Assembly: GCF_004331695.1 (NCBI RefSeq)
Contig: NZ_SJSL01000002.1
Span: 62,001-126,000, forward strand
DNA from: Pedobacter psychroterrae
Lineage (GTDB): Bacteria; Bacteroidota; Bacteroidia; Sphingobacteriales; Sphingobacteriaceae
Reading direction: 5' to 3'
Length of the DNA stretch: 64,000 nucleotides
Shown here: one piece after another, positions 1 to 64,000 of the stretch
How the letters are laid out: each line of letters begins with the position of its first letter
Numbering within the stretch: the stretch's first letter is position 1
The notes under the pieces: generated by a model
The model's input: the letters and a program-made list of their open reading frames with translations, nothing else
Database searches by the model: none
What the model was told of the DNA's origin: nothing
Made by a program: the position numbers and the translations under genes

Positions 1-767
1 GTGATACTGCCGAGAGAGAACCATGGAGTTTTGGTGAGCCATACACCAGTATCAACAGAACTTACATAGAATTACGATACCGTTTGCTTCCATATCTTTA
101 TTCCGTATTCTGGGAGCATCACCGTTACGGATTCCCGATCCTTAGGCCTTTAGTAATGCTGGATCAGGAAAACGTAAGCAATAGCTATCGTCAGGATGAA
201 TTTACTTTTGGCGATAAGATCCTGGTATGTCCGGTTCTGGAGCAAGGTGCAACTTCAAGACAAGTATACTTGCCTAAAGGTAAGTGGTATAACTTCTGGA
301 CACATGAAATACTGGACGGTGAGAGTGAACACAAAATTGCTACCCCGCTAGATCATATGCCTTTGTTTGTAAGGGCAGGATCTGTCATTCCTGAATATCC
401 GGTAATGCAATATGTGGGTGAAAAGGATGTTGATGAAGTAAAATTGAATGTGTATTTTTCTGATTACGAGGTAAATTCATTCCTGTTCGAAGACCATGGG
501 GATACATTTGCTTACGAACAGGACATCTATTCGGAGAAAAAATTCATCGTTAAAGGTACTTCAGCAGCGCTGACCATCGAGCAGACCAGAGATGGTTTGT
601 ATACACCCAACTATGCGTTGTATAACTACAATGTAGTTGGCCTGCCATTTAAAGTAAGTAAGATCTATGTCGACGAAAAAGAGGTGGCTGATTTTACCAT
701 TGATGAACTCGGTTGCCTGCATTTTAAGTCCAATAAAAATTTCACCACTATAAAAATAACCAACTAA
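1..767 (+). CDS. Alpha-glucosidase, glycoside hydrolase family 31 (3' end only)
   Basis: The reading frame is open from base 3, so the start and the catalytic core lie upstream of the window. About 254 C-terminal residues remain. They begin with the GH31 segment EPWSFGEPYTSINRTY, then the helix LRYRLLPYLYSVFWEHH and PILRPLV, which follow the catalytic barrel. After these comes the beta-sandwich tail with LPKGKWYNFWT and PLFVRAGSVIP, typical of GH31 enzymes with a DUF5110-type end. The enzyme should release glucose from alpha-glucans from the non-reducing end. Its stop codon shares one base with the glgB start (TAATG), so the two are probably translationally coupled and both act on glycogen or starch-like glucan. 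A TTG at base 84 is internal, not the start. Confidence 0.93.
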   Translation, partial: DTAEREPWSFGEPYTSINRTYIELRYRLLPYLYSVFWEHHRYGFPILRPLVMLDQENVSNSYRQDEFTFGDKILVCPVLEQGATSRQVYLPKGKWYNFWTHEILDGESEHKIATPLDHMPLFVRAGSVIPEYPVMQYVGEKDVDEVKLNVYFSDYEVNSFLFEDHGDTFAYEQDIYSEKKFIVKGTSAALTIEQTRDGLYTPNYALYNYNVVGLPFKVSKIYVDEKEVADFTIDELGCLHFKSNKNFTTIKITN

Positions 768-2674
768 TGAAAGTGCTTGCATACAGCTTATTCAGTGATT
801 TCGATATCTCATTATTTGTTTCAGGCAAGCACTTTCGGTTGTATGAGAAATTTGGTGCACATCTCATCAGCGTAAATAATACCGATGGAACTTATTTTTC
901 CGTTTGGGCACCAAATGCGCAGGCTGTAGGTGTAATAGGAGATTTTAACCACTGGGACCGCAGTACCCACCCACTCAACAGGCGCCTAGATAGCTCCGGA
1001 ATTTGGGAGGGTTTTATTCCCAATGTTGCCAAAGGGACTGTTTACAAATATTCTATCAGGGACTTCAACGGTAAGGAAATAGAAAAAGGCGATCCATATG
1101 CAAGCAGATGGGAACATCCTCCCCGAACTGCTTCAATCGTTTGGGATACTGACTATACCTGGAAGGACAAGCCCTGGCTTAAGAAACGCCCTAAATTAAA
1201 CGCCCTAAATATGCCCATGTCAGTTTATGAACTGCATCTGGGCTCATGGCAGCGTGACCCGAGCGAACCTAAGCGGGTTTTGACCTATAAGGAAATTGCA
1301 GCAAGTCTGGTGCCTTATATTCTTGATATGGGCTTTACCCATGTAGAACTGATGCCCATCATGGAATATCCCTACTATCCGTCATGGGGATACCAGATCA
1401 CCGGCTATTTTGCAGCCAGTTCAAGGCACGGGACTCCACAGGAACTCATGTTTCTGATCGAAGAACTACATAAGAGCAATATAGGTGTCATACTGGACTG
1501 GGTTCCCTCTCATTTTCCGGGAGATGCACATGGATTATACCATTTTGATGGTACGCACTTATATGAACATGCCGATATGCGCAAGGGATTTCATCCCGAC
1601 TGGAAGTCTTATATTTTTAACTATGACCGAAATGAAGTACGCTCATTCCTGATCAGCAACGCCATGTACTGGCTGGATAAATTTCATGCCGATGGCCTCA
1701 GGGTGGATGCCGTAGCATCCATGCTCTATTTTGACTTCTCCAGAAAAGCAGAAGAAGCGGCTACTAATGAGTATGGCGGAAGCGAAAACCTGGGTGCTAT
1801 CTTGTTTCTCAAAGATCTTAACGAAGCTATTTATGGCAATTTTGAGGGAGTACAGACCATTGCAGAAGAAAGTAGCACCTATCCAGGCGTTACCAATCCG
1901 GTGTATGCAGGGGGACTGGGCTTTGGGATGAAGTGGATGATGGGATGGATGAACGATACATTAAAGTATTTTAAAAACGACCCGATCAATAGAAAGCACC
2001 ATCACCATCAGCTTACCTTCAGTGTCACTTATGCATTCAGTGAAAACTTTATGCTGCCGTTTTCTCATGACGAGGTAGTACATGGAAAGTCTTCCATGAT
2101 CTATAAGATGCCTGGGGATGAATGGCAGAAATTTGCGAACCTTCGTGTGCTGTATGCCTATATGTTTACCCAGCCCGGTACTAAGCTGTTATTTATGGGA
2201 AATGAATTTGCGCAGACACATGAGTGGGACTTTAAAAACTCGCTCGACTGGCACCTGTTGCAGCATCCCCCGCATCTGGGTATGCAAAAAACCGTGAGGG
2301 CGATGAATCAGTTGTACACTTCTGAACCAGCTTTATATGAACATAGTTTCTCGCATGAGGGTTTTGAATGGATCACGGCCGACGATGCTGATCAGTCAGT
2401 ATTTATCTATATCCGAAAGGGTAAAAAGGCAAAGGACACTTTGGTTGTGATCTTAAACCTTACACCTGTGTACAGGCAAAATTACCGGTTTGGCCTGCCT
2501 ATTAAATCAAACTGGAAAGAGATCTTTAATACGGATGCGACAGAGTTTTTTGGTAGCGGCAAGTTAAATTTAAACACGCTAAAGCCTGAGAAGCAAGAAT
2601 GTAACGGCCGGGAATACTCTACCTTAATAGATATTCCGCCTTTAGGCGCAATCGTCTTAAAACAAACCAAATAG
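767..2674 (+). CDS. glgB: 1,4-alpha-glucan branching enzyme
   Basis: Cytoplasmic enzyme that makes alpha-1,6 branches in glycogen. The 635 residues show an N-terminal CBM48-type domain (about residues 40-120, with FSVWAPNAQAVGVIGDFNHW), then a GH13 barrel. Predicted catalytic residues are Asp314 (in LRVDAVASML), Glu367 or Glu368 (in TIAEESSTYPG) and the transition-state Asp435 (in PFSHDEVVHGK). NEFAQTHEW is the usual GlgB segment. Length and the N-terminal SLFSDFDISLF / GKHFRLYEKFGAH pattern match Bacteroidota-type branching enzymes, which supports this start. The last 56 bp overlap the convergent CHAT gene. Confidence 0.97.
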   Translation: MKVLAYSLFSDFDISLFVSGKHFRLYEKFGAHLISVNNTDGTYFSVWAPNAQAVGVIGDFNHWDRSTHPLNRRLDSSGIWEGFIPNVAKGTVYKYSIRDFNGKEIEKGDPYASRWEHPPRTASIVWDTDYTWKDKPWLKKRPKLNALNMPMSVYELHLGSWQRDPSEPKRVLTYKEIAASLVPYILDMGFTHVELMPIMEYPYYPSWGYQITGYFAASSRHGTPQELMFLIEELHKSNIGVILDWVPSHFPGDAHGLYHFDGTHLYEHADMRKGFHPDWKSYIFNYDRNEVRSFLISNAMYWLDKFHADGLRVDAVASMLYFDFSRKAEEAATNEYGGSENLGAILFLKDLNEAIYGNFEGVQTIAEESSTYPGVTNPVYAGGLGFGMKWMMGWMNDTLKYFKNDPINRKHHHHQLTFSVTYAFSENFMLPFSHDEVVHGKSSMIYKMPGDEWQKFANLRVLYAYMFTQPGTKLLFMGNEFAQTHEWDFKNSLDWHLLQHPPHLGMQKTVRAMNQLYTSEPALYEHSFSHEGFEWITADDADQSVFIYIRKGKKAKDTLVVILNLTPVYRQNYRFGLPIKSNWKEIFNTDATEFFGSGKLNLNTLKPEKQECNGREYSTLIDIPPLGAIVLKQTK

Positions 2675-5396
2675 TAAATGAGATAAACGCTGCAAGGCCA
2701 ATGTACAACAGGTAAGCGATCATTGGGCTTGCAGCGGGTTTGAGTATCAGTTTCTGGTCATGGCCCATAAAGATCAGTGCATCCCAATAATAGGGCAGAT
2801 ACTCCTGTTCGCCATTTCTGGTGCCGTTCAGCCAGTTCATTTTAGCCAGATGCAGGGCATTGCTACCCGTATTCCCATTTAGAATATTATGGTATACATC
2901 GGCAGTAATACGCGCTGCTGCATCATCGTTTACATTCCAGAGTCCTGCTATAGTGGACTGAGCACCAATGGCTGCAAAACCCCTGCTAAGGCTAATGATA
3001 CCCTCTCCTTTAGCCATCATCCCATCAGCAGTCTGACATGCACTGAGCACCACCAATGATGGTGCGTTCTTCCTTGCTGATAACTCAAACAGAAATACAT
3101 CGTTGTCATTAAAGGCCAGGGTAGGTTCTTTCTGTACGCCCGACAGATAGGAGTGTGTGCTGATGTGCAGTACCGAGGCATTGTCAAATGCATTCAAAAA
3201 ATCCTTAATGCCTGCTGCTTCATCCATCAGAAAACTGCCGGATACAATCTTTTTAATTGATGAGGCTTCTTTGGCTACCGCGGGGATGAACTGCTTATCA
3301 CTGTTTTGATGGGTAATGAAGAGTCCTGCGAATCGGTGTCCGGCATTTTGTCTTACCTGCGATTGGTTTATCAGAGTTTGAATAGAAAAGGCATAAGAGA
3401 TGCTGGCCATTTTTATCAGGTAGGGCCATTGAGAGATTGCAGTGCTGTATTTTTTTTCAGTAATCAGTCCATCAAAAGACAAGTTGCCCAATACTTCATC
3501 GGTTATGATGATCACCTGCTCATTGTTGTCAATTCCCAGTTCAGACAGTAATGTTTGGTAGATGTGATGAGAGGCTTCATAAAAGACTTTAGGGTTGTTC
3601 ATCATTGCAGCAGGGCCGTCGTGGTAATATATCCTCACAAAATCTGCGATTTCCTGTTTTATGCTGCCCGCATTGGTAATTCTTTTAATGTGTCTGATCC
3701 TTTGGTTTTTTACCTCCAGGACATATATATTTTTTTGCCCTACAAAAAACTGTACTACTCGGCTCTTGCGCGGTATTTTATTCAGCAGGCCTGCTACAGT
3801 TAATTTGGCCGATCTGCCGGCTTTTGTTATAGAAGGATATTTTTCTCTCAATACCTTTTCCAGGTTTTCCAATCTGAACTTTAGCACTTCATTGTTCTTA
3901 TTGAGCGTTTCCCTTTCCAATTGCTTTCTTGGTTCTCTATGCTCCCCATGCGCCCCTGAATGCTGTTGCATGAGTTCCTTTTCATTATAAGCAATTGCCC
4001 TTTCCAAGCCTTGCTTGCTTGCAAATAAAGTATCTTCCGTTTGCAGTGTAAGCTGCTGCTGGTTATTTCTGATCGATTCCAGTAATGTCCGGGCTTTACC
4101 CTGCTCCATGATATCCAGGATGGTCAGGGCATATTGATACTGACCAGTCTTTTCAAGCAGGTTGTATGCGATCCCAATTGCTTGCTCTGCCTTTTCTTTG
4201 GTTTCTGCCTGAAAGCGTTGCTTTGTCCTCACATCTGCCAGTTCAAATCTGACCTTATCAGCGGCGAGTAGTGACAATTCAATGTTTTCCAGCGCCGCTT
4301 TCTGGTTGCCGGTCTGCAGGGCAGCTAGCCCTTTCTGATAAAATACATCTATCAGGCGATTGTCACCAAAGATTTGATCCCGCACCAGGCGGCCATTTCC
4401 TGTTAGTCCTAAAACATGGAGTGTCTGGTTAAAATACCTTTCTGCTTCAGCAGATTTGTTTTGTTTTAGCTTTACATTGCCTAGCTGGGTGGTGGCATAG
4501 GCTTGCTCCCGGCGTCTGTTGCCATTATAGTATCGATCATTAATCACTAGTGCCTGATGATAAAATTCCTGAGCAACAATAAAATTGCCTTTAAGCAATG
4601 CAATGTCTCCTGCAGTAATATAACTGCTCAGCAGCCAATAGGCCGTTTCAAAATCAGGCTTGCGCTTCTTTTGCTGCTGTATGTTCTCAGTTATTGTCTG
4701 CTCTGCCAGCTTGATATTCCCGTTGTCTTTATAGATATCAGCCAATGTGTTTTTTAGCAATATTTCAGTCTCTGATCCGTCCACCAGTCTTTCCAGACCA
4801 GATTTTACACACCTTTCCGCATTCTTATAATCACCAAGTGAGCGATAGGAAATGGCCATATTGTTGTACGTAGCAGCAGCCAGTTGGCGGTCATTTTCTT
4901 TCAGCGCATATTCCAGCGTCTGTTTTTGTATAAATAACGCCCTTTCATAATCCCCCAGCCGCGTGTAATTGTTGGCCCAGGGTTTAAATATATATTCGGC
5001 TATACCGGCAACATTCAGTTTATTCTCTGTGAAATAATTGTACGAATGTTCATAATAGTTGATGGATTCAAGTATGTTGCCAGTGTAAAGCAGGTTGTAC
5101 GCCTGATTGCTCAGCAATATCAGCCAGGCTTCTTTTTCTGCTGTACGCTTTGGTTTCCTCCAGATTTCTTTTTGCGTACGCATCAGAAAAGACAGGCTCT
5201 GCGCCGGATTATGGTAACTGTGATCTATCCTAAGGTAAAGCCATTCGGTCAGGTCATCTTCCTTTTTAAAAGAATCAAGCTTTTTATCTAGTCCGGTATA
5301 AGGCTGTACAGTCTGTGCCACAGCGGTGCTGATGCCGCTGTCTGCGATAATCATTAAGATCAGTAAGCTACACCACCTGGCAATATACATGGACAC
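2619..5396 (-). CDS. Secreted or membrane-anchored TPR-CHAT domain protein (caspase-like peptidase)
   Basis: The 925 residues begin with a signal peptide (hydrophobic LLILMIIADSG, cleavage near AVAQ). Many tetratricopeptide repeats follow (about residues 60-420; for example the A..YNNMA.SYRSLGDY type), then a coiled-coil stretch (about 440-540), then a CHAT domain (about 600-880). The predicted His-Cys dyad is His748 in VLHISTHSYLSG and Cys787 in VVLSACQTADG. A single membrane helix (about residues 888-908) with a basic tail closes the protein, so TPR and CHAT would face the periplasm. CHAT domains are clan CD cysteine peptidases related to caspases. The residue after the His is Ser instead of the common Gly. 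The gene follows the PKD protein gene by 57 bp and is probably cotranscribed. Substrate unknown. Confidence 0.9.
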   Translation of the reverse strand: MSMYIARWCSLLILMIIADSGISTAVAQTVQPYTGLDKKLDSFKKEDDLTEWLYLRIDHSYHNPAQSLSFLMRTQKEIWRKPKRTAEKEAWLILLSNQAYNLLYTGNILESINYYEHSYNYFTENKLNVAGIAEYIFKPWANNYTRLGDYERALFIQKQTLEYALKENDRQLAAATYNNMAISYRSLGDYKNAERCVKSGLERLVDGSETEILLKNTLADIYKDNGNIKLAEQTITENIQQQKKRKPDFETAYWLLSSYITAGDIALLKGNFIVAQEFYHQALVINDRYYNGNRRREQAYATTQLGNVKLKQNKSAEAERYFNQTLHVLGLTGNGRLVRDQIFGDNRLIDVFYQKGLAALQTGNQKAALENIELSLLAADKVRFELADVRTKQRFQAETKEKAEQAIGIAYNLLEKTGQYQYALTILDIMEQGKARTLLESIRNNQQQLTLQTEDTLFASKQGLERAIAYNEKELMQQHSGAHGEHREPRKQLERETLNKNNEVLKFRLENLEKVLREKYPSITKAGRSAKLTVAGLLNKIPRKSRVVQFFVGQKNIYVLEVKNQRIRHIKRITNAGSIKQEIADFVRIYYHDGPAAMMNNPKVFYEASHHIYQTLLSELGIDNNEQVIIITDEVLGNLSFDGLITEKKYSTAISQWPYLIKMASISYAFSIQTLINQSQVRQNAGHRFAGLFITHQNSDKQFIPAVAKEASSIKKIVSGSFLMDEAAGIKDFLNAFDNASVLHISTHSYLSGVQKEPTLAFNDNDVFLFELSARKNAPSLVVLSACQTADGMMAKGEGIISLSRGFAAIGAQSTIAGLWNVNDDAAARITADVYHNILNGNTGSNALHLAKMNWLNGTRNGEQEYLPYYWDALIFMGHDQKLILKPAASPMIAYLLYIGLAAFISFTIWFVLRRLRLKAEYLLR

Positions 5397-5453
5397 TTTT
5401 TAGCTAAATTACTTCTTTTAGTCATACTTTGGTCGACTAACATCGTAATTATG

Positions 5454-7553
5454 CTAAAACTTCCAGGTAGCATAGGTGATTATCCTGTTGCCCTTGTCCT
5501 GCAGGGTATACAGGTATCTAAAGCCAAGGGATGGGCCTACATGTACCTTTCCTAGCTGCAAATCTGCAAACATGGTATTTTGAAAATCATTAAAACTACG
5601 CTTTACCTTATCATAGCTCTCAGCCATTATCTTCATTGTACCCGGAGATTTGACCGATTCAAAAAAGCCTTGCCGCGATGGGAGCGACTGCTTGTCGAGG
5701 GTAAATGAAACAAGAGAACCCACACCTACGCCAATAAACTTGTTGAAGTTCCTTCTCAGTTGGAGCGGCACAATGTTTATAGTAACTACCTTTATTACTG
5801 CTGTACTGTCTATATAATTGAGTCTGAATTCTTCTTTCCGTCCATCTGCATTGTCCAGTGCCACAATTCTTCCATTGCCCGGAGTTCTTTCTATCAGGTA
5901 TTCTTTTTCGGCATAGGTGCTCATGTAAAGCTCTGCCTGCAGAAAATAGCGGTGAGGAGCATAGGGTGCTATACTGGCTCCAAAGTAAAGGTTCTTTTGC
6001 CCGGTATATGGCGTGCCGCCATTTTCAAATGGAAAGCCGTAACCCGCGATAATTCCCGGCGACAAACCCATCTTATACTTAGCTACCGACCTGTTGGTAT
6101 AGATTGGTTCGTTCTTATCAAATACAATAGCTGCACCGCTTTTAAAAGGCAGCTTCTTTGGCTTGTCCTTAAATCCGATCTCATATTCAATATAGCCCAT
6201 GGTGGAGTCAGCATCTTTCACTCCTTTCTGCTGCATACCAGGAAGGTAGATATTCTGAAATACGAAATGTATACTGTCTGTACCCCGTATTGTATCCAAA
6301 CTACTTTGATTTGCATAAGCCGAATCGGCCATCACCAGTTTAGGTTTGGAGTCGAGGATTTTAATACTGCCCATATCCAATACTTCTGCTATTGCCACGC
6401 CCACACTTACCTTTTTTGCCGGGCCTTTACCCGTATTTTGAAACCGAACTTTATAAGTCAGCTTCTTTTTTTTGCCTGTAAAGCGGAAATTCATCCGGCT
6501 GTTTTTTAGCATCATTTTATTAGGGTCATGCGAGGCAACAATCTGCAGTTCTACTGTAAATGATTCAGTAGCCGCCAGCGGATCATCGGGAACAAATATA
6601 CCTGTCAGTTTTACCACCGCATTGGTGTCTTTGATCATTTCAGGTGTGGTTTTAAACTGCATAAACATAAACCGTTCTTCTCCAGCTTTCAGGTTCTCAA
6701 ACTTCCAGCTTTCTCCGGTTTTAAAAGCAGCCATCTTTTCTTCGATCATAGCTGTAGCTACCGGATCCAGAACAGTAGTGCTGGCTTTAAGGTCATTTGG
6801 GCCTGCTACATATCCATAGAACGGCTCATTTCTAGCAGTGGTTTTCAAGGCGGCAAAAGTTCCTGTCTTTTCAAATGCCGTCTTTTTCTCCCCATGATAC
6901 AACCGTGTTTCCTCCAATACGAAATTATCCTTCGTAAATTCCTTATCGTTGTACAAAATGGATAGGGTACCGTTCAAATTGGCAAGGCCGTTTTCCCGCT
7001 TATTTTGATATCCAAATACCAGCATCATCTCTTCGCCGGGCTTGGGCATGCAATTGGTCTTCATTTCAATAGCACCTCCAGATTTAAAAAATGCAGGATC
7101 AGCGTCCATTCCTGCTGCACCTGCAGGATTATTGGAAGCCAGAACTGGTCTGCTGCTGCCTGGTTTCAAAGGCTTTGGACGGGTAGGAGGACGCTTGCCG
7201 TCATCATAACTGTTGGTCGCAAACAAGCGGACATTGTAAACCAAAGCGTCTGGAAATATATGCTGCGGCTCTTTATCAAAAGAAAACCGGCCATCGCCAA
7301 ATTCCCAGAAGTAAGTGTAAAAAGGTTCAGGCGCACCTGCGATCTGCCTGAGAGGCCGCAGGACCGAACTAAACTTAACTATCCCGTTTGTCTCAGTATA
7401 GTTGATAATTGCCGGAACAGTATCTGTTGCGACAATCAGGCCTGGCGCAGGTTTGTCTTTTGCAGGTACAGCCTGTGCCTTCGCTGGCAGTCCATACAAT
7501 ACAAATAAACTGCCTGTCAAAGCAGGAAGGAGGATACGTAGCCGTTTTCTCAT
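5454..7553 (-). CDS. Exported PKD / DUF7619-like surface protein
   Basis: An open frame reaches 7601, but that upstream ATG lies at the base of a terminator hairpin (7600-7634). The ATG at 7553 gives a good signal peptide (MRKRLRILLPALTG, cleavage near AKAQA) and is the better start, for 699 residues. A PKD-type domain is visible near residues 45-115 with the hallmark YFWEFGDG (81-88). A later Ig-like domain begins with SHDPNKMML and contains VRFQNTGKGPAKKV, a pattern common in Bacteroidota secreted proteins (DUF7619/DUF11-like). The last 200 residues may form beta strands and end with tyrosine-rich YLYTLQD and TYATWKF. No enzyme motif seen. It shares a unit with the CHAT gene. Confidence 0.82.
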   Translation of the reverse strand: MRKRLRILLPALTGSLFVLYGLPAKAQAVPAKDKPAPGLIVATDTVPAIINYTETNGIVKFSSVLRPLRQIAGAPEPFYTYFWEFGDGRFSFDKEPQHIFPDALVYNVRLFATNSYDDGKRPPTRPKPLKPGSSRPVLASNNPAGAAGMDADPAFFKSGGAIEMKTNCMPKPGEEMMLVFGYQNKRENGLANLNGTLSILYNDKEFTKDNFVLEETRLYHGEKKTAFEKTGTFAALKTTARNEPFYGYVAGPNDLKASTTVLDPVATAMIEEKMAAFKTGESWKFENLKAGEERFMFMQFKTTPEMIKDTNAVVKLTGIFVPDDPLAATESFTVELQIVASHDPNKMMLKNSRMNFRFTGKKKKLTYKVRFQNTGKGPAKKVSVGVAIAEVLDMGSIKILDSKPKLVMADSAYANQSSLDTIRGTDSIHFVFQNIYLPGMQQKGVKDADSTMGYIEYEIGFKDKPKKLPFKSGAAIVFDKNEPIYTNRSVAKYKMGLSPGIIAGYGFPFENGGTPYTGQKNLYFGASIAPYAPHRYFLQAELYMSTYAEKEYLIERTPGNGRIVALDNADGRKEEFRLNYIDSTAVIKVVTINIVPLQLRRNFNKFIGVGVGSLVSFTLDKQSLPSRQGFFESVKSPGTMKIMAESYDKVKRSFNDFQNTMFADLQLGKVHVGPSLGFRYLYTLQDKGNRIITYATWKF

Positions 7554-7599
7554 ATTCTTAATAAAAATAACAATAAACCCGATATAATTTAATAGAAAC

Positions 7600-7634
7600 A
7601 AAAAAAGGATAAAGCCCTTGTAGGGGCCCTATCC
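7600..7634 (-). terminator. Rho-independent terminator after the 7657-8640 lipoprotein gene
   Basis: Read on the minus strand, an 11-bp stem (arms GGATAGGGCCC and GGGCTTTATCC, two G-U pairs) with a 6-nt loop is followed by seven T residues. It lies 23 bp past the lipoprotein stop and overlaps the false upstream start of the PKD protein gene. Confidence 0.85.
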
Positions 7635-7656
7635 AATTTGTATTCATAAGCAGAGG

Positions 7657-8640
7657 TTAATAATTGTCAAGGCTATTGATGGCGGCCTGAACAGCGGCTT
7701 CAGTAGTTTCGCTCAAAGTAAGCGTGACATTTTGATTGGCGCTGATGGTGATTTCCTGTGCGGCATAATAGAATCTGCCATCTTTGATAGAGAAGGAAAG
7801 CATACGGCCTTCTGATCCGATCGGCATCATATTGTCATAGCTTTTTACTTTGCCGGTACCATCAGGAGTATACAATTGTGCAGCTACGTTGCTTCCTTTG
7901 GCACAGAAGAATACAAATGTCTCACCGGAGAAGCCTCTGAAGCTTGCAAAAGTACCTGGATTATTTGCTACGTCTACAGTAACTGTAGTTTTAGGATTGG
8001 AATAGTTGTAGAATACATCACAATTGATCCAGCCAAGGTTGCCAAAATCAAAGGTAAAAGCGGCATTTGTTACGCTTGCTTCTCTCTGGCCCACTCCATT
8101 TGCAGGTTTTGGTGCTTGCCATCCCATTTGGTTATTGCCGGCCGCTACCAGTGGGTTGTTATTCTGGTCTACACCCACCCATAGCTGGGTAACACCTTCT
8201 CTTTTAGCAGGTATAGATACTTTAACAGGCACAGCAAGGTTCTGGTCTACGCTAGCCCCGTTTGATTTTACATCTATAAAGATAAATCCATCAGATGCAA
8301 GCGGCGCACCCGATGCGTGATTGGTATTGGCACCGCTAAACAGCACAGCACTTCTTTTCAAAACTTCATAAACTTCTACCGTTACGTTTCCAGTTACCGC
8401 TACACCACTTTTGGTAAGAGAGCCTGCCGGGAAAGTTATTTTCGTGCCATCCAGAAAGCTTAATGTTTGCGGTAATATTGAAGCGTTGATCTCACGGATT
8501 TGTTTTTGTGCGCCAAATTTGGAAGTAAATTCTTTTGCTGCGCTCACCGTATGGTCTTTTACGGGATTTTCTCTTTTACAAGCAATGCTCAATGAAGCGA
8601 TTGCGATTAATAATGCTGATTTTAAGTTTAATGTTTTCAT
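7657..8640 (-). CDS. Lipoprotein of unknown function
   Basis: The 327-residue product has a lipoprotein signal peptide with predicted lipidated Cys21 (SLSIAC). The rest looks all-beta. It has a segment ITFPAGSLTKSG followed by GNVTVEVYEV that resembles the ZU5/carboxypeptidase-regulatory-like modules of Bacteroidota surface lipoproteins. I recognise no catalytic motif. The gene is divergent from the ECF sigma factor gene across a 178-bp intergenic region with an unusual pyrimidine/purine-rich motif (8731-8749), so it may be a target of that sigma factor. It is separated from the PKD gene by a terminator, so it is transcribed on its own. Confidence 0.8.
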   Translation of the reverse strand: MKTLNLKSALLIAIASLSIACKRENPVKDHTVSAAKEFTSKFGAQKQIREINASILPQTLSFLDGTKITFPAGSLTKSGVAVTGNVTVEVYEVLKRSAVLFSGANTNHASGAPLASDGFIFIDVKSNGASVDQNLAVPVKVSIPAKREGVTQLWVGVDQNNNPLVAAGNNQMGWQAPKPANGVGQREASVTNAAFTFDFGNLGWINCDVFYNYSNPKTTVTVDVANNPGTFASFRGFSGETFVFFCAKGSNVAAQLYTPDGTGKVKSYDNMMPIGSEGRMLSFSIKDGRFYYAAQEITISANQNVTLTLSETTEAAVQAAINSLDNY

Positions 8641-8730
8641 GATTTCTAATTTTTAAGTTTTTTAATCTGTTTGCTAATTTTCTAAAATCTAATTTTTGAT
8701 GATTTGAATAGATATCAGTGGCATTGCAGT

Positions 8731-8749
8731 TTTGTTACCCCCTCTTTCG
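8731..8749 (-). promoter_or_regulatory. Candidate ECF-type promoter between the lipoprotein and sigma factor genes
   Basis: On the minus strand the region reads CGAAAGAGGGGGTAACAAA, followed on its 5' side by a run of T. A G-rich GGGGTAAC block is unlike the TAnnTTTG housekeeping element and sits about 90 bp upstream of the lipoprotein start. Assignment to the adjacent ECF sigma factor is inference from position only. Confidence 0.35.
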
Positions 8750-8818
8750 AAAAAAAAATTACAACCCTATTAAAAGAAGTTTTAAATTAGGCCACGTATC
8801 CATTTTACTAATCTGCCA

Positions 8819-9388
8819 ATGGCCAAGAACATACATCCAGACCAGCGCTATATTATCGGACTGATAAATAATGATACTGCTATCATCAATGATATTTATA
8901 AGCGCTGTGCAGGCAAGGTCAGGTCATGGATCACATTCAACAATGGAAGTGATGACGATGCTGCCGATATTTTTCAGGAGTCGCTGATGGATATTTACAG
9001 GCAGGCAAAATACAAGTCGCTGGAGCTGACCTGTCCATTTGAACCTTACATCTTATTGATATGCAAGCGCAAATGGCTCAATGCTATTAAAAAAAGATCA
9101 GTTTTACCGGTAACAAATAGTGAGGAAGATTTATTACTAATCGGAGAAGATACTTTTGCAAATGCAGATTATCTGGAAAGCCAGGAACAGCAGTCTAAAC
9201 TATTTTACGAAGCTTTCGAAAAACTGGGCGATCGTTGTAAGGAGATCATATCATGGAGCATGAAAGGCGAAGCACAGGAAAAAGTAGCTGAAGCCCTGGG
9301 CGTTACTTATGGTTACCTGCGCAAAAAGAAATCTGAATGTATGGCTTCTCTGGTAAAAATTGTTCAATCTACTAAAACCGAATTCTAA
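8819..9388 (+). CDS. RNA polymerase sigma factor, ECF-like sigma-70 family
   Basis: 189 residues with a sigma region 2 (about 20-85, including DAADIFQESLMDIYRQAKY and the following helix with KRKWLNAIKKR) and a region 4 helix-turn-helix (about 130-180, GDRCKEIISW then EKVAEALGVTYGYLRKKKSEC). No region 1 or 3 is present, as expected for the ECF class. Downstream, its TAA overlaps the ATG of a membrane TPR protein, which probably holds or senses the sigma factor. It should direct transcription of a small regulon, possibly the divergent lipoprotein gene and the PKD-CHAT unit. Confidence 0.92.
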   Translation: MAKNIHPDQRYIIGLINNDTAIINDIYKRCAGKVRSWITFNNGSDDDAADIFQESLMDIYRQAKYKSLELTCPFEPYILLICKRKWLNAIKKRSVLPVTNSEEDLLLIGEDTFANADYLESQEQQSKLFYEAFEKLGDRCKEIISWSMKGEAQEKVAEALGVTYGYLRKKKSECMASLVKIVQSTKTEF

Positions 9389-10173
9389 TGCTGAACGAAG
9401 ATAGACTATTGGCCGTTGCCCGCTACCTGGAAGGGGATATGGAGCCACAAGAAAGACAGGATTTTGAAACACTACTACAAGAGGATGCAGAACTGCGGGA
9501 AATGCAGGCCAGTTACAAAGATATTCACCAGACCCTTAAAATGAAAATAGCACCAACAGTCGAAGACCTGCAACTGCAAAGTACATTGTCTGCGTTGAAT
9601 GAGCAATATTTCAAAGCTTCATCCGCAGAAGGAGAAGACCATCCGTTACCGAAACCTGCCGATGAGGTTAAAGTAGCCAAAGTTGTGTCAATGAAACCAT
9701 ATCTTAAATGGGCCACTATAGCTGCGGTACTAATTATTGGCCTTTTTGTCTGGGCGCCATGGTCTTCCGGTCTGTATAATCAGTATAGTTTTAGTAAACA
9801 AATGTCGGTAGCAGAACGTGGAGCGGACCAGCAAAACCCAATGGCTAAAGCCGCTGCGCTTTACAACAAAGGAGATTATGCCGAAGCCAGAAAGATTTTG
9901 CAACAGGAATATATGATGAGTCCCCAGAACCCCTTACTTGCCTATTACTTTGCTATCACGTTGATAGAAACCGGTCAGGAATATGAAGCCAGAACGGTAT
10001 TGATTAATTTACACAATGGTGAATCAGTTTTTAAATATGATGCAGCTTTTTATGTGGCACTTAGCTTTGTAAAGCAAGATGATAAGGAGCAGGCTGTAGC
10101 ATGGTTGTTGAAGATTCCAACGGAGAATGTTAACTATGAAAAAGCACAATCATTAATACAAAAATTGAAGTAG
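9388..10173 (+). CDS. Membrane protein with anti-sigma-like N-terminus and periplasmic TPR repeats
   Basis: 261 residues in three parts. A cytoplasmic helical N-terminus (residues 1-100) has the RYLEGDMEPQERQDFE pattern seen in anti-sigma-like proteins (the related zinc anti-sigma motif is absent). A single membrane helix spans about 106-124. A periplasmic domain with tetratricopeptide repeats follows (about 150-255; AALYNKGDYAEARKIL and later repeats). The start overlaps the sigma factor stop (TAATG), so the two are translationally coupled. I infer that it is the sigma factor's partner, linking envelope state to sigma activity. Its TPRs might bind the TPR-rich CHAT protein, which is untested. 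Confidence 0.8.
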   Translation: MLNEDRLLAVARYLEGDMEPQERQDFETLLQEDAELREMQASYKDIHQTLKMKIAPTVEDLQLQSTLSALNEQYFKASSAEGEDHPLPKPADEVKVAKVVSMKPYLKWATIAAVLIIGLFVWAPWSSGLYNQYSFSKQMSVAERGADQQNPMAKAAALYNKGDYAEARKILQQEYMMSPQNPLLAYYFAITLIETGQEYEARTVLINLHNGESVFKYDAAFYVALSFVKQDDKEQAVAWLLKIPTENVNYEKAQSLIQKLK

Positions 10174-10253
10174 AAAATGATCATATAAGACATCTAGGTT
10201 GATACTTACAATCAGGTAGCAAAGTATTTGATATCTCAGTATCAGAAAGGCAC

Positions 10254-10293
10254 AAAAAAAGAAGGTAGCCTTAGCTGGCTACCTTCTTTTTTT
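10254..10293. terminator. Bidirectional terminator
   Basis: A perfect 10-bp stem (GAAGGTAGCC / GGCTACCTTC, loop TTAGCT) is flanked by seven A on the left and seven T on the right, so it can end both the sigma unit and the convergent OmpA gene. Confidence 0.93.
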
Positions 10294-10318
10294 GTGTAGT
10301 ATTTAAAAGTTAAGCTGC

Positions 10319-10837
10319 TTAGTTGGCAAGCTTAATTTCTACTCTTCTATTTTTTACTTTTCCTGCTTCTGTATCATTTGAAGTGATTGGCATAGATTCA
10401 CCATACCCTTTAACTTCAAATTTGGAAGCGCTAAGTCCTGCATTTACTAAATAAGACTTAACAGAATTAGCCCTGTCTACTGATAACGACAAATTGCGTG
10501 CTGCAGTTCCTTCGGCAGATGAGTGACCGTTAAGGATAAATGAAGTAGACTGGTCTTTTTTCATCTCAGCAGCAGCTTTATCCAAAATAGGATATGCAGA
10601 AGTTTTTAGCACATCTGAGTTAAACTCAAACTGGATGTTTTGGAAGTTGAAATCAGGTTGTGCTACCGGTTCAGGTTTTGGTTCTTCTTTTACAGGTTCT
10701 TCTTTAACCGGTGGAGTTTCCTTTACAGCAGGAGGTGGAGTTGGTTTTGCAACAAGCTTTTTAGCTTTACAAGAATACATGGTTACCGAGAAAAGAGCGA
10801 TAACAAATGCTAACAGATGGTGTTTTGTAATTTTCAT
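10319..10837 (-). CDS. OmpA-family outer-membrane lipoprotein
   Basis: 172 residues. A lipoprotein signal peptide ends at Cys23 (MYSC). A Pro/Glu/Lys-rich linker (about 30-62, repeated VKEEP) follows. The rest is an OmpA C-terminal domain (about 65-172) with NGHSSAEGTAARNLSLS, then SVDRANSVKSYL and the closing KNRRVEIKL. Such proteins sit in the outer membrane and bind peptidoglycan diaminopimelate, holding the envelope together. It lacks the N-terminal barrel, so it is Pal-like in form, but there are no tol genes near it. Monocistronic, with a shared terminator at 10254-10293. Confidence 0.92.
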   Translation of the reverse strand: MKITKHHLLAFVIALFSVTMYSCKAKKLVAKPTPPPAVKETPPVKEEPVKEEPKPEPVAQPDFNFQNIQFEFNSDVLKTSAYPILDKAAAEMKKDQSTSFILNGHSSAEGTAARNLSLSVDRANSVKSYLVNAGLSASKFEVKGYGESMPITSNDTEAGKVKNRRVEIKLAN

Positions 10838-10872
10838 TATTAGTTTGAATTGGTTTCTTTATTATGTGTCCA

Positions 10873-10903
10873 CAAAAGAAATTAATTAAATTATAAAATA
10901 CAA
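10873..10903 (-). promoter_or_regulatory. Candidate promoter for the OmpA lipoprotein gene
   Basis: On the minus strand TTG (10901-10903), a 20-bp spacer and TTCTTTTG (10873-10880) come close to the Bacteroidota TTG / TAnnTTTG promoter, with one mismatch in the -7 element. It is 36 bp from the start codon. Confidence 0.4.
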
Positions 10904-11101
10904 GTGCGAATGAATAATAATAACGAATATTATATCCACAATGTATATATAATGATAATTAATATGGAAAAACATTTTTATGCTCCTCAAATGAAATTAA
11001 GTACTGGTCATGAAAAGCCGACCTATTATCATGGAATTGCAATAATTGAGGTTTAGTTAAAATACCTTAGTGTATTTTTTACACTATTGAATCATTCTTC
11101 T
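10904..11101. other. AT-rich intergenic stretch without a visible gene
   Basis: Between the OmpA gene promoter and the RNA candidate at 11102 I see no open frame of useful length, repeat or hairpin with a T-run. Confidence 0.5.
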
Positions 11102-11242
11102 TATATTTGGAGTATCAAAACGGTTAAAGCCGTTCTAAAAATGATTAGAACAGATAAATAATTTATCTTAAGACAAAGACCCGTTCATACAGGTTTATAT
11201 TTGGTTAGAAAAAGGTGGTGCTTGGATGAGACTACCTTTTTT
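11102..11242 (+). ncRNA. Candidate structured RNA or 5' regulatory leader
   Basis: A perfect -7 element TATATTTG (11102-11109) precedes a series of hairpins. Hairpin 1 pairs AACGG (11119-11123) with CCGTT (11130-11134). Hairpin 2 pairs GTTCTAA (11132-11138) with TTAGAAC (11145-11151). Hairpin 3 pairs AGATAAA (11152-11158) with TTTATCT (11162-11168). The stretch ends in a terminator (11209-11242). Hairpins 1 and 2 share three bases, so they exclude each other. It is either a roughly 130-nt small RNA or an attenuator for the CHASE3 gene. I cannot match it to a known RNA family. Confidence 0.5.
11209..11242 (+). terminator. Terminator ahead of the CHASE3 gene
   Basis: An 11-bp stem (AAAAAGGTGGT / ACTACCTTTTT, one G-U) with an 11-nt loop runs into six T. 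An ATG at 11226 lies in the loop, so it is unlikely to be a real start. Confidence 0.75.
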
Positions 11243-11267
11243 ATTTTATATTTATCGCTATAAAGAT

Positions 11268-12041
11268 ATGTATATCATGACACAACTAACTAAACGTTCA
11301 AAAAGTAATCTCCTTATAGGATTTGGATGCTCACTCTTTATATTAATCATTAGTTCTATAGTATCCTATATTAGTATAAATCAGCTTTTGGATAGTCAGC
11401 AGGCGGTAGAACATACCACAGAGGTAGAGAATAATCTTAATAGTTTGATCTCCAGGATGAAAGATGCGGAGACAGGACAACGGGGGTTTCTGCTGACGGG
11501 TGATGAATCTTTTCTGGAGCCATATAATGGTGCAAAAGCTGAGGTAAATGTTTTTTTTAACCATGTACAGTTGCTAACCGTTGATAACCAATATCAGCAA
11601 AAGGATTTTCCACTACTTGAAAAGTTCATTGAAAGGAAATTTGACTTGATCGATCAATCAATTAATGATAAAAAACGCGGTATTCCACCAACAGTACCGG
11701 CACTGAGAGTTGGCAAAAAAACTATGGATTCAGTAAGATCTGTGGTTGCCGCAATGATCAGCAGAGAGAATCAGTTGCTGATATCAAGAAATGCAACAAT
11801 GAATGAATTCGCTGCCTTTACACCAATCATGATTGGAATAGCGTCTTTACTTTCAATGGGAATAACCATTCTTTTTTATTTTAGAGTTAGTAAAGATGCC
11901 AGAATTGCAATAAACCTGCAGAAAGAGCTGAAGGATAAAGGAGAAAAAACAGCCAGGCAGATTGAAGTGATCGACGAAATTGCAAAAAAGATAGCAGGGG
12001 GAGATTATAGTGCGCTTATAGAAAAGACAGACTTGCAATAA
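11268..12041 (+). CDS. CHASE3-domain membrane sensor without an output domain
   Basis: The frame is open from 11226, but that ATG is inside a terminator loop. ATG 11268 (or 11277) is the better start, giving 257 residues. A membrane helix (about 14-37) is followed by a CHASE3 extracytoplasmic sensor domain with the signature MKDAETGQRGFLLTG (64-78), a second membrane helix (184-205) and a HAMP-like helical stretch ending with IAKKIAGGDYSALIE. It then stops. CHASE3 normally precedes a histidine kinase, cyclase or methyl-accepting domain, and none follows in any frame before the next gene. It may work with a separate kinase or be a remnant of a longer sensor. Confidence 0.8.
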   Translation: MYIMTQLTKRSKSNLLIGFGCSLFILIISSIVSYISINQLLDSQQAVEHTTEVENNLNSLISRMKDAETGQRGFLLTGDESFLEPYNGAKAEVNVFFNHVQLLTVDNQYQQKDFPLLEKFIERKFDLIDQSINDKKRGIPPTVPALRVGKKTMDSVRSVVAAMISRENQLLISRNATMNEFAAFTPIMIGIASLLSMGITILFYFRVSKDARIAINLQKELKDKGEKTARQIEVIDEIAKKIAGGDYSALIEKTDLQ

Positions 12042-12107
12042 TTAATATAAGCGCTTTAATATTCGTTCAACATTCTTAGATTTACAGCTGATTTTACTTT
12101 AATTGTG

Positions 12108-12734
12108 ATGAATACTAAACAGGCTTATAATATTTGGGCTGCAGAATACGATACCAAAGACAACAAAACAAGAGATATAGAAGCCCTGGCGTTAAAACTT
12201 TCCCTGGCAAGTATTCCTTTTAATAAAGTATTGGAAATAGGTTGCGGAACAGGGAAAAATACAGAATGGTTAATTGAAAAAGCAGCGTTGATTACAGCAG
12301 TTGATTTTTCTGAGCAAATGCTGGCAAGAGCTAAAGACAAGATTAATTCTAACAGGGTGCAGTTTAAACAGGCAGATATTACTTCACGCTGGAATTTCAG
12401 GGATGGATTGTATGACCTGGTTACCTTTAGCCTGGTCTTGGAGCACATAGACAATCTTGACTATGTATTTAATGAAGTTTCCAAATCACTGAATCCTAAT
12501 GGGTATGTTTACATTGGTGAGTTGCATCCTTTTAAACAATATTATGGTATAAAAGCCAGATTTGAAACTGAAGAAGGCAGACAGGTAATTGATAGTTTTA
12601 ACCACAATGTGTCGGACTTTATTCATGCTGGCAAAAAGCATGGTTTGAGCCTGGTATACCTGGATGAATATTTTGATGACAATGACAGAAGCCAGATTCC
12701 AAGAATTTTAACCATCTTGCTAAAAAAATCTTAA
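12108..12734 (+). CDS. Class I SAM-dependent methyltransferase
   Basis: 208 residues from the ATG at 12108 (an in-frame GTG lies three bases earlier). Motif I is VLEIGCGTGKNTEWL (about residues 39-53), followed by ITAVDFSEQMLARAK (the acidic end of strand 2) and DLVTFSLVLEHIDNLD (motif II/III region). This is a Methyltransf_11/25 type fold acting on a small molecule. The acceptor cannot be deduced. The C-terminal part (ELHPFKQYYGIKARFE) resembles small-molecule methyltransferases of unknown substrate common in many bacteria. It lies 8 bp before the exported VOC protein gene, so the two may be cotranscribed, though no functional link is apparent. Confidence 0.88.
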   Translation: MNTKQAYNIWAAEYDTKDNKTRDIEALALKLSLASIPFNKVLEIGCGTGKNTEWLIEKAALITAVDFSEQMLARAKDKINSNRVQFKQADITSRWNFRDGLYDLVTFSLVLEHIDNLDYVFNEVSKSLNPNGYVYIGELHPFKQYYGIKARFETEEGRQVIDSFNHNVSDFIHAGKKHGLSLVYLDEYFDDNDRSQIPRILTILLKKS

Positions 12735-12742
12735 TTCAGGTT

Positions 12743-13195
12743 ATGAGAGCATTTTTACTTTTAGTTTTACTGGCAATTCCATTTCAAAGATCCATGGCAC
12801 AAAAAGAGAAAAAGCAGACTGCGGTACTGAACCATATTGCGGTATATGTAGCAGATCTTCAAAAGGCTACTGATTTTTATCATGGCATATTTGATCTGGA
12901 GATCATTCCTGAACCTTTTAAAGATGGCAGACATACCTGGTTTACATTAGGGCCTGCCGGACAACTCCATTTAATCCAAGGTGCAAAGGCCAGTACCGTT
13001 CATGACAAAAATGAGCATTTGTGTTTTAGCGTACCATCTATAGAGACATTCATAAAGAAACTCAACTCAAAAAACATTAACTTTGAAGATTGGGGAGGCA
13101 CCGCTAAGGGTATCACCAATAGAGCAGATGGCATAAAGCAGGTCTATTTTAAAGACCCCGATGGACATTGGCTGGAAGTAAATGATGACAAATAA
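12743..13195 (+). CDS. Exported VOC-family (glyoxalase-fold) protein
   Basis: 150 residues with an N-terminal signal peptide (AFLLLVLLAIPFQ, cleavage near SMAQ) and one vicinal-oxygen-chelate domain (about 28-150): LNHIAVYVADLQKATDFYHGIF at the front and KQVYFKDPDGHWLEVND at the end. Possible metal ligands are the His of LNHIAVYV, the His of QLHLIQG and the Glu of WLEVND. VOC proteins include glyoxalase I, dioxygenases and resistance proteins, and the exact reaction cannot be inferred. A signal peptide on a single VOC domain is uncommon. Its position just before the metal efflux island may be chance. Confidence 0.85.
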   Translation: MRAFLLLVLLAIPFQRSMAQKEKKQTAVLNHIAVYVADLQKATDFYHGIFDLEIIPEPFKDGRHTWFTLGPAGQLHLIQGAKASTVHDKNEHLCFSVPSIETFIKKLNSKNINFEDWGGTAKGITNRADGIKQVYFKDPDGHWLEVNDDK

Positions 13196-13204
13196 TTAAT
13201 ACAG

Positions 13205-13519
13205 GTGCGGATATTTGCATACATATTGGTGATCGTTGTACTAGTGCTAAATTTAGTGCCTTGTGCAGATACGCACGATATTAATAATGAAAATGTCAGC
13301 AGTTACTGTGCTGAGCAGCAAAGTTCACACAAACGCACAAGTGCAGATGCCTGCACGCCTTTCTGTCATTGTTCCTGCTGTGCCGCTTCTACAACTCTTA
13401 AAATGGGAGCGACTTTAAAAGCTCCGTTTCATTCTTTTAAAACTGCTGGTCTTTATTATATGGAAGACAGCTATTCTACCATCAGCCATATCATCTGGCA
13501 ACCGCCTAAATTGGTATAA
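13205..13519 (+). CDS. Small Cys-rich exported protein, DUF6660-like
   Basis: 104 residues starting at GTG 13205. A hydrophobic N-terminus (residues 3-20) ends at VPCAD, and a Cys/His-rich core CTPFCHCSCCAAS (about 57-69) follows. The layout matches the DUF6660 family as I remember it: short Bacteroidota proteins coded just ahead of CusA-type efflux genes. The clustered cysteines suggest periplasmic binding of a soft metal such as copper, zinc or cadmium, handing it to the efflux pump. This is inference from composition and context. The GTG start is chosen because it opens directly on the signal sequence. Confidence 0.7.
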   Translation: MRIFAYILVIVVLVLNLVPCADTHDINNENVSSYCAEQQSSHKRTSADACTPFCHCSCCAASTTLKMGATLKAPFHSFKTAGLYYMEDSYSTISHIIWQPPKLV

Positions 13520-13599
13520 TTCAGTAATTATTGTAAGCACTGTAGCATTCATGCAGTGACATTTTTCTGTATTATTCATTTTTAACAGGTTAAAAATTC

Positions 13600-16500
13600 A
13601 TGTTAGATCATATAATTCGTTTTTCGATAAAGAATAAACTTTTCATAGGGGCCATGGTAATGATACTTATTGCCTGGGGGGTCTATTCGGTAAAACACCT
13701 GCCTATTGATGCCGTACCTGACATTACTAATAATCAGGTCCAGATCATTTCTCAAGCTCCAAGTCTCGGTACGCTGGAAGTAGAGCAGTTCATCACTGCG
13801 CCGGTAGAGCTGGCTATGGCCAACATCCCGAATGTGATTGAAAAGAGGTCGATATCCAGGTCCGGAATATCGGTGATTACAGTCGTGTTTGAAGATGAAA
13901 CCGACATTTACTGGGCTAGGCAGCAGGTAGCAGCGCAACTTAAAGAAGCTGAATCCGATATTCCTAAAGGTATTGCACAACCGTCATTGGCGCCTATTAC
14001 TACCGGACTAGGGGAGATTTATCAGTATGTATTGCATACCAGGAAGGGTTATGAAGATAGATATAGTGCTGCTGACCTTAGGACACTGCAGGATTGGATA
14101 GTCAAGACCCAACTGGCCGGAACAAAAGGCGTAGCAGAGGTTAGTGGTTGGGGGGGCTATGTAAAGCAATATGAAATAGCGCTTGACAATGACAAGCTAA
14201 ACGCCAATGACGTCACAATCTCCCAAATTTACAAAGCGTTGGAAAATAACAATGAAAATACGGGAGGTTCCTATATAGAACAGCAAAGTAACGCATATGC
14301 CATAAGGGGCATAGGGCAGGTAAAGTCGCTGGATGATATTGAGAAAATAGTAGTGAAGAACGTTGGTGGCGTGCCCGTGTTGATTAGAGATGTGGGTACC
14401 GTACAGTTCGGCAGTGCCACCCGGTACGGTGCAGTAACGCGAAATGGTACTGGAGAGGTGGTGGCGGGAATCACGCTGATGCTCAAAGGTGAGAACTTTA
14501 ACGAGGTGATAGCGAATGTAAAGGAGCGGATCGTGCAGATTCAAAAATCATTGCCTGAGGGTGTAGTGATAGAGCCATTTATAGACCGTACGGAGTTGGT
14601 TGGCCGTTCTATCAGCACAGTTCAGAAGAATCTGATAGAAGGGGCACTGATTGTGATCTTTGTGCTGCTGCTGTTGCTCGGTAACTGGCGGGCAGGATTG
14701 ATCGTTGCCTCGGTTATTCCGTTGTCTATGTTGTTTGCTTTTGCGATGATGCGCTTGTTTGGTGTATCGGGCAACCTGATGAGTTTGGGGGCGATAGACT
14801 TCGGGCTTATTGTAGACGGTGCAGTGATCATTGTAGAAGCCATTGTTTTCAGGCTTACCGAAAGTAAGCTGTTTAAAGATAAGGCATTGCTAAATCAGCA
14901 GGAAATGGATAGTGAGGTATTTACAGCTGCTTCAAAGATCAGGGCAAGTGCCACTTTTGGAGAGATTATCATACTGATCGTTTACTTGCCTTTATTGTCG
15001 CTGGTGGGTATAGAAGGTAAAATGTTTAAGCCAATGGCACAGACTGTAGTGTTTGCCATCATTGGGGCATTTATACTTTCGCTGACATATGTGCCTATGG
15101 TGAGTGCATTGTTTTTGAGTAAGAGTACCATTCATAAACCAAATTTTTCTGATAAAATAATAGGATTTGTAAAAGGTGCCTACCTGCCTGCGCTGGAATG
15201 GATACTGCGGTTTAAGAAATTGGTTGTAGCAGCAGCATTGATATTGTTTATTTTTACGCTTTGGGTGTTCAGCAGAATGGGTGGTGAGTTTTTGCCCCAA
15301 CTGGAAGAGGGAGACCTTGCTGTTGAGATTGCTATGGCACAGGGGACTTCACTGAGCCAGGTTGTGGAAACTTTTAGTAAAGCAGAAAAGATATTGAAAG
15401 ATAAATTTCCTGAGGTAAAACAAGTAGTTACCCGGATAGGCAGCGCCGAGATTCCCACCGATCCCATGCCACTGGAACGGGGTGATATGATGGTTGCCAT
15501 GCTTCCAAAAGACGAGTGGACCAGTGCCTCTACCAAGGAAGAAATGTCTGAAAAGATGGAAGCAGCACTGTCTGTACTGCCGGGTGTAAATGTAGAACTA
15601 ACACAGCCTATGCAAATGCGGTTTAATGAGCTCATGACGGGTGTGAGGCAGGATGTAGCCATTAAGATCTACGGTGAAGACCTGGATGTGCTGACCCGTC
15701 AGGCTGCCAGAGTAGCACAACTGATAGCCCCGGTAGCTGGGGTGAGTGAGCCATTTGTAGAACAGGTGACCGGACTGCCGCAGGTGATGGTAGAATATGA
15801 CCGCGATAAGATTGCGCAGTATGGATTGAGCATTTCGGAAATAAACAACATATTAAAAACAGCTTTTGCCGGTAGCGTAGCAGGGGTAGTTTTTGAGGGA
15901 GAGAAGCGTTTTGATATGGTGCTGCGCCTGCATCGCAATCTGAGAGAGAATATTTCCAGTATTGAAAACTTGTACATCCCCTTGCCTTCGGGAAATAAAG
16001 TGCCACTAAACCAAGTGGCTAAGGTGGAATTGAAAGAAGCTCCTGCCCAGATATCCAGAGAAGACGGAAAAAGAAGGATTTATGTAGGATTTAATGTCAA
16101 AGGCCGCGATGTGGAGCGAACTGTAGCGGAGATTGAACAGTTACTTGATGCACAATTAAAACTATCTCCGGGTTACTATATCACGTATGGTGGCCAGTTT
16201 CAAAACCTCAAAGAAGCAAAGAGCAGGCTGGCGATTGCGGTACCCTTTGCTATGCTGTTGATTTTGGGACTGCTCTATTTTACATTTCGTTCTTTTACGC
16301 AAACCATTTTAATTTTTACGGCAGTCCCTTTATCTGCCGTAGGTGGTGTTTTTGCTTTGCTGCTTAGAGACATGCCTTTCAGCATATCTGCAGGAGTAGG
16401 TTTCATTGCCCTGTTTGGGGTTTCAGTATTAAATGGAATTGTATTGATCTCTTATTTTAATCAGTTGAAAGAAGAGGGTATGTCAGATGTTTATGAAAGA

Positions 16501-17955
16501 GTGATAAAGGGTACGGGCGTAAGGCTAAGGCCGGTCATCATGACTGCTGCGGTCGCATCACTGGGCTTTTTGCCAATGGCATTGTCTGGCGGAGCGGGGG
16601 CAGAGGTTCAAAAGCCACTGGCTACAGTGGTAATTGGTGGGTTGCTGTCAGCTACGCTGCTTACCTTATTTGTATTGCCATGTTTGTATATCCTGGTTAC
16701 TGGCCGCAGAAAAAGGTTAAGTGTGAGACCAGTAGTGGTGATATTGCTTTTATTGATAGGTATTTTTACACAGTTTGATGTCAGGGCGCAGCAGAAAGTA
16801 ATTTCAGCAGATACGGCGATTGCGCTGGCGCTTAAAAACAATCTATTGATAAAGTCTTCAGAACTGGCCGTCAAACAGTCAAGATATCTGGAGAAATCGG
16901 CTTTCGATCCTGGCAAAACTAATTTTAACTTGTCTCAGGATCCAAGCAGTGGTGGTGGTAATGACAATTCGCTGGGGGTATCACAAAGTTTTGCCTGGCC
17001 AGGATTATACAAAAACCAGAAAAAGGTATATCAGGCACAGACAGATCTAATGCAAAAATCTGGTAATTATACCAAAGCTGAAGTAATCAGGGATACACGA
17101 TTGGCTTATTATGGCTACCTGTTTAGCATGCATGCATTGAAGGTATTAAAACAGCAGGACAGTATTTATCAAAACTTTATAAAGAAATCTGAACTTAGGT
17201 TTAAGGTAGGTGAGACCTCCAACCTGGAACTGATCACTGCCAGAAATAAATATCAGGAAGTGCAGGCATTGAAACAGGCAGCAGTAGCAGATTTAAGAAT
17301 GGAGTACCTGAACCTTAAACAGTTGATGAATATGGAAATGGAATTTACTGTGCAGGATAAAGCATTGCCACTGTTGCAGCCGGATGCTCATGAAGAAACC
17401 GATTCGGGTTCTCTTGCTGAAGTATACAAACAACAGATAGCTGTAGCGAAGGCTAAAATAGGACTGGAAAGGTCAAAGAAAATGCCTGATTTTACGATTG
17501 GCTATGCACAGCAGCTGGTGATCAGGTCTTTTGATCCGGCAAATCTGAACAGGGATTATACTCCGGGAACAAGAATTGCCGGCATACAGTTTGGCGTTGG
17601 TATACCCATCTTTAATAACGCAGGGCGGGCGAGAGTCAATAGTGAAAAAGTAGCCTTGCAGATAGCCGAAACAGACTACCTAAGAATGCGGCATCAGCTG
17701 AATATTCAGTATGAAAGGGAAATGCAAAATTATTTGAAACATAAAAGTATGGCAGATTACTATACTTCTGAGGGCTTAAAGCAGGCTGATGAACAGCTCC
17801 GTATTGCACAGATTTCCTATGATCTGGGCGAAATAGGTTACATCGAGTTTATACAAAATATGGCTTTGGCTGTACAGGGTAAACTTGCCTATCTTCAGGT
17901 TGTTCAGCAACTAAATGAATCAGTTATCCGCTTACAATTTTTAAAAGGAAATTAA
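13600..17955 (+). CDS. CusA/CzcA-type heavy-metal RND pump fused to a TolC-like outer-membrane protein
   Basis: 1451 residues in one unbroken frame. Residues 1-1045 are a full RND transporter of the heavy-metal efflux class: an N-terminal helix, two large periplasmic loops, and two membrane blocks including GNWRAGLIVASVIPLSML, SLGAIDFGLIVDGAVIIVEA and GVGFIALFGVSVLNGIVLIS. Then comes a second signal-like helix (VVVILLLLIGIFTQ) with a cleavage-like VRAQQ near residue 1062. From about 1068 to the end is a TolC/CusC-type outer-membrane channel of helical repeats (ALALKNNLLIKSSELAV, later GVGIPIFNNAGRARV). This pump-channel fusion is known from Bacteroidota. It sits one base before the adaptor gene, so pump, channel and adaptor form one operon. 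Confidence 0.95.
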   Translation: MLDHIIRFSIKNKLFIGAMVMILIAWGVYSVKHLPIDAVPDITNNQVQIISQAPSLGTLEVEQFITAPVELAMANIPNVIEKRSISRSGISVITVVFEDETDIYWARQQVAAQLKEAESDIPKGIAQPSLAPITTGLGEIYQYVLHTRKGYEDRYSAADLRTLQDWIVKTQLAGTKGVAEVSGWGGYVKQYEIALDNDKLNANDVTISQIYKALENNNENTGGSYIEQQSNAYAIRGIGQVKSLDDIEKIVVKNVGGVPVLIRDVGTVQFGSATRYGAVTRNGTGEVVAGITLMLKGENFNEVIANVKERIVQIQKSLPEGVVIEPFIDRTELVGRSISTVQKNLIEGALIVIFVLLLLLGNWRAGLIVASVIPLSMLFAFAMMRLFGVSGNLMSLGAIDFGLIVDGAVIIVEAIVFRLTESKLFKDKALLNQQEMDSEVFTAASKIRASATFGEIIILIVYLPLLSLVGIEGKMFKPMAQTVVFAIIGAFILSLTYVPMVSALFLSKSTIHKPNFSDKIIGFVKGAYLPALEWILRFKKLVVAAALILFIFTLWVFSRMGGEFLPQLEEGDLAVEIAMAQGTSLSQVVETFSKAEKILKDKFPEVKQVVTRIGSAEIPTDPMPLERGDMMVAMLPKDEWTSASTKEEMSEKMEAALSVLPGVNVELTQPMQMRFNELMTGVRQDVAIKIYGEDLDVLTRQAARVAQLIAPVAGVSEPFVEQVTGLPQVMVEYDRDKIAQYGLSISEINNILKTAFAGSVAGVVFEGEKRFDMVLRLHRNLRENISSIENLYIPLPSGNKVPLNQVAKVELKEAPAQISREDGKRRIYVGFNVKGRDVERTVAEIEQLLDAQLKLSPGYYITYGGQFQNLKEAKSRLAIAVPFAMLLILGLLYFTFRSFTQTILIFTAVPLSAVGGVFALLLRDMPFSISAGVGFIALFGVSVLNGIVLISYFNQLKEEGMSDVYERVIKGTGVRLRPVIMTAAVASLGFLPMALSGGAGAEVQKPLATVVIGGLLSATLLTLFVLPCLYILVTGRRKRLSVRPVVVILLLLIGIFTQFDVRAQQKVISADTAIALALKNNLLIKSSELAVKQSRYLEKSAFDPGKTNFNLSQDPSSGGGNDNSLGVSQSFAWPGLYKNQKKVYQAQTDLMQKSGNYTKAEVIRDTRLAYYGYLFSMHALKVLKQQDSIYQNFIKKSELRFKVGETSNLELITARNKYQEVQALKQAAVADLRMEYLNLKQLMNMEMEFTVQDKALPLLQPDAHEETDSGSLAEVYKQQIAVAKAKIGLERSKKMPDFTIGYAQQLVIRSFDPANLNRDYTPGTRIAGIQFGVGIPIFNNAGRARVNSEKVALQIAETDYLRMRHQLNIQYEREMQNYLKHKSMADYYTSEGLKQADEQLRIAQISYDLGEIGYIEFIQNMALAVQGKLAYLQVVQQLNESVIRLQFLKGN

Positions 17956-17956
17956 A

Positions 17957-19180
17957 ATGAATGGTATATATATTAAGAGAAGTTTAAATTTTTGTACAGG
18001 CCTTGCCTTTTTTATGTTAGTGCTTTCGGCCTGTGGTAGTGACAGCAAGCCCACTGAAGCAAAGACTGAGGAGGTTGGGCATGAAGATCATGAAGGGGGA
18101 ATGGAACTGAGCATTGAACAAATAAAGGCTGTAGGGATTGAAATGGGGAGTATCGAAAAAAAGAATCTTACTGAAGTTGTCAAATCAAGCGGACAGCTCG
18201 CCGTTCCTCCTCAAAATGCTGCACAAATAAACGTGTTGTCGGGTGGTATAATCCGACAGATCAATGTAATTGAAGGTCAGCGTGTTAGTAAGGGTCAAGT
18301 ATTGGTAACTGTAGAAAATCAGGATCTGATCAGGGTGCAGCAAGAATACCTTGCGGCTAAAAGCGGCTTCAGTTATGTAGAGGCAGAATATAGCCGCCAA
18401 CAGCAGTTGAAGGCGGCTAATGCCGGAACAGGCAAATCACATCAGTTGGCTGAAGCAAATTATAACGCAGAACGTTCAAAGATAAAAGCGTTGGGCTACC
18501 AGCTGCAACAATACGGTATTTCGGTAAGCAAAGTAGCCTCCGGCAATATCACTACGCAAATGCCTGTAAGCGCACCGATAAACGGAACTATTGGAAAGAT
18601 CAGTGCAGAAACAGGCTCCTATGCACAACCAGGGGTAGCTATCATGGATATTGTAGACAATTCGAAGATCCATGCCGATCTGATCGTATTTGAGAAAGAT
18701 CTTTCTCAGATCAAGGTAGGACAGAAAGTTGATTTTCAGCTGACCAATCAAAAAAATGAACAAATTAGCGGAGAGATCTATGGAATCAATAAATCATTTG
18801 AAAATGACAGTAAAGGTGTAGTGGTGCATGTCGTGATTAAAAAGCCGGGGGCTAATCTGATTCCGGGAATGTACGTAACCGGATTGATCGGAGTAGGTAA
18901 GGTACTTAGCAGTGCGGTACCTGTTGATGCAGTAATACGTGCCGAAGCAAGATCCTTTATCTTTGTGGTAGATGAAACTGAAGAAAATGTACACGAAGAA
19001 GCGCATAGTGGTGGAAAAAGCATACATTTTAAAAAGATTGAGGTAAGTACTGGGGTGACCGAGCTTGGCTATATACAAGTTACTGCTTTAGAAAAATTAC
19101 CTGCTGATGTAAAAGTTGTGACCAAAGGGGCCTTTTATCTGCAGTCTAAATCTTCAGGACCCTCAGAACATAGTCATTAA
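17957..19180 (+). CDS. RND periplasmic adaptor lipoprotein, CusB/CzcB type
   Basis: 407 residues. A lipoprotein signal ends at Cys26 (VLSAC), then a His/Glu-rich stretch (EEVGHEDHEGGM) precedes the adaptor fold: a barrel-sandwich hybrid half (INVLSGGIIRQINVIEGQRVSKGQVL), a helical hairpin (about 125-185), the second half (MPVSAPINGTIGKIS...TGSYAQPG) and a beta-barrel with membrane-proximal domain. It joins the inner-membrane pump to the outer-membrane channel and may deliver metal. Another His-containing insertion (HEEAHSGGKSIH) lies near residue 350 and the C-terminus is HSH. It starts one base after the RND fusion stop. Confidence 0.94.
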   Translation: MNGIYIKRSLNFCTGLAFFMLVLSACGSDSKPTEAKTEEVGHEDHEGGMELSIEQIKAVGIEMGSIEKKNLTEVVKSSGQLAVPPQNAAQINVLSGGIIRQINVIEGQRVSKGQVLVTVENQDLIRVQQEYLAAKSGFSYVEAEYSRQQQLKAANAGTGKSHQLAEANYNAERSKIKALGYQLQQYGISVSKVASGNITTQMPVSAPINGTIGKISAETGSYAQPGVAIMDIVDNSKIHADLIVFEKDLSQIKVGQKVDFQLTNQKNEQISGEIYGINKSFENDSKGVVVHVVIKKPGANLIPGMYVTGLIGVGKVLSSAVPVDAVIRAEARSFIFVVDETEENVHEEAHSGGKSIHFKKIEVSTGVTELGYIQVTALEKLPADVKVVTKGAFYLQSKSSGPSEHSH

Positions 19181-19202
19181 TTGTGATAGCGGATACATAA
19201 AT

Positions 19203-21173
19203 ATGAGCATAAAACAACAAAATAACAACTGCTGCGCGGCAGAAGAACATACACATGATCATCAGCTGAAGGACCATGCTGATGACGACGGACATAATCA
19301 TGGAGCAGAAGCACCTTCTGGCATGTTGGGACATTGGCCATTATTGACAGCATTGGCTATTATTGTTACAATGATGGTTTTGGAATATGGCTTCAACATT
19401 CATATTGACACCTTTGGTCAGCTTATAGTTTTTATTCCTGCTTATTTACTTGCCGGATATAATGTTTTGCAACTCGCATTTAAAAAAGCATTAAGGTTGG
19501 ATTTCTTTAATGAGTTCTTTTTAATGAGTGTAGCCACTATTGGAGCATTTGCTATAGGATCTTATAGCGAAGGTGTCGCAGTAATGGTGTTTTATTCAAT
19601 AGGAGAGTGGTTTCAGGACTCCGCAATAAGCAGTGCAAAAAGAAGCATTAAGGCCTTGCTGGATATCAGACCCGATAGTGTAGACTTGATCAGGGACGGA
19701 AAGATAGTTAATCTGAATCCTTCAGAGGTTAAAGTTGGCGAAATTATACAGGTAAAACCGGGAGAGAAAGTTGCACTGGATGGAGTGCTGACATCTGAAA
19801 ATGCCACATTTAATACTGCTGCATTAACTGGAGAAAGTAAACCGGATAATAAGTATAGAGGTGAAACGGTACTTGCCGGAATGATTAATCTGAACAAATT
19901 GGCAGAATTAAAAGTCACTGCCCTTTTTAAGGATAGTAAGCTGAGTAAGATCCTTGAAATGGTGCAGGATGCTACTGCAAGAAAATCTCAAACCCAATTG
20001 TTTATCTCACGATTTGCTAAAGTATATACGCCCATAGTTTTTTTACTTGCGGTAATGGTTGTTGTTTTACCCTATTTTTTTATAGCAGATTATAATTTTA
20101 GTGATTGGCTGTACAGAGGTTTGGTGTTTCTGGTGATCAGCTGCCCTTGTGCACTCGTGGTTTCTATACCATTGGGGTATTTTGGAGGTATAGGACTGGC
20201 ATCAAAAAATGGGATTTTATTTAAAGGTTCTAATTTTTTGGATGTGATTACTACAGTTAATATGGTAGTAATGGACAAAACGGGTACGCTTACAAAAGGT
20301 GTTTTTAATGTTCAGCAGGTTGTTGCTGCTGAAGGATACGATGAAAAAAAATTGGTAAAGTTTGCAGCTGCACTGGAAAGCAAATCTACACACCCGATTG
20401 CCCTTGCAATAAAACAATATGCCGGTAATGATATTTCAGAAGCAGGCATAGCGGATGTTGAAGAAATTGCAGGTCATGGATTAAAAGGCGTTATCGATGG
20501 AAAGAAAGTGCTTGCTGGCAATGCCCGGCTACTTAAGAAGTTTAATGTCGACTACGATAGCTTTATCGATGGGATTACTGATAGTGTGGTGGTTATTGCC
20601 ATAGACAATGTATATGCGGGCTATATAACCATTGCTGACGAAGTAAAAGAAGATGCCAGACAAGCTATAGCTGACATGCATAAACTTAATATCAAAACGG
20701 TAATGCTAAGTGGCGACAAACAAAGTGTAGTGAGCGAAGTAGCTTCTTTTCTGAGTATCGATAAGGCATTTGGAGATTTATTGCCTGAGGATAAAGTTCA
20801 AAAGGTGCAGGAGCTGAAGGATAAGGGGTTAAAAATTGCTTTTATTGGCGATGGTGTAAATGACGCACCCGTAGTGGCGCTGGCGGATGCAGGGATTGCT
20901 ATGGGTGGGTTAGGCAGCGATGCCACTATTGAAACTGCCGACATTGTGATACAGAATGACCAACCGTCAAAAATTGTAACTGCTATTAAGATTGGCAAAA
21001 TCACGAGAAGCATTGTGTGGCAGAACATTTCACTTGCGATGATCGTAAAGCTAGCAGTTCTTATTTTAGGTGCCGGAGGCGTAGCCACATTGTGGGAAGC
21101 AGTGATCGCAGATGTTGGGGTGGCGCTGCTCGCTATTTTGAATGCAGTGCGAATTCAGAAGATCAGATTCTGA
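19203..21173 (+). CDS. Heavy-metal P1B-type ATPase (Zn/Cd class)
   Basis: 656 residues. In place of an HMA domain the N-terminus carries CC followed by a His/Asp-rich stretch (about residues 9-38), a likely zinc or cadmium binding tail. Membrane helices then lead to the A-domain TGES motif, the CPC metal site (Cys314-Pro-Cys316), the phosphorylated Asp358 in DKTGTLTKG, an HP motif (THPIALAI) and GDGVNDAPV. The final helices have the Lys and Asp (MIVKLAVLILGAG; IADVGVALL) typical of the ZntA subgroup. It exports divalent metal from the cytoplasm to the periplasm, where the RND pump can take over. It follows the adaptor by 22 bp. Confidence 0.94.
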   Translation: MSIKQQNNNCCAAEEHTHDHQLKDHADDDGHNHGAEAPSGMLGHWPLLTALAIIVTMMVLEYGFNIHIDTFGQLIVFIPAYLLAGYNVLQLAFKKALRLDFFNEFFLMSVATIGAFAIGSYSEGVAVMVFYSIGEWFQDSAISSAKRSIKALLDIRPDSVDLIRDGKIVNLNPSEVKVGEIIQVKPGEKVALDGVLTSENATFNTAALTGESKPDNKYRGETVLAGMINLNKLAELKVTALFKDSKLSKILEMVQDATARKSQTQLFISRFAKVYTPIVFLLAVMVVVLPYFFIADYNFSDWLYRGLVFLVISCPCALVVSIPLGYFGGIGLASKNGILFKGSNFLDVITTVNMVVMDKTGTLTKGVFNVQQVVAAEGYDEKKLVKFAAALESKSTHPIALAIKQYAGNDISEAGIADVEEIAGHGLKGVIDGKKVLAGNARLLKKFNVDYDSFIDGITDSVVVIAIDNVYAGYITIADEVKEDARQAIADMHKLNIKTVMLSGDKQSVVSEVASFLSIDKAFGDLLPEDKVQKVQELKDKGLKIAFIGDGVNDAPVVALADAGIAMGGLGSDATIETADIVIQNDQPSKIVTAIKIGKITRSIVWQNISLAMIVKLAVLILGAGGVATLWEAVIADVGVALLAILNAVRIQKIRF

Positions 21174-21377
21174 TGAACTTTCGTCTTAGTTTTATTATTT
21201 CAAAGATAGTAAGGGAAATATTGTAAAAATTGTGCAAAGGTTTGTTTAACTAATTAAAGTGGCTTTTTGTTTATTTTTTAAAGTTTGAACTAAGAATTTT
21301 CGATTGGCTCTTAGGTTTTTATGTGAGAAAATTAGTAAGTTAGAGTAACGCATTGAAACCAAATATTATAATGACCT

Positions 21378-24116
21378 ATGAAATTTTTCCGTAACAAGAA
21401 GTTAATTGTTCTGCTTGTACTTTTGGGGGTAGTCGTTTTGTGTTCATTACTGATGTCCTATGATAAAAAGGTAGATTTCAATACCGAGGTAAAGCCCATC
21501 ATCAATAAGAAATGTATTTCCTGTCACGGAGGTGTGAAAAAGCAGGGTGGGTTCAGCTTGTTATTTCATGAAGAAGCTATTGCCTCTACAAAAAGTGGTA
21601 AGCCGGCCATTATTCCTGGAGATCCTGATGGGAGTGAGCTCATAAAACGTTTACAGAGCAAAGATCCGGAGGAACGTATGCCTTACAAGCACGAAGCTTT
21701 AAATGCTGATGAGATTGATATTTTTAAACGCTGGATAAAGCAGGGCGCAAAATGGGGTGATCATTGGGCTTATCTCCCTGTTAAGGAGGTAGAAATACCA
21801 GATACAGAGAGTGACTGGGCAAAGACTGATATTGATAAGTTCATTCTTGAAAAGCTCGGTGAACAAGATCTAAATCCATCTGTTGAGGCAGACAGGCCTA
21901 CTTTATTAAGAAGAGCCAGTCTTGATCTGATTGGTATGGCGCCATCTAAAAAAATAGCTGAACAGTATTTAAATGCTAAGGACGGGGATCAGGCATACGG
22001 AATTTTAATAGATTCTTTACTGGCCTCCCGGCGTTTTGGAGAAAAATGGGCATCCATGTGGTTAGATGTTGCCAGGTATGCAGATACTAAAGGATATGAA
22101 GCTGATTTTGGCAGAAATATCTGGCAGTACCGTGATTGGGTCATCCGGGCATTCAATGACGACAAACCTTATAACGAGTTTATTACTGAACAAATAGCTG
22201 GAGATTTTTTTGTAAATCCAACGGATGAACAGTATATCGCCACAGCGTTTCAAAGGAATACCATGACAAATGACGAGGGAGGTACTAATAATGAAGAGTT
22301 TAGGGTTGCCGCAGTGCTGGATCGTGTAAATACAACATGGGAAGGCCTATTGAGTACTACGTTTGCATGTGTGCAATGCCATAGTCATCCCTACGATCCT
22401 TTTAAACATGATGAGTTTTACAAGTTTATGGCCTACTTTAACAATACAAGGGATGAGGATATTTCATCTGAATATCCCTTGCTAAGGCAATATGACGATT
22501 CTTTACAACTAAAGCTAACTTCTTTAATAGCCTGGGTGAAAACTAACGCATCAGAAGAGAAAGCAAAAGAAATCCATAAGTTTTTAAAAACGGGACAGCC
22601 GGTTATCAATTCTATTGTAGCAGATAGCATGGTTAATGCCATTATTGGGAATAACAATATCGCACTCTTTTTTAAAAATAATGCGATAGCGAGAATACCT
22701 CAGGTAAATCTCAGTAATGTGGATCAGCTGATCTACAGATATTCTTCCGGTAAGCCCGGAGGAAGTATGCAATTGAGATTGGATAAGCCTGATGGACAGG
22801 TTATAGCCTCTTGGAAAGTACCTGAAGGCCCTCAATACCGTAACCTGCCTGTGGATTTTAAACCCCAAAAAGGAGTGCATGATGTTTATTTGAGTTACAC
22901 TAACGCTACAGTTACCAACAAGGATGAGATCATCGTGTATTTTGACTGGTTCCGTTTTTCGCAGCAGTTTCCAGGTAAAGGGAAGCTGGGCTATGAAGAA
23001 AATAAAACACTGTTTTGGACATTATTGGAGGCAAATGTTCAATCTATACCGATAATGGTAGAAAATCCATCCGACCGACAGCGTAAAACATTTGTATTTA
23101 AGCGTGGTGCCTGGACCTCGCATGGTGCAGAAGTACAGGTAGGAGTACCTAAAACTTTAGCCTATGCCATGCCTGCCAATGCGCCCAAAAATAGAATGGG
23201 ACTTGCTATGTGGCTAACGGACAAAAGAAACCCACTATTGGCCAGAACTATGGCAAACAGACTTTGGGAGCAATTATTTGGAACCGGTATTGTTGAAACC
23301 CTTGAAGATATGGGGACACAGGGGATGAACCCAACGCACAAAGAGTTGTTAGATCACCTATCGTGGCAGTTGATGAACGATTACAAATGGAGTATGAAAA
23401 GGCTGATCAGAGAAATGGTGATGAGTGCTACATACAAGCAGGATTCAAAGGTTACTGAAGAAGCAAAAGAGAAAGACCTGTTCAACAAGTTCTATGCACG
23501 CGGGCCAAGAATCAGATTGAGTGCGGAACAGGTACGAGATCAGCATCTTTCGGTAAGTGGAATATTGAGTACTAAGATGTATGGGCCTGGTGTAATGCCA
23601 TGGCAGCCAGCTGGTATTTGGAATTCGCCATATAACGGCGCTACATGGAATAGCTCTGCCGGTGAGGATCAGTTCAGACGCGCCATCTATACCTATTGGA
23701 AAAGAACTGCCCCTTATCCGTCAATGATTGCTTTTGACGGGGCACAGCGGGTAGTGTGCAGTCCGAGAAGAATTAGGACGAACACACCTTTACAAGCCCT
23801 CGTTACGCTTAATGATTCTGTGTACATAGACATAGCAAAATATTTTGCCCTCAGAATGAAAAAGGAAGGGGGAACAGGAGTGAAAGAGCAGATAGCCAAA
23901 GGATATGAATGGATGATGTATAAACCTATTTCGGGTGCTAAACTTAAGATCTTGGACAACCTTTACCGGACTGCATTAAATGATTATAAAATACATCCTG
24001 ATAAAGCCAAACAGATACTCGGGGGACAGCTGACAGATAAATATCCGGAAACAGCCGCTTTGGTAATAGTGGCCAATGCAATGTTAAACCTGGATGAAGC
24101 GGTAACTAAAAACTAA
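21378..24116 (+). CDS. Membrane-anchored PSCyt1 / DUF1549 / DUF1553 protein
   Basis: 912 residues. An N-terminal membrane helix (9-27) is followed by a planctomycete-type cytochrome c domain (PSCyt1) with one heme site Cys46-x-x-Cys49-His50 and DPDGSELIKRL...RMPYKHEALNADEIDIFKRWI. A DUF1549 domain (about 150-355, DWAKTDIDKFILEKL to CVQCHSHPYDPF) carries a second CxxCH. A beta-rich stretch (about 450-535) resembles a CBM6-like carbohydrate-binding fold. DUF1553 fills the C-terminus (about 610-880, RNPLLARTMANRLWEQLFGTGIVETLEDMG). These proteins always sit beside DUF1501 genes in Planctomycetes and Bacteroidota. No reaction is established to my knowledge. Confidence 0.9.
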   Translation: MKFFRNKKLIVLLVLLGVVVLCSLLMSYDKKVDFNTEVKPIINKKCISCHGGVKKQGGFSLLFHEEAIASTKSGKPAIIPGDPDGSELIKRLQSKDPEERMPYKHEALNADEIDIFKRWIKQGAKWGDHWAYLPVKEVEIPDTESDWAKTDIDKFILEKLGEQDLNPSVEADRPTLLRRASLDLIGMAPSKKIAEQYLNAKDGDQAYGILIDSLLASRRFGEKWASMWLDVARYADTKGYEADFGRNIWQYRDWVIRAFNDDKPYNEFITEQIAGDFFVNPTDEQYIATAFQRNTMTNDEGGTNNEEFRVAAVLDRVNTTWEGLLSTTFACVQCHSHPYDPFKHDEFYKFMAYFNNTRDEDISSEYPLLRQYDDSLQLKLTSLIAWVKTNASEEKAKEIHKFLKTGQPVINSIVADSMVNAIIGNNNIALFFKNNAIARIPQVNLSNVDQLIYRYSSGKPGGSMQLRLDKPDGQVIASWKVPEGPQYRNLPVDFKPQKGVHDVYLSYTNATVTNKDEIIVYFDWFRFSQQFPGKGKLGYEENKTLFWTLLEANVQSIPIMVENPSDRQRKTFVFKRGAWTSHGAEVQVGVPKTLAYAMPANAPKNRMGLAMWLTDKRNPLLARTMANRLWEQLFGTGIVETLEDMGTQGMNPTHKELLDHLSWQLMNDYKWSMKRLIREMVMSATYKQDSKVTEEAKEKDLFNKFYARGPRIRLSAEQVRDQHLSVSGILSTKMYGPGVMPWQPAGIWNSPYNGATWNSSAGEDQFRRAIYTYWKRTAPYPSMIAFDGAQRVVCSPRRIRTNTPLQALVTLNDSVYIDIAKYFALRMKKEGGTGVKEQIAKGYEWMMYKPISGAKLKILDNLYRTALNDYKIHPDKAKQILGGQLTDKYPETAALVIVANAMLNLDEAVTKN

Positions 24117-24121
24117 TTGTA

Positions 24122-25630
24122 ATGACAAGAGATGAATTGAATGCATATCGGTTGGTGAAGGAAGCTCAGGAAACAGAACTCAGGGCCTTTACCCGCAGAC
24201 ATTTTTTGAAAGAAAGCGCAATGGGACTTGGAGCCGTGGCAATGGGTGCATTACTGGGGAGCTGCGGACTTGGTGGTAAAAGCAACAATGATATACTGTA
24301 TGATCCCGCACACCCATTGTTGCCAAAATCGCCTCCGTTTTTAGGAAAAGCTAAAAGTGTTATTTACCTGCATATGGCAGGTGCGCCTTCTCAACTGGAG
24401 CTCTTCGATTACAAACCGGAACTCATGAAAATGGATGGACAGGATTGTCCGCAATCTCTATTGGCAGGAAAGAAATTTGCTTTTATAACAGGGGTGCCAA
24501 AGATGCTTGGTCCGCAGGCGAAGTTTGCGCAGCATGGTGAAAGCCGAGCATGGATCAGTGAAAACCTTCCTCATTTTTCTACCATGGCAGATGAGGTAAG
24601 TTTTTTAAAGGCAGTATCTACTGATCAGTTTAATCATGCACCTGCGCAATTGCTGATTCATACAGGTAGTCCGCGTCTGGGAAGACCAAGCATGGGTAGT
24701 TGGGCTACTTACGGACTTGGTACTGAAAATCAGAACCTGCCTGGGTTTGTTGTGCTTACCAGTGGGGGAAGTTTTCCTGATGCTGGTAAAAGTATATGGG
24801 GGAGCGGATTTCTTCCTTCTGTATATCAGGGTGTACAATGCAGGAGCGAAGGCGACCCGGTGTTATTTATTAAAGACCCTCATGGAATGAGCCGGGATTT
24901 GCGAAAGGCATCAATAGATGCAATTAATAAAGCTAACGAGCTGGAATATGCAACTTATAACGATCCGGAGATATTATCCCGTATTTCCCAATATGAAATG
25001 GCGTACCGCATGCAGATCTCGGCACCCGAAGTGATGAATATCAATGATGAACCTGAATACATCCATGAAATGTATGGCACACAGCCGGGTAAATCATGTT
25101 TTGCCAATAACGTATTACTGGCACGTAAGCTGGTGGAAAAAGGTGTCAGGTATGTGCAATTGTTTGACTGGGGATGGGATGCGCATGGTGACGGGCCGAA
25201 TAATTCTTTAAATATTGGCCTGAAAAATAAGTGCCGCAGTATTGATAAGCCAATCACAGCTTTATTATTGGATTTGAAGCAACGTGGTTTGCTTGAAGAA
25301 ACGCTGGTAGTTTGGGGCGGAGAATTTGGTCGTACGCCAATGATGGAGAACCGTAATGGTGTTCAAAATCCTTATAATGGGAGGGATCACCATACAGATG
25401 CCTTTACTATCTGGATGGCTGGAGGAGGCATTAAAAAAGGGTATACGCATGGCGAAACTGATGAAATTGGATATAGTGGCATAAGTGGTAAGGTAGATGC
25501 TTTTGACATACAGGCAACTATATTAAATCAGCTCGGTTTTGACCATGAGAAATTTACATATCCTTTTCAGGGAAGGCCATTCCGTCTTACTGATGTGGGA
25601 GGTAAGATTATACATGATATTATTGCTTAA
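24122..25630 (+). CDS. DUF1501 protein with Tat-type lipoprotein signal
   Basis: 502 residues. The N-terminus has a twin-arginine motif (TRRHFLKES, Arg25-Arg26), a hydrophobic stretch and Cys48 (LLGSCG) that could be lipidated, so the folded protein is probably sent to the periplasm and tethered. The body is a DUF1501 domain, which belongs to the alkaline-phosphatase/sulfatase-like superfamily by fold. Typical segments are AKSVIYLHMAGAPSQLELFDYKP, VVWGGEFGRTPM and GRDHHTDAFTIWMAGGG. Whether it keeps sulfatase or phosphatase activity is unknown. It starts 5 bp after the DUF1553 gene and the pair is certainly one transcript. Confidence 0.92.
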   Translation: MTRDELNAYRLVKEAQETELRAFTRRHFLKESAMGLGAVAMGALLGSCGLGGKSNNDILYDPAHPLLPKSPPFLGKAKSVIYLHMAGAPSQLELFDYKPELMKMDGQDCPQSLLAGKKFAFITGVPKMLGPQAKFAQHGESRAWISENLPHFSTMADEVSFLKAVSTDQFNHAPAQLLIHTGSPRLGRPSMGSWATYGLGTENQNLPGFVVLTSGGSFPDAGKSIWGSGFLPSVYQGVQCRSEGDPVLFIKDPHGMSRDLRKASIDAINKANELEYATYNDPEILSRISQYEMAYRMQISAPEVMNINDEPEYIHEMYGTQPGKSCFANNVLLARKLVEKGVRYVQLFDWGWDAHGDGPNNSLNIGLKNKCRSIDKPITALLLDLKQRGLLEETLVVWGGEFGRTPMMENRNGVQNPYNGRDHHTDAFTIWMAGGGIKKGYTHGETDEIGYSGISGKVDAFDIQATILNQLGFDHEKFTYPFQGRPFRLTDVGGKIIHDIIA

Positions 25631-25665
25631 TTCATTTTACTTAGAGAACTTTTACCGCAAATATA

Positions 25666-26604
25666 ATGCAGCAAAACAGACGACATTTTTTAAAAACTAC
25701 AGCTACAGTAACCGCGGCGGGATTGTTCATTCCACTGAGTGAAGTTGCCGCACAGGAAATGGAATATACAAAAGCAAAGGCAGGCTATGAATTGCTATTT
25801 ATGGCTACCGATTGGGGCTTTGATGGCACAGTCGATGAATTTTGTGAAGCGGCAAAGAAAGAAGGATATGAAGGTATTGAGACCTGGTGGCCGGCTGATA
25901 ACAGTAAAGCGCAGGGAGATTTGTTTGCCGCATTAAAGAAACATGATCTGCAGGTAGGGTTTCTTTGCGGGGGAAGTCAAAGCGATGTAACAGCGCACTT
26001 AAATATCTTTAAGAAGAACCTGGATGCCGCAACGGCCAATGATTTTCAAAAGCCTGTTTACATTAACTGTCATTCTGGTAAAGACTACTTTAATTACGAT
26101 CAAAATAAGCTGTTCATAGATTATACTACAAAAAAAAGTAAGGAAACAGGTATTCCCATTTACCATGAAACACATCGTGGCCGGATGCTTTATTCTGCCC
26201 CGATAACGAGAAATTTTATAGAAAACAATCCTGATTTAAGACTAACCTTAGATATATCTCACTGGTGCGTCGTGCACGAAAGTTTGCTGGCAGATCAAAA
26301 AGATACGATCGATATGATTTTGGAAAAGGTAAGCCATATCCATTCAAGGGTAGGGCATCCTCAGGGTGCACAGGTTAATGACCCCAGAGCGCCTGAATGG
26401 GAAGGAGCCATTAAAGCACACGTTGCATGGTGGGATAGCGTAATAGCGCGCAAGAAGCTGAAAGGAGAAAGAATGACCATTCTGACAGAATTTGGCCCGC
26501 CCGATTATTTACAAACATTGCCCTACACCAGGCAACCTGTGGCAGACCAATGGGCGATAAATGTTTATATGATGAACTTGCTGCGTAAGCGTTATCAATT
26601 GTAG
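25666..26604 (+). CDS. Exported TIM-barrel sugar phosphate isomerase/epimerase-like protein
   Basis: 312 residues with a Tat-like signal (RRHFLKTTATVTAAGLFIPL, cleavage near VAAQ) and a xylose-isomerase-like / AP endonuclease 2 TIM barrel. Possible metal ligands include the Glu of EGIETWW, the Glu and His of YHETHRGRM, the Asp and His of LDISHWCVVHE, the His of HIHSRVGHPQG and the Glu of LTEFGPP. These positions fit the metal-binding pattern of sugar isomerases, dehydratases and epimerases. Export makes an intracellular sugar-phosphate substrate unlikely, so a free or polymeric sugar in the periplasm is a better guess. Part of the 21378-28011 unit. Confidence 0.88.
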   Translation: MQQNRRHFLKTTATVTAAGLFIPLSEVAAQEMEYTKAKAGYELLFMATDWGFDGTVDEFCEAAKKEGYEGIETWWPADNSKAQGDLFAALKKHDLQVGFLCGGSQSDVTAHLNIFKKNLDAATANDFQKPVYINCHSGKDYFNYDQNKLFIDYTTKKSKETGIPIYHETHRGRMLYSAPITRNFIENNPDLRLTLDISHWCVVHESLLADQKDTIDMILEKVSHIHSRVGHPQGAQVNDPRAPEWEGAIKAHVAWWDSVIARKKLKGERMTILTEFGPPDYLQTLPYTRQPVADQWAINVYMMNLLRKRYQL

Positions 26605-26607
26605 GGA

Positions 26608-28011
26608 ATGACATTACTATCGATTTGGGATTTTACGGGTCGGCTTCACCCTGTTTTGGTTCATTTGCCAATAGGTATTTTGTTATTGGGCTGCCTTTTT
26701 CAGTTGCTTACAATAAATGCTAAATTTTCAGCACTTCGTCCGGCAATACCTTTAATTTATTTGCTGGGTGGATTAGGTGCTGTTTTTTCTTCGATCAGTG
26801 GCTACCTTTTATCCTTAAGCGGAGATTACGATGGAGATATGGTTGGGATACATCAATGGCTGGGCATAAGTGTGTCGATAGTTTCGTTGAGCGTTTATGC
26901 AATGTGCAGAACAAAAATAAAAGAGACACTTCTGAATTTCACAGCTATATTTTTAATTGTGCTGATTACACTTACCGGTCATTATGGTGGTTCACTTACG
27001 CACGGGGCGGATTATCTCAGCGCTGCATTAAAAGATAATGGAAAAGGAAAAGCCGCAATCCCAGCAATAGTCAATGTGCAGCAAGCAGTAGCATATACCC
27101 ATATGATCCAGCCCCTATTGCAGAACCGGTGTTATAATTGCCATGGTGCTGAAAAGCAAAAGGGAAAATTAAGGTTAGATGGCAAGGATTTGATAATTAA
27201 GGGTGGAGAAGATGGTAAAACGCTGGTGCCAGGAAGTGCCGAAGAAAGTGAGCTGATAAAAAGATTGCTTTTGCCACCATCTAATGAAGATCATATGCCT
27301 CCTAAAGAAAAACCACAACTTACACCAGAGGAAATAGAACTGTTGAAATGGTGGGTAAATCAGGGGGCTGACTTTAATAGAAAAGTACAGGATTTAAAAC
27401 AGTCAGAAAAAGAAAAAGTGGTTTTGTTAAGTTTTCAAACCGGTACAGAAAGAAAAGAACATAAACAGGAAGAGATTCCAGCGGGGAAGGTTACCAAAGC
27501 GGATGCTACAGCTATTGAAAAACTTAAAAAGGCCGGCGTCGTAGTTATACCTGTATTAAGCACGAGCAATTACCTTTCAGCCAGCTTTGTTACTGCAAAA
27601 GCCAGCCCGGAAGTATTAAAGCTCCTGGAGCCATTGAAAAAACAACTGGTTTGGCTAAATCTTGCCAATACAGGGCTGAATGATGAGGATATGCAAACGA
27701 TCTCGAAGTTGGATAATTTGATCCGGATTAATTTAAGCAGAACTAGCATCACAGATCAAGGACTTGCGTTACTTAAAGGAATTGTTCATTTGCAATACAT
27801 CAACCTGGTAGGCACTAAAATTACCACTTCCGGTGTGGGGCAGTTGAGCGTATTAAAGAAATTGAACAGTATTTATCTATATCAGACAGGTATAGGCAGG
27901 GCAGATGAAGTAAAACTAATAAGGATGTTTGGTAAGCTGGTAAATCTGGATTTTGGCGGTTATGTTGTACCTACGCTGGAGAAAGATACTATCGAGGTAA
28001 AACCTCTTTAA
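26608..28011 (+). CDS. DUF2231 membrane / PSCyt1 cytochrome / leucine-rich-repeat protein
   Basis: 467 residues with three parts. First, four membrane helices of the DUF2231 type (about 10-135, starting GRLHPVLVHLPIGILLLGCL). Second, a PSCyt1 cytochrome c domain with heme site Cys175-x-x-Cys178-His179 and the DHMPPKEKPQLTPEEIELLKWWVNQGADF tail. Third, a C-terminal leucine-rich-repeat-like region (about 330-450: LVWLNLANTGLNDEDMQTIS, LIRINLSRTSITDQGLALL, LQYINLVGTKIT). The heme domain could take electrons from the exported partners, and DUF2231 proteins are suspected membrane electron carriers. It starts 3 bp after the isomerase-like gene and ends the unit. Confidence 0.9.
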   Translation: MTLLSIWDFTGRLHPVLVHLPIGILLLGCLFQLLTINAKFSALRPAIPLIYLLGGLGAVFSSISGYLLSLSGDYDGDMVGIHQWLGISVSIVSLSVYAMCRTKIKETLLNFTAIFLIVLITLTGHYGGSLTHGADYLSAALKDNGKGKAAIPAIVNVQQAVAYTHMIQPLLQNRCYNCHGAEKQKGKLRLDGKDLIIKGGEDGKTLVPGSAEESELIKRLLLPPSNEDHMPPKEKPQLTPEEIELLKWWVNQGADFNRKVQDLKQSEKEKVVLLSFQTGTERKEHKQEEIPAGKVTKADATAIEKLKKAGVVVIPVLSTSNYLSASFVTAKASPEVLKLLEPLKKQLVWLNLANTGLNDEDMQTISKLDNLIRINLSRTSITDQGLALLKGIVHLQYINLVGTKITTSGVGQLSVLKKLNSIYLYQTGIGRADEVKLIRMFGKLVNLDFGGYVVPTLEKDTIEVKPL

Positions 28012-28015
28012 ATAG

Positions 28016-28051
28016 AAAAGCTGCTTCTGAAAATCATCTTTCAGAAGCAGC
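28016..28051 (-). terminator. Hairpin between convergent units
   Basis: A perfect 13-bp stem (GCTGCTTCTGAAA with its complement, loop ATCATC) lies 8 bp after the 26608-28011 stop. Only the minus strand has a T-rich tail (TTTTCTATTT), so it best serves the 28093-28896 gene and may also stall plus-strand transcripts. Confidence 0.7.
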
Positions 28052-28092
28052 CAGAAAACGGGAACAACGGAAAAGCCGATTTAAAATTGTAA

Positions 28093-28896
28093 CTATTTGA
28101 ATTCCTGGATATTTACAATTCTGTCGCCATTTATTGCTTTTAAGAAACTGGTGCCATTTTTCTCTTTTTGCCACATGTAGTTTTGTTGTATAAAAGTGAA
28201 AATATCGGCTGATTTTCTTGCATCAGGGGATAGTGCCTGGGTAAATGTCTGTCCGGTAATATAGTTTACCTGATAAAAGCTTGATTGCTCCAGGAATACC
28301 AGTGTTTGCTTGTCAGGAGATTTCATGAAGAACTCACCCTGAATTCTTTCTCCCTCATTTTGTCTTTTTAGCACATATACTTTCGCGTTGACATTGGTTA
28401 TGAAAAAGTCATTGTTTACTACATATCCGTCTCGACCTACTTTAACCAATCCTTTGGTAAATTTAATATCTTCTTTGCCACTAGAGGGCTTATACAAGCT
28501 CACTATTTCCGGCTGCTCGTCTCTGTTCACAATCAGATAAAATGGTGCTACAAGCCCTGAACTGTCTGCAACCTGAACAAGCAAGGCAGTTCTTTGAGTG
28601 TTTACAAAGGTAGCAGATGAAAATTTATCAATTTTAGAAGCTGAGTCGGCCTTGCCAGCCTGTATATTTATAGTGGTATCTCTAAATTTAACAGAAAACA
28701 ATTCCTGGGGTTTGCCACTGTCTTTTGAATCGGCATTTAGCTGAATAACTTTTATAGCTGTGTCTTTGCGTTCAGAATATATATTAAAACTCTCATTCTT
28801 TGTGATTTCTCTTGGTATGTAAGTTTTTGAATTCTCATTGTTTTTACAGCTAAAAAGAATTACAGACAGTAATGCAACGTAGATTGTTGTTTTCAT
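28093..28896 (-). CDS. Lipoprotein of unknown function
   Basis: 267 residues with a lipoprotein signal ending at Cys17 (VILFSC), then a charged, mainly beta polypeptide. I recognise no domain. The segment LVVFLEQSSFYQVNYITG-like (TLVFLEQSSFYQ) and the close GDRIVNIQEF look like a beta-propeller or beta-sandwich periplasmic protein. Monocistronic, convergent with the cytochrome cluster and upstream of the glycolytic operon terminator. Confidence 0.75.
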   Translation of the reverse strand: MKTTIYVALLSVILFSCKNNENSKTYIPREITKNESFNIYSERKDTAIKVIQLNADSKDSGKPQELFSVKFRDTTINIQAGKADSASKIDKFSSATFVNTQRTALLVQVADSSGLVAPFYLIVNRDEQPEIVSLYKPSSGKEDIKFTKGLVKVGRDGYVVNNDFFITNVNAKVYVLKRQNEGERIQGEFFMKSPDKQTLVFLEQSSFYQVNYITGQTFTQALSPDARKSADIFTFIQQNYMWQKEKNGTSFLKAINGDRIVNIQEFK

Positions 28897-29090
28897 ATTT
28901 GGTTTTTAAAATCGAGACTAAGCTTTTTGTAAAGTTAAATTTTGTAAGTGAAATTCCAAGGCAACGGCTAAATATTCTGTTAATTATTTATTTTTAGTTT
29001 GCTTTATGCCTATTTACGAGAACGATAGTGAGCGGTAAGCATGAACAAAATATATTCTTTAAAAAATGAGTAGCAAAGAGATAACGTCTT
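28897..29090. other. Intergenic region, no gene seen
   Basis: It holds the 5' region of the lipoprotein gene. I see no open frame of useful length and no exact -7 match on the minus strand. Confidence 0.45.
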
Positions 29091-29129
29091 AAAAAAAAAG
29101 GGATGCTTCATTTGCGAAGCATCCCTTTT
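29091..29129. terminator. Terminator of the pfkA-BadF-gapA operon
   Basis: A perfect 10-bp stem (GGGATGCTTC / GAAGCATCCC, loop ATTTGC) has nine A on the left and four T on the right. On the minus strand it is followed by a nine-T tract, 33 bp past the gapA stop. Confidence 0.93.
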
Positions 29130-29162
29130 CTAACCAAATATATAACTTGGATAAAGGGGTTT

Positions 29163-31008
<1,846 letters not shown>

Positions 31009-31009
31009 T

Positions 31010-31996
31010 CTATATTGATAATACTTTAGTCATTTCTAATAAATCACTCTCCAGCTTAAAAGCATGTTTTGTAAGGGCTTCCTCGATGCTGGTAGTTTTG
31101 ATTTCATTGCCACGCAGGCCAACCATTTGCATGGTGTTACCTTTTAACAGTTCATTTACCGCGGCAAACCCTAACCTGCTTGCCAGAATCCTGTCAAAAC
31201 TGCTCGGACTGCCCCCTCGCTGAAGGTGGCCTAAGATAGTTACTTTTGTATCATAATGGTTAAACCTTTCCTTAACTTTTTTTGCGATATCATAAGCCCC
31301 ACCATGTTTATGGCCCTCAGATACGATTACGATGCTGGAGGATTTTTTAGTAGAAGCTCCAGTTTCTAATTGGGCAATCAGTTCGTTCAGACTGGTTGCT
31401 TTTTCAGGCAACAAAACAGCTTCAGCTCCGCTTGCAATCGCACTTCTTAATGCTATACATCCCGAATCTCTTCCCATCACTTCGATAAAAAATAACCTGT
31501 CATGCGAATCAGCCGTATCCCTTATCTTATCAATAGCGTCAATAACTGTGTTGATGGCTGTGTCATATCCCAGCGTAAAATCCGATCCGTACAAGTCATT
31601 GTCTATTGTTCCGGGAACACCAATTACCTGAACTCCATATTTTTCGCCAAGCTTTTGAGCTCCAGTAAAAGTCCCATCCCCACCAATTACAACCAGTCCG
31701 TCGATCTCCCTTGATTTTAAGTTTCTGAAAGCGATTTCCATTCCTTCATCTGTTTTGAATTCAAGACAACGCGCTGTTTTTAATATGGTACCTCCAAGGT
31801 GAATGATGTTGCTTACGGACCTTGCATCCATGGGAATAATATTGTCATTTATCAATCCCTGATATCCTTGCAAAACCCCAAATACATTTACTCCATTGTA
31901 TATCCCCGTTCTTACAACTGCCCTTATGCAGGCATTCATTCCGGGAGCATCGCCTCCTGATGTTAATACCGCTATATTTTTGATATTTGGTCTCAT
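31010..31996 (-). CDS. pfkA: ATP-dependent 6-phosphofructokinase
   Basis: 328 residues, the normal length for bacterial PfkA. The nucleotide loop is SGGDAPGMNACIRAVVR (13-29), followed by GGDGT (105-109) and PGTIDND (128-134) with catalytic Asp132. The downstream MGRDSGC and LQRGGSPSSFDRILA segments bind substrate. Gly108 after the GGD suggests ATP instead of pyrophosphate as donor. First gene of the pfkA-BadF-gapA operon, divergent from the Nudix regulator across 338 bp. Confidence 0.97.
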   Translation of the reverse strand: MRPNIKNIAVLTSGGDAPGMNACIRAVVRTGIYNGVNVFGVLQGYQGLINDNIIPMDARSVSNIIHLGGTILKTARCLEFKTDEGMEIAFRNLKSREIDGLVVIGGDGTFTGAQKLGEKYGVQVIGVPGTIDNDLYGSDFTLGYDTAINTVIDAIDKIRDTADSHDRLFFIEVMGRDSGCIALRSAIASGAEAVLLPEKATSLNELIAQLETGASTKKSSSIVIVSEGHKHGGAYDIAKKVKERFNHYDTKVTILGHLQRGGSPSSFDRILASRLGFAAVNELLKGNTMQMVGLRGNEIKTTSIEEALTKHAFKLESDLLEMTKVLSI

Positions 31997-32334
31997 GATT
32001 TATTTATACGAATATAAGGTGTATTAATTACACTAAGTAATTTATTTTAATTTTCCTCGATAATTAGAAGGCAAGTATATTTATTTGCCTTAATAATTAA
32101 AAATTTAATATACTGAAGCAGCTATCTTGTTACGCTAAATCGCTTTAAAAGTATCTTTTTTACTGTTAACAAAAAATAGAAGTTTTTCCTTCGATTTTAG
32201 AAGAGTGTCTTTCTTCACTTTAGGTATTAATATTTATGGATTAGCGAGACAGGATATTGCGAAATTGGTATTCTTATATATCTTTATGAAAAATTTCATT
32301 TCTATTTGTACATATCCCCTGCGTTGATGGCAAT
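31997..32334. promoter_or_regulatory. Divergent control region of the pfkA operon and the Nudix regulator
   Basis: 338 bp without a gene. It holds two inverted repeats: GTGTA-TTAAT-TACAC at 32019-32033, close to the pfkA start, and AAGGCAA-N10-TTGCCTT at 32068-32091. The second is the stronger operator candidate for the winged-helix regulator coded next to it. I could not place a convincing promoter for either gene. Confidence 0.5.
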
Positions 32335-33063
32335 GTGAAAAGAGAGAAGTTAGCGAACTTAACATTTAATATTTTGAAAGAAATCTTACCAAAGTTTAAT
32401 TCCACTTTTTCGATTGATTGTGTGGTTTTCGGATTCGATGAAGGAGAGTTGAAGATTCTTTTAATCGAAAGGAACGAGGAGCCGTTTAGAGACTGGTGGG
32501 CATTACCAGGTAATATTGTTGGGGAAGGAGAAAGTTTAGATCAGTCCGCCTCCAGGATTTTACATGAACTTACCGGCTTAAGTAATATCTACATGGAACA
32601 ATATTATACTTTTGGTGATGTAAACAGGCATCCACAGGGAAGGGTAGTGAGTATTGCATATTATGCACTTTTACGTCTGGGAGGAGATAAATTTGTAAAG
32701 CCGATTATACCTTATGCCAAGCAGGCTCATTGGATAAATGTGAAAGAACTTCCAAAGCTTGCCTTCGACCATCAACAGATTTTTGATAAAGGTCTGGAAA
32801 AGATCAAGAGAAGAATCAAACACCAGCCTATAGCATTTGAACTATTGCCAGAGAAATTTACCCTAACACAATTACAAAATGTGTATGAAATTATCCTGAA
32901 TAAGAAATTGGATAAGCGGAATTTTAGAAAGAAAATGTTAAGCTTTGGCGTCCTGAGAGATTTGGATGAAAAGCAACAAGGAGTTTCTTTCAGGGCTGCA
33001 ACTTTGTATAAATTTGACAAGCGGAAATATGCCAAATTGTTTGGAAAGGAGATATCTTTCTAA
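32335..33063 (+). CDS. Nudix-domain transcription regulator (NrtR/AraR-like)
   Basis: 242 residues from a GTG start; the frame above it has no ATG, GTG or TTG before a stop. A Nudix fold (about 28-155) is followed by a C-terminal winged helix (about 170-240: FTLTQLQNVYEIILNKKLDKRNFRKKML). The catalytic Nudix box is broken: REuxEE reads RILHEL (residues 74-79), so two of three metal-binding glutamates are lost and only effector binding is expected. NrtR/AraR proteins repress NAD or sugar genes in response to a ligand. Position suggests control of the pfkA operon or of the kinase at 33134. Confidence 0.88.
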   Translation: MKREKLANLTFNILKEILPKFNSTFSIDCVVFGFDEGELKILLIERNEEPFRDWWALPGNIVGEGESLDQSASRILHELTGLSNIYMEQYYTFGDVNRHPQGRVVSIAYYALLRLGGDKFVKPIIPYAKQAHWINVKELPKLAFDHQQIFDKGLEKIKRRIKHQPIAFELLPEKFTLTQLQNVYEIILNKKLDKRNFRKKMLSFGVLRDLDEKQQGVSFRAATLYKFDKRKYAKLFGKEISF

Positions 33064-33101
33064 ACAAGAGCCCCCAAAATAACTTTGGGGGCTCTTGTTT
33101 T
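33062..33101. terminator. Bidirectional terminator
   Basis: A perfect 17-bp stem (33062-33078 with 33084-33100; core GAGCCCCC / GGGGGCTC) with loop ATAAC starts within the stop codon of the regulator gene and can also end the convergent kinase gene. Confidence 0.92.
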
Positions 33102-33133
33102 ATACTATGTTTTCTTTAATAAAGTCTGTTATA

Positions 33134-33991
33134 TTATTTGTTTACAGACTGCAAATGGTACTCAACCAGATCGTCTATAGGAGAACGAATGATCTTACCG
33201 ATTCCCATCTCATATTTATCTGCTACAACACTCAAAATATCCCTGAAGCTATACCCAACGGAACCAACACAGTTTAGCGTATAGTCCTTATAATTAGGAT
33301 AATGAATTACAAGGTTCTCGAAAAACGCAGTAAATGCATAATCTATGGTCGAAAATGTATAGTCTTCATAATTATCTTTAAAATCATATAAAAACTTACT
33401 GAAGCTAGCGCAAAAGCGGTTTGGTAAAGGTTTGTTGTATATGTTGTCAAAAATATCTTCGTTGGTCAGTGCAAAGTTATCATAAAAGCTTTCTCTAAGC
33501 CCTTTTGGCATATATCCTTTCATGTAGTCAGACAGTATCCTTTTTCCAATGAAACAGCCGCTACCTTCATCACCCAGAAAATATCCTAATGAATCAATAT
33601 TTAAAGTAATGTCTTTCCCATCGTATAAGCAACTATTTGTTCCTGTTCCCAATATAGCAGCAAAGCCGGGTTCATTACCAAGCAATGCTCTACAGGATGC
33701 CAATAAATCATGCCCTATGTTTACCTCAGCATTGACAAATACCTGTTTCATTGCATCAGCAACAATTTTACGCTTGGCATCTGTCGAGCAGCCTGCACCA
33801 TAATAATGTACTTCTGTTAATTTTTCTTTTTCCAAATGATCAGGCAAGGTTTTGTTTAACGATTCAACAATATATGCTGTACTCGAAAAATATGGGTTGT
33901 AACCCTCTGTATTAAAAAGGATCTTTCTGCCTGCTTCGTTAATTAAACACCAATTGGTTTTGGTTGAGCCACCGTCTGCAATAACTATCAT
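33134..33991 (-). CDS. N-acetylglucosamine kinase-like BadF/BadG-type ATPase
   Basis: 285 residues, with an intact phosphate-1 motif IADGGSTKTNW (Asp6), phosphate-2 GTGTNSCLYDGKD and LGYFLGDEGSGCFIGKRIL. This fits a cytosolic ATP-dependent kinase for N-acetylglucosamine or a related amino sugar. It is clearly related to the degenerate copy at 30166-31008 in the pfkA operon. The two are separated by the Nudix regulator and transcribed on the same strand. A PFK product and GlcNAc-6-phosphate would both feed glycolysis, so joint regulation is plausible. Confidence 0.87.
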   Translation of the reverse strand: MIVIADGGSTKTNWCLINEAGRKILFNTEGYNPYFSSTAYIVESLNKTLPDHLEKEKLTEVHYYGAGCSTDAKRKIVADAMKQVFVNAEVNIGHDLLASCRALLGNEPGFAAILGTGTNSCLYDGKDITLNIDSLGYFLGDEGSGCFIGKRILSDYMKGYMPKGLRESFYDNFALTNEDIFDNIYNKPLPNRFCASFSKFLYDFKDNYEDYTFSTIDYAFTAFFENLVIHYPNYKDYTLNCVGSVGYSFRDILSVVADKYEMGIGKIIRSPIDDLVEYHLQSVNK

Positions 33992-34322
33992 CTTAATTCG
34001 TTTTTTTCGGGATAAATGTAAATAATCGTAGCACTTTTGTATAGGTTTTTTTCATAAGTTTAATTTTAGTTTTTGGTTGATTTTAAATTTATAGCCTTTA
34101 AATGTATTATTAAGGCGTTTTTTTTAGTTTTGCTCATGCATTTTAGGTTACCATATTGTTAAAAAAACACTAAGCTAAAATACGCTTGTTATTTTAAAAT
34201 CCAAATTTTAAAAAATTAAGGCGCTCAGGTAAGGGATAATAAATGCTATTATCAGAGTTTTTGATCAAATAAAAGCAATTTATAAGTCAGAAAAAATTAA
34301 TCTTTGTATTAAGTAACAACCT
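33992..34322. other. AT-rich intergenic region with divergent promoters
   Basis: 331 bp, very AT-rich, between the divergent kinase and threonine aldolase genes. A near -7 element (TAATCTTTG, one base too long) lies at 34300-34312. I see no gene and no strong hairpin. Confidence 0.4.
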
Positions 34323-35363
34323 ATGACAATAAAAGTTGATTTTAGAAGCGATACGGTAACAAAACCAGGTCCTGGAATGCTGGATGCGATGTTTGGTGCA
34401 AAAGTAGGTGATGATGTTCTAGGAGAAGATCCAACGGTTCATCAGCTTGAAAATAAGCTCGCAGCAATGTTTAATATGGAGGCTGGATTGTTTTGTCCCT
34501 CAGGAACAATGACCAATCAGGTTGCAATCAAATGCCATACGCTACCAATGGATGAGGTAATCTGCGATCAAAGATCACATGTTTACCGTTATGAGGCAGG
34601 GGGGATCGCTTATCATTCTATGGCATCTGTGAGACTGCTGGATGGAGAAAGGGGAATCCTGACTCCGGAATTGATTGAACCTGAAATAAATGGAGAAGAT
34701 ATTCATTATCCAAATTCTACCCTTGTGGTACTGGAAAATACAGTCAACAGAGGTGGAGGTGCCTGTTATCACCTATCTCAAATAGAACACATTCATACTT
34801 TATGCAATATAAAAAACCTAAAGCTACATTTAGATGGTGCAAGAATATTTAATGCATTGATTGCCACCGGAGATCATGCAAAGGATTATGGTAAATATTT
34901 TGACAGCATTTCGGTATGCCTTTCCAAGGGACTTGGTGCCCCTGTGGGATCAGTTTTACTGGGCTCAAATGAGCTGATCAATAAGGCTGTAAAAGTTAGA
35001 AAAGCATTTGGCGGCGGAATGCGACAGGCTGGTTTTCTTGCCGCTGCAGGGATTTATGCCCTTGATAGCAATATAGACAGGCTAGCCGTTGATCATCAGC
35101 ATGCGCTGGCACTGGCTGATGCTTTACATCAGGTAAGTTATGTAAGCTCAATATTGCCTGTAGTGACAAATATTGTTGTATTTGAAGTGGCAAAAGGCTT
35201 TAAAGCCAGTACAATAGTACATGATCTGTTGGCAAAAGGTATTGCCTGCAGCAGCACCGGGCCAAATACCATTAGAATGGTGACGCACTTAGATATTTCT
35301 TCTGAAATGATAGAGATGGCTATCCAAAACATAATACATTTGTATCCGTCAGCGAATAAATAA
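34323..35363 (+). CDS. Low-specificity L-threonine aldolase
   Basis: 346 residues of the fold-type I PLP enzyme that cleaves threonine and allo-threonine to glycine and acetaldehyde. It begins DFRSDTVTKPGPGML, with the PLP Lys202 in SVCLSKGLGAPVGSVL, the cofactor-binding Asp in LHLDGARIFNA and Arg in RKAFGGGMRQAG. The length and order match family members. It opens a three-gene run (5-bp gaps) with the biotin carboxylase and riboflavin synthase genes. No pathway link between the three is obvious, so the operon probably reflects chance linkage. Confidence 0.95.
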   Translation: MTIKVDFRSDTVTKPGPGMLDAMFGAKVGDDVLGEDPTVHQLENKLAAMFNMEAGLFCPSGTMTNQVAIKCHTLPMDEVICDQRSHVYRYEAGGIAYHSMASVRLLDGERGILTPELIEPEINGEDIHYPNSTLVVLENTVNRGGGACYHLSQIEHIHTLCNIKNLKLHLDGARIFNALIATGDHAKDYGKYFDSISVCLSKGLGAPVGSVLLGSNELINKAVKVRKAFGGGMRQAGFLAAAGIYALDSNIDRLAVDHQHALALADALHQVSYVSSILPVVTNIVVFEVAKGFKASTIVHDLLAKGIACSSTGPNTIRMVTHLDISSEMIEMAIQNIIHLYPSANK

Positions 35364-35368
35364 GTATA

Positions 35369-36853
35369 ATGAATAAAATTCTGGTTGCCAACAGAGGCGA
35401 AATCGCTTTAAGAATAATGCGTTCTGCGCGTGAGATGGGAATAAAGACTGTTGCAGTTTATTCTGAGGCAGACAGAGAGTCGCTTCATGTGCGTTACGCA
35501 GATGAGGCAGTTTTTATTGGGCCCTCGCCCTCCAGTCAGTCATATTTGCTGGGAGATAAAATTATTGAAGCATGTAAAATAACCGCTGCAGAAGCTATAC
35601 ATCCCGGATATGGATTTTTATCGGAAAATGCAGCCTTCGCCAGATCGGTAAAAGCTTCAGGATTGATCTTAATTGGGCCAACCCCCAAGGCTATGGAAAT
35701 CATGGGCAATAAATTATCAGCCAAAGCCGCAGCTTTAAAATATAATATCCCAATGGTTCCCGGTACCGAGGAGGCTATTACTGATGTTGCTGAAGCCAAA
35801 AGGCGGGCGATGGAGGTAGGATTTCCAATCTTAATAAAGGCAGCGGCAGGTGGGGGAGGTAAGGGGATGAGGATAGTAAATCAGGCTGCAGATTTTGAAG
35901 AGCAGATGCAGCTTGCTGTTAGCGAGGCTACCTCTGCCTTTGGTGATGGATCCGTTTTTATAGAACGGTATGTTTCTTCACCACGTCATATAGAAATACA
36001 GGTACTGGGTGATACGCATGGAAATATTGTGCATCTCTTTGAGCGAGAATGTTCGATACAGCGCCGGCATCAAAAAGTCATCGAGGAAGCGCCCTCAAGC
36101 ATTCTGACCGACGAACTCCGGCAAAAGATGGGAGCTTGTGCCGTTGATGTCGCCCGTTCAGTAGACTATGTGGGAGCAGGTACTGTAGAGTTTATATTGG
36201 ACGAAAACAGAGACTTCTTTTTCCTGGAAATGAATACCAGGCTTCAGGTAGAGCATCCGGTTACCGAAATGATCACTGGCCTGGATCTTGTAAAAGAACA
36301 GATCAAAATAGCCCGGGGTGAAAAGTTATCTTATCAGCAAAATGACCTGACAATAAATGGGCACGCATTAGAATTAAGGGTTTATGCAGAAGATCCGGAC
36401 AACAATTTTTTGCCGGATATAGGGACATTGCAGACTTACAACATCCCAAAAGGAAATGGCGTACGCGTTGATGATGGCTTTGAAAAAGGCATGGAAATCC
36501 CTATTTACTATGACCCTATGATAGCCAAACTGATTACATACGGCAAAAATAGAGAAGAAGCAATGGACAGGATGGTAAGGGCTATTGATGAATATGACAT
36601 TACTGGTATTAAAACAACACTAGGTTTTGGGAAGTTTGTAATTCAGCATGCAGCTTTCAGAAGCGGCAACTTTGATACACATTTTGTAGGAAAATACTTT
36701 AATTCGGATAGTTTAAAGGCTGATGTTGAGGAGGAAGCATTGATTGCAGCAATGATTGCCGCTATCAACTTTAAAAAGAGAGACAATTTGCGCATTACCC
36801 AGGAAAGTAAAAGTGCCATCAGTAATTGGAAAAGGAACAGAGCTAAATTTTAA
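35369..36853 (+). CDS. accC: Biotin carboxylase subunit (acetyl-/acyl-CoA carboxylase)
   Basis: 494 residues with the full biotin carboxylase layout: KILVANRGEIALRIMRSA start, ATP-grasp loop AAAGGGGKGMRIV, HIEIQVLGDTHGNIVHLFERECSIQRRHQK and FLEMNTRLQVEHPVTEMITG with the catalytic Arg-Glu region. It charges the biotin carrier with CO2. The usual AccC is about 450 residues, and this one has extra C-terminal residues but no biotin carrier domain. No AccB or carboxyltransferase gene lies nearby, so the partner must be coded elsewhere. It could serve acetyl-, propionyl- or methylcrotonyl-CoA carboxylation. Confidence 0.9.
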   Translation: MNKILVANRGEIALRIMRSAREMGIKTVAVYSEADRESLHVRYADEAVFIGPSPSSQSYLLGDKIIEACKITAAEAIHPGYGFLSENAAFARSVKASGLILIGPTPKAMEIMGNKLSAKAAALKYNIPMVPGTEEAITDVAEAKRRAMEVGFPILIKAAAGGGGKGMRIVNQAADFEEQMQLAVSEATSAFGDGSVFIERYVSSPRHIEIQVLGDTHGNIVHLFERECSIQRRHQKVIEEAPSSILTDELRQKMGACAVDVARSVDYVGAGTVEFILDENRDFFFLEMNTRLQVEHPVTEMITGLDLVKEQIKIARGEKLSYQQNDLTINGHALELRVYAEDPDNNFLPDIGTLQTYNIPKGNGVRVDDGFEKGMEIPIYYDPMIAKLITYGKNREEAMDRMVRAIDEYDITGIKTTLGFGKFVIQHAAFRSGNFDTHFVGKYFNSDSLKADVEEEALIAAMIAAINFKKRDNLRITQESKSAISNWKRNRAKF

Positions 36854-36858
36854 ATAAC

Positions 36859-37455
36859 ATGTTTACCGGAATAATAGAGACATTAGGAGAAGTTACAGCT
36901 AGAATAGCTGAAGATACAAACCTGCATTTTACAATAAAATCTAGCCTGAGCAATGAATTGAAGATAGACCAAAGTGTCTCACACAATGGCGTTTGTCTGA
37001 CGGTAATTGCTTTATCTGAAAACGCACATACCGTGACCGCAATAGCCGAAACACTTCAAAAAACCAATCTGAAGTACTTAAAGACCGGCAGTCAGATAAA
37101 TCTTGAACGATGTATGCAAATAAACGGCCGTTTGGATGGTCACATTGTACAGGGCCATGTAGACCAGACAGCCTTGTGTATAAAGCGTGCTGAACTGAAT
37201 GGAAGTTGGGAATACCGGTTTAAATACGATGTAAGTCAGGGCAATGTGACGGTCGAAAAAGGCTCTGTATGCGTGAATGGCATTAGTCTAACCGTAGTGG
37301 GTTCCGAAACAGATGAATTTTCAGTCTTCATCATACCTTATACATTTGAGCACACCAATCTGCATGAAGTCAGGGAAGATGATTTAGTTAATATAGAATT
37401 TGACATTATCGGAAAATACGTAGCCAGGCTAGCCGGTAAATCCTTATCGCTTTAG
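36859..37455 (+). CDS. ribE: Riboflavin synthase, alpha chain
   Basis: 198 residues with the tandem lumazine-binding repeat: MFTGIIETLGEV at the start of repeat 1 and the second repeat from about residue 95 (GHIVQGHVDQTALC). GVCLTV (46-51) and GISLTVVG (141-148) are equivalent strands of the two halves. It joins two lumazine molecules to give riboflavin. It ends a short run with the threonine aldolase and biotin carboxylase genes, and its end overlaps the convergent TPR gene by 12 bp. Confidence 0.95.
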   Translation: MFTGIIETLGEVTARIAEDTNLHFTIKSSLSNELKIDQSVSHNGVCLTVIALSENAHTVTAIAETLQKTNLKYLKTGSQINLERCMQINGRLDGHIVQGHVDQTALCIKRAELNGSWEYRFKYDVSQGNVTVEKGSVCVNGISLTVVGSETDEFSVFIIPYTFEHTNLHEVREDDLVNIEFDIIGKYVARLAGKSLSL

Positions 37456-38589
37456 TTCCTCAATCCTGGTATTGATGAATTTGATTAATTTGGGTTGCTT
37501 GTCTTTGTCTATGGTTTTTAAATACTGCTCATAATAATTGATTGCATTTTTTTTGTCGTTTAACTTTGTTTCGTACACCAAAGCAATGTTGTATAGCAAG
37601 CTTCCGTCATTCTCAAAATCGAGTCCTTTTTTATAAGACTTATTTGCTTCTTCATTTTTGTTTACGTTTTCAAAAGAATCCCCTAATAGTCCATAATAGC
37701 TCGCTGTTGAAGGCGAAACAGCTTCTTTTATTGTTTTTTGAAGATAGATGGCCGCATTGTTGTAATCTTTCACCCCTCGGTAGCTTCTTGCTATATTGAA
37801 ATACAACGCTTCCCCTTCCCCTGATTTTTGCCTGACCATCAAAAATGACTTTAAGGCATTTTGATAATCCAGCGTGAGGTAATAGGATTTGCCCAGATTA
37901 TTGAGTACAAAAGCAGAACTATCGCCATAATTCAATAGTTTCTGTCCTGTTTCTATCGCTTCATTGTATTTTTTGGTGGCAATACTGATCGGCATTTTCA
38001 TTTTTAACAATTGCAGGTTGGCACTGTCTGCAGCAAGGGCGGGTGCCAGCACACTGTTTGCTTTGTCAAAGAAATTCATTTTAAAATAAAGCTCAGCAAG
38101 ATCAAATGCCACATCAGCATCTGTAGTATTGAGCTCATTCGCTTTTCTTAAGTATTTGATCTTGTTTATGTCAAGCTCCTCTTTACTCAATGCAGCCAGT
38201 TGCTTATACACATTGAAATTAGTACTGTCTGCTTTCAAAATTTCCAGGTAATATTTTTTGGCAGCCTCATTATTGCCTCTTCTATTGTTAATTTCAGCCA
38301 GATTAAATAAGGTCGTTATCTGCGCAGAATCAAGCTCCAGGAGCTTTAGATAGTTTTTTTCAGCTTCAGGGAGCTTGCCTGCCATTTTGTAAACGTATGC
38401 CAGCTGTGAAAGTTCTTTGGGGTCATTAGTATCGGGCTGATAGGTGCTTTCCAGATATTGTGCTGCCTCAGCATAGCGCTGGGTCTGGTAAAGTTCTAAT
38501 AACTTTTCGTTATCAAGTGTATTGGCCGACTGCCCAATAGCCTGGTTATAAAAACATATAATTAACAACAGGAAGCGTAGATTTCTCAT
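37444..38589 (-). CDS. Exported TPR-repeat protein
   Basis: 381 residues with a signal peptide (RFLLLIICFYNQ, cleavage near AIGQ) and about nine tetratricopeptide repeats covering nearly the whole mature protein, for example AYVYKMAGKLPEAEKNYLKL and FNLAEINNRRGNNEAAKKYY. TPR proteins act as scaffolds, here in the periplasm. It has no other domain. Convergent with ribE (12-bp overlap) and apparently monocistronic. Confidence 0.88.
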   Translation of the reverse strand: MRNLRFLLLIICFYNQAIGQSANTLDNEKLLELYQTQRYAEAAQYLESTYQPDTNDPKELSQLAYVYKMAGKLPEAEKNYLKLLELDSAQITTLFNLAEINNRRGNNEAAKKYYLEILKADSTNFNVYKQLAALSKEELDINKIKYLRKANELNTTDADVAFDLAELYFKMNFFDKANSVLAPALAADSANLQLLKMKMPISIATKKYNEAIETGQKLLNYGDSSAFVLNNLGKSYYLTLDYQNALKSFLMVRQKSGEGEALYFNIARSYRGVKDYNNAAIYLQKTIKEAVSPSTASYYGLLGDSFENVNKNEEANKSYKKGLDFENDGSLLYNIALVYETKLNDKKNAINYYEQYLKTIDKDKQPKLIKFINTRIEELKR

Positions 38590-38789
38590 ATATACATTAA
38601 AGCTTAATAATGATGCCAGTTTAATAAAACAACTAAATTATTAGTTATTTATTAACGAAGCAAATAAAACCGCATTTATAACGAAGAATTGCGTAAACCA
38701 AATGCATGTAAAAGCTATTTAAAACATAATGGCAGGATAATTGGTTCATATATGTATATAAACAGAATGTTAATCTTAATAAAATAGAT

Positions 38790-39089
38790 ATGGATACGTT
38801 AAAGAAATTTGAATTAATGCAAAAAATTGTCAGAGAATTGGAGGATTTACAGCATTCACAGCAGGCTATTATCCAAAAAATTGGTAAAATTGAGGTTGAT
38901 AATATTGAACTGGGGGATAAGAAATTAGAAAAGGACCTGCCTGACATGCATCAGCGTGTTGCTGATAATCTGGACACGATTGTAGGTATCATGGAATATT
39001 TTGCAGAGAAAACGCAAAATTTTGGAAATAAGAATAATGTTGAAGCCTTGAAAGAGCAACAGGCAATTGATCAGGTCACTGGACACTAG
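38790..39089 (+). CDS. Small helical protein of unknown function
   Basis: 99 residues, no signal peptide or membrane helix, with high content of Lys, Glu, Gln and Leu and a helix pattern (KFELMQKIVRELEDLQHSQQ then VADNLDTIVGIMEYF) that could form a short coiled coil. A terminator 6 bp past the stop supports a real, separately transcribed gene. I know no family. Confidence 0.6.
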   Translation: MDTLKKFELMQKIVRELEDLQHSQQAIIQKIGKIEVDNIELGDKKLEKDLPDMHQRVADNLDTIVGIMEYFAEKTQNFGNKNNVEALKEQQAIDQVTGH

Positions 39090-39094
39090 TTATG

Positions 39095-39123
39095 ATATGG
39101 GTGCTGTAAAATAGCGCCCATAT
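39095..39123 (+). terminator. Terminator after the 99-residue protein gene
   Basis: An 11-bp stem (ATATGGGTGCT / AGCGCCCATAT, one G-U) with loop GTAAAAT is followed by TTAATTTTATT, a broken T-run. Confidence 0.7.
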
Positions 39124-39129
39124 TTAATT

Positions 39130-40890
39130 TTATTCTATCGGAAGAAAAATAGAAAATATAGACCCTTCACCTTTTTTACTTTCAACAGTAATCTTACCAT
39201 TATTTCTTTCAATAAAATCCCTGCATACCACTAATCCTAATCCCGTTCCTTTTTCATTCATAGTTCCCCGTGTGGACAAGTTCTCTCCGCTAAATAGTTT
39301 TTTCAGTACCTCACTTTCAATTCCGGTACCATTATCCAGTATGCAAAGCTTGATCATGTTGTCTTTAGTATGTACCGCATTAATTTCTATGGTACAGCCT
39401 TCATGACAGAACTTTATGGCATTACTCAAAAGATTTCTCACTACAATCTGAATCATCAATACATCTGCATACACCATTTCACCAGGAAAAACATCCTGGA
39501 TAATTTTTACTTTTTTTGCATTCGCGGAAGGCTGGTGATAATCTATTTCGTTAACAATCAGCATCTTTAGATCAAATAGCTCCTTGTTGATACCATAACC
39601 CTTTAACTGGCTTCTGGACCAGTGCAATATGTTTTCAAGCAGGTCAGTTGTATACATTATATCTTTGCTCAAGGATGGTGATAGTGTTTTGAATTCCTCC
39701 AATGTGATCAGGTTATTGGAAATCATCTTTAAAATTTCTGAGAGGTTTACCAGCGGACCTCTTAAATCATGGGCGATGATAGAAAATATCCTGTCCTTAA
39801 GTTGATTAAGCTTTTGAAGCTCTTCTTTTTGAAGTGTAGACGTCAATGCTTCCTGTCTTAACTTTGTTAAGTCCAGCAGTTTTATAATAGTTGCATCACT
39901 GTTGATCTGATTTTCATTAAGATGCCTGATGTCCGCTTCCAGGTCAAAACGCCCAGCTTCGGTCTCCACTTTCAACTCCAATATTCCAGATTTCCCCTCC
40001 TTGAGGAAATGCATCAGTTCTGGCTGTCCTGGTAATAGATCTTGAATGCGAATACCGATTACCTTAGTGTGCTTTGACATAGAAAAATACCTCTTGAAGG
40101 AGAGGTTATAGTCTATGATCCTCTTTTTACTGTCCAATACCACAAATGCATCTTGCATTAGGTCTAATACTTTTTCTCTCGCAACCGGCAAAATATCAAA
40201 AAGCTGGAAGCGATAGATTCCAAGAGATATCATGAATATTGTTAAGATGAAGGCAAAGGGTGTAAGATCCAGATTGCCCAATGGTCTGAAACCCAGTAAA
40301 TAAGTAATATTAACCACCCATGGAATCATGGCAGCAATAATAATGCTATAATTTTGGCGCTTGTAGATGGGGTCAGACTTACGGAATTTGACAATAAGCA
40401 GGTAGCTACCCAGCGCCAGCAGCAAGTAAAAGTACACGGTGAACAGCCTGTATGATATTCCCGGATTTAATGAAAGCATAGGAAAATCACCGCTTAAATC
40501 CATGAAATAGCTTTTATAATGCAGTTGATGATAATCGTTTGTCCACACCAACAGGGTAGTTGCAATGGGCACAAAAATCAGCATGCCCATGTTTAGTGGT
40601 TTTTTATACCATTTATCATTACCCGAAAATCTCAGGCAAAATAAAAACCAATTTAGTGGAAGTGTTGTTATACCGAGGTACTCGATTTTAATGAAAAACA
40701 TTACCTGTTCAATGGAGCTACTGGCCAGTTCAAATCCATAAGCCAATGACCAGACTGCATTGGAGAGCATCATGATGCCAAAAAATCTTACTGCTTCTCC
40801 TTCTTTCCTATACAAATAATAAGATAGAAAAAGCGTAAGGGTGCCAAAAAATATTAAAATGAAAGCAAAAATATTAAATGTAAAGTCCAT
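39130..40890 (-). CDS. Sensor histidine kinase with 7TM N-terminal domain and PAS-like domain
   Basis: 586 residues. About seven membrane helices (1-220) form a HisKA_7TM-type sensor. A PAS-like domain follows (about 240-340, AFVVLDSKKRIIDYN), then the phosphoacceptor helix with His374 in FSIIAHDLRGPLVN and an HATPase domain with NLLSNAIKFCH, DNGTGIE and GTGLGLVVC. It should autophosphorylate on His374 when the membrane part or PAS senses a signal. No response regulator is coded in the window, so it is an orphan kinase. The orphan CHASE3 protein at 11268 is too distant to pair by position. Confidence 0.92.
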   Translation of the reverse strand: MDFTFNIFAFILIFFGTLTLFLSYYLYRKEGEAVRFFGIMMLSNAVWSLAYGFELASSSIEQVMFFIKIEYLGITTLPLNWFLFCLRFSGNDKWYKKPLNMGMLIFVPIATTLLVWTNDYHQLHYKSYFMDLSGDFPMLSLNPGISYRLFTVYFYLLLALGSYLLIVKFRKSDPIYKRQNYSIIIAAMIPWVVNITYLLGFRPLGNLDLTPFAFILTIFMISLGIYRFQLFDILPVAREKVLDLMQDAFVVLDSKKRIIDYNLSFKRYFSMSKHTKVIGIRIQDLLPGQPELMHFLKEGKSGILELKVETEAGRFDLEADIRHLNENQINSDATIIKLLDLTKLRQEALTSTLQKEELQKLNQLKDRIFSIIAHDLRGPLVNLSEILKMISNNLITLEEFKTLSPSLSKDIMYTTDLLENILHWSRSQLKGYGINKELFDLKMLIVNEIDYHQPSANAKKVKIIQDVFPGEMVYADVLMIQIVVRNLLSNAIKFCHEGCTIEINAVHTKDNMIKLCILDNGTGIESEVLKKLFSGENLSTRGTMNEKGTGLGLVVCRDFIERNNGKITVESKKGEGSIFSIFLPIE

Positions 40891-41037
40891 TTAAACTTAA
40901 TTCTTAATTAACGCAGGCGGTAGAATTCTAAATAATTAACTGTGTTTTTATATTTATGATAAAAATACATAATTTAGTTTTAAAATTGAAAATATTCTTA
41001 ATTTTACATGTAGTATTTATAAATTAATCATATACCT

Positions 41038-41628
41038 ATGAAAAAAGCAATTATAACAGCGGCATTTGCAACATTGGCGTTTACTGGTTTTAGCCAGGTT
41101 CTGCCAAGTTTCCAGATTGGATTAAAAGCCGGGGCCAATCTTTCCAAATTAAGTACGGAAAATACTTTTAGCAGTGCGAACCGGTCTGGCTACTACGGTG
41201 GCGTATGGGCACGTATTGGTGCGGCAGGTATTCATCTGCAACCGGAAATTTATCTTAGCGGAAAAAATAGCACGCTTCAGGAAAATAGTTCCGGTGAGGA
41301 AAATAAAGTAAATTTTACTAGTATGGACATTCCTATTTTAGTTGGAACAAAGCTGGGAGCTGCCGGTATTGGTCTTCGGTTAAATACAGGGCCTGTTGTG
41401 TCTTTTCTTTTAAATGAAGATCAGTCATTAGGCCAGGCGACGGGAAGCGCCTTTTCAGGCAATTTTAAAGATCAGTCTTTTGCATGGCAGTTCGGTGCAG
41501 GTTTAGATTTAGGGAAATTGGGGATAGACCTAAGATACGAACAAGGACTTTCTAAAATAGGAGAAAATGGCTATGATGATACCAAACTTAATCTCTTTAC
41601 ACTAGGCCTGGCCTATAGATTATTCTAA
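41038..41628 (+). CDS. Outer-membrane beta-barrel (porin family) protein
   Basis: 196 residues: signal peptide (ITAAFATLAFTGFS, cleavage near SQV) and a small beta-barrel of the PorT/OMP_b-brl type with FQIGLKAGANLSKL at the front and GLAYRLF, with a terminal aromatic residue, at the end. Its role in the outer membrane cannot be told from sequence. A clear terminator follows. Confidence 0.85.
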   Translation: MKKAIITAAFATLAFTGFSQVLPSFQIGLKAGANLSKLSTENTFSSANRSGYYGGVWARIGAAGIHLQPEIYLSGKNSTLQENSSGEENKVNFTSMDIPILVGTKLGAAGIGLRLNTGPVVSFLLNEDQSLGQATGSAFSGNFKDQSFAWQFGAGLDLGKLGIDLRYEQGLSKIGENGYDDTKLNLFTLGLAYRLF

Positions 41629-41657
41629 GAAATGTAAGTTTTCAACATTCTGTTGAT

Positions 41658-41691
41658 AAGAGGCAAAAATAAACCGTTTGCCTCTTTTTTT
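41658..41691 (+). terminator. Terminator after the 41038 barrel gene
   Basis: A 10-bp stem (AAGAGGCAAA / TTTGCCTCTT), with the core GAGGCAAA / TTTGCCTC at 41660-41667 and 41677-41684, ends in seven T. Confidence 0.88.
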
Positions 41692-41738
41692 GGCTTTAAA
41701 ATTGATATTCAAATTGCCTTACTTAATGTAAAACTATA

Positions 41739-42020
41739 ATGAATATCAAAGAACTACTACTAAACGGACAAAGCTTTTCTGAATTGCTAAAACAGTTCTC
41801 TATTGCAGCAGAAGATGTCAAAATTCAGGACGAAGAGATTATTCTGGCTGATCAGAATTTAGAACATAAGGAAATTGTAAAAGAAAGCATCTGTATTGAA
41901 GGAAAAAATAAAGATGGAATCGTTAATTTCTTTGGAACACTGCATTATAACTTATTTAACAAGCTGGCCGTTTTTGAAATGCAGGGATTTGAGCAGGTAT
42001 TAAGACCTGGAGTACTTTAG
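41739..42020 (+). CDS. Small soluble protein of unknown function
   Basis: 93 residues, acidic, without signal peptide or membrane helix. I recognise no domain. It ends 4 bp inside the convergent YihY-type gene. It may be real because the codon use and upstream ATG context resemble its neighbours, but evidence is thin. Confidence 0.5.
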   Translation: MNIKELLLNGQSFSELLKQFSIAAEDVKIQDEEIILADQNLEHKEIVKESICIEGKNKDGIVNFFGTLHYNLFNKLAVFEMQGFEQVLRPGVL

Positions 42021-42934
42021 TTCTTAAGGATCTCCTTTATTTCATAGTTAAACGCCCCTTTTATCGGTCGTATGGGAGTATTTCGGGCATCACTAAGTAC
42101 TTTTACATAACATGCTCCAAAATAGAAAATGAAGGATGAATAAAATACAAATAGCATGATCAGTACGATTGAGCCTGAAGCACCGTAAATATTTCCGATG
42201 CCGCTCAAAGGAAGCATGATTCTTAAGATATACTTACCAACCGTAAACAACACACCGGTCAGCAATCCGCCTCTGACCGCTGTGATCCAGGTAGGGCGGC
42301 CGTTCGTTAGAAATCTGAACAATACTGTGAACCAAATGGTTACTATCACAACAAATACTAGCTGGTTAAGGATTGATAAAAATATTTTTCCCAACGTGGG
42401 TGATGCATTGTTGAGATAAACCCCTATAAATGCTTGTATGCTGTCGGTCAGAAAGCCAATGATAAATAACATACCTGCAAGTAATATAATGACCATTGAC
42501 CGTGCCCGTAATTTCATCTTAAACATAAAGCCTGTATGCCTTTTATTGGCTATAGACCAGATCTGGTCCATTGAATTCTTTATCACAGTGAATAATGTAG
42601 TCGCTACAAACAGGAAAAAAACAAAACTTAACAAGGTAGCATACCATTGGTGATCTATTCCTCTAATGTTCCTCAATGTTTGCCTGATCTGCGATGTACT
42701 TTCCTCATCCAGAATACTGGTGAGCCGTTCAAAAATTCTTGATACCAGAATTTTCCTGTCGATGAAAAAGCCAAAAAGCCTGATAAGGATCAATAAAATA
42801 GGTGGAAGCGCAAAATTTGTGAAAAATGCAGTAGCACCAGCCAGGCGCAAGGGATCATTTCTTTGAAATAGTTTAAATGCAGCTCTGAAGCGTGTTAAAA
42901 AAATTGAGATCCTGCTGATGATATTGATTTCCAT
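42017..42934 (-). CDS. YihY/BrkB-family inner-membrane protein
   Basis: The frame is open to 43021, but that ATG falls in the loop of the terminator for the hppD gene (43005-43036). ATG 42934 gives 305 residues and is preferred. About six membrane helices are visible with the family segments RLAGATAFFTNFALPPILLIL, WSIANKRHTGFM and YGASGSIVLIMLFVFYSSFIFYFGA. The family has no proven transport or enzyme activity, and some members were mislabelled as RNase BN. It probably sits alone in its unit. Confidence 0.88.
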   Translation of the reverse strand: MEINIISRISIFLTRFRAAFKLFQRNDPLRLAGATAFFTNFALPPILLILIRLFGFFIDRKILVSRIFERLTSILDEESTSQIRQTLRNIRGIDHQWYATLLSFVFFLFVATTLFTVIKNSMDQIWSIANKRHTGFMFKMKLRARSMVIILLAGMLFIIGFLTDSIQAFIGVYLNNASPTLGKIFLSILNQLVFVVIVTIWFTVLFRFLTNGRPTWITAVRGGLLTGVLFTVGKYILRIMLPLSGIGNIYGASGSIVLIMLFVFYSSFIFYFGACYVKVLSDARNTPIRPIKGAFNYEIKEILKN

Positions 42935-43004
42935 TACTGGACTACTTGGATTTAAAACTCGAAAGTACCCAAATTTTTTAAATTGATCAGCGTGTGTAAC
43001 AAAT

Positions 43005-43036
43005 AAAAAGCGGGTATACATATATGCATACCCGCT
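43005..43036 (-). terminator. Terminator after the hppD gene
   Basis: On the minus strand a 9-bp stem (AGCGGGTAT / ATACCCGCT) with a 10-nt loop runs into TTTT, 25 bp past the hppD stop. Confidence 0.8.
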
Positions 43037-43060
43037 CCGGTTTTTTAAATGAATAAGAGG

Positions 43061-44191
43061 CTATAAATTACCCCTTAACTCTTGCTCACGTTCTAATGAC
43101 TCAAAAAGGGCTTTAAAGTTGCCTGCACCAAACGACTGGGCACCCTTTCGTTGAATGATTTCAAAGAACAATGTAGGGCGGTCTTCTACCGGCTTCGTGA
43201 AAATTTGCAGCAAGTACCCTTCCTCATCGCAATCTACCAGAATGCCCAATTCCTTCAGTTGTGCTATCTCTTCGTCTATTTCCCCAACCCTTTGGGGCAT
43301 CATATTATAGTAGGCTTCCGGAGGTGCACTTAAAAACTCAACCCCTCGAGCTTTCAAGTCCTTCACCGTCGCTAAAATATCTTTAGTAGCTACAGCAATG
43401 TGCTGCACCCCCTCGCCTTCATAAAATTCCAGATATTCTTCAATCTGTGATTTCTTTTTACCTTCAGCAGGCTCATTTATCGGGAACTTTGAAAAACCGT
43501 TCCCATTGCTCATTACTTTACTCATGAGTGCTGAATATTCCGTATTAATCTGTTTATCATCAAAAGAAAGTATGTTTACAAAACCCATTACTTCTTCATA
43601 CCATTTCACAGTCTCGTTCATCCTGTTCCAGCCCACATTCCCCACGCAATGATCTATGTATAACAAACCCGTTTCGCTTGGGTTATAGTCGCTCTTATAA
43701 GCCACATATCCAGGCATAAATAGGCCTGAATAGTTTTTACGTTCTATAAACATGTGTACCGTTTCTCCGTAAGTGTAGATTCCTGACATGCGTACTTCGC
43801 CATATTCATCAGTTTTGGTAACAGGCGAAAGGTAGGGCTTAGCACCCCGTTTGGTGGTTTCTTCAAATGCACTGTAAGCATCATCCACCCAGAGGGCCAG
43901 TATCTTTACACCATCACCATGCTTCTTAACGTGTTCTGTTATGGTGCCTTCGGATTTTAATCCCGTAGTCAATACCAGTCTGATCTTTCCCTGCTGCAAT
44001 ACATAGGAGGCGCGGTCCCGGACACCTGTTTCAGGCCCCGCATAGGCCAGCGACTGAAAACCGAAAGCAGTTTTATAATAATGCGCAGCCTGTTTGGCAT
44101 TGCCCACATAAAATTCGATATAATCCGTTCCATTTATGGGAAGAAAATCCTGCGCATGGGCTATCTTTTCTGCAAATGTTTGTGTTGACAT
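43061..44191 (-). CDS. hppD: 4-hydroxyphenylpyruvate dioxygenase
   Basis: 376 residues with two VOC modules. The iron ligands are His181 (YIDHCVGN), His264 (VQHIAVAT) and Glu344 (FFEIIQRKG), the exact triad of the family, and the C-terminal helix (FKALFESLEREQ) covers the active site. It converts 4-hydroxyphenylpyruvate to homogentisate. It is followed by a terminator and lies 192 bp downstream of the homogentisate dioxygenase gene, on the same strand. Along with the hydroxylase, HmgA and the FAH protein it makes phenylalanine/tyrosine breakdown nearly complete. Confidence 0.97.
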   Translation of the reverse strand: MSTQTFAEKIAHAQDFLPINGTDYIEFYVGNAKQAAHYYKTAFGFQSLAYAGPETGVRDRASYVLQQGKIRLVLTTGLKSEGTITEHVKKHGDGVKILALWVDDAYSAFEETTKRGAKPYLSPVTKTDEYGEVRMSGIYTYGETVHMFIERKNYSGLFMPGYVAYKSDYNPSETGLLYIDHCVGNVGWNRMNETVKWYEEVMGFVNILSFDDKQINTEYSALMSKVMSNGNGFSKFPINEPAEGKKKSQIEEYLEFYEGEGVQHIAVATKDILATVKDLKARGVEFLSAPPEAYYNMMPQRVGEIDEEIAQLKELGILVDCDEEGYLLQIFTKPVEDRPTLFFEIIQRKGAQSFGAGNFKALFESLEREQELRGNL

Positions 44192-44383
44192 TTTAGTTTT
44201 TTTTATAAATAATAAGTTAGTTTAAAACTTTTTAGGCTACCCGCCACATCCTTACGCTATTACCTGATATTCCACCTTCGCTATTTCCACCTTATTTACT
44301 TAAAAATTCAGTGCTCAGAGACGACATGCAAATGTTTTGCCCTTCAGCAAAAGATTTGGCGAGGCGAAGCGCATCTGTATTTT

Positions 44384-45541
44384 TTACGATTGCCAGCTCT
44401 TATAATATCCCTCATCCTCAATCGCTACCGCATCTTCCGTGAGCATTAGCGGCCGGAATGGATCTATCATAACAGCCAGCTCCTCCGTACTTTCTTTACC
44501 AATTGATTGCTCTACCGTTCCCGGGTGAGGGCCATGTGGGATGCCTCCCGGATGCAGCGTAATCTGGCCTTTCACTACACTTTTCCTGCTCATAAAATCC
44601 CCATCTACATAATACAGCACCTCATCACTGTCCACATTGCTGTGGTTATACGGAGCAGGAATTGACAGCGGATGGTAATCATATTTGCGCGGTACAAACG
44701 AACAGATCACGAAGTTATGTCCCTCAAAAGTCTGGTGTACCGGTGGTGGCTGATGCAAGCGGCCCGTGATAGGCTCAAAATCATGAATAGAAAATGCCCA
44801 TGGATAATGAAAGCCATCCCAGCCAATGAAATCAAAAGGATGTGTGCTATAAATATACGGATACATAATACCCTGCTTTTTGATCAATACCTTAAAATCC
44901 CCATGGGCGTCTATCGTTTCCAGATCTGAAGGGCGCTTAATATCCCGTTCACAATACGGTGAATGCTCTTCCAGTTGGCCAAATGAATTTCTGTAACGTT
45001 TAGGAGTACGAATCGGACTAAAACTTTCTACAATGAACAATCTGTTTTGCTCGTTGTCAAACTCCAGCTGATAGATAGTTCCCCTTGGTATTACCAGGTA
45101 GTCCCCATATGCAAAACGGATCTTGCCAAATCCTGTTTTTAAGGTCCCGGTACCTTCATGAATAAAAATTACCTCATCTGCCTGACTATTCTTATAAAAA
45201 TAATCAGTCATCGATCTTTTTGGTGCGGCCAATGAAATATGCAGGTCATTGTTTACCAATACAGGTTTACGGCTTTGCAGGTAGTCGTCTTCGGGTTTGA
45301 TGTTAAAGCCTATCAGACTGGTATGGCGCAAATGTTTGGCCCTTGCAATTTTAGGTTCTACAGAATAAGGCTCTCCCAGGGCTTTCACCATAGTGGGCGG
45401 ATGACAGTGGTATACCAGTGAATATAAACTGGAGAAACCCTCAGTCGATACCAGTTCTTCTGCATATAGCTTTCCATCGGGTTTACGAAATACTGTGTGC
45501 CGCTTAGCAGGAATAATTCCCAGGGTATGATAAATAGGCAT
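44384..45541 (-). CDS. hmgA: Homogentisate 1,2-dioxygenase
   Basis: 385 residues, a short form of the family. It shows the cupin-like metal region: IHEGTGTLKTGFGKIRFAYGD, VPRKYDYHPLSIPAPYNHSN (HPLS/H motif) and LHPGGIPHGPHPGTVE with the His pair and Glu for iron. It opens the ring of homogentisate to give maleylacetoacetate. A perfect 14-bp palindrome lies in its leader (45542-45555), a possible operator. Divergent from the FAH gene and on the same strand as hppD. Confidence 0.95.
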   Translation of the reverse strand: MPIYHTLGIIPAKRHTVFRKPDGKLYAEELVSTEGFSSLYSLVYHCHPPTMVKALGEPYSVEPKIARAKHLRHTSLIGFNIKPEDDYLQSRKPVLVNNDLHISLAAPKRSMTDYFYKNSQADEVIFIHEGTGTLKTGFGKIRFAYGDYLVIPRGTIYQLEFDNEQNRLFIVESFSPIRTPKRYRNSFGQLEEHSPYCERDIKRPSDLETIDAHGDFKVLIKKQGIMYPYIYSTHPFDFIGWDGFHYPWAFSIHDFEPITGRLHQPPPVHQTFEGHNFVICSFVPRKYDYHPLSIPAPYNHSNVDSDEVLYYVDGDFMSRKSVVKGQITLHPGGIPHGPHPGTVEQSIGKESTEELAVMIDPFRPLMLTEDAVAIEDEGYYKSWQS

Positions 45542-45872
45542 AACTTAATTAAGTTGAATGGAATAATAATAACGTTGAAACGTGAAAAACGTTTTAAATT
45601 GAATTGCCGGAAAAGAAAATGCTATAAGGAATACTGGGCAAAGATGAGTTTGGAAAGCATCGCATATCTAAACGAAGACAGGGCTTGTCTCGCTATTTGA
45701 TCCTGATATATAAATTTGCTTTGTGTCATTTTTGTTTACGCCAGCTAAATTAAGTATTTATGATACCAAACAACAAACTTTCAGTAATAAATATCTTCAT
45801 AAAATATTTTATAACCATGTTTGCTGTATTTTTATATAGCTTTGAATAACTACTTAAAAATGACTGATCTTT
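45542..45872. promoter_or_regulatory. Divergent control region of hmgA and the FAH-family gene
   Basis: 331 bp. A perfect palindrome AACTTAATTAAGTT (45542-45555) touches the hmgA start. ACGT occurs three times 8-9 bp apart (45572, 45580, 45589). TAGCTTTG (45837-45844) matches the Bacteroidota -7 element exactly and lies 28 bp ahead of the FAH start, though no TTG is at the usual spacing. No gene seen. Confidence 0.45.
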
Positions 45873-46871
45873 ATGAAACTGGTATCTTATAAAACAGAAG
45901 ACAGAGAACACCTGGGTGTTTTTGTAAACGGACATATTTATAACCTAAACTCCTGCGACAAGCAGCTTCCCGACGGAATGAAAGCATTCTTAGAAGGCGG
46001 AGAGGTACTGATAGAACGGGCCAAAAAGATTGATGCACAGATCAAAGCAAAAGAGATCCAACCAAAACAGGAGGCTTTTTTCGAACTGCTTGCACCCGTG
46101 CCGCATCCAAGTTCCTGCAGAGATGGGTATGCATTCCGTCAGCATGTAGCGGCTGCCCGCAGAAATCGTAAGGCCGATATGATTGCCGAGTTTGATCAGT
46201 ATCCGATCTTTTACTTTACCAACCACAATGCCATTCAGGGGCCTGGTGAGATCGCATGTATGCCTGATCATTTCCAAAAGCTTGATTTTGAGCTGGAAGT
46301 AGCCATCGTGATCGGAAAAAAAGGAAGGAACATTACCGCTGCAGAGGCTGATGACTACATCGCCGGTTATATGATCATGAATGATATGAGTGCCAGAACG
46401 CTTCAATTGGAGGAGATGCTGTTAAACCTTGGCCCAGCAAAGGGAAAAGATTTCTCAACCGTAATTGGCCCATGGCTGGTTACCCCTGATGAACTTGAGC
46501 AGTATAAGACACCTGCCAAAGCCGGACATACAGGTAATTCCTATAATTTAAAAATGAGCTGTACCGTGAATGGGGTAGTGGTATCGGCAGGCAATATGGC
46601 CGATATGGACTGGACTTTTGCCGAGATCATTGAGCGTTGTGCTTATGGCGCAGATATCCTGCCCGGCGATGTAATCGGATCTGGTACAGTAGGTACAGGA
46701 TGTTTCCTCGAACTGAATGGTACCGGATTGCTTAATAATCCTGATTTTAAACCGCAATGGCTGCAGGACGGCGATGTGGTAGAAATGGAAATCACCGGAC
46801 TCGGCCACCTGAGCAATACCATCAAATCTGTTGACACGGATTTTTCAATTCTGGCATTAAAGAAGAAATAA
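45873..46871 (+). CDS. Fumarylacetoacetate hydrolase family protein
   Basis: 332 residues of the FAH family. The C-terminal domain (from about residue 100) shows the metal and substrate region: HNAIQGPGEIACMPDH, LDFELEVAIVIGKKGRNI (acidic Glu ligands), AGYMIMNDMSARTLQ and GSGTVGTGCFLE. It should hydrolyse fumarylacetoacetate to fumarate and acetoacetate, the last step of tyrosine breakdown, and starts a two-gene unit with the flavin reductase. Other FAH-fold proteins cleave or decarboxylate different beta-diketones, but the neighbours make the tyrosine role likely. Confidence 0.9.
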   Translation: MKLVSYKTEDREHLGVFVNGHIYNLNSCDKQLPDGMKAFLEGGEVLIERAKKIDAQIKAKEIQPKQEAFFELLAPVPHPSSCRDGYAFRQHVAAARRNRKADMIAEFDQYPIFYFTNHNAIQGPGEIACMPDHFQKLDFELEVAIVIGKKGRNITAAEADDYIAGYMIMNDMSARTLQLEEMLLNLGPAKGKDFSTVIGPWLVTPDELEQYKTPAKAGHTGNSYNLKMSCTVNGVVVSAGNMADMDWTFAEIIERCAYGADILPGDVIGSGTVGTGCFLELNGTGLLNNPDFKPQWLQDGDVVEMEITGLGHLSNTIKSVDTDFSILALKKK

Positions 46872-46876
46872 CACGG

Positions 46877-46907
46877 TCGTCATCCTGAATTTATTTCAGC
46901 ATGACGA
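46877..46907. repeat. REP-like imperfect palindrome
   Basis: 13-nt arms TCGTCATCCTGAA and TTCAGCATGACGA pair with one C-C mismatch around TTTAT. The CGTCATCCTGAA/TTCAG core is similar to dispersed palindromes I remember from Pedobacter-like genomes, but I cannot count copies here. No T-run follows, so it is not a standard terminator. Confidence 0.5.
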
Positions 46908-46956
46908 GTGCAACATCACGAGTACATTAGAATAACAGATAATTTCCATAAAAACA

Positions 46957-47844
46957 ATGCTTACCATTAACACTTCAGACCTCAGCCCGGTACAGTTACA
47001 AAACTATTTGCAGTATGCAATTGCACCGCGGCCCATCTGTTTTGCCACTACCATAGATCAGGCTGGTAATATCAACCTGAGCCCGTTCAGCTTCTTCAAC
47101 ATGTTCAGTACCAATCCCCCAATCTGCATATTTTCACCGGCCAGGAGGGTGCGCGACAATACCACCAAACACACACTGGAAAACATACTGGAAGTAAAAG
47201 AGTGTGTCATCAATATCGTAAATTACCCAATGGTCCAGCAGACCAGCCTCGCCAGTACGGAGTATGCCAAAGGCATCAATGAATTTGAAAAGGCGGGCTT
47301 CACCATGCTACCTTCCCAACTGGTCAGGCCACCCAGGGTAGCAGAAGCGCCTGTACAAATGGAATGCATCGTTACAGAAGTAGTCCATCTCGGAGAAAAT
47401 CCAGGTGCCGGAAACCTGGTCCTTGCAGAGATAAAACTCATCCATATCAAAGAAGAAATACTGGATCAGGAAGGAAAAATCGATCAGGCCAAAATTGATC
47501 TTGTAGCCCGCCTTGGCGGAGACTGGTACTGCAGGGTCACACCCGAAAACCTGTTTAAAGTTGCCAAACCGCTTTCCACACTTGGAATAGGGGTAGACTC
47601 ACTCCCTTCAGGAGTAAGAAATTCTACCGTGCTGACAGGAAATGATCTTGGCAGATTAGGCAATGTGGAGCAGTTCCCTACTGATGAAGAAATAGATGAT
47701 TTTAGGAATACCTCGGGCGTAAAAGATATCTTTGATGCCACCATCGGTGATGCAAACAACCGCGAACGAGAACTGCATGAGTTGGGCAAACAATTACTGG
47801 CTCAGGAAAAAGTGATGGATGCTTTAAAGGCGGTATTGTTATAA
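46957..47844 (+). CDS. Flavin reductase family (FMN-binding split barrel) protein
   Basis: 295 residues. The split-barrel domain occupies about 10-205, with IAPRPICFATTID, SPFSFFNMFSTNPPICIFSP and NTTKHTLENILEVKECVINIV (flavin contact region). It should bind FMN and may reduce it with NAD(P)H, or use flavin in another way. A further about 90 helical residues (for example GVRNSTVLTGNDLGRLGNVEQ) extend past the usual reductase. It is next to the FAH gene on the same strand and so belongs to the aromatic amino acid cluster, but no flavin-dependent step is needed in the classic pathway. Confidence 0.88.
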   Translation: MLTINTSDLSPVQLQNYLQYAIAPRPICFATTIDQAGNINLSPFSFFNMFSTNPPICIFSPARRVRDNTTKHTLENILEVKECVINIVNYPMVQQTSLASTEYAKGINEFEKAGFTMLPSQLVRPPRVAEAPVQMECIVTEVVHLGENPGAGNLVLAEIKLIHIKEEILDQEGKIDQAKIDLVARLGGDWYCRVTPENLFKVAKPLSTLGIGVDSLPSGVRNSTVLTGNDLGRLGNVEQFPTDEEIDDFRNTSGVKDIFDATIGDANNRERELHELGKQLLAQEKVMDALKAVLL

Positions 47845-48381
47845 AATGCTGATTACTTTCATAAAACGCTTCTTGTAAAACCCTTCCTCAAGACTGGATA
47901 TGGTCACACCTTTGGCATTTCCGGATGACGAATGTATGAACTTCACTTCATCTCCGTCTATTGAATAGATGATGCCAACATGACCAGGAGTGCGGCTCCT
48001 GCTATTGGTGCCTGTAAAGACGATTACATCTCCAATTTTGGCATCTGATAATTGCCTGGGTTCCCCGCTTGCTGCAAAGTCTCTGGAAGATCTTGGAACT
48101 TTAAAACCAAAGTTATTAAATACATAGTTTACAAAACCCGAGCAATCAAAACCTTTCTTTGGGCTCCTAGATGCCACTCTATACCTGACGCCAAGCATCG
48201 ATTTAGCAAATTCAAGCAAACGGTCAGCCGAGGTAAACGCTTTCTCCTGCTGCTGTTCTAGCGGCAGCTGTTTGGTCAGTGTCTGTACCATCTGCTGATA
48301 TTGCACCGGTATAGTCGACTGCGGCCTTACTAAAAGTGCATTAGAAAATAGTATGCTGAAAAGAATAATGACTTTCTTCAT
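47839..48381 (-). CDS. Exported NlpC/P60 (C40) peptidase
   Basis: The frame reaches 48414, but ATG 48381 opens a proper signal peptide (KKVIILFSILFSNALL), so that start is preferred (180 residues). An NlpC/P60 domain covers about 55-180, with catalytic Cys80 (FDCSGFVNYVF), His134 (GHVGIIY) and His150 (FIHSSSGN). It should cut cell-wall peptides between D-Glu and diaminopimelate. The stop overlaps the convergent flavin reductase gene by 6 bp. It is unrelated to the surrounding aromatic catabolism genes. Confidence 0.92.
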   Translation of the reverse strand: MKKVIILFSILFSNALLVRPQSTIPVQYQQMVQTLTKQLPLEQQQEKAFTSADRLLEFAKSMLGVRYRVASRSPKKGFDCSGFVNYVFNNFGFKVPRSSRDFAASGEPRQLSDAKIGDVIVFTGTNSRSRTPGHVGIIYSIDGDEVKFIHSSSGNAKGVTISSLEEGFYKKRFMKVISIL

Positions 48382-48444
48382 ATCGATTTGGTTAAAGGTA
48401 TTTAAAAAAATCATTTAACCACCGAAATGTTGATAACTTGTTGT

Positions 48445-49146
48445 CTATGGCGTTGTTACTGCAACTGGAAGGGTTTTTCCATTGAAAAACCGATGTCCTG
48501 TTCTGGCAAAGTCAGCCACATACTTGCCCATTTCAAAAGCCATCACCGGCGATTCGTAACCTGGAAACGCCTGTTCCAGCATTTCCGTTTGCGCAGAACC
48601 CAAAGCCAGGCAATTGACCTTAATCCCTGTTTCTGACAGTTCGAATGCAAGGCATTCTGTCAATGTATGCAGGGCAGATTTTGAAGCAGAATAAGCCGAA
48701 AGGCCTGGAAATTTAACACTCCCCTGAAATCCGCCCATACTGCCAATGTTTACTATATGTCCGCCGCCTGCCATCAAAGGAACTATGTTTTGGATCATGT
48801 TAAAATGTCCGAGTAGATTGCTTTCAAACATCTGGTACAGATCTTCCGCAACGGTTTCCATAAATGGCTTATTTACCAAAGCACCGGCATTGTTGACCAG
48901 TATATCTACCGTACCCAACCGTTCTATCAGAAAGGGGACCAGTACTGCATAGTCGTCCCTTACGATGTCAAATTCTACAGGCAATAGGGTACAGTCAGGG
49001 TTGATACCTTTTGCTATTTCCAGCAGTTTACGCAGCTTATCTGCCGATCTCGCTATGCACACGACTTTATTATCATTGCTCAATGCAAATTCCAAAGCGG
49101 CTTCAAAGCCAATTCCGCTACTTGCACCTGTTAATATTATATTCAT
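48445..49146 (-). CDS. Short-chain dehydrogenase/reductase coupled to the aromatic amino acid hydroxylase
   Basis: 233 residues: classical SDR with cofactor loop TGASSGIG (6-13), NNAG (85-88), catalytic Ser136, Tyr152 and Lys156 (YSASK). Its ATG overlaps the TAA of the hydroxylase gene (TAATG), so the two are made together. The hydroxylase leaves an oxidised pterin, and quinonoid dihydropteridine reductase is also an SDR, so this could be its recycling enzyme. Sequence alone does not decide between pterin, ketone or alcohol substrates. Confidence 0.87.
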   Translation of the reverse strand: MNIILTGASSGIGFEAALEFALSNDNKVVCIARSADKLRKLLEIAKGINPDCTLLPVEFDIVRDDYAVLVPFLIERLGTVDILVNNAGALVNKPFMETVAEDLYQMFESNLLGHFNMIQNIVPLMAGGGHIVNIGSMGGFQGSVKFPGLSAYSASKSALHTLTECLAFELSETGIKVNCLALGSAQTEMLEQAFPGYESPVMAFEMGKYVADFARTGHRFFNGKTLPVAVTTP

Positions 49147-50933
49147 TAGTCTTTTTCTGTTATGAGTTGCGCAACAGGGCTTTGAATCACATGAAGCCCG
49201 TCATTGATCAGTTTGTTATGATCGGGTTCGTTTGCTGACTTAAGCTCCAAATAAATCCGGACTTCTTTCTCCAGCTCCGGATATAGCTGCCTGTGGTGTA
49301 AAATTTCCAATATTTCCAAAGCCGAAAGCCAGTCATACCTGTGTTCAGCCCTTAATTCCCCAAACAAGCCGGGCAGTAGCGCATCCGATTTCTCACCGGC
49401 TCTTATGGCACGCACCTGCCTGTAAATTTGATGAAGCTGCTGTGTTTTTCCGTCGTATACAATTTTATGCGTAGGCTGTGTGCTCATAGGAGTGATTTCC
49501 TCGTACGCATCTTTATCTGCCGCACCATTATATACAGAAACGATCCTTTCGCCCACGGCCATATCATATACCCCCCAGTCCGGCTGGAACAGCACATTGC
49601 CATTACTTTCTTTTACCGTACAATCTTCAAAAGTGATCATATATGTTCTTTTATTTTCATCCTGATGGATCGACCCGATAAATCCCTTTATCGTAATGCC
49701 GCTTTCAAACTCTAAAAATACAACTTTCTGAAGTTCAATTCCGCATTTTGCCAGTTCATCAGGTGTCAGGTTTTCAATTGGAGTAGACACCCCTTTCAAT
49801 TTACCTACCGGCGACGAAAATCCATCCTTGTGATGATGTTTTCCATGATTTTTCAGCTGTTTGCCGTTCAGCGCCAATGCCGATGGCCCAGAAGTCTTTA
49901 TAAAGGTCAGCGCATCGTCCCGGTCCATTCCCAGGTCGGTGAATACCCCGGTTACCTGCAATCCCGAACTATATACTGCCGTAGCCGGATTCTTACACTC
50001 AATGGCTTTAAGGATACTCTCCGATCCGCCCCGTCTGAAAGCCATCGTATCAGCAAAGGCTTCCAGGACATCTATTAAGTTTTGAAAGGTCGCTGTCACA
50101 AACAGGTGAGGCTGAGTCTTGGTGATGTCATAAGTATAGTTGATCGTATCCAGATTGTACCACAGTTTTTTGACATCTTCTTTCATGCAGGAAGCGCTTT
50201 CACCGATAGACGAGAGCAGGCCTGCACCATATATTTTTGGATCTTCTAATGTCCCTATCAATCCGTATTCCACTGTCCACCAGTGCAGACGCCCTAATAA
50301 AGCCATTTCAGAAGGCTCACCCATATCCTCCGCTATTCGTTTCAAATGCTGCTCAGCTTTGCTTATTTCCTGTTCATTTGTATCAACCGACTCCTTCAAT
50401 ATCGAAAGGCTGCGAATGGCCTCGTACAGTTCAAAATCTTTTGAAGAGAACATAGCTTTGGCACCTATCGATCCAAAATAACTCAGATATTTATTGTAGT
50501 CCGTGTCTGCAATGATAGGCGCATGACCGGCAGATTCATGTATGATATCAGGAGCAGGCGTGTACTCAATATGGTTAATCTGCCGGATATCTGCCGCGAT
50601 AACCAGTACCTGATACGCCTGGTATTCCATAAAGGCCGCAGGGGGAATAAAACCATCTACGGTAACCGCACCCCAGCCAATTTTGCCGAGATTATCGTTC
50701 ATCGTTTGCAGATCTGGGATATACTCTATACTTAGTCCGGCACGCTGCAGCCCTTTGATGTATGGATAATAGGCCACATGCTTTAAATAACTATAATTCT
50801 GACGCATCACATACCGCCAGACTGCCTGGTCTACCGGCGTATATTTTTCATAATGCTGCTCCACAATAAATTGCCTTAAATGCTTGGGCAGCTTCGCTAC
50901 TTGCGGATTATTAAAATCATTAAAATCACTCAT
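49146..50933 (-). CDS. Aromatic amino acid hydroxylase (phenylalanine 4-monooxygenase type)
   Basis: 595 residues. The catalytic part (about 1-320) has the iron ligands His132 and His137 in HESAGHAPII and Glu222 in WWTVEYGLIG, as in pterin-dependent phenylalanine hydroxylases. YIPDLQTMND and GAGLLSSIGES are family segments. The remaining roughly 270 residues extend well beyond a 260-300-residue bacterial PhhA and are not recognisable to me, except that they look beta-rich (330-480) then helical. It converts phenylalanine to tyrosine, feeding HPPD and HmgA. First gene of the unit with the SDR. Confidence 0.92.
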   Translation of the reverse strand: MSDFNDFNNPQVAKLPKHLRQFIVEQHYEKYTPVDQAVWRYVMRQNYSYLKHVAYYPYIKGLQRAGLSIEYIPDLQTMNDNLGKIGWGAVTVDGFIPPAAFMEYQAYQVLVIAADIRQINHIEYTPAPDIIHESAGHAPIIADTDYNKYLSYFGSIGAKAMFSSKDFELYEAIRSLSILKESVDTNEQEISKAEQHLKRIAEDMGEPSEMALLGRLHWWTVEYGLIGTLEDPKIYGAGLLSSIGESASCMKEDVKKLWYNLDTINYTYDITKTQPHLFVTATFQNLIDVLEAFADTMAFRRGGSESILKAIECKNPATAVYSSGLQVTGVFTDLGMDRDDALTFIKTSGPSALALNGKQLKNHGKHHHKDGFSSPVGKLKGVSTPIENLTPDELAKCGIELQKVVFLEFESGITIKGFIGSIHQDENKRTYMITFEDCTVKESNGNVLFQPDWGVYDMAVGERIVSVYNGAADKDAYEEITPMSTQPTHKIVYDGKTQQLHQIYRQVRAIRAGEKSDALLPGLFGELRAEHRYDWLSALEILEILHHRQLYPELEKEVRIYLELKSANEPDHNKLINDGLHVIQSPVAQLITEKD

Positions 50934-51021
50934 TACGAAAATAGTTAGTTACTGCCTAAGATAATGCTATATGCTCCGGATAACAAATTAAAATCCCATT
51001 ATGACCCTAAAACGAGATCTG

Positions 51022-51065
51022 GATCTAATGGTTTTTAATTGTAGATCTAATGTTTTTTAATTCTA
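51022..51065. repeat. 22-bp tandem repeat at the 3' end of the gtrA gene
   Basis: Two copies (51022-51043 and 51044-51065) of a 22-bp unit beginning GATCTAATG differ at two positions. The second copy codes the last codons of the GtrA protein and its TAG, and the first is a downstream duplicate. Confidence 0.75.
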
Positions 51066-51538
51066 AATGTAAAGTGTTTTTGCAGGAAGTAACTGCAGAG
51101 CGACAGGACAATGGTAATGAAAGCCTGAGAAACTGAGGGATAAAAACCCAGGCCTTCCACCATGTATTTCAGCATAGCGAAGTTTAGCCCCAGGTTAACG
51201 GTCATTACTGCAGCATACCTGAACATCTGTACCCTTCCTTTCAGGGTAGACTTAGTAAAGATCAGGTATTTATTCAATACAAAACCCCATAAAAAAGAGG
51301 CGAAAGTGCTGATGACAAGTGCCAGCGAGTGTCCGGTGATGAGCTTGGGTAAAAACAGGAAATCAACCTCGAAATTTTCCTGGTGCAGGATCCAGTTGTA
51401 GGCAATGTAATAGGATATAATGCCACATACAGCAGTCGAACCACCAGCAGCCATATACCTAAAGGTATGTAAAGATAGCCAGCGTGAAAAAGGGGGATAA
51501 AAAAAGTCTATGATTCTTAATAAAGCCTTGCGCATCAA
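51047..51538 (-). CDS. GtrA-family membrane protein
   Basis: 163 residues with four membrane helices: RYMAAGGSTAVCGIISYY, SLALVISTFASFLWGFVLNKYLIF, RYAAVMTVNLGLNFAMLKYMV and SQAFITIVLSLCSYFLQKHFTF. The FLWGFVLNKYLIF and SYFLQKHFTFR segments are hallmarks. GtrA proteins help flip polyprenyl-linked sugars or act in cell-surface glycan making, but this one has no glycosyltransferase neighbour. The 3' end is in a 22-bp tandem repeat. Confidence 0.88.
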   Translation of the reverse strand: MMRKALLRIIDFFYPPFSRWLSLHTFRYMAAGGSTAVCGIISYYIAYNWILHQENFEVDFLFLPKLITGHSLALVISTFASFLWGFVLNKYLIFTKSTLKGRVQMFRYAAVMTVNLGLNFAMLKYMVEGLGFYPSVSQAFITIVLSLCSYFLQKHFTFRIKKH

Positions 51539-51567
51539 TTTGGTCTAAAGCCGTAAAGTTAGGTTTT

Positions 51568-52260
51568 TTACCTTGGAAGCGAAACAAAATCCGTAACCGA
51601 ACAGTATTTATACCCCTTATGCGGCTGTATGCTGACGCCAACAAAGTTAAATTTGTAGTCAGTATCAAGGATAACCTTCCTGTGGCCAAGATTAGCTACA
51701 CCCTTGTCAAGCAGCAGCATACAAATGTTGTCCATTCCTCCGGCATAGCCAAAAGCCAGGTTTTCACCGCAAGCTTTGCGCGGATACATGTTGCCGATGC
51801 GGTCCCTTACCGTCTTGCCGTCCAGTGAACTGTGGGCAGCATAATTGCGGCTGTTCATGTCTTTGGCATGCTGCCTGGCCACCCAGCTCATGGCCTCGTC
51901 GGGCCAGAACGGCGGTAATCCTTTCACCTCCTTCAAATCCTTTTCCAGGCTCTTGTAGTATTTATCAGTTCTGCTGATCTTTACTTCATTGTAATTACTG
52001 TATTGCTGCATTTTTGTGTTATGCCGGGTTACAAAATCCTGAAAATAGGTGTTAAAGAATTTCTCTCCGTCCATCCGTACCAGGTTCATGTAAATGATCA
52101 TGTCCTTTTCCTCGCCGCTCAGGTATTTAACGTCTCCTGCAGTATTGGCGCTCTTCAATTCCTCTTTCGACCAGCTGTTTTCCGCTTGTGATCTGGACGT
52201 ACTGCCAAAAGGGAGAAGCAGATTATAGGTAAAGAATAGGATCAGACTGATTGTGCTCAT
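51568..52260 (-). CDS. CAP (SCP/PR-1) domain exported protein
   Basis: 230 residues with a signal-like helix (ISLILFFTYNLLLPFG) and a CAP domain (about 110-225): SWVARQHAKDMNSRNYAAHSSLDGKTVRDRI, then GENLAFGY and GHRKVILDTDYKFNFVGVSI. The conserved His and Glu residues of the CAP cavity are visible (AHSS, GEN, GHR). A helical region (about 35-105) precedes it. CAP proteins in bacteria are of unclear use, possibly binding lipids or proteins. It lies 29 bp from the gtrA gene and could be cotranscribed. Confidence 0.88.
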   Translation of the reverse strand: MSTISLILFFTYNLLLPFGSTSRSQAENSWSKEELKSANTAGDVKYLSGEEKDMIIYMNLVRMDGEKFFNTYFQDFVTRHNTKMQQYSNYNEVKISRTDKYYKSLEKDLKEVKGLPPFWPDEAMSWVARQHAKDMNSRNYAAHSSLDGKTVRDRIGNMYPRKACGENLAFGYAGGMDNICMLLLDKGVANLGHRKVILDTDYKFNFVGVSIQPHKGYKYCSVTDFVSLPR

Positions 52261-52332
52261 ACTGGCAATAACGCAAAATGCGGGCCTTATTTTATGAGGC
52301 GGTCTAAATAATTTGAAAGCGAGATGCCGTTG

Positions 52333-52971
52333 CTACAGAATAGTTACCTCGCCAAGGTATTCGGTGGTCGAGGCAAATTCTAATTCCGTGGAGTAAAAAC
52401 TCAGGTAACAATGAACCGTATCCCCCCTAAATTCTTCGGCTGTTTTTAATTGTGCAAAGCCACTTTCCCTGGTACCAGCGTCTGTAAATAGGACAAAACT
52501 TTCAAACTTCTGACTATAAATCACCAGTAATACCTGATCATTCGCCGCACGCGTTTTGCTGAAAGGCCCGTTTGTCCAGCGAAAATCTACTTTATTGCTT
52601 TCCGTAGCAGATACGCCGGGAGACCAGGCTCCCTGCAGGTCGCCCTTACTTATTATGAGGTTTGGGAAATCTATATTCATATCCGGATATTCTCCTGCAA
52701 CACTATGCTTCATATTAAAAGAAAGTGCGCCATTCATTGCGGAGGTCCGTGAATAATTTTGAAAGCATATTTCAATGATTTTCTCGATCCCTAGCAAGAA
52801 GCCCCTCAACAAAACCATTTTCATTCGCGGTGAAAGTTGTGCCGGTGTTGCGGGTTTATTACTAATTCTTGGCAAGCCACGCATATAGTCGATCCCTCTC
52901 CAGGATGCGCCAATTACAGCGCCTATCTTCCCTGAAAAGGCTCCAAGTATGCCATTTTTATATTTCCCCAT
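52333..52971 (-). CDS. DUF6266-family protein
   Basis: 212 residues without a signal peptide. The N-terminus GILGAFSGKIGAVIGASWRG and the PATPAQLSPRMKMVLLRGFL segment match the DUF6266 family as I recall it, found mainly in Sphingobacteria. The rest seems beta-rich. No function is known. The start is 60 bp downstream of a remarkable palindromic repeat (53031-53112), which could drive or mark it. The gene is monocistronic. Confidence 0.8.
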   Translation of the reverse strand: MGKYKNGILGAFSGKIGAVIGASWRGIDYMRGLPRISNKPATPAQLSPRMKMVLLRGFLLGIEKIIEICFQNYSRTSAMNGALSFNMKHSVAGEYPDMNIDFPNLIISKGDLQGAWSPGVSATESNKVDFRWTNGPFSKTRAANDQVLLVIYSQKFESFVLFTDAGTRESGFAQLKTAEEFRGDTVHCYLSFYSTELEFASTTEYLGEVTIL

Positions 52972-53030
52972 ATTAATTAGTTTATCTGGTTGTTATAGAG
53001 AGGAAAAGTAGTAGCCCTGCATGCATGTTC

Positions 53031-53112
53031 TCACCTCCTGCACACCTTGTCCACACTTTCTTCACAAAAAGGTACCTCTTTGTGGCTTTGGTGTGAAGGA
53101 GGTGTGAAGACG
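53031..53112. repeat. Palindrome built from 11-bp direct repeats, centred on GGTACC
   Basis: On the left, CACAC-type units recur every 11 bp (53041, 53052, 53063). On the right, GTGTGAAGGAG and GTGTGAAGACG (53091-53112) recur with the same period in the opposite orientation. The outer arms (53032-53046 and 53090-53104) pair at 14 of 15 positions. The inner arms (53063-53073 and 53074-53084) pair at 10 of 11. It looks like a binding array for an oligomeric protein or a large hairpin. Confidence 0.65.
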
Positions 53113-53173
53113 CCCTTATTTTGTGAAGAACTTGCCTGCCGGCAAATCTTAACTATCCCTGGATTTTTACCCA

Positions 53174-53206
53174 CAAAAAAACCCGCTCTTTTAAAAAAGC
53201 GGGTTT
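53174..53206 (-). terminator. Terminator of the glyS gene
   Basis: On the minus strand a 9-bp stem (AAACCCGCT / AGCGGGTTT) with a 10-nt loop is followed by TTTTTG, about 20 bp past the glyS stop. Confidence 0.88.
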
Positions 53207-53227
53207 AGATATTTTAATGTTTGCGCT

Positions 53228-54709
53228 TTAGCGCAATAGATTTTTCCAGCTGGTCTTGCTTTCAATCAATTCCTGAAGGTGTTTGATCTCAATGCGCTGT
53301 TGCTCCATCGTATCGCGGTGACGGATGGTTACGGTATCATCTTCCAAAGTTTGATGATCAATGGTTAAGCAGAAAGGTGTACCGATGGCATCTTGTCTGC
53401 GGTAGCGCTTTCCAATCGCATCCTTTTCTTCATAAATGCAATTGAAATCAAGCTTCAGACTGTTCATGATTTCTCTTGCTTTTTCAGGCAGACCATCTTT
53501 TTTTGTAAGCGGGAAGATCGCTACTTTAACTGGCGCCAGACAAGGATGCAAGCGTAAAAGCGTTCTGCTGTCCTGCTTTTCTTCAGTACTCAAATCTTCT
53601 TCTTCAAATGCATTGATCATCGTCAGTAAAAACATGCGGTCCAGGCCTATAGAGGTCTCGATCACGTATGGAATGTAATTTCCATATGGCTTGCCTTCTT
53701 CGTTCAGGTCATTGTCAAAATACTGCATTTTCTTGCCAGAAAACTCCTGGTGTTGCGAAAGATCAAAGTCTGTACGGCTGTGTATACCTTCTACTTCTTT
53801 AAATCCGAATGGAAATTCAAATTCGATATCGGTTGCAGCATTGGCATAGTGCGCCAGTTTTACGTGGTCATGGAAACGGTACTTTTCAGCAGGAGTGCCC
53901 AGTGCTTTGTGCCATTTCAAACGTGCCTCTTTCCAGTAAGCAAACCATTTTTCATCCTCACCCGGACGTACAAAAAATTGCATTTCCATTTGTTCAAATT
54001 CACGCATCCGCATGATGAACTGGCGTGCGATCACTTCATTTCTAAATGCTTTACCAATTTGCGCGATACCGAAAGGGATTTTCATCCTTCCCGATTTCTG
54101 TACGTTCAGGAAGTTTACAAAAATACCCTGAGCAGTTTCAGGACGCAGGTATACTTCTTCAGATCCTTCGGCCATGGCGCCAAACTGGGTGCTGAACATC
54201 AGGTTGAACTGACGTACATCCGTCCAGTTTTTTGTTCCGCTTACCGGACAGGCGATCTCATGCGCTTCAATAAGCGTTTTTAACATTGGAAGGTTTTCGG
54301 CTTTTAAAGCCTCATCCATATCTGCCTGGAGCTTTGCAGCTTTATCAGTTTTGCCGTCTTTTTCGTAACGTGCTATTTTATCTTCCAGTAGCTGATCGGC
54401 ACGGTAGCGTTTTTTAGAGTCCTTATTATCGATCATCGGATCGTTAAAGCCGTCAACGTGTCCGCTGGCCTTCCAGATTTTTGGATGCATAAATATTGCG
54501 GAATCAATCCCCACAATGTTTTCATGCATCTGTACCATGGCTTTCCACCAGTATGTTTTGATGTTGTTCTTCAGTTCCGCACCCAATTGTCCGTAATCAT
54601 ATACCGCACTCAGGCCATCATATATTTCGCTGCTCTGGAATACAAAACCATATTCCTTAGCATGTGATATTACATTTTTAAATTGCTCGTCGTTAGTGTT
54701 CTTAGCCAT
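53228..54709 (-). CDS. glyS: Glycyl-tRNA synthetase, homodimeric type
   Basis: 493 residues, as expected for the alpha2 enzyme of Bacteroidota. Class II motif 2 lies in the region of FGIAQIGKAFRNEVIARQFIMRMREFEQMEMQFFV and motif 3 in VIETSIGLDRMFLLTMINAFEEE. The C-terminal anticodon-binding domain starts about residue 395 (LHPCLAPVKVAIFPL). It attaches glycine to tRNA-Gly in the cytoplasm. The gene is transcribed alone. A TAAGTTTG -7 match on the minus strand (54717-54724) would put the transcript start very near the ATG. Confidence 0.97.
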   Translation of the reverse strand: MAKNTNDEQFKNVISHAKEYGFVFQSSEIYDGLSAVYDYGQLGAELKNNIKTYWWKAMVQMHENIVGIDSAIFMHPKIWKASGHVDGFNDPMIDNKDSKKRYRADQLLEDKIARYEKDGKTDKAAKLQADMDEALKAENLPMLKTLIEAHEIACPVSGTKNWTDVRQFNLMFSTQFGAMAEGSEEVYLRPETAQGIFVNFLNVQKSGRMKIPFGIAQIGKAFRNEVIARQFIMRMREFEQMEMQFFVRPGEDEKWFAYWKEARLKWHKALGTPAEKYRFHDHVKLAHYANAATDIEFEFPFGFKEVEGIHSRTDFDLSQHQEFSGKKMQYFDNDLNEEGKPYGNYIPYVIETSIGLDRMFLLTMINAFEEEDLSTEEKQDSRTLLRLHPCLAPVKVAIFPLTKKDGLPEKAREIMNSLKLDFNCIYEEKDAIGKRYRRQDAIGTPFCLTIDHQTLEDDTVTIRHRDTMEQQRIEIKHLQELIESKTSWKNLLR

Positions 54710-54716
54710 AATGTTG

Positions 54717-54724
54717 CAAACTTA
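54717..54724 (-). promoter_or_regulatory. Candidate -7 element of the glyS gene
   Basis: On the minus strand TAAGTTTG matches the TAnnTTTG consensus exactly. The nearest TTG lies only 13 bp upstream instead of about 20, and the start codon is 8 bp downstream, so the mRNA would have little or no leader. Uncertain. Confidence 0.25.
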
Positions 54725-54855
54725 TAAAATGTTTTAACAATTTAAACGAGGAAACTCACATAAAGCCGAACAGCATCAGGAATACCATAAAAAAAATATG
54801 AATTATTAGTATATTCGTAAAAAAACTGGTATTAAAATTCAAAGTCTAAAAACCT

Positions 54856-55332
54856 ATGAAAAATCTCTTTGTTACCTCGGTATTATGCTTAAGCACACTT
54901 TTCGTATGTGCACAAACCAAAGAAAAAGAAGACCCTAAAAGGCAGTACATTAAAATTTTGAGATACGTGGATGGTGATGTTGTTACAGATTCGCTGAGCA
55001 TCAGTAAAATGCCGGAATTTCCCGGGGGGCAGGAAGCGATGAATGATTATGTTTTAAAGAAATTCAGATACCCAACTGATGTAAAGCCGGTGGTATATGG
55101 TACCATACTTGTCAATTTTATCGTCAATACTGAAGGAAAAGTTGTGAAAGCTTCTGTCGCTAAAGGATTGCACCCTTATTTGGATATGGAAGCCATAAAG
55201 GTAGTAAAATCACTTCCAAAATGGTCTCCGGGGATGCAGGGTGATAAGGCAGTTAATATAAAAATGAGCCTGCCTATCAGTCTGGACGCAGAATATTTCC
55301 GTCTTTTCACCACTAATAATTTCTCAAACTAG
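54856..55332 (+). CDS. Exported TonB C-terminal domain protein
   Basis: 158 residues: signal peptide (FVTSVLCLSTLFVCAQ) and a TonB_C domain (about 60-150) with SKMPEFPGGQEAMNDYVLKKF, the typical ILVNFIVNTEGKVVKA and LPKWSPGMQGDKAVNIKMSLPI. It lacks the TonB transmembrane anchor and the Pro-rich spacer, so it is a periplasmic stand-alone TonB-like domain. Bacteroidota code many of these, and their partner receptors are unknown. The stop is 30 bp before gldA. Confidence 0.88.
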   Translation: MKNLFVTSVLCLSTLFVCAQTKEKEDPKRQYIKILRYVDGDVVTDSLSISKMPEFPGGQEAMNDYVLKKFRYPTDVKPVVYGTILVNFIVNTEGKVVKASVAKGLHPYLDMEAIKVVKSLPKWSPGMQGDKAVNIKMSLPISLDAEYFRLFTTNNFSN

Positions 55333-55363
55333 TTCTAATCGGACAATGATTCAATATTGTTAA

Positions 55364-56071
55364 ATGAGCGTAAAGGTCCGGTCTGTATCTAAACATTATG
55401 GAAAACAAAAGGCAGTAGACAGCATCAGTTTTGACGCTGCGCCTGGCCGTATACTGGGTTTTTTAGGACCAAATGGGGCTGGTAAGTCTACTACCATGAA
55501 AATGCTCAGCAGTTATTTGATGCCTGATTCAGGTAGCGCAAGCATTTGTGGTTATGATACGCAAGGGCAAAGTCTGGAGGTAAAACGCCTGATCGGTTAC
55601 CTTCCTGAAAATACGCCCCTGTACCTGGATATGTATGTAAAGGAGTTCCTGTCGTTTGTAGCGAATAGCTACCAGCTTAGCCAGACTGCTAAAAAGATTA
55701 ATGATGTCATAGAGCAGGTAGGCCTTCAGTCAGAGCAGCATAAAAAAATCGGTATGTTGTCCAAGGGCTATAAGCAGCGCGTGGGACTGGCCCAGGCCAT
55801 CATCCATGATCCTAAAGTGCTGATATTGGATGAACCTACCTCCGGACTGGATCCAAACCAGCTCCTTGACATCAGGAGCCTGATCAAAAGCCTTGGCACA
55901 GATAAAACAGTGATCCTCTCCACACACATTATGCAGGAAGTGGAGGCAATATGCGACGATGTGATCATTATTAATAAAGGGAAAATAGTGGCCGATACAT
56001 CTATTGAATCATTAATCGCACAGCATGGTCCTTTGTCACTGGAAGATATATTTCGAAATATAACGGTTTGA
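55364..56071 (+). CDS. gldA: Gliding motility ABC transporter ATP-binding protein
   Basis: 235 residues of a CcmA/NodI-like ABC ATPase. Walker A is GPNGAGKST (35-43), the signature is a variant LSKGYKQRV and Walker B is ILDEPTSGLDP, followed by the H-loop LSTHIMQEVE. The products of gldF and gldG, coded 2.1 kb downstream, are the expected membrane and accessory partners. In Flavobacterium GldA, GldF and GldG form a transporter needed for gliding. As I recall, Flavobacterium GldA is longer at the C-terminus than this protein. Separation from gldF by three barrel genes is unusual for me. Confidence 0.85.
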   Translation: MSVKVRSVSKHYGKQKAVDSISFDAAPGRILGFLGPNGAGKSTTMKMLSSYLMPDSGSASICGYDTQGQSLEVKRLIGYLPENTPLYLDMYVKEFLSFVANSYQLSQTAKKINDVIEQVGLQSEQHKKIGMLSKGYKQRVGLAQAIIHDPKVLILDEPTSGLDPNQLLDIRSLIKSLGTDKTVILSTHIMQEVEAICDDVIIINKGKIVADTSIESLIAQHGPLSLEDIFRNITV

Positions 56072-56127
56072 GTGCTAATAGTTATATTTTCTGTAGATAA
56101 TAATGCTGCTTCCTAAAGAAATAAATT

Positions 56128-56135
56128 TACATTTG
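56128..56135 (+). promoter_or_regulatory. Candidate -7 element for the 56191 barrel gene
   Basis: TACATTTG matches TAnnTTTG exactly, 55 bp ahead of the start. I see no TTG at the usual spacing. Confidence 0.3.
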
Positions 56136-56144
56136 ATGTAACCC

Positions 56145-56163
56145 GCTTCGGCATTGCCGAAGC
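56145..56163 (+). promoter_or_regulatory. 5' leader hairpin of the 56191 barrel gene
   Basis: A perfect 8-bp stem GCTTCGGC / GCCGAAGC with loop ATT. No T-run follows, so it is more likely a leader hairpin than a terminator, although it could weakly end the gldA transcript. Confidence 0.5.
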
Positions 56164-56190
56164 ATTACAAACAAACTAAATTTTAGAAAG

Positions 56191-56892
56191 ATGAAAAAGC
56201 TCTTCCTCCTTTTACTACTTGCAGGCGCTGCTACAATGGCCAGTGCCCAGTATTATCCTGTTAAATTCGGCTTTAAGGCCGGCGGTACTTATGCTACCTT
56301 TTCCGGCTATTCAGATGGGGGCAATGAGGCCCAGATGAAATACCGTCCATCGTTCTTTGCGGGGGCAACTGTGGAACTGCTTTTCTCTGAAAGCTTCTCA
56401 ATCGAATCGGGATTGAGTTATGTAAGCAAGGGCGCTAAAACGACTTTTGATATTAGTCTGGATGAATTGGAAGGGATTGGTGTCGACCTGAATTTTTCCG
56501 GGTCCGCTACATTAGGGCTGGACTACATTGAGCTGCCGGTAAATGCACTTTTTACCATGCCCTCCGGAGATGGGAGCATCGTCCTTGGAGGAGGCCCGTA
56601 TTTTGGGTATGGCATTAGAACTAGTAGTAGTTATGAGTTCAAATTCAATGGAGAGAATGTGGAAGATATGGAAGATGTGGACATCGACGAAGAACCGTTG
56701 AGATTTGGACAAGAAGGCCTAAGCCGTATAGATTATGGAGTCAATGTCACTGCTGCTTATAGATTTTATAGTGGCTTAAGCATCAATGCTGGATATAATT
56801 TAGGGCTAAAATCTGTCATCAACGACCCTGACGATCCTGAAACAAAAGTCAAAAACAGGCACTTTTCACTCGGTGTTGGTTTTTCATTTTAA
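56191..56892 (+). CDS. Outer-membrane beta-barrel (porin family) protein
   Basis: 233 residues with a signal peptide (LFLLLLLAGAATMASA, then Q) and an OMP_b-brl-type barrel: KFGFKAGGTYATFSGYSDGG at the front, FSIESGLSYVSKGAKT and LSINAGYNLGLKSV later, and GVGFSF with a terminal Phe for the insertion signal. A long acidic loop (VEDMEDVDIDEE) stands out. It lies between gldA and gldF, and is only weakly similar to the two shorter barrels that follow. Confidence 0.85.
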   Translation: MKKLFLLLLLAGAATMASAQYYPVKFGFKAGGTYATFSGYSDGGNEAQMKYRPSFFAGATVELLFSESFSIESGLSYVSKGAKTTFDISLDELEGIGVDLNFSGSATLGLDYIELPVNALFTMPSGDGSIVLGGGPYFGYGIRTSSSYEFKFNGENVEDMEDVDIDEEPLRFGQEGLSRIDYGVNVTAAYRFYSGLSINAGYNLGLKSVINDPDDPETKVKNRHFSLGVGFSF

Positions 56893-56937
56893 AAGGTAGA
56901 CAATTTATCGTGCTGTAAATTAGTTGTTTAACCTGCC

Positions 56938-56945
56938 TAAGTTTG
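56938..56945 (+). promoter_or_regulatory. Candidate -7 element for the 57021 barrel gene
   Basis: TAAGTTTG matches TAnnTTTG exactly, 75 bp upstream of the start. TTG at 56924-56926 is closer than usual (11 bp). Confidence 0.3.
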
Positions 56946-57020
56946 CTTTTGTAACCCTTGGCAAAGTTTTTGCATTTCCTGATCTGAATTAAACAAGTAA
57001 CACATTTAAATTTAGACAAA

Positions 57021-57563
57021 ATGAAAAAGCTAATATTATTAACAGCAGTGGCAGGTTTCTTTGCATTTTCGAATGTTAATGCACAAACTAAAGACGTGGG
57101 AATGACTGGTACAAAATTAGGTATCGGAGCAGACTTCGCTTTTCCAATGGGTGATTATGGAGACTTTGCCGACTTCGGATACGGAGGTTCATTAGGTGTG
57201 CAGTTTCCGGTAGCCAGCAGATTGAATATCACAGGTAGCGCAGGATATCTGTCTTTCAAATCTAAGGAAGTTGCGGGAGTAACTGTAAATTCAGCTGCTA
57301 TTCCTGTAAAGGCAGGTGCGAGGTTCTTTGTGGCCGAGAACTTCTATATAGGTGGTGAACTAGGTGCTGCATTTCCGACAGAAGACGGTGGTAAAACAGC
57401 ATTTGCTTATGCTCCTGGTGTAGGAATTGAATTTCCTGTAGCAGATAATGGCGCTATTGAATTAGGCGCACGTTATGAAGGCTGGAGTTCAAAAAATTCC
57501 CTTGATCAAAGCTTTGCCAAGTCCTTCCTTGGCTTAAGATTGGCCTACAATTTCGGATTGTAA
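57021..57563 (+). CDS. Outer-membrane beta-barrel protein, tandem copy 1
   Basis: 180 residues. The signal peptide is LILLTAVAGFFAFSNVNAQ. The barrel begins TKLGIGADFAFPMGDYGDFADFG and ends FLGLRLAYNFGL. It is a clear paralogue of the next gene: GIGADF.FPM, NIT...GYL.F, PVKAGARFF / PIKGGARYF, FAYAPG / FAYGPN and the GARYEGW pattern recur in order. Function unknown. A terminator follows, so the two copies may be expressed separately. Confidence 0.85.
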   Translation: MKKLILLTAVAGFFAFSNVNAQTKDVGMTGTKLGIGADFAFPMGDYGDFADFGYGGSLGVQFPVASRLNITGSAGYLSFKSKEVAGVTVNSAAIPVKAGARFFVAENFYIGGELGAAFPTEDGGKTAFAYAPGVGIEFPVADNGAIELGARYEGWSSKNSLDQSFAKSFLGLRLAYNFGL

Positions 57564-57579
57564 AAGACATATTAATATT

Positions 57580-57613
57580 AAAAAAGGGCATTCCTGCGGG
57601 AAGGCCTTTTTTT
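57580..57613 (+). terminator. Terminator between the two tandem barrel genes
   Basis: Two-part stem: AAAAAAGG (57580-57587) with CCTTTTTT (57605-57612), plus inner TTCC / GGAA around TGCG. A seven-T run ends it. Confidence 0.75.
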
Positions 57614-57662
57614 ATGAGTATATTTTTTATAATATCGCTGAACATTTAAAAAATCCAACGCA

Positions 57663-58166
57663 TTGAAAAAAGTAAGTTTAATTATCGCAATTGTTTTTTT
57701 GTTCGCAAAAGCGGATGCGCAACTAAGAGAGCCTAAATTGGGTATTGGTGCAGATTTCGGTTTTCCTATGGCAGGCTTTGACGAAAACGCCACATACGGC
57801 CTGGGCGGTTCACTCGTCTATCAGCAGCCCGTGGCACCCAATCTAAACATTACTGTCAACATTGGATACTTAAGATTTAATGGGAAAAAGACCATTGCCA
57901 CCTTCAAATACAGGCAAAGTTATATTCCCATAAAAGGAGGTGCAAGGTATTTCCTGGGTGATTACCTTTACGGTGGTGCTGAAATAGGAGCCATACTTCC
58001 CGCTACCAGCGGAAACACTACGGCTTTTGCCTATGGCCCTAATCTGGGCCTTGAATTTCCGGTGTCTGACAAAGGCAGTCTGGATTTTGGTGTCAGGTAT
58101 GAAGGCTGGTTACGGAACAGCGGTAACGAATCATTTATCGGACTCAGGGCCGGATACAATTTTTAA
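57663..58166 (+). CDS. Outer-membrane beta-barrel protein, tandem copy 2
   Basis: 167 residues from a TTG start at 57663. The signal peptide (KKVSLIIAIVFLFAKADAQ) begins there, and no ATG is available in frame before it. The barrel aligns along its length with the preceding protein (for example GIGADFGFPM, PIKGGARYF, FAYGPNLGLEFPVSD, GVRYEGW and the C-terminal FIGLRAGYNF). It lies 20 bp ahead of gldF, so gldF may be transcribed from the same promoter. Confidence 0.83.
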   Translation: MKKVSLIIAIVFLFAKADAQLREPKLGIGADFGFPMAGFDENATYGLGGSLVYQQPVAPNLNITVNIGYLRFNGKKTIATFKYRQSYIPIKGGARYFLGDYLYGGAEIGAILPATSGNTTAFAYGPNLGLEFPVSDKGSLDFGVRYEGWLRNSGNESFIGLRAGYNF

Positions 58167-58185
58167 TGCTAAATAGTTAATAGGC

Positions 58186-58914
58186 ATGTACGCTGTTTTT
58201 AAACGGGAGTTAATGGGTTTGCTCAATTCGCTGATGGCATATATTACCATCGGGGTATTTTTGCTTGCCACAGGATTATTGCTCTGGTTTTTTCCGGATA
58301 CATCCATACTGGAATATGGATATGCTGAACTCACCGGGTTTTTTAGTCTGGCACCTTTCCTGTTTATGTTTTTGATTCCCGCCATTACCATGCGCTCTTT
58401 TGCCGAAGAACGCCGCGAGGGAACGTATGTATTGCTGGCCATAAGGCCTGTTACCGATTGGCAGATCATTCTGGCCAAGTATTTTGCCTGTTTGGTATTG
58501 GTGGTTTTTGCATTGATACCTACATTAATTTACTATTATACCATTTACCAGCTTGGCCTGCCCCAGGGAAATATAGATGGCGGTGCAGTAACAGGCTCCT
58601 ATATCGGTCTATTGTTGCTGGGCAGTGCTTTTGTTGCCGTAGGCATCTTTACTTCCTCGCTTAGCAAAAACCAGGTAGTCGCCTTTGCGCTTTCCGTGTT
58701 TATATGTTTCATTGCCTACAGCGGATTTGATGCAGTTAGTCAGTTATTCGTACTGAGTTATTTTGAAACAGTGTTTCTGAGCTTAAGTGTCAATGAGCAT
58801 TATCAGTCGATCAGCAGGGGCGTACTCGATACGCGTGACCTGATTTATTTCATCACTTTTGTAGCCTTATTTCTGATCGCTACCAAAGCAGTTACAGGGG
58901 GGCGAAAATGGTAA
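58186..58914 (+). CDS. gldF: Gliding motility ABC transporter permease
   Basis: 242 residues with six membrane helices, of the ABC-2 type: LMAYITIGVFLLATGLLLWFF, FFSLAPFLFMFLIPAITMRSFAEERREGTYVLL, YFACLVLVVFALIPTLIYY, YIGLLLLGSAFVAVGIF, ALSVFICFIAYSGF and LIYFITFVALFLIAT. The SFAEERREGT loop after helix 2 is a typical GldF/ABC-2 contact with the ATPase. Its end overlaps gldG by 7 bp (ATGGTAA), so the two are translationally coupled. With GldA and GldG it forms an exporter linked to gliding. Confidence 0.92.
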   Translation: MYAVFKRELMGLLNSLMAYITIGVFLLATGLLLWFFPDTSILEYGYAELTGFFSLAPFLFMFLIPAITMRSFAEERREGTYVLLAIRPVTDWQIILAKYFACLVLVVFALIPTLIYYYTIYQLGLPQGNIDGGAVTGSYIGLLLLGSAFVAVGIFTSSLSKNQVVAFALSVFICFIAYSGFDAVSQLFVLSYFETVFLSLSVNEHYQSISRGVLDTRDLIYFITFVALFLIATKAVTGGRKW

Positions 58915-60593
58915 CAGCAGCTCCTAAACGAAAATGGCTAAGCCTGCTGGTGTTTATTTTGGCGCTAACTGCAATAAATATAGCATCCCAATACTTTTAT
59001 GCCAGGATAGATTTTACTAAGGAGCAGCGATTTACACTCACGCCAGTATCCAGAGAGTTGCTCCAAAATGCCGGTAAACCGATCATCATCACCGTGTTTT
59101 TAGAGGGGGAACTGCCTGCAGCTTTCCAGCGCTTAAGGAATGCAACTAAAGACCTGCTTGGAGATTATAAAGCATATGCAGGTGTAGAAATGAAAGTAGT
59201 ATTTACAGACCCGATCTCGGGATTGTCTGGCGCAGAGCGTGATACGGTAGTCAATAACCTGTATCAACTGGGTATAGAACCCACTACACTCAATATAAAA
59301 AATGAGGATGGATTTGCACAGAAGGTGGTATTTCCAATGGCTATAGTAGAGGCAGGGGATCATCACATCCCCGTAAAACTGCTTCAAAATCTGGATGCCG
59401 CTGGTAGTTACGAACAAAATATTAATCATTCTATCCAGAACCTGGAATATGTATTTACCGCTGCCATACAAAAAGTCCTGAGCGGCGACCGCCCAAGGAT
59501 AGGTTTTACAGAAGGAAACGGGGAATTGTCGGATCTGTACCTGAGTGATGCACTCAAAAGCCTTTCTGAGCGTTATGAAGCGGGCAGGGTAAATCTGGAC
59601 CTGATTGACAATGACGGGCTGGACAAGCTTAAGCTACTCATCATCGCAAAGCCGCAAAAACAATTTACCGAAGCGCAAAAGTATAAGCTCAATTATTTCA
59701 TCATGAATGGTGGGAGCGTGGTCTGGTGTATAGATCAGACGAGTGCAGACCTGGACAGTATGTCTAGGTCGGGCGAGCAACTGGCCCTAAATAGGACACT
59801 TAACCTGGACGATATGCTGTTTATGTATGGTGCAAGGGTAAATTATAACCTGATAGCTGATGCCAACTGTGCTGAGATTCCGCTCAGTATGGGAGGGCAG
59901 GATGCACAGATCCAGATGGCCCCCTGGGTGTATTATCCCTTATTGATGCCCGATACAGCGAACAACATTGTGAAAAATATAGACGGGGTAAGAAGCGAAT
60001 TTGCAAGTACTGTGGATACGATAGGCGTAAGGGGAATTACCAAAAAAATCCTCTTGCAAAGTTCTGCATTTAATAAAGTACACCCCACACCAAAATTACT
60101 TTCTCTGCAGATGGTATCAGAGCAGCCAGATCCAAAGAGCTATGCCAGTGTTCCGCATACAGTAGGTGTATTACTGGAAGGTGTATTCCCATCGGTATTT
60201 CTGAACAGGGCAGTCCCTGCCGGAATTTCAGGTAGTTATTCCGTGCCTGCACAGAGCAAACCCAATAAAATGATCGTCATCGGAGACGGAGATGTGTTTA
60301 AAAATCAGGTAAGCAGCAGGGATGGCTCTGCTTTTCCCCTGGGTTTTGACAGATATACGCAAAGAAACTACGGAAATAAGGCATTGTTATTAAATATTGC
60401 AGATTTTCTGACTAATGATACCGATTTGATCTCATTGCGCAATAAGGAGGTTAAGATCAGGTTGTTGGACAAGGCAAAAATACGTGCCGAAAGGTTAAAC
60501 TGGCAACTGGTTAATGTAGCAGGGCCATTATTAATGTTAATATTGTTTGCAACTTTTCAACATTATTACCGCAAGCATAAGTATGCAAGGTAA
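58908..60593 (+). CDS. gldG: Gliding motility protein GldG (ABC accessory)
   Basis: 561 residues with an N-terminal membrane helix (about 12-29), a large periplasmic region of the ABC_transp_aux / GldG type (AGKPIIITVFLEGELPAAFQRLR; GYTR-like ARPRIGFTEGNGELSDLYL) and a C-terminal helix (about 535-555, AGPLLMLILFATFQHYY). In Flavobacterium it works with GldA and GldF. Here it completes the exporter. Overlaps gldF by 7 bp and is followed by dnaN 34 bp later. Confidence 0.92.
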   Translation: MVTAAPKRKWLSLLVFILALTAINIASQYFYARIDFTKEQRFTLTPVSRELLQNAGKPIIITVFLEGELPAAFQRLRNATKDLLGDYKAYAGVEMKVVFTDPISGLSGAERDTVVNNLYQLGIEPTTLNIKNEDGFAQKVVFPMAIVEAGDHHIPVKLLQNLDAAGSYEQNINHSIQNLEYVFTAAIQKVLSGDRPRIGFTEGNGELSDLYLSDALKSLSERYEAGRVNLDLIDNDGLDKLKLLIIAKPQKQFTEAQKYKLNYFIMNGGSVVWCIDQTSADLDSMSRSGEQLALNRTLNLDDMLFMYGARVNYNLIADANCAEIPLSMGGQDAQIQMAPWVYYPLLMPDTANNIVKNIDGVRSEFASTVDTIGVRGITKKILLQSSAFNKVHPTPKLLSLQMVSEQPDPKSYASVPHTVGVLLEGVFPSVFLNRAVPAGISGSYSVPAQSKPNKMIVIGDGDVFKNQVSSRDGSAFPLGFDRYTQRNYGNKALLLNIADFLTNDTDLISLRNKEVKIRLLDKAKIRAERLNWQLVNVAGPLLMLILFATFQHYYRKHKYAR

Positions 60594-60599
60594 TTTTTA

Positions 60600-60607
60600 T
60601 ATTTTTG
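60600..60607 (+). promoter_or_regulatory. Candidate -7 element for the dnaN gene
   Basis: TATTTTTG matches TAnnTTTG exactly and lies 20 bp before the dnaN start. No TTG at the usual spacing is seen, so this is a weak call. Confidence 0.35.
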
Positions 60608-60627
60608 AGAACTGACTAGATCATATT

Positions 60628-61752
60628 ATGAGATTCATTGTATCCACATCAACGTTATTAAAACATTTGCAAACAGTAAACGGTGCTTCAAGCAGCAGTA
60701 CTGTGTTGCCTATACTGGAGAATTTTTTGTTTGAGATTAAAGATGGAAACTTAACGATATCCGCTACTGATCTGCAGACCAGCATGACTACCTCTTTACC
60801 GGTAGAATCAAGAGAAGGTGGCAAAGTTGCCGTACCGGCCAGAATATTACTGGATACTTTAAAAACGTTACCAGATCAGCCGATTTCTTTTAATATTGAT
60901 GACAGCTCATTTTCTATTGAAATAAGTGCCGGTGACGGTAAATACAAACTCAGCGGAGAGAACGGTGATGATTTTCCTAAAATTCCGGTAGTTGAAAATG
61001 CATCTTCTGTTAATTTGCCTGCTTCAGTATTGACTGAAGCCATTACGAAGACCATTTTTGCAGTCAGCAATGATGAACTCAGACCAGCCATGACAGGTGT
61101 TTTTTGTCAGCTGTCTGATCAGTTCATCACTTTCGTCGCTACAGATGCCCACAAATTAGTGAGATACAGAAGAATGGATAGCAAAGCAGATAAAACCTCT
61201 TCTTTCATCCTTCCAAAAAAGGCGCTTACCCTGTTAAAAGCTGCATTGCCATCCACCGATGTCAATGTATCAGTAGATTATAATGCTACCAGCGCATTCT
61301 TCAAGTTTGAGAATATCAACCTGGTATGCCGCTTGATTGATGAGCGCTATCCTGATTATGAAGCTGTAATTCCTGCCAATAATCCAAATAAACTGGTTAT
61401 CGACCGCGCGCTGTTCCTCAATACCTTGCGCAGGGTGGTGATCTTTGCCAATAAAACTACACACCAGGTACGCCTGAAGATCAATGGAAGTGAACTGAAC
61501 ATCTCTTCTGAAGACCTGGACTTTGCAAATGAAGCGCATGAGCGTTTGAGTTGCCAATATGAAGGTGAAGACCTGGAAATAGGGTTTAATGCCAAGTTCC
61601 TGATTGAAATGCTAAGTAATTTAAGTGGCGAAGAGGTGACGTTAGAACTTTCTACACCTAACCGCGCAGGCTTGTTAATACCGCAGACCAATGATGAAAA
61701 TGAAGATGTACTGATGCTGGTAATGCCGGTAATGTTAAATAATTACAACTAA
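60628..61752 (+). CDS. dnaN: DNA polymerase III beta sliding clamp
   Basis: 374 residues, three repeated clamp domains. Landmarks are MRFIVSTSTLLKHLQTVNG at the start, SSSTVLPILENFLFEI, then FVATDAHKLVRYR in domain 2 and the C-terminal VLMLVMPVMLN. The clamp encircles DNA and tethers polymerase III. It sits away from dnaA, so this is not an origin-linked arrangement in the window. Preceded by gldG and followed by a hairpin. Confidence 0.97.
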   Translation: MRFIVSTSTLLKHLQTVNGASSSSTVLPILENFLFEIKDGNLTISATDLQTSMTTSLPVESREGGKVAVPARILLDTLKTLPDQPISFNIDDSSFSIEISAGDGKYKLSGENGDDFPKIPVVENASSVNLPASVLTEAITKTIFAVSNDELRPAMTGVFCQLSDQFITFVATDAHKLVRYRRMDSKADKTSSFILPKKALTLLKAALPSTDVNVSVDYNATSAFFKFENINLVCRLIDERYPDYEAVIPANNPNKLVIDRALFLNTLRRVVIFANKTTHQVRLKINGSELNISSEDLDFANEAHERLSCQYEGEDLEIGFNAKFLIEMLSNLSGEEVTLELSTPNRAGLLIPQTNDENEDVLMLVMPVMLNNYN

Positions 61753-61773
61753 TTTTCGGTTATTACATACTGG

Positions 61774-61800
61774 AATGGCTTGGTTTTTGACCAGGCCATT
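61774..61800 (+). terminator. Hairpin after dnaN
   Basis: A 10-bp stem (AATGGCTTGG / CCAGGCCATT, one G-U) with loop TTTTTGA follows the stop by 21 bp. The T-run after it is weak. Confidence 0.6.
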
Positions 61801-61842
61801 GTTGTATAAAATTGAATTGTTCCACAATTAATGATATAAGTT

Positions 61843-62496
61843 ATGAAAAAATTATCTTTTTTTGGGCTTGGCTTAATGATATTGCTGAGCTCATGTTTTA
61901 AAGAGCCCAAGCCTGAGCCTACTGGCCCGGCAAATGTCAGGATATTAAATGCAGTTTCGACTTCTCCTCCCCAGGATGTATATTACAACAGCAACAAGAT
62001 GAATATTGCACCGTTGGGATATGGTCAGGTGTCTGCATATCAGACCATTACATCTGGACCTATTTATTTCGGATTTACAGACAACGGCTCTACAGTTTCA
62101 AATTATGAAGGCGCAGCGGCGATTAAAATAGGGCAGCATTTTACTGTAATTTATTTTTCAACGGGCGGTGAGGCGAAGAATGTTGGCTTCCTTGTAGATG
62201 ACATGACTGCTCCTCCCGCAGGTAAGGCGAGGGTGAGGTTTCTGAATTTAAATCCGTTGTTTGTTCAGAAATTTTCAGTCAAACTTCAAGGCGGTGCTGT
62301 TTTAACTGCTTCTCTTGAATTTGCCAACAGCAATGCATACGCTGATGTAGACCCGGGTGCAAAGTTTGACCTACTTGCAACTGGTCTGGTTGGCGAGACC
62401 GTTGTTGACGCTAATATTCAAGCTGGAAAAATCTATACCATCTGGTTTGACGGTACCACGACGCAACTGACAAGTCATGTTATCCTGCAAAACTAA
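61843..62496 (+). CDS. DUF4397-domain lipoprotein
   Basis: 217 residues. A lipoprotein signal ends at Cys18 (ILLSSC). A DUF4397 domain covers about 28-215: ANVRILNAVSTSPPQDVYYN, LGYGQVSAYQTITSGP and RVRFLNLNPLF in a second half that repeats the first. Found in many Bacteroidota surface lipoproteins, function unknown. Transcribed alone, with a perfect terminator after it. Confidence 0.87.
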   Translation: MKKLSFFGLGLMILLSSCFKEPKPEPTGPANVRILNAVSTSPPQDVYYNSNKMNIAPLGYGQVSAYQTITSGPIYFGFTDNGSTVSNYEGAAAIKIGQHFTVIYFSTGGEAKNVGFLVDDMTAPPAGKARVRFLNLNPLFVQKFSVKLQGGAVLTASLEFANSNAYADVDPGAKFDLLATGLVGETVVDANIQAGKIYTIWFDGTTTQLTSHVILQN

Positions 62497-62519
62497 ACTA
62501 ATATGACATTTTTAAGTTT

Positions 62520-62551
62520 AAAAATATCATGGTTATTGCCATGATATTTTT
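62520..62551. terminator. Terminator after the DUF4397 gene
   Basis: A perfect 13-bp stem (AAAAATATCATGG / CCATGATATTTTT) with loop TTATTG and five T on the right. It lies between two plus-strand genes. Confidence 0.87.
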
Positions 62552-62576
62552 AATTTTGGGCTTAATTTTATAAGAC

Positions 62577-63260
62577 TTGGAATTTTTCTCTTTTTTATTA
62601 GACTTTCTCCTCCACATTGACAAGCACCTCGAAGAAATTATCAGGGACTATCAGAGCTGGACTTACGTCATTCTTTTTCTAATTATTTTTGCTGAGACTG
62701 GTTTTGTCGTCACCCCATTTTTGCCGGGTGATTCGTTGTTATTTGCAATGGGCGCATTAATTGCCGGTGGCAATACAGGATTGAGCATATGGATCATGAT
62801 GATCCTCTTAATTATTGCCGCCATATTGGGCAATTCGCTCAACTACAAGCTTGGCAGTTATTTTGGAGTCCAGGTCTTTAAAGAAAGCAACAGGATATTA
62901 AAGCTGGAATATTACAACCAGTCGCATATGTTTTTTGAGAAACATGGAGGGAAAGCCGTAATATTTAGTCGTTTCCTGCCTATTTTCAGGACTATAGCGC
63001 CATTTGTGGCTGGAGTAGCCAAAATGCCATTCGGCCGTTTTACCTTGTTCAATATCATTGGTGGGGTATCCTGGATCGTTAGTTTATTATTGGCCGGATA
63101 CTTACTCGGACAAATCCCTGTTGTGAAAAACAACTTTGATATTGTGATCGTGGTGATCGCCGTTGTGACTTTCTTCCCTGCTATTTTTGCTGCTGTAAAA
63201 TCCAGGATGGGTAAGAAGAAAGCCGCAGAAGAAAAGACTACAACAGATATCGAAGGGTAA
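62577..63260 (+). CDS. DedA-family inner-membrane protein
   Basis: 227 residues from a TTG start (no in-frame ATG precedes the conserved part). A VTT/SNARE-associated domain with the family motif FLPGDSLLFAMGAL and a later arm GGKAVIFSRFLPIFRTIAPFVAGVAKMPFGRFTLFNIIGG is followed by several membrane helices. DedA proteins handle polyprenyl-phosphate or phosphatidylethanolamine recycling in the membrane and keep the proton gradient normal. It is transcribed alone, and its end is 3 bp from the convergent phospholipase-type gene. Confidence 0.9.
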   Translation: MEFFSFLLDFLLHIDKHLEEIIRDYQSWTYVILFLIIFAETGFVVTPFLPGDSLLFAMGALIAGGNTGLSIWIMMILLIIAAILGNSLNYKLGSYFGVQVFKESNRILKLEYYNQSHMFFEKHGGKAVIFSRFLPIFRTIAPFVAGVAKMPFGRFTLFNIIGGVSWIVSLLLAGYLLGQIPVVKNNFDIVIVVIAVVTFFPAIFAAVKSRMGKKKAAEEKTTTDIEG

Positions 63261-63263
63261 TCT

Positions 63264-64000
63264 CTAGTTTTCCCGGCCAATTATATGGCCTTTTTCGTAT
63301 TTTTTATAGGCTTCATCCTGGGCTTTTTTGTCAGCCGTATCGATCGGTATTTTGACAAGGTTTTCCAGTGAGGGCTGACCGGCATCAATCCATGCTGAAT
63401 ACCAATAGGATCCTATCGCTAGTATAGCTGCGCGCATTTGCCGGGCTACCATATCATTCATCGCACGATGATACGCTTTTGAATAGGCTACGGAGTATTG
63501 CCTGACCACAAGGTTGTTGCGTTTAGAAAATCCATATTTCCTATGCGAAGCAAAACTGCTGTCTACCCGCGATTCGCACTTCAGCACGGAATCTACCAGG
63601 CTATGTGTGTGCGTAATGATTGTCCAGGCCTCTTTCAGCGGATTGTTTACATACCTTGCCTTGCCCACGAGGTAATTATAATCGTTAGCAAACAACTCGG
63701 GCAGCCTGCTCTCCCAAAACGCATGGATGCCGGTTTGGTTTGTCAATTGGCCATTGTGGTTTTGTGTGGTATGCAAGGGTACATGTGCGTCGGCTAGGTA
63801 ATGGCCCAGATAGGCCGAATAAACCAATATCTTTAAAGAATCCCGGGTTTTAAAAGCATTTACCAGCTTGTAATAACTTACCTGGATCTGCCAGGGCAAA
63901 ATCCCATTCTCGTTCAGTCGCGCTATCCCGTATTTCTTTACCGCATCATCCCACTTCCGCGGTATACTGTCTATATCTTTTTCGTAGAGCTCCACATCCA
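63264..64000 (-). CDS. Zinc-dependent phospholipase C / S1-P1 nuclease-like protein (5' end missing)
   Basis: The frame runs off the window, so only the C-terminal about 245 residues are seen. A GTG at 63995 is not the start, because the codon before it is also open. The zinc site region YLGHYLADAHVPLHTTQNHNGQLTNQTGIHAFWE carries His and Asp ligands in the S1/P1-phospholipase C arrangement, with THTHSLVDS later. The protein is probably exported and hydrolyses phosphodiester bonds in phospholipids or nucleic acids, but family identity does not fix the substrate. Confidence 0.85.
   Translation of the reverse strand, partial: DVELYEKDIDSIPRKWDDAVKKYGIARLNENGILPWQIQVSYYKLVNAFKTRDSLKILVYSAYLGHYLADAHVPLHTTQNHNGQLTNQTGIHAFWESRLPELFANDYNYLVGKARYVNNPLKEAWTIITHTHSLVDSVLKCESRVDSSFASHRKYGFSKRNNLVVRQYSVAYSKAYHRAMNDMVARQMRAAILAIGSYWYSAWIDAGQPSLENLVKIPIDTADKKAQDEAYKKYEKGHIIGREN

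Follow-up and report, generated by a model that had tools for sequence, protein, structure and literature searches.

Among the proteases that cut anti-sigma factors, DegS is a serine protease, and CalpL, from the CalpL-CalpT-CalpS system of type III CRISPR, is a cytoplasmic SAVED/Lon-type protease that is activated by cyclic oligoadenylate. In the DegS-RseA-RpoE pathway, and likewise for RsiW, an anti-sigma factor with one membrane helix is cut in the periplasm and further proteases act afterwards, as outlined in PMC10028731; the same paper describes type III-E CRISPR, wherein Csx29 cuts the sigma inhibitor Csx30, which reportedly lifts inhibition of the sigma factor. For this latter system, known as Craspase, PMC11106740 proposes charge complementarity between the CHAT pocket and the linker, gives cuts at A/S, L/D and M/K with none after Arg, and reports that single substitutions at the Jc site have little effect.

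We analyzed a window of 64,000 nucleotides from Pedobacter psychroterrae (contig NZ_SJSL01000002.1, positions 62,001 to 126,000), in which a TPR-CHAT protein, an ECF sigma factor and a candidate sigma inhibitor are encoded together, as they are in Craspase (Csx29, CASP-sigma and Csx30). The five genes placed here by an initial annotation are borne out, as is their layout: the genes for the ECF sigma factor and a membrane TPR protein overlap by one base, and they diverge from those for a lipoprotein, a PKD/DUF7619/DUF7849 protein and an exported TPR-CHAT peptidase. Pfam searches of the locus returned CHAT, TPRs, PKD_4, DUF7619 and DUF7849. The features discussed below, in window coordinates, are as follows.

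2619..5396, minus strand: exported TPR-CHAT protein, 925 aa, with an N-terminal signal peptide, TPRs, CHAT and a C-terminal membrane helix at aa 888-914
2763..3569, minus strand: CHAT domain, aa 610-878 (Pfam PF12770, E 4.9e-41)
3036..3038, minus strand: codon of predicted catalytic Cys787, from dyad conservation in aligned CHATs
3153..3155, minus strand: codon of predicted catalytic His748, from the same conservation
3267..3269, minus strand: Glu710 codon; the residue may be an acidic determinant of specificity, and E stands here in 166 of 174 non-identical, dyad-bearing CHATs
5454..7601, minus strand: PKD/DUF7619/DUF7849 exported protein; likelier ATG start near 7553; structure model pLDDT 79
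5457..6068, minus strand: DUF7849, aa 512-715, predicted eight-stranded outer-membrane beta-barrel (Pfam E 1.4e-52)
6087..6527, minus strand: DUF7619 (Pfam), aa 359-505, with an Ig-like fold of pilin type (aa 358-510 score a VIA Z of about 14 against pilin domains)
7607..7634, minus strand: predicted intrinsic terminator in the gap between the lipoprotein and PKD-CHAT genes, 11-bp stem plus T7
7657..8640, minus strand: exported lipoprotein, lipobox Cys21, first gene after the sigma promoter; BT_3987-like match below cut-off
8712..8739, minus strand: predicted sigma-dependent promoter GGTAACA-N15-TGATAT, from motif conservation across loci
8819..9388, plus strand: ECF sigma factor, 189 aa (NCBIfam TIGR02937, 58.7 bits, cut-off 42.9)
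9388..10173, plus strand: membrane anti-sigma-like protein, 261 aa, with a helix at aa 104-129 and a periplasmic TPR domain
9817..9819, plus strand: Arg144 codon, juxtamembrane linker; predicted cut Arg144/Gly145 (R in 82 of 83 relatives)

Whereas the CHAT protein of Craspase is cytoplasmic, hydropathy suggests that its Pedobacter counterpart is exported and tethered to the membrane, and the candidate inhibitor is likewise membrane-bound. The two differ also in that no Cas7-11/gRAMP protein was found among the scanned neighbors in Pedobacter (seven proteins by Pfam, five by PADLOC), and in that the predicted cut falls between Arg and Gly or Arg and Ser. The predicted periplasmic cut of a one-helix anti-sigma factor is a feature in common with DegS-RseA-RpoE and RsiW, but the protease would be a caspase-like CHAT protein whose gene accompanies the sigma locus. 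With CalpL the proposed system would share the cutting of an anti-sigma factor by a protease, but not the SAVED/Lon type or the cytoplasmic location. In our reading, the locus probably encodes a membrane-bound, non-CRISPR counterpart of Csx29-Csx30-CASP-sigma, acting much as Craspase does inside cells. A search of literature outside subscription, by title, opening of the abstract and terms, found no description of a periplasmic CHAT protein encoded with an ECF sigma factor and an anti-sigma factor. The CHAT-with-sigma literature that it returned concerns CRISPR, an earlier mention of such a genomic context being possible, and in an ECF sigma review (PMC8103513) a term search finds the word CHAT in an author name only.

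The arrangement of these genes is far above chance. Sequence comparison shows the five-gene set to be conserved across Bacteroidia, the set is syntenic in 80 named loci, and the genomes with an intact sigma gene and those with an intact PKD gene are the same 21 of 121 in the family, unlinked cases included (Fisher p 6e-24, uncorrected for phylogeny). Three of these 21 genomes keep the sigma gene although it lies away from PKD-CHAT, and three genomes with no CHAT gene at the PKD-sigma locus carry a full CHAT orthologue elsewhere. A decayed sigma relic persists in one genome with no PKD or CHAT match. Locus L083 of genome G156 has PKD and CHAT genes with neither a sigma orthologue nor a promoter site, and PKD-CHAT is therefore able to exist without this sigma factor. 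Across the phylum, CHAT is present in 148 of 296 sampled genomes; near 37 CHAT loci chosen by working down a phylum list the density of ECF sigma genes is 7.1 per 100 kb versus 1.4 farther away, and 16 of these loci have such a gene within 3 kb. Nine named loci among the 80 duplicate unnamed ones; counts called non-identical exclude such repeats, while those for the 80 named loci and the 69 named CHATs given below include all nine. The overlapping duplicate rows L109 and L116 were left out, and L118 was also left out of the phylum ECF-density and Glu/Arg counts.

The CHAT protein is the only CHAT match in its genome, and its score against PF12770 (141.5 bits, curated cut-off 24) places it within the CHAT peptidase family; its own proteolytic activity is predicted. 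Used alone against the PDB, the protein retrieved solely TPR-containing chains, and a profile was required for more; with the profile, eight sequences were matched at E<=0.001, Csx29/TPR-CHAT chains among them. The dyad had been assigned in the initial annotation to the right residues, and both are conserved: among 39 aligned CHATs, the window's included, Cys is present in all and His in 38 (the exception is a short protein of 411 aa), and in a set of 36 aligned CHATs, of which 35 are PKD-linked, neither His748 nor Cys787 varies. Both residues are likewise found in 67 of the 69 CHATs of at least 700 aa from named genomes, the remaining two ending before that point; nine of the 69 are also in the 39-CHAT alignment. 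The proposal that this protease would face the periplasm gains support from hydropathy, which indicates an export signal at the N terminus and a membrane helix at the C terminus. A role as a CRISPR accessory was dropped, given that the protein is exported and that Cas proteins were absent among the seven locus proteins scanned with Pfam and the five scanned with PADLOC. PADLOC also gave a weak match to BovA (E 8.6e-5).

The sigma factor, whose Pfam region 2 match is slightly below its cut-off, very probably recognizes the promoter that serves the divergent genes, as judged from a motif that recurs across loci. In 27 of 35 loci, GGTAACA-N15-TGATAT precedes the gene for the lipoprotein or the PKD protein. 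Among the 80 named loci, 49 have the motif with a spacer of 15, four with 14, one with 20 and none with the eight other spacings from 10 to 20; shuffled motifs gave no match. Exact sites across the family fall mostly before exported-protein genes, and 36 of 40 are in the 21 sigma-bearing genomes. At 21 named loci among the 80, the sigma gene is present without an exact site close to the gene for the lipoprotein or the PKD protein. The genome has four exact sites, one of which (L162) lacks a plausible gene downstream, and none in the window is oriented towards the sigma gene.

Sigma control of the divergent genes, as initially proposed, is thus well supported by sequence for the lipoprotein promoter and less well for PKD-CHAT, where control may be weaker or occur through read-through because a predicted terminator separates these genes from the promoter. 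The terminator region has a folding energy of -21.9 kcal/mol over 71 nt (z -4.07), and a hairpin followed by T5 is present in the lipoprotein-PKD gap of 42 of 66 non-identical tandem loci. As far as sequence reaches, the three expectations on which the initial annotation had staked its reading (a conserved neighborhood of sigma, TPR, CHAT and PKD genes, an effect of the sigma factor on CHAT and PKD, and a conserved Cys/His pair) agree with these data, and the reserve concerns this terminator.

The membrane TPR protein looks like an anti-sigma factor that would bind the sigma factor encoded beside it: it has a single membrane helix, and its gene is coupled to the sigma gene by their overlap. 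Against the anti-sigma model NF052375 the window protein scores below the model cut-off (E 2.8e-5), and 31 of 37 relatives match at E<=0.01 (best 1.2e-12). Fold searches with this protein did not recover an anti-sigma fold, the matches listed being TPR domains. At PKD loci, 82 of 83 non-identical relatives carry an Arg in the linker, followed by G, S, A or D. This Arg is isolated, in a flexible periplasmic stretch that is modeled with neither helix nor strand.

Glu710 of CHAT is missing only where the partner's linker Arg is missing, and it is replaced by Ala, Leu or Ser where the linker has Met, Leu or Ser. Among 128 non-identical sets, 115 have both residues, seven have neither, four have Glu without an aligned Arg, and two have Arg without Glu, both of the latter being CHATs that are truncated ahead of the dyad. 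The joint change is suggestive only, because the tree has two Glu710 losses; one independent pair lies on well-supported branches, significance is not reached after phylogeny, and three of the five linker-state changes required occur with no Glu710 loss. Of the eight non-Glu CHATs among the 174, L059 is a misalignment. For the most divergent CHATs it is uncertain which residue aligns with Glu710, with two readings that differ for L059, L268 and L275, and L300, with Asn at this column in a broken alignment, was left out of the count. The pattern was found on one set and extended by 40 loci, which test it weakly because they include no clear new lineage without Glu.

These observations lead us to a model to which we assign an even chance of being correct: the periplasmic CHAT protein would be a site-1-type protease that cuts the anti-sigma factor after Arg144 and thereby frees the sigma factor. 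At rest, the TPR protein, with a cytoplasmic helical domain, one membrane helix and a periplasmic TPR domain, would hold the sigma factor, and CHAT would be anchored in the periplasm via its C-terminal helix. The barrel protein, with Ig-like domains that would hang into the periplasm, would probably let CHAT sense the condition of the outer membrane. Once activated, CHAT would cut the linker 15-20 residues beyond the membrane helix, and an M50 site-2 protease would complete the cleavage; the genome has one M50 protein (E 1.2e-56), weak evidence in that M50 occurs in all 14 control genomes. The freed sigma factor would then read its promoters upstream of exported-protein genes, giving high lipoprotein expression and, through read-through, lower PKD-CHAT expression; elsewhere its targets would be further genes for exported or OmpA-type proteins.

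An alternative that we consider somewhat unlikely is that CHAT is an effector that processes envelope proteins, with the sigma factor released otherwise, for example when the TPR domain senses a ligand. PKD-CHAT does lie downstream of the sigma promoter, eight loci have a site immediately before the PKD gene, and 21 of the 37 phylum CHAT loci are free of ECF sigma genes out to 3 kb; however, the terminator-like hairpins before PKD-CHAT suggest low rather than strongly induced levels, and Glu710 and the linker Arg show joint loss. Sigma-anti-sigma pairs, moreover, adjoin CHAT also at loci where no PKD gene was found, which argues against this alternative and also against the view, improbable to us, that the main job of CHAT is to cut the PKD/barrel protein or the lipoprotein. 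Such substrates had been put forward initially, and CHAT does follow PKD in 76 of 80 named loci, a count that includes fragments at the ends of contigs, but this adjacency also fits a sensor-protease pair, and none of the findings singles out either protein as the substrate. The membrane TPR protein is favored as the substrate because it is anti-sigma-like, has the near-invariant linker Arg and changes jointly with the CHAT domain.

It is also improbable that Arg144 and Glu710 are kept for structure or binding, with CHAT contacting the anti-sigma factor TPR to TPR and having no catalytic part. Both proteins do have TPRs and Glu710 was lost only twice, but the His/Cys dyad is retained in all 67 named CHATs that cover it and in 38 of 39 in the other alignment.

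If CHAT cuts the anti-sigma factor as we propose, many orphan CHAT proteases would acquire a physiological, non-CRISPR role, and caspase-like proteases would be capable of driving regulated proteolysis at the bacterial envelope. Bacteroidia would have a signaling route from the outer membrane to genes, for which a promoter and a regulon are predicted, and an evolutionary source for the Csx29-Csx30-sigma module would suggest itself. Single-residue tests would be feasible at Cys787, Glu710 and Arg144. More tentatively, Bacteroidia may possess a whole class of periplasmic CHAT site-1 proteases for ECF sigma factors, with Glu710 and Arg144 co-evolving, of which Craspase would be a later, cytoplasmic and RNA-guided offshoot.

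The DUF7849 domain is an addition to the initial annotation, which does not name it. Its structure model resembles a designed barrel (VIA Z 15.8), OprF (15.4), NspA (15.1) and OmpA (13.8), and the PKD protein is accordingly predicted to end in an outer-membrane barrel.

The five genes that the initial annotation had placed in this locus agree with the gene coordinates of the window. Genes for a lipoprotein, a PKD/DUF7619/DUF7849 protein and a TPR-CHAT protein run in the opposite direction to a sigma/TPR gene pair:

2619-5396, minus strand: TPR-CHAT protein gene
5454-7601, minus strand: PKD protein gene
7607-7634: intrinsic terminator-type hairpin, 11 bp followed by T7, in the lipoprotein-PKD gap
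7657-8640, minus strand: lipoprotein gene
8819-9388, plus strand: ECF sigma gene, with a 1-base overlap with the membrane TPR gene
9388-10173, plus strand: membrane TPR protein gene (261 aa; cytoplasmic helical part, one membrane helix at aa 104-129, periplasmic TPR domain)

The window's CHAT gene is the only CHAT match in the 5.1-Mb genome. Its 3' end shares 56 bases (2619-2674) with the 3' end of glgB in a tail-to-tail overlap, and a glgB match also adjoins CHAT in three compared loci (L033, L034, L035). Beyond the TPR gene, a 20-pair, two-way terminator-like hairpin (10251-10296) stands between it and an OmpA-family gene, and a single 1451-aa frame (13600-17955) appears by eye to encode a heavy-metal efflux pump of the RND type that carries a fused outer-membrane efflux protein at its end.

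The conserved neighbourhood that the initial annotation set as a check is evident among relatives. We compared 80 named loci, the best 80 among 343 relatives; nine coincide with unnamed loci. They come from Pedobacter, Mucilaginibacter, Chitinophaga, Niastella, Lutibacter, Aquimarina, Flavobacterium, Fulvivirga and others. Among named relatives, those closest to the window's PKD protein are from Pedobacter (identity up to 70%). CHAT follows PKD in 76 of the 80, counting fragments at contig ends. Of the 80, 74 reach at least 5 kb upstream or include a sigma gene, and 66 of these have the sigma gene in the locus. Four named loci have no CHAT next to PKD; three of these genomes were searched, and all three carry a full CHAT orthologue elsewhere (the fourth locus is L213). 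Two of the eight sigma-less named loci (L194, L200) have a more distant sigma pair farther off.

Across the family's 121 genomes, the CHAT protein is matched at all in 40, the PKD gene in 21 (E up to 1e-15) and the sigma gene in 22 (E up to 1e-24), 21 of which are exactly the PKD genomes. The remaining sigma match (genome and contig G094:C16:494216-494587, same genus) is a decayed relic, a fragment of 44% identity interrupted by four stop codons; its genome gave no PKD or CHAT match in the genome-wide comparison. Sigma matches in genomes G053 and G072 show one TAA each, yet both have full-length open frames. The cognate sigma gene resides in the locus at 31 of 35 distinct PKD loci, including that of the window. 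In genomes G040, G103 and G118 an orthologue (56-58% identity) lies elsewhere, adjoined in G103 by a lipoprotein gene with the promoter described below, and in G156 no orthologue was found in the locus or elsewhere in the genome. The phyletic match, the unlinked sigma orthologues and the CHAT orthologues found elsewhere indicate that the gene set stays together by function, beyond linkage alone.

In the wider phylum, CHAT occurs in 148 of 296 genomes and DUF7849 exceeds its cut-off in 15. We picked 37 non-overlapping CHAT loci by hand, working down the phylum list. An ECF sigma gene lies within 3 kb at 16 of them and is absent from that range at the other 21; the density of such genes is 7.1 per 100 kb within 3 kb versus 1.4 farther out. 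In 14 of these 16, judged by eye, the gene after sigma encodes the membrane TPR partner.

The window's membrane TPR protein looks like an anti-sigma factor from its sequence. Its N-terminus bears the pattern YL.G.L...E...FE..L..D..L, which is typical of anti-sigma factors. With E up to 0.01 as the limit, 31 of 37 relatives match NF052375, an NCBIfam anti-sigma model (best E 1.2e-12); the window protein, at E 2.8e-5, falls under the model's cut-off. Among the matches listed in fold searches, all concerned the TPR part only.

The CHAT protein is composed of an N-terminal hydrophobic signal, TPRs, the CHAT domain and, at the C terminus, a membrane helix and basic tail. The dyad named in the initial annotation, His748/Cys787, is conserved: in an alignment of 39 CHATs that includes the window's, all have the Cys and 38 the His. 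In a set of 36 CHATs, of which 35 are PKD-linked, His744, His748 and Cys787 do not vary. Named genomes supplied 69 CHATs of 700 aa or more (nine shared with the first CHAT set); 67 have both dyad residues, and the other two stop short of that point. The C-terminal helix is found in 65 of the 69 and an N-terminal hydrophobic stretch in 56, a set in which mechanically assigned ORF starts can hide N-terminal signals. On this basis, the peptidase should face the periplasm.

The predicted structure of the PKD protein (mean pLDDT 79, pTM 0.45) has long beta strands over aa 512-715, a region that aligns by VIA to 8-stranded barrels (Z 15.8 for a designed barrel, 15.4 for OprF, 15.1 for NspA and 13.8 for OmpA), and the C-terminal end is thus modeled as a barrel. 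Because the barrel is C-terminal, the Ig-like part most likely extends into the periplasm. DUF7619 (aa 358-510) aligns to pilin-type Ig domains (VIA, Z about 14), and the isopeptide-bond domain families reported in PMC12617251 include DUF7619.

In the compared loci, the regions upstream of the lipoprotein gene have in common a promoter element, GGTAACA-N15-TGATAT. In 27 of 35 loci a looser form precedes the lipoprotein or PKD gene; the distance reaches about 570 bases in some of them, and the spacer is shorter in L073. It was not found in the other eight (L040, L041, L042, L046, L060, L061, L062, L083). Relocated lipoprotein genes bear their own promoter copy (L047, L048, L051, L082), and in five loci a copy precedes a large OmpA-domain gene. 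The lipoprotein gene of L036, L039, L040 and L044 is immediately preceded by a frame of ~30 aa that contains a hydrophobic stretch and, if a promoter site was identified there, lies downstream of it; no such frame was noticed in the window.

Among the 80 named loci, sites no more than 300 bases from a lipoprotein or PKD start have a spacer of 15 in 49 loci, 14 in four and 20 in one, with none at the eight remaining spacings from 10 to 20 and none with shuffled motifs. Of the 31 loci without a site, 21 have the sigma gene in the locus, and so either the exact pattern misses many sites or the promoter has changed there. Exact GGTAACA-N15-TGATATA occurs 40 times in the 121 genomes (five times for the reversed pattern): 36 sites fall in the 21 sigma-bearing genomes, 17 of which have at least one, and four in the 100 others. 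Thirty sites were readable, and an exported-like frame, judged by eye, begins within about 220 bases at 23 of 26 in sigma-bearing genomes and at none of four in others. The window's genome has four exact sites:

Site 1: before the lipoprotein gene
Site 2: before the gene of an exported protein (at least 487 aa) whose CarboxypepD_reg match is just below cut-off
Site 3: before a 139-aa exported protein
Site 4: no gene behind

The 71-nt stretch carrying the lipoprotein-PKD hairpin folds at -21.9 kcal/mol (z -4.07). Of 66 non-identical tandem loci, 42 have a hairpin with T5 between these two genes, and PKD has its own promoter site in eight loci. Given this terminator, the lipoprotein is probably made in abundance and PKD-CHAT in small amounts, as would suit sensing parts. 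Sigma control is well supported for the lipoprotein promoter; for PKD-CHAT, behind the terminator, it is likely on weaker grounds.

The initial annotation suggested the PKD protein or lipoprotein as the CHAT substrate, which we consider less likely than the anti-sigma factor. In the caspase clan, specificity commonly lies in the residue preceding the cut, often Arg. Arg144 of the anti-sigma factor is kept in 82 of 83 non-identical proteins at PKD loci, amid linker columns (130-152) otherwise conserved at 13-80%, and is followed by Gly (65), Ser (15), Asp (1) or Ala (1). The window's Arg144 is 15 residues beyond the membrane helix; across the set, the median distance from the best membrane window is 21 residues. 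The linker stretch aa 134-150 lacks helix or strand in the structure model. In CHAT, Glu710 stands 38 residues ahead of the catalytic His, and 166 of 174 non-identical dyad-bearing CHATs have Glu there; one of the eight exceptions, L059, is a misalignment.

Among 128 non-identical sigma/anti-sigma/CHAT sets, linker Arg and Glu710 are both present in 115 and both absent in seven, where the linker has Met, Leu/His or Ser and CHAT has Ala, Leu or Ser, as in L063, L067, L069, L115, L050, L056 and L194. Glu occurs without an aligned Arg in four sets, three with Arg at a shifted place by eye (L275, L283, L289) and one with Lys (L295); Arg occurs without Glu in two, both with CHATs ending before the dyad. 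For L059, L268 and L275, two alignments differ at the Glu710 column. Judged by eye, the 128-set alignment is right for L059, and we are unsure for L268 and L275. The tree has two losses of Glu710, both alongside linker Arg loss and only one pair on well-supported branches, and five changes of linker state. This apparent joint change is a lead rather than proof. At three loci (L034:11568-12182, L037:11463-12227, L182:10645-11394), a second TPR protein adjoins CHAT, with neither a sigma partner nor the linker Arg.

The best explanation, which we judge about equally likely to be right or wrong, is that CHAT is the protease that cuts the anti-sigma factor, with the predicted site after Arg144. Craspase is a known CHAT system with the same three parts, in which Csx30 inhibits CASP-sigma and is cut by Csx29 (PMC10028731); a charge match of CHAT pocket with linker has been proposed there, with variable cut sites (PMC11106740). 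In contrast to Craspase, the present CHAT is predicted to be periplasmic, the inhibitor is a membrane protein, and no Cas gene was found among the scanned neighbours of the window locus. On paper the system would work like Craspase, and we do not class it as one. Searched with a profile of the window's CHAT domain, the PDB gave matches to 8rot (E 3.6e-10) and, more weakly, to TPR-CHAT/Csx29 chains (E 1e-4 to 1e-3).
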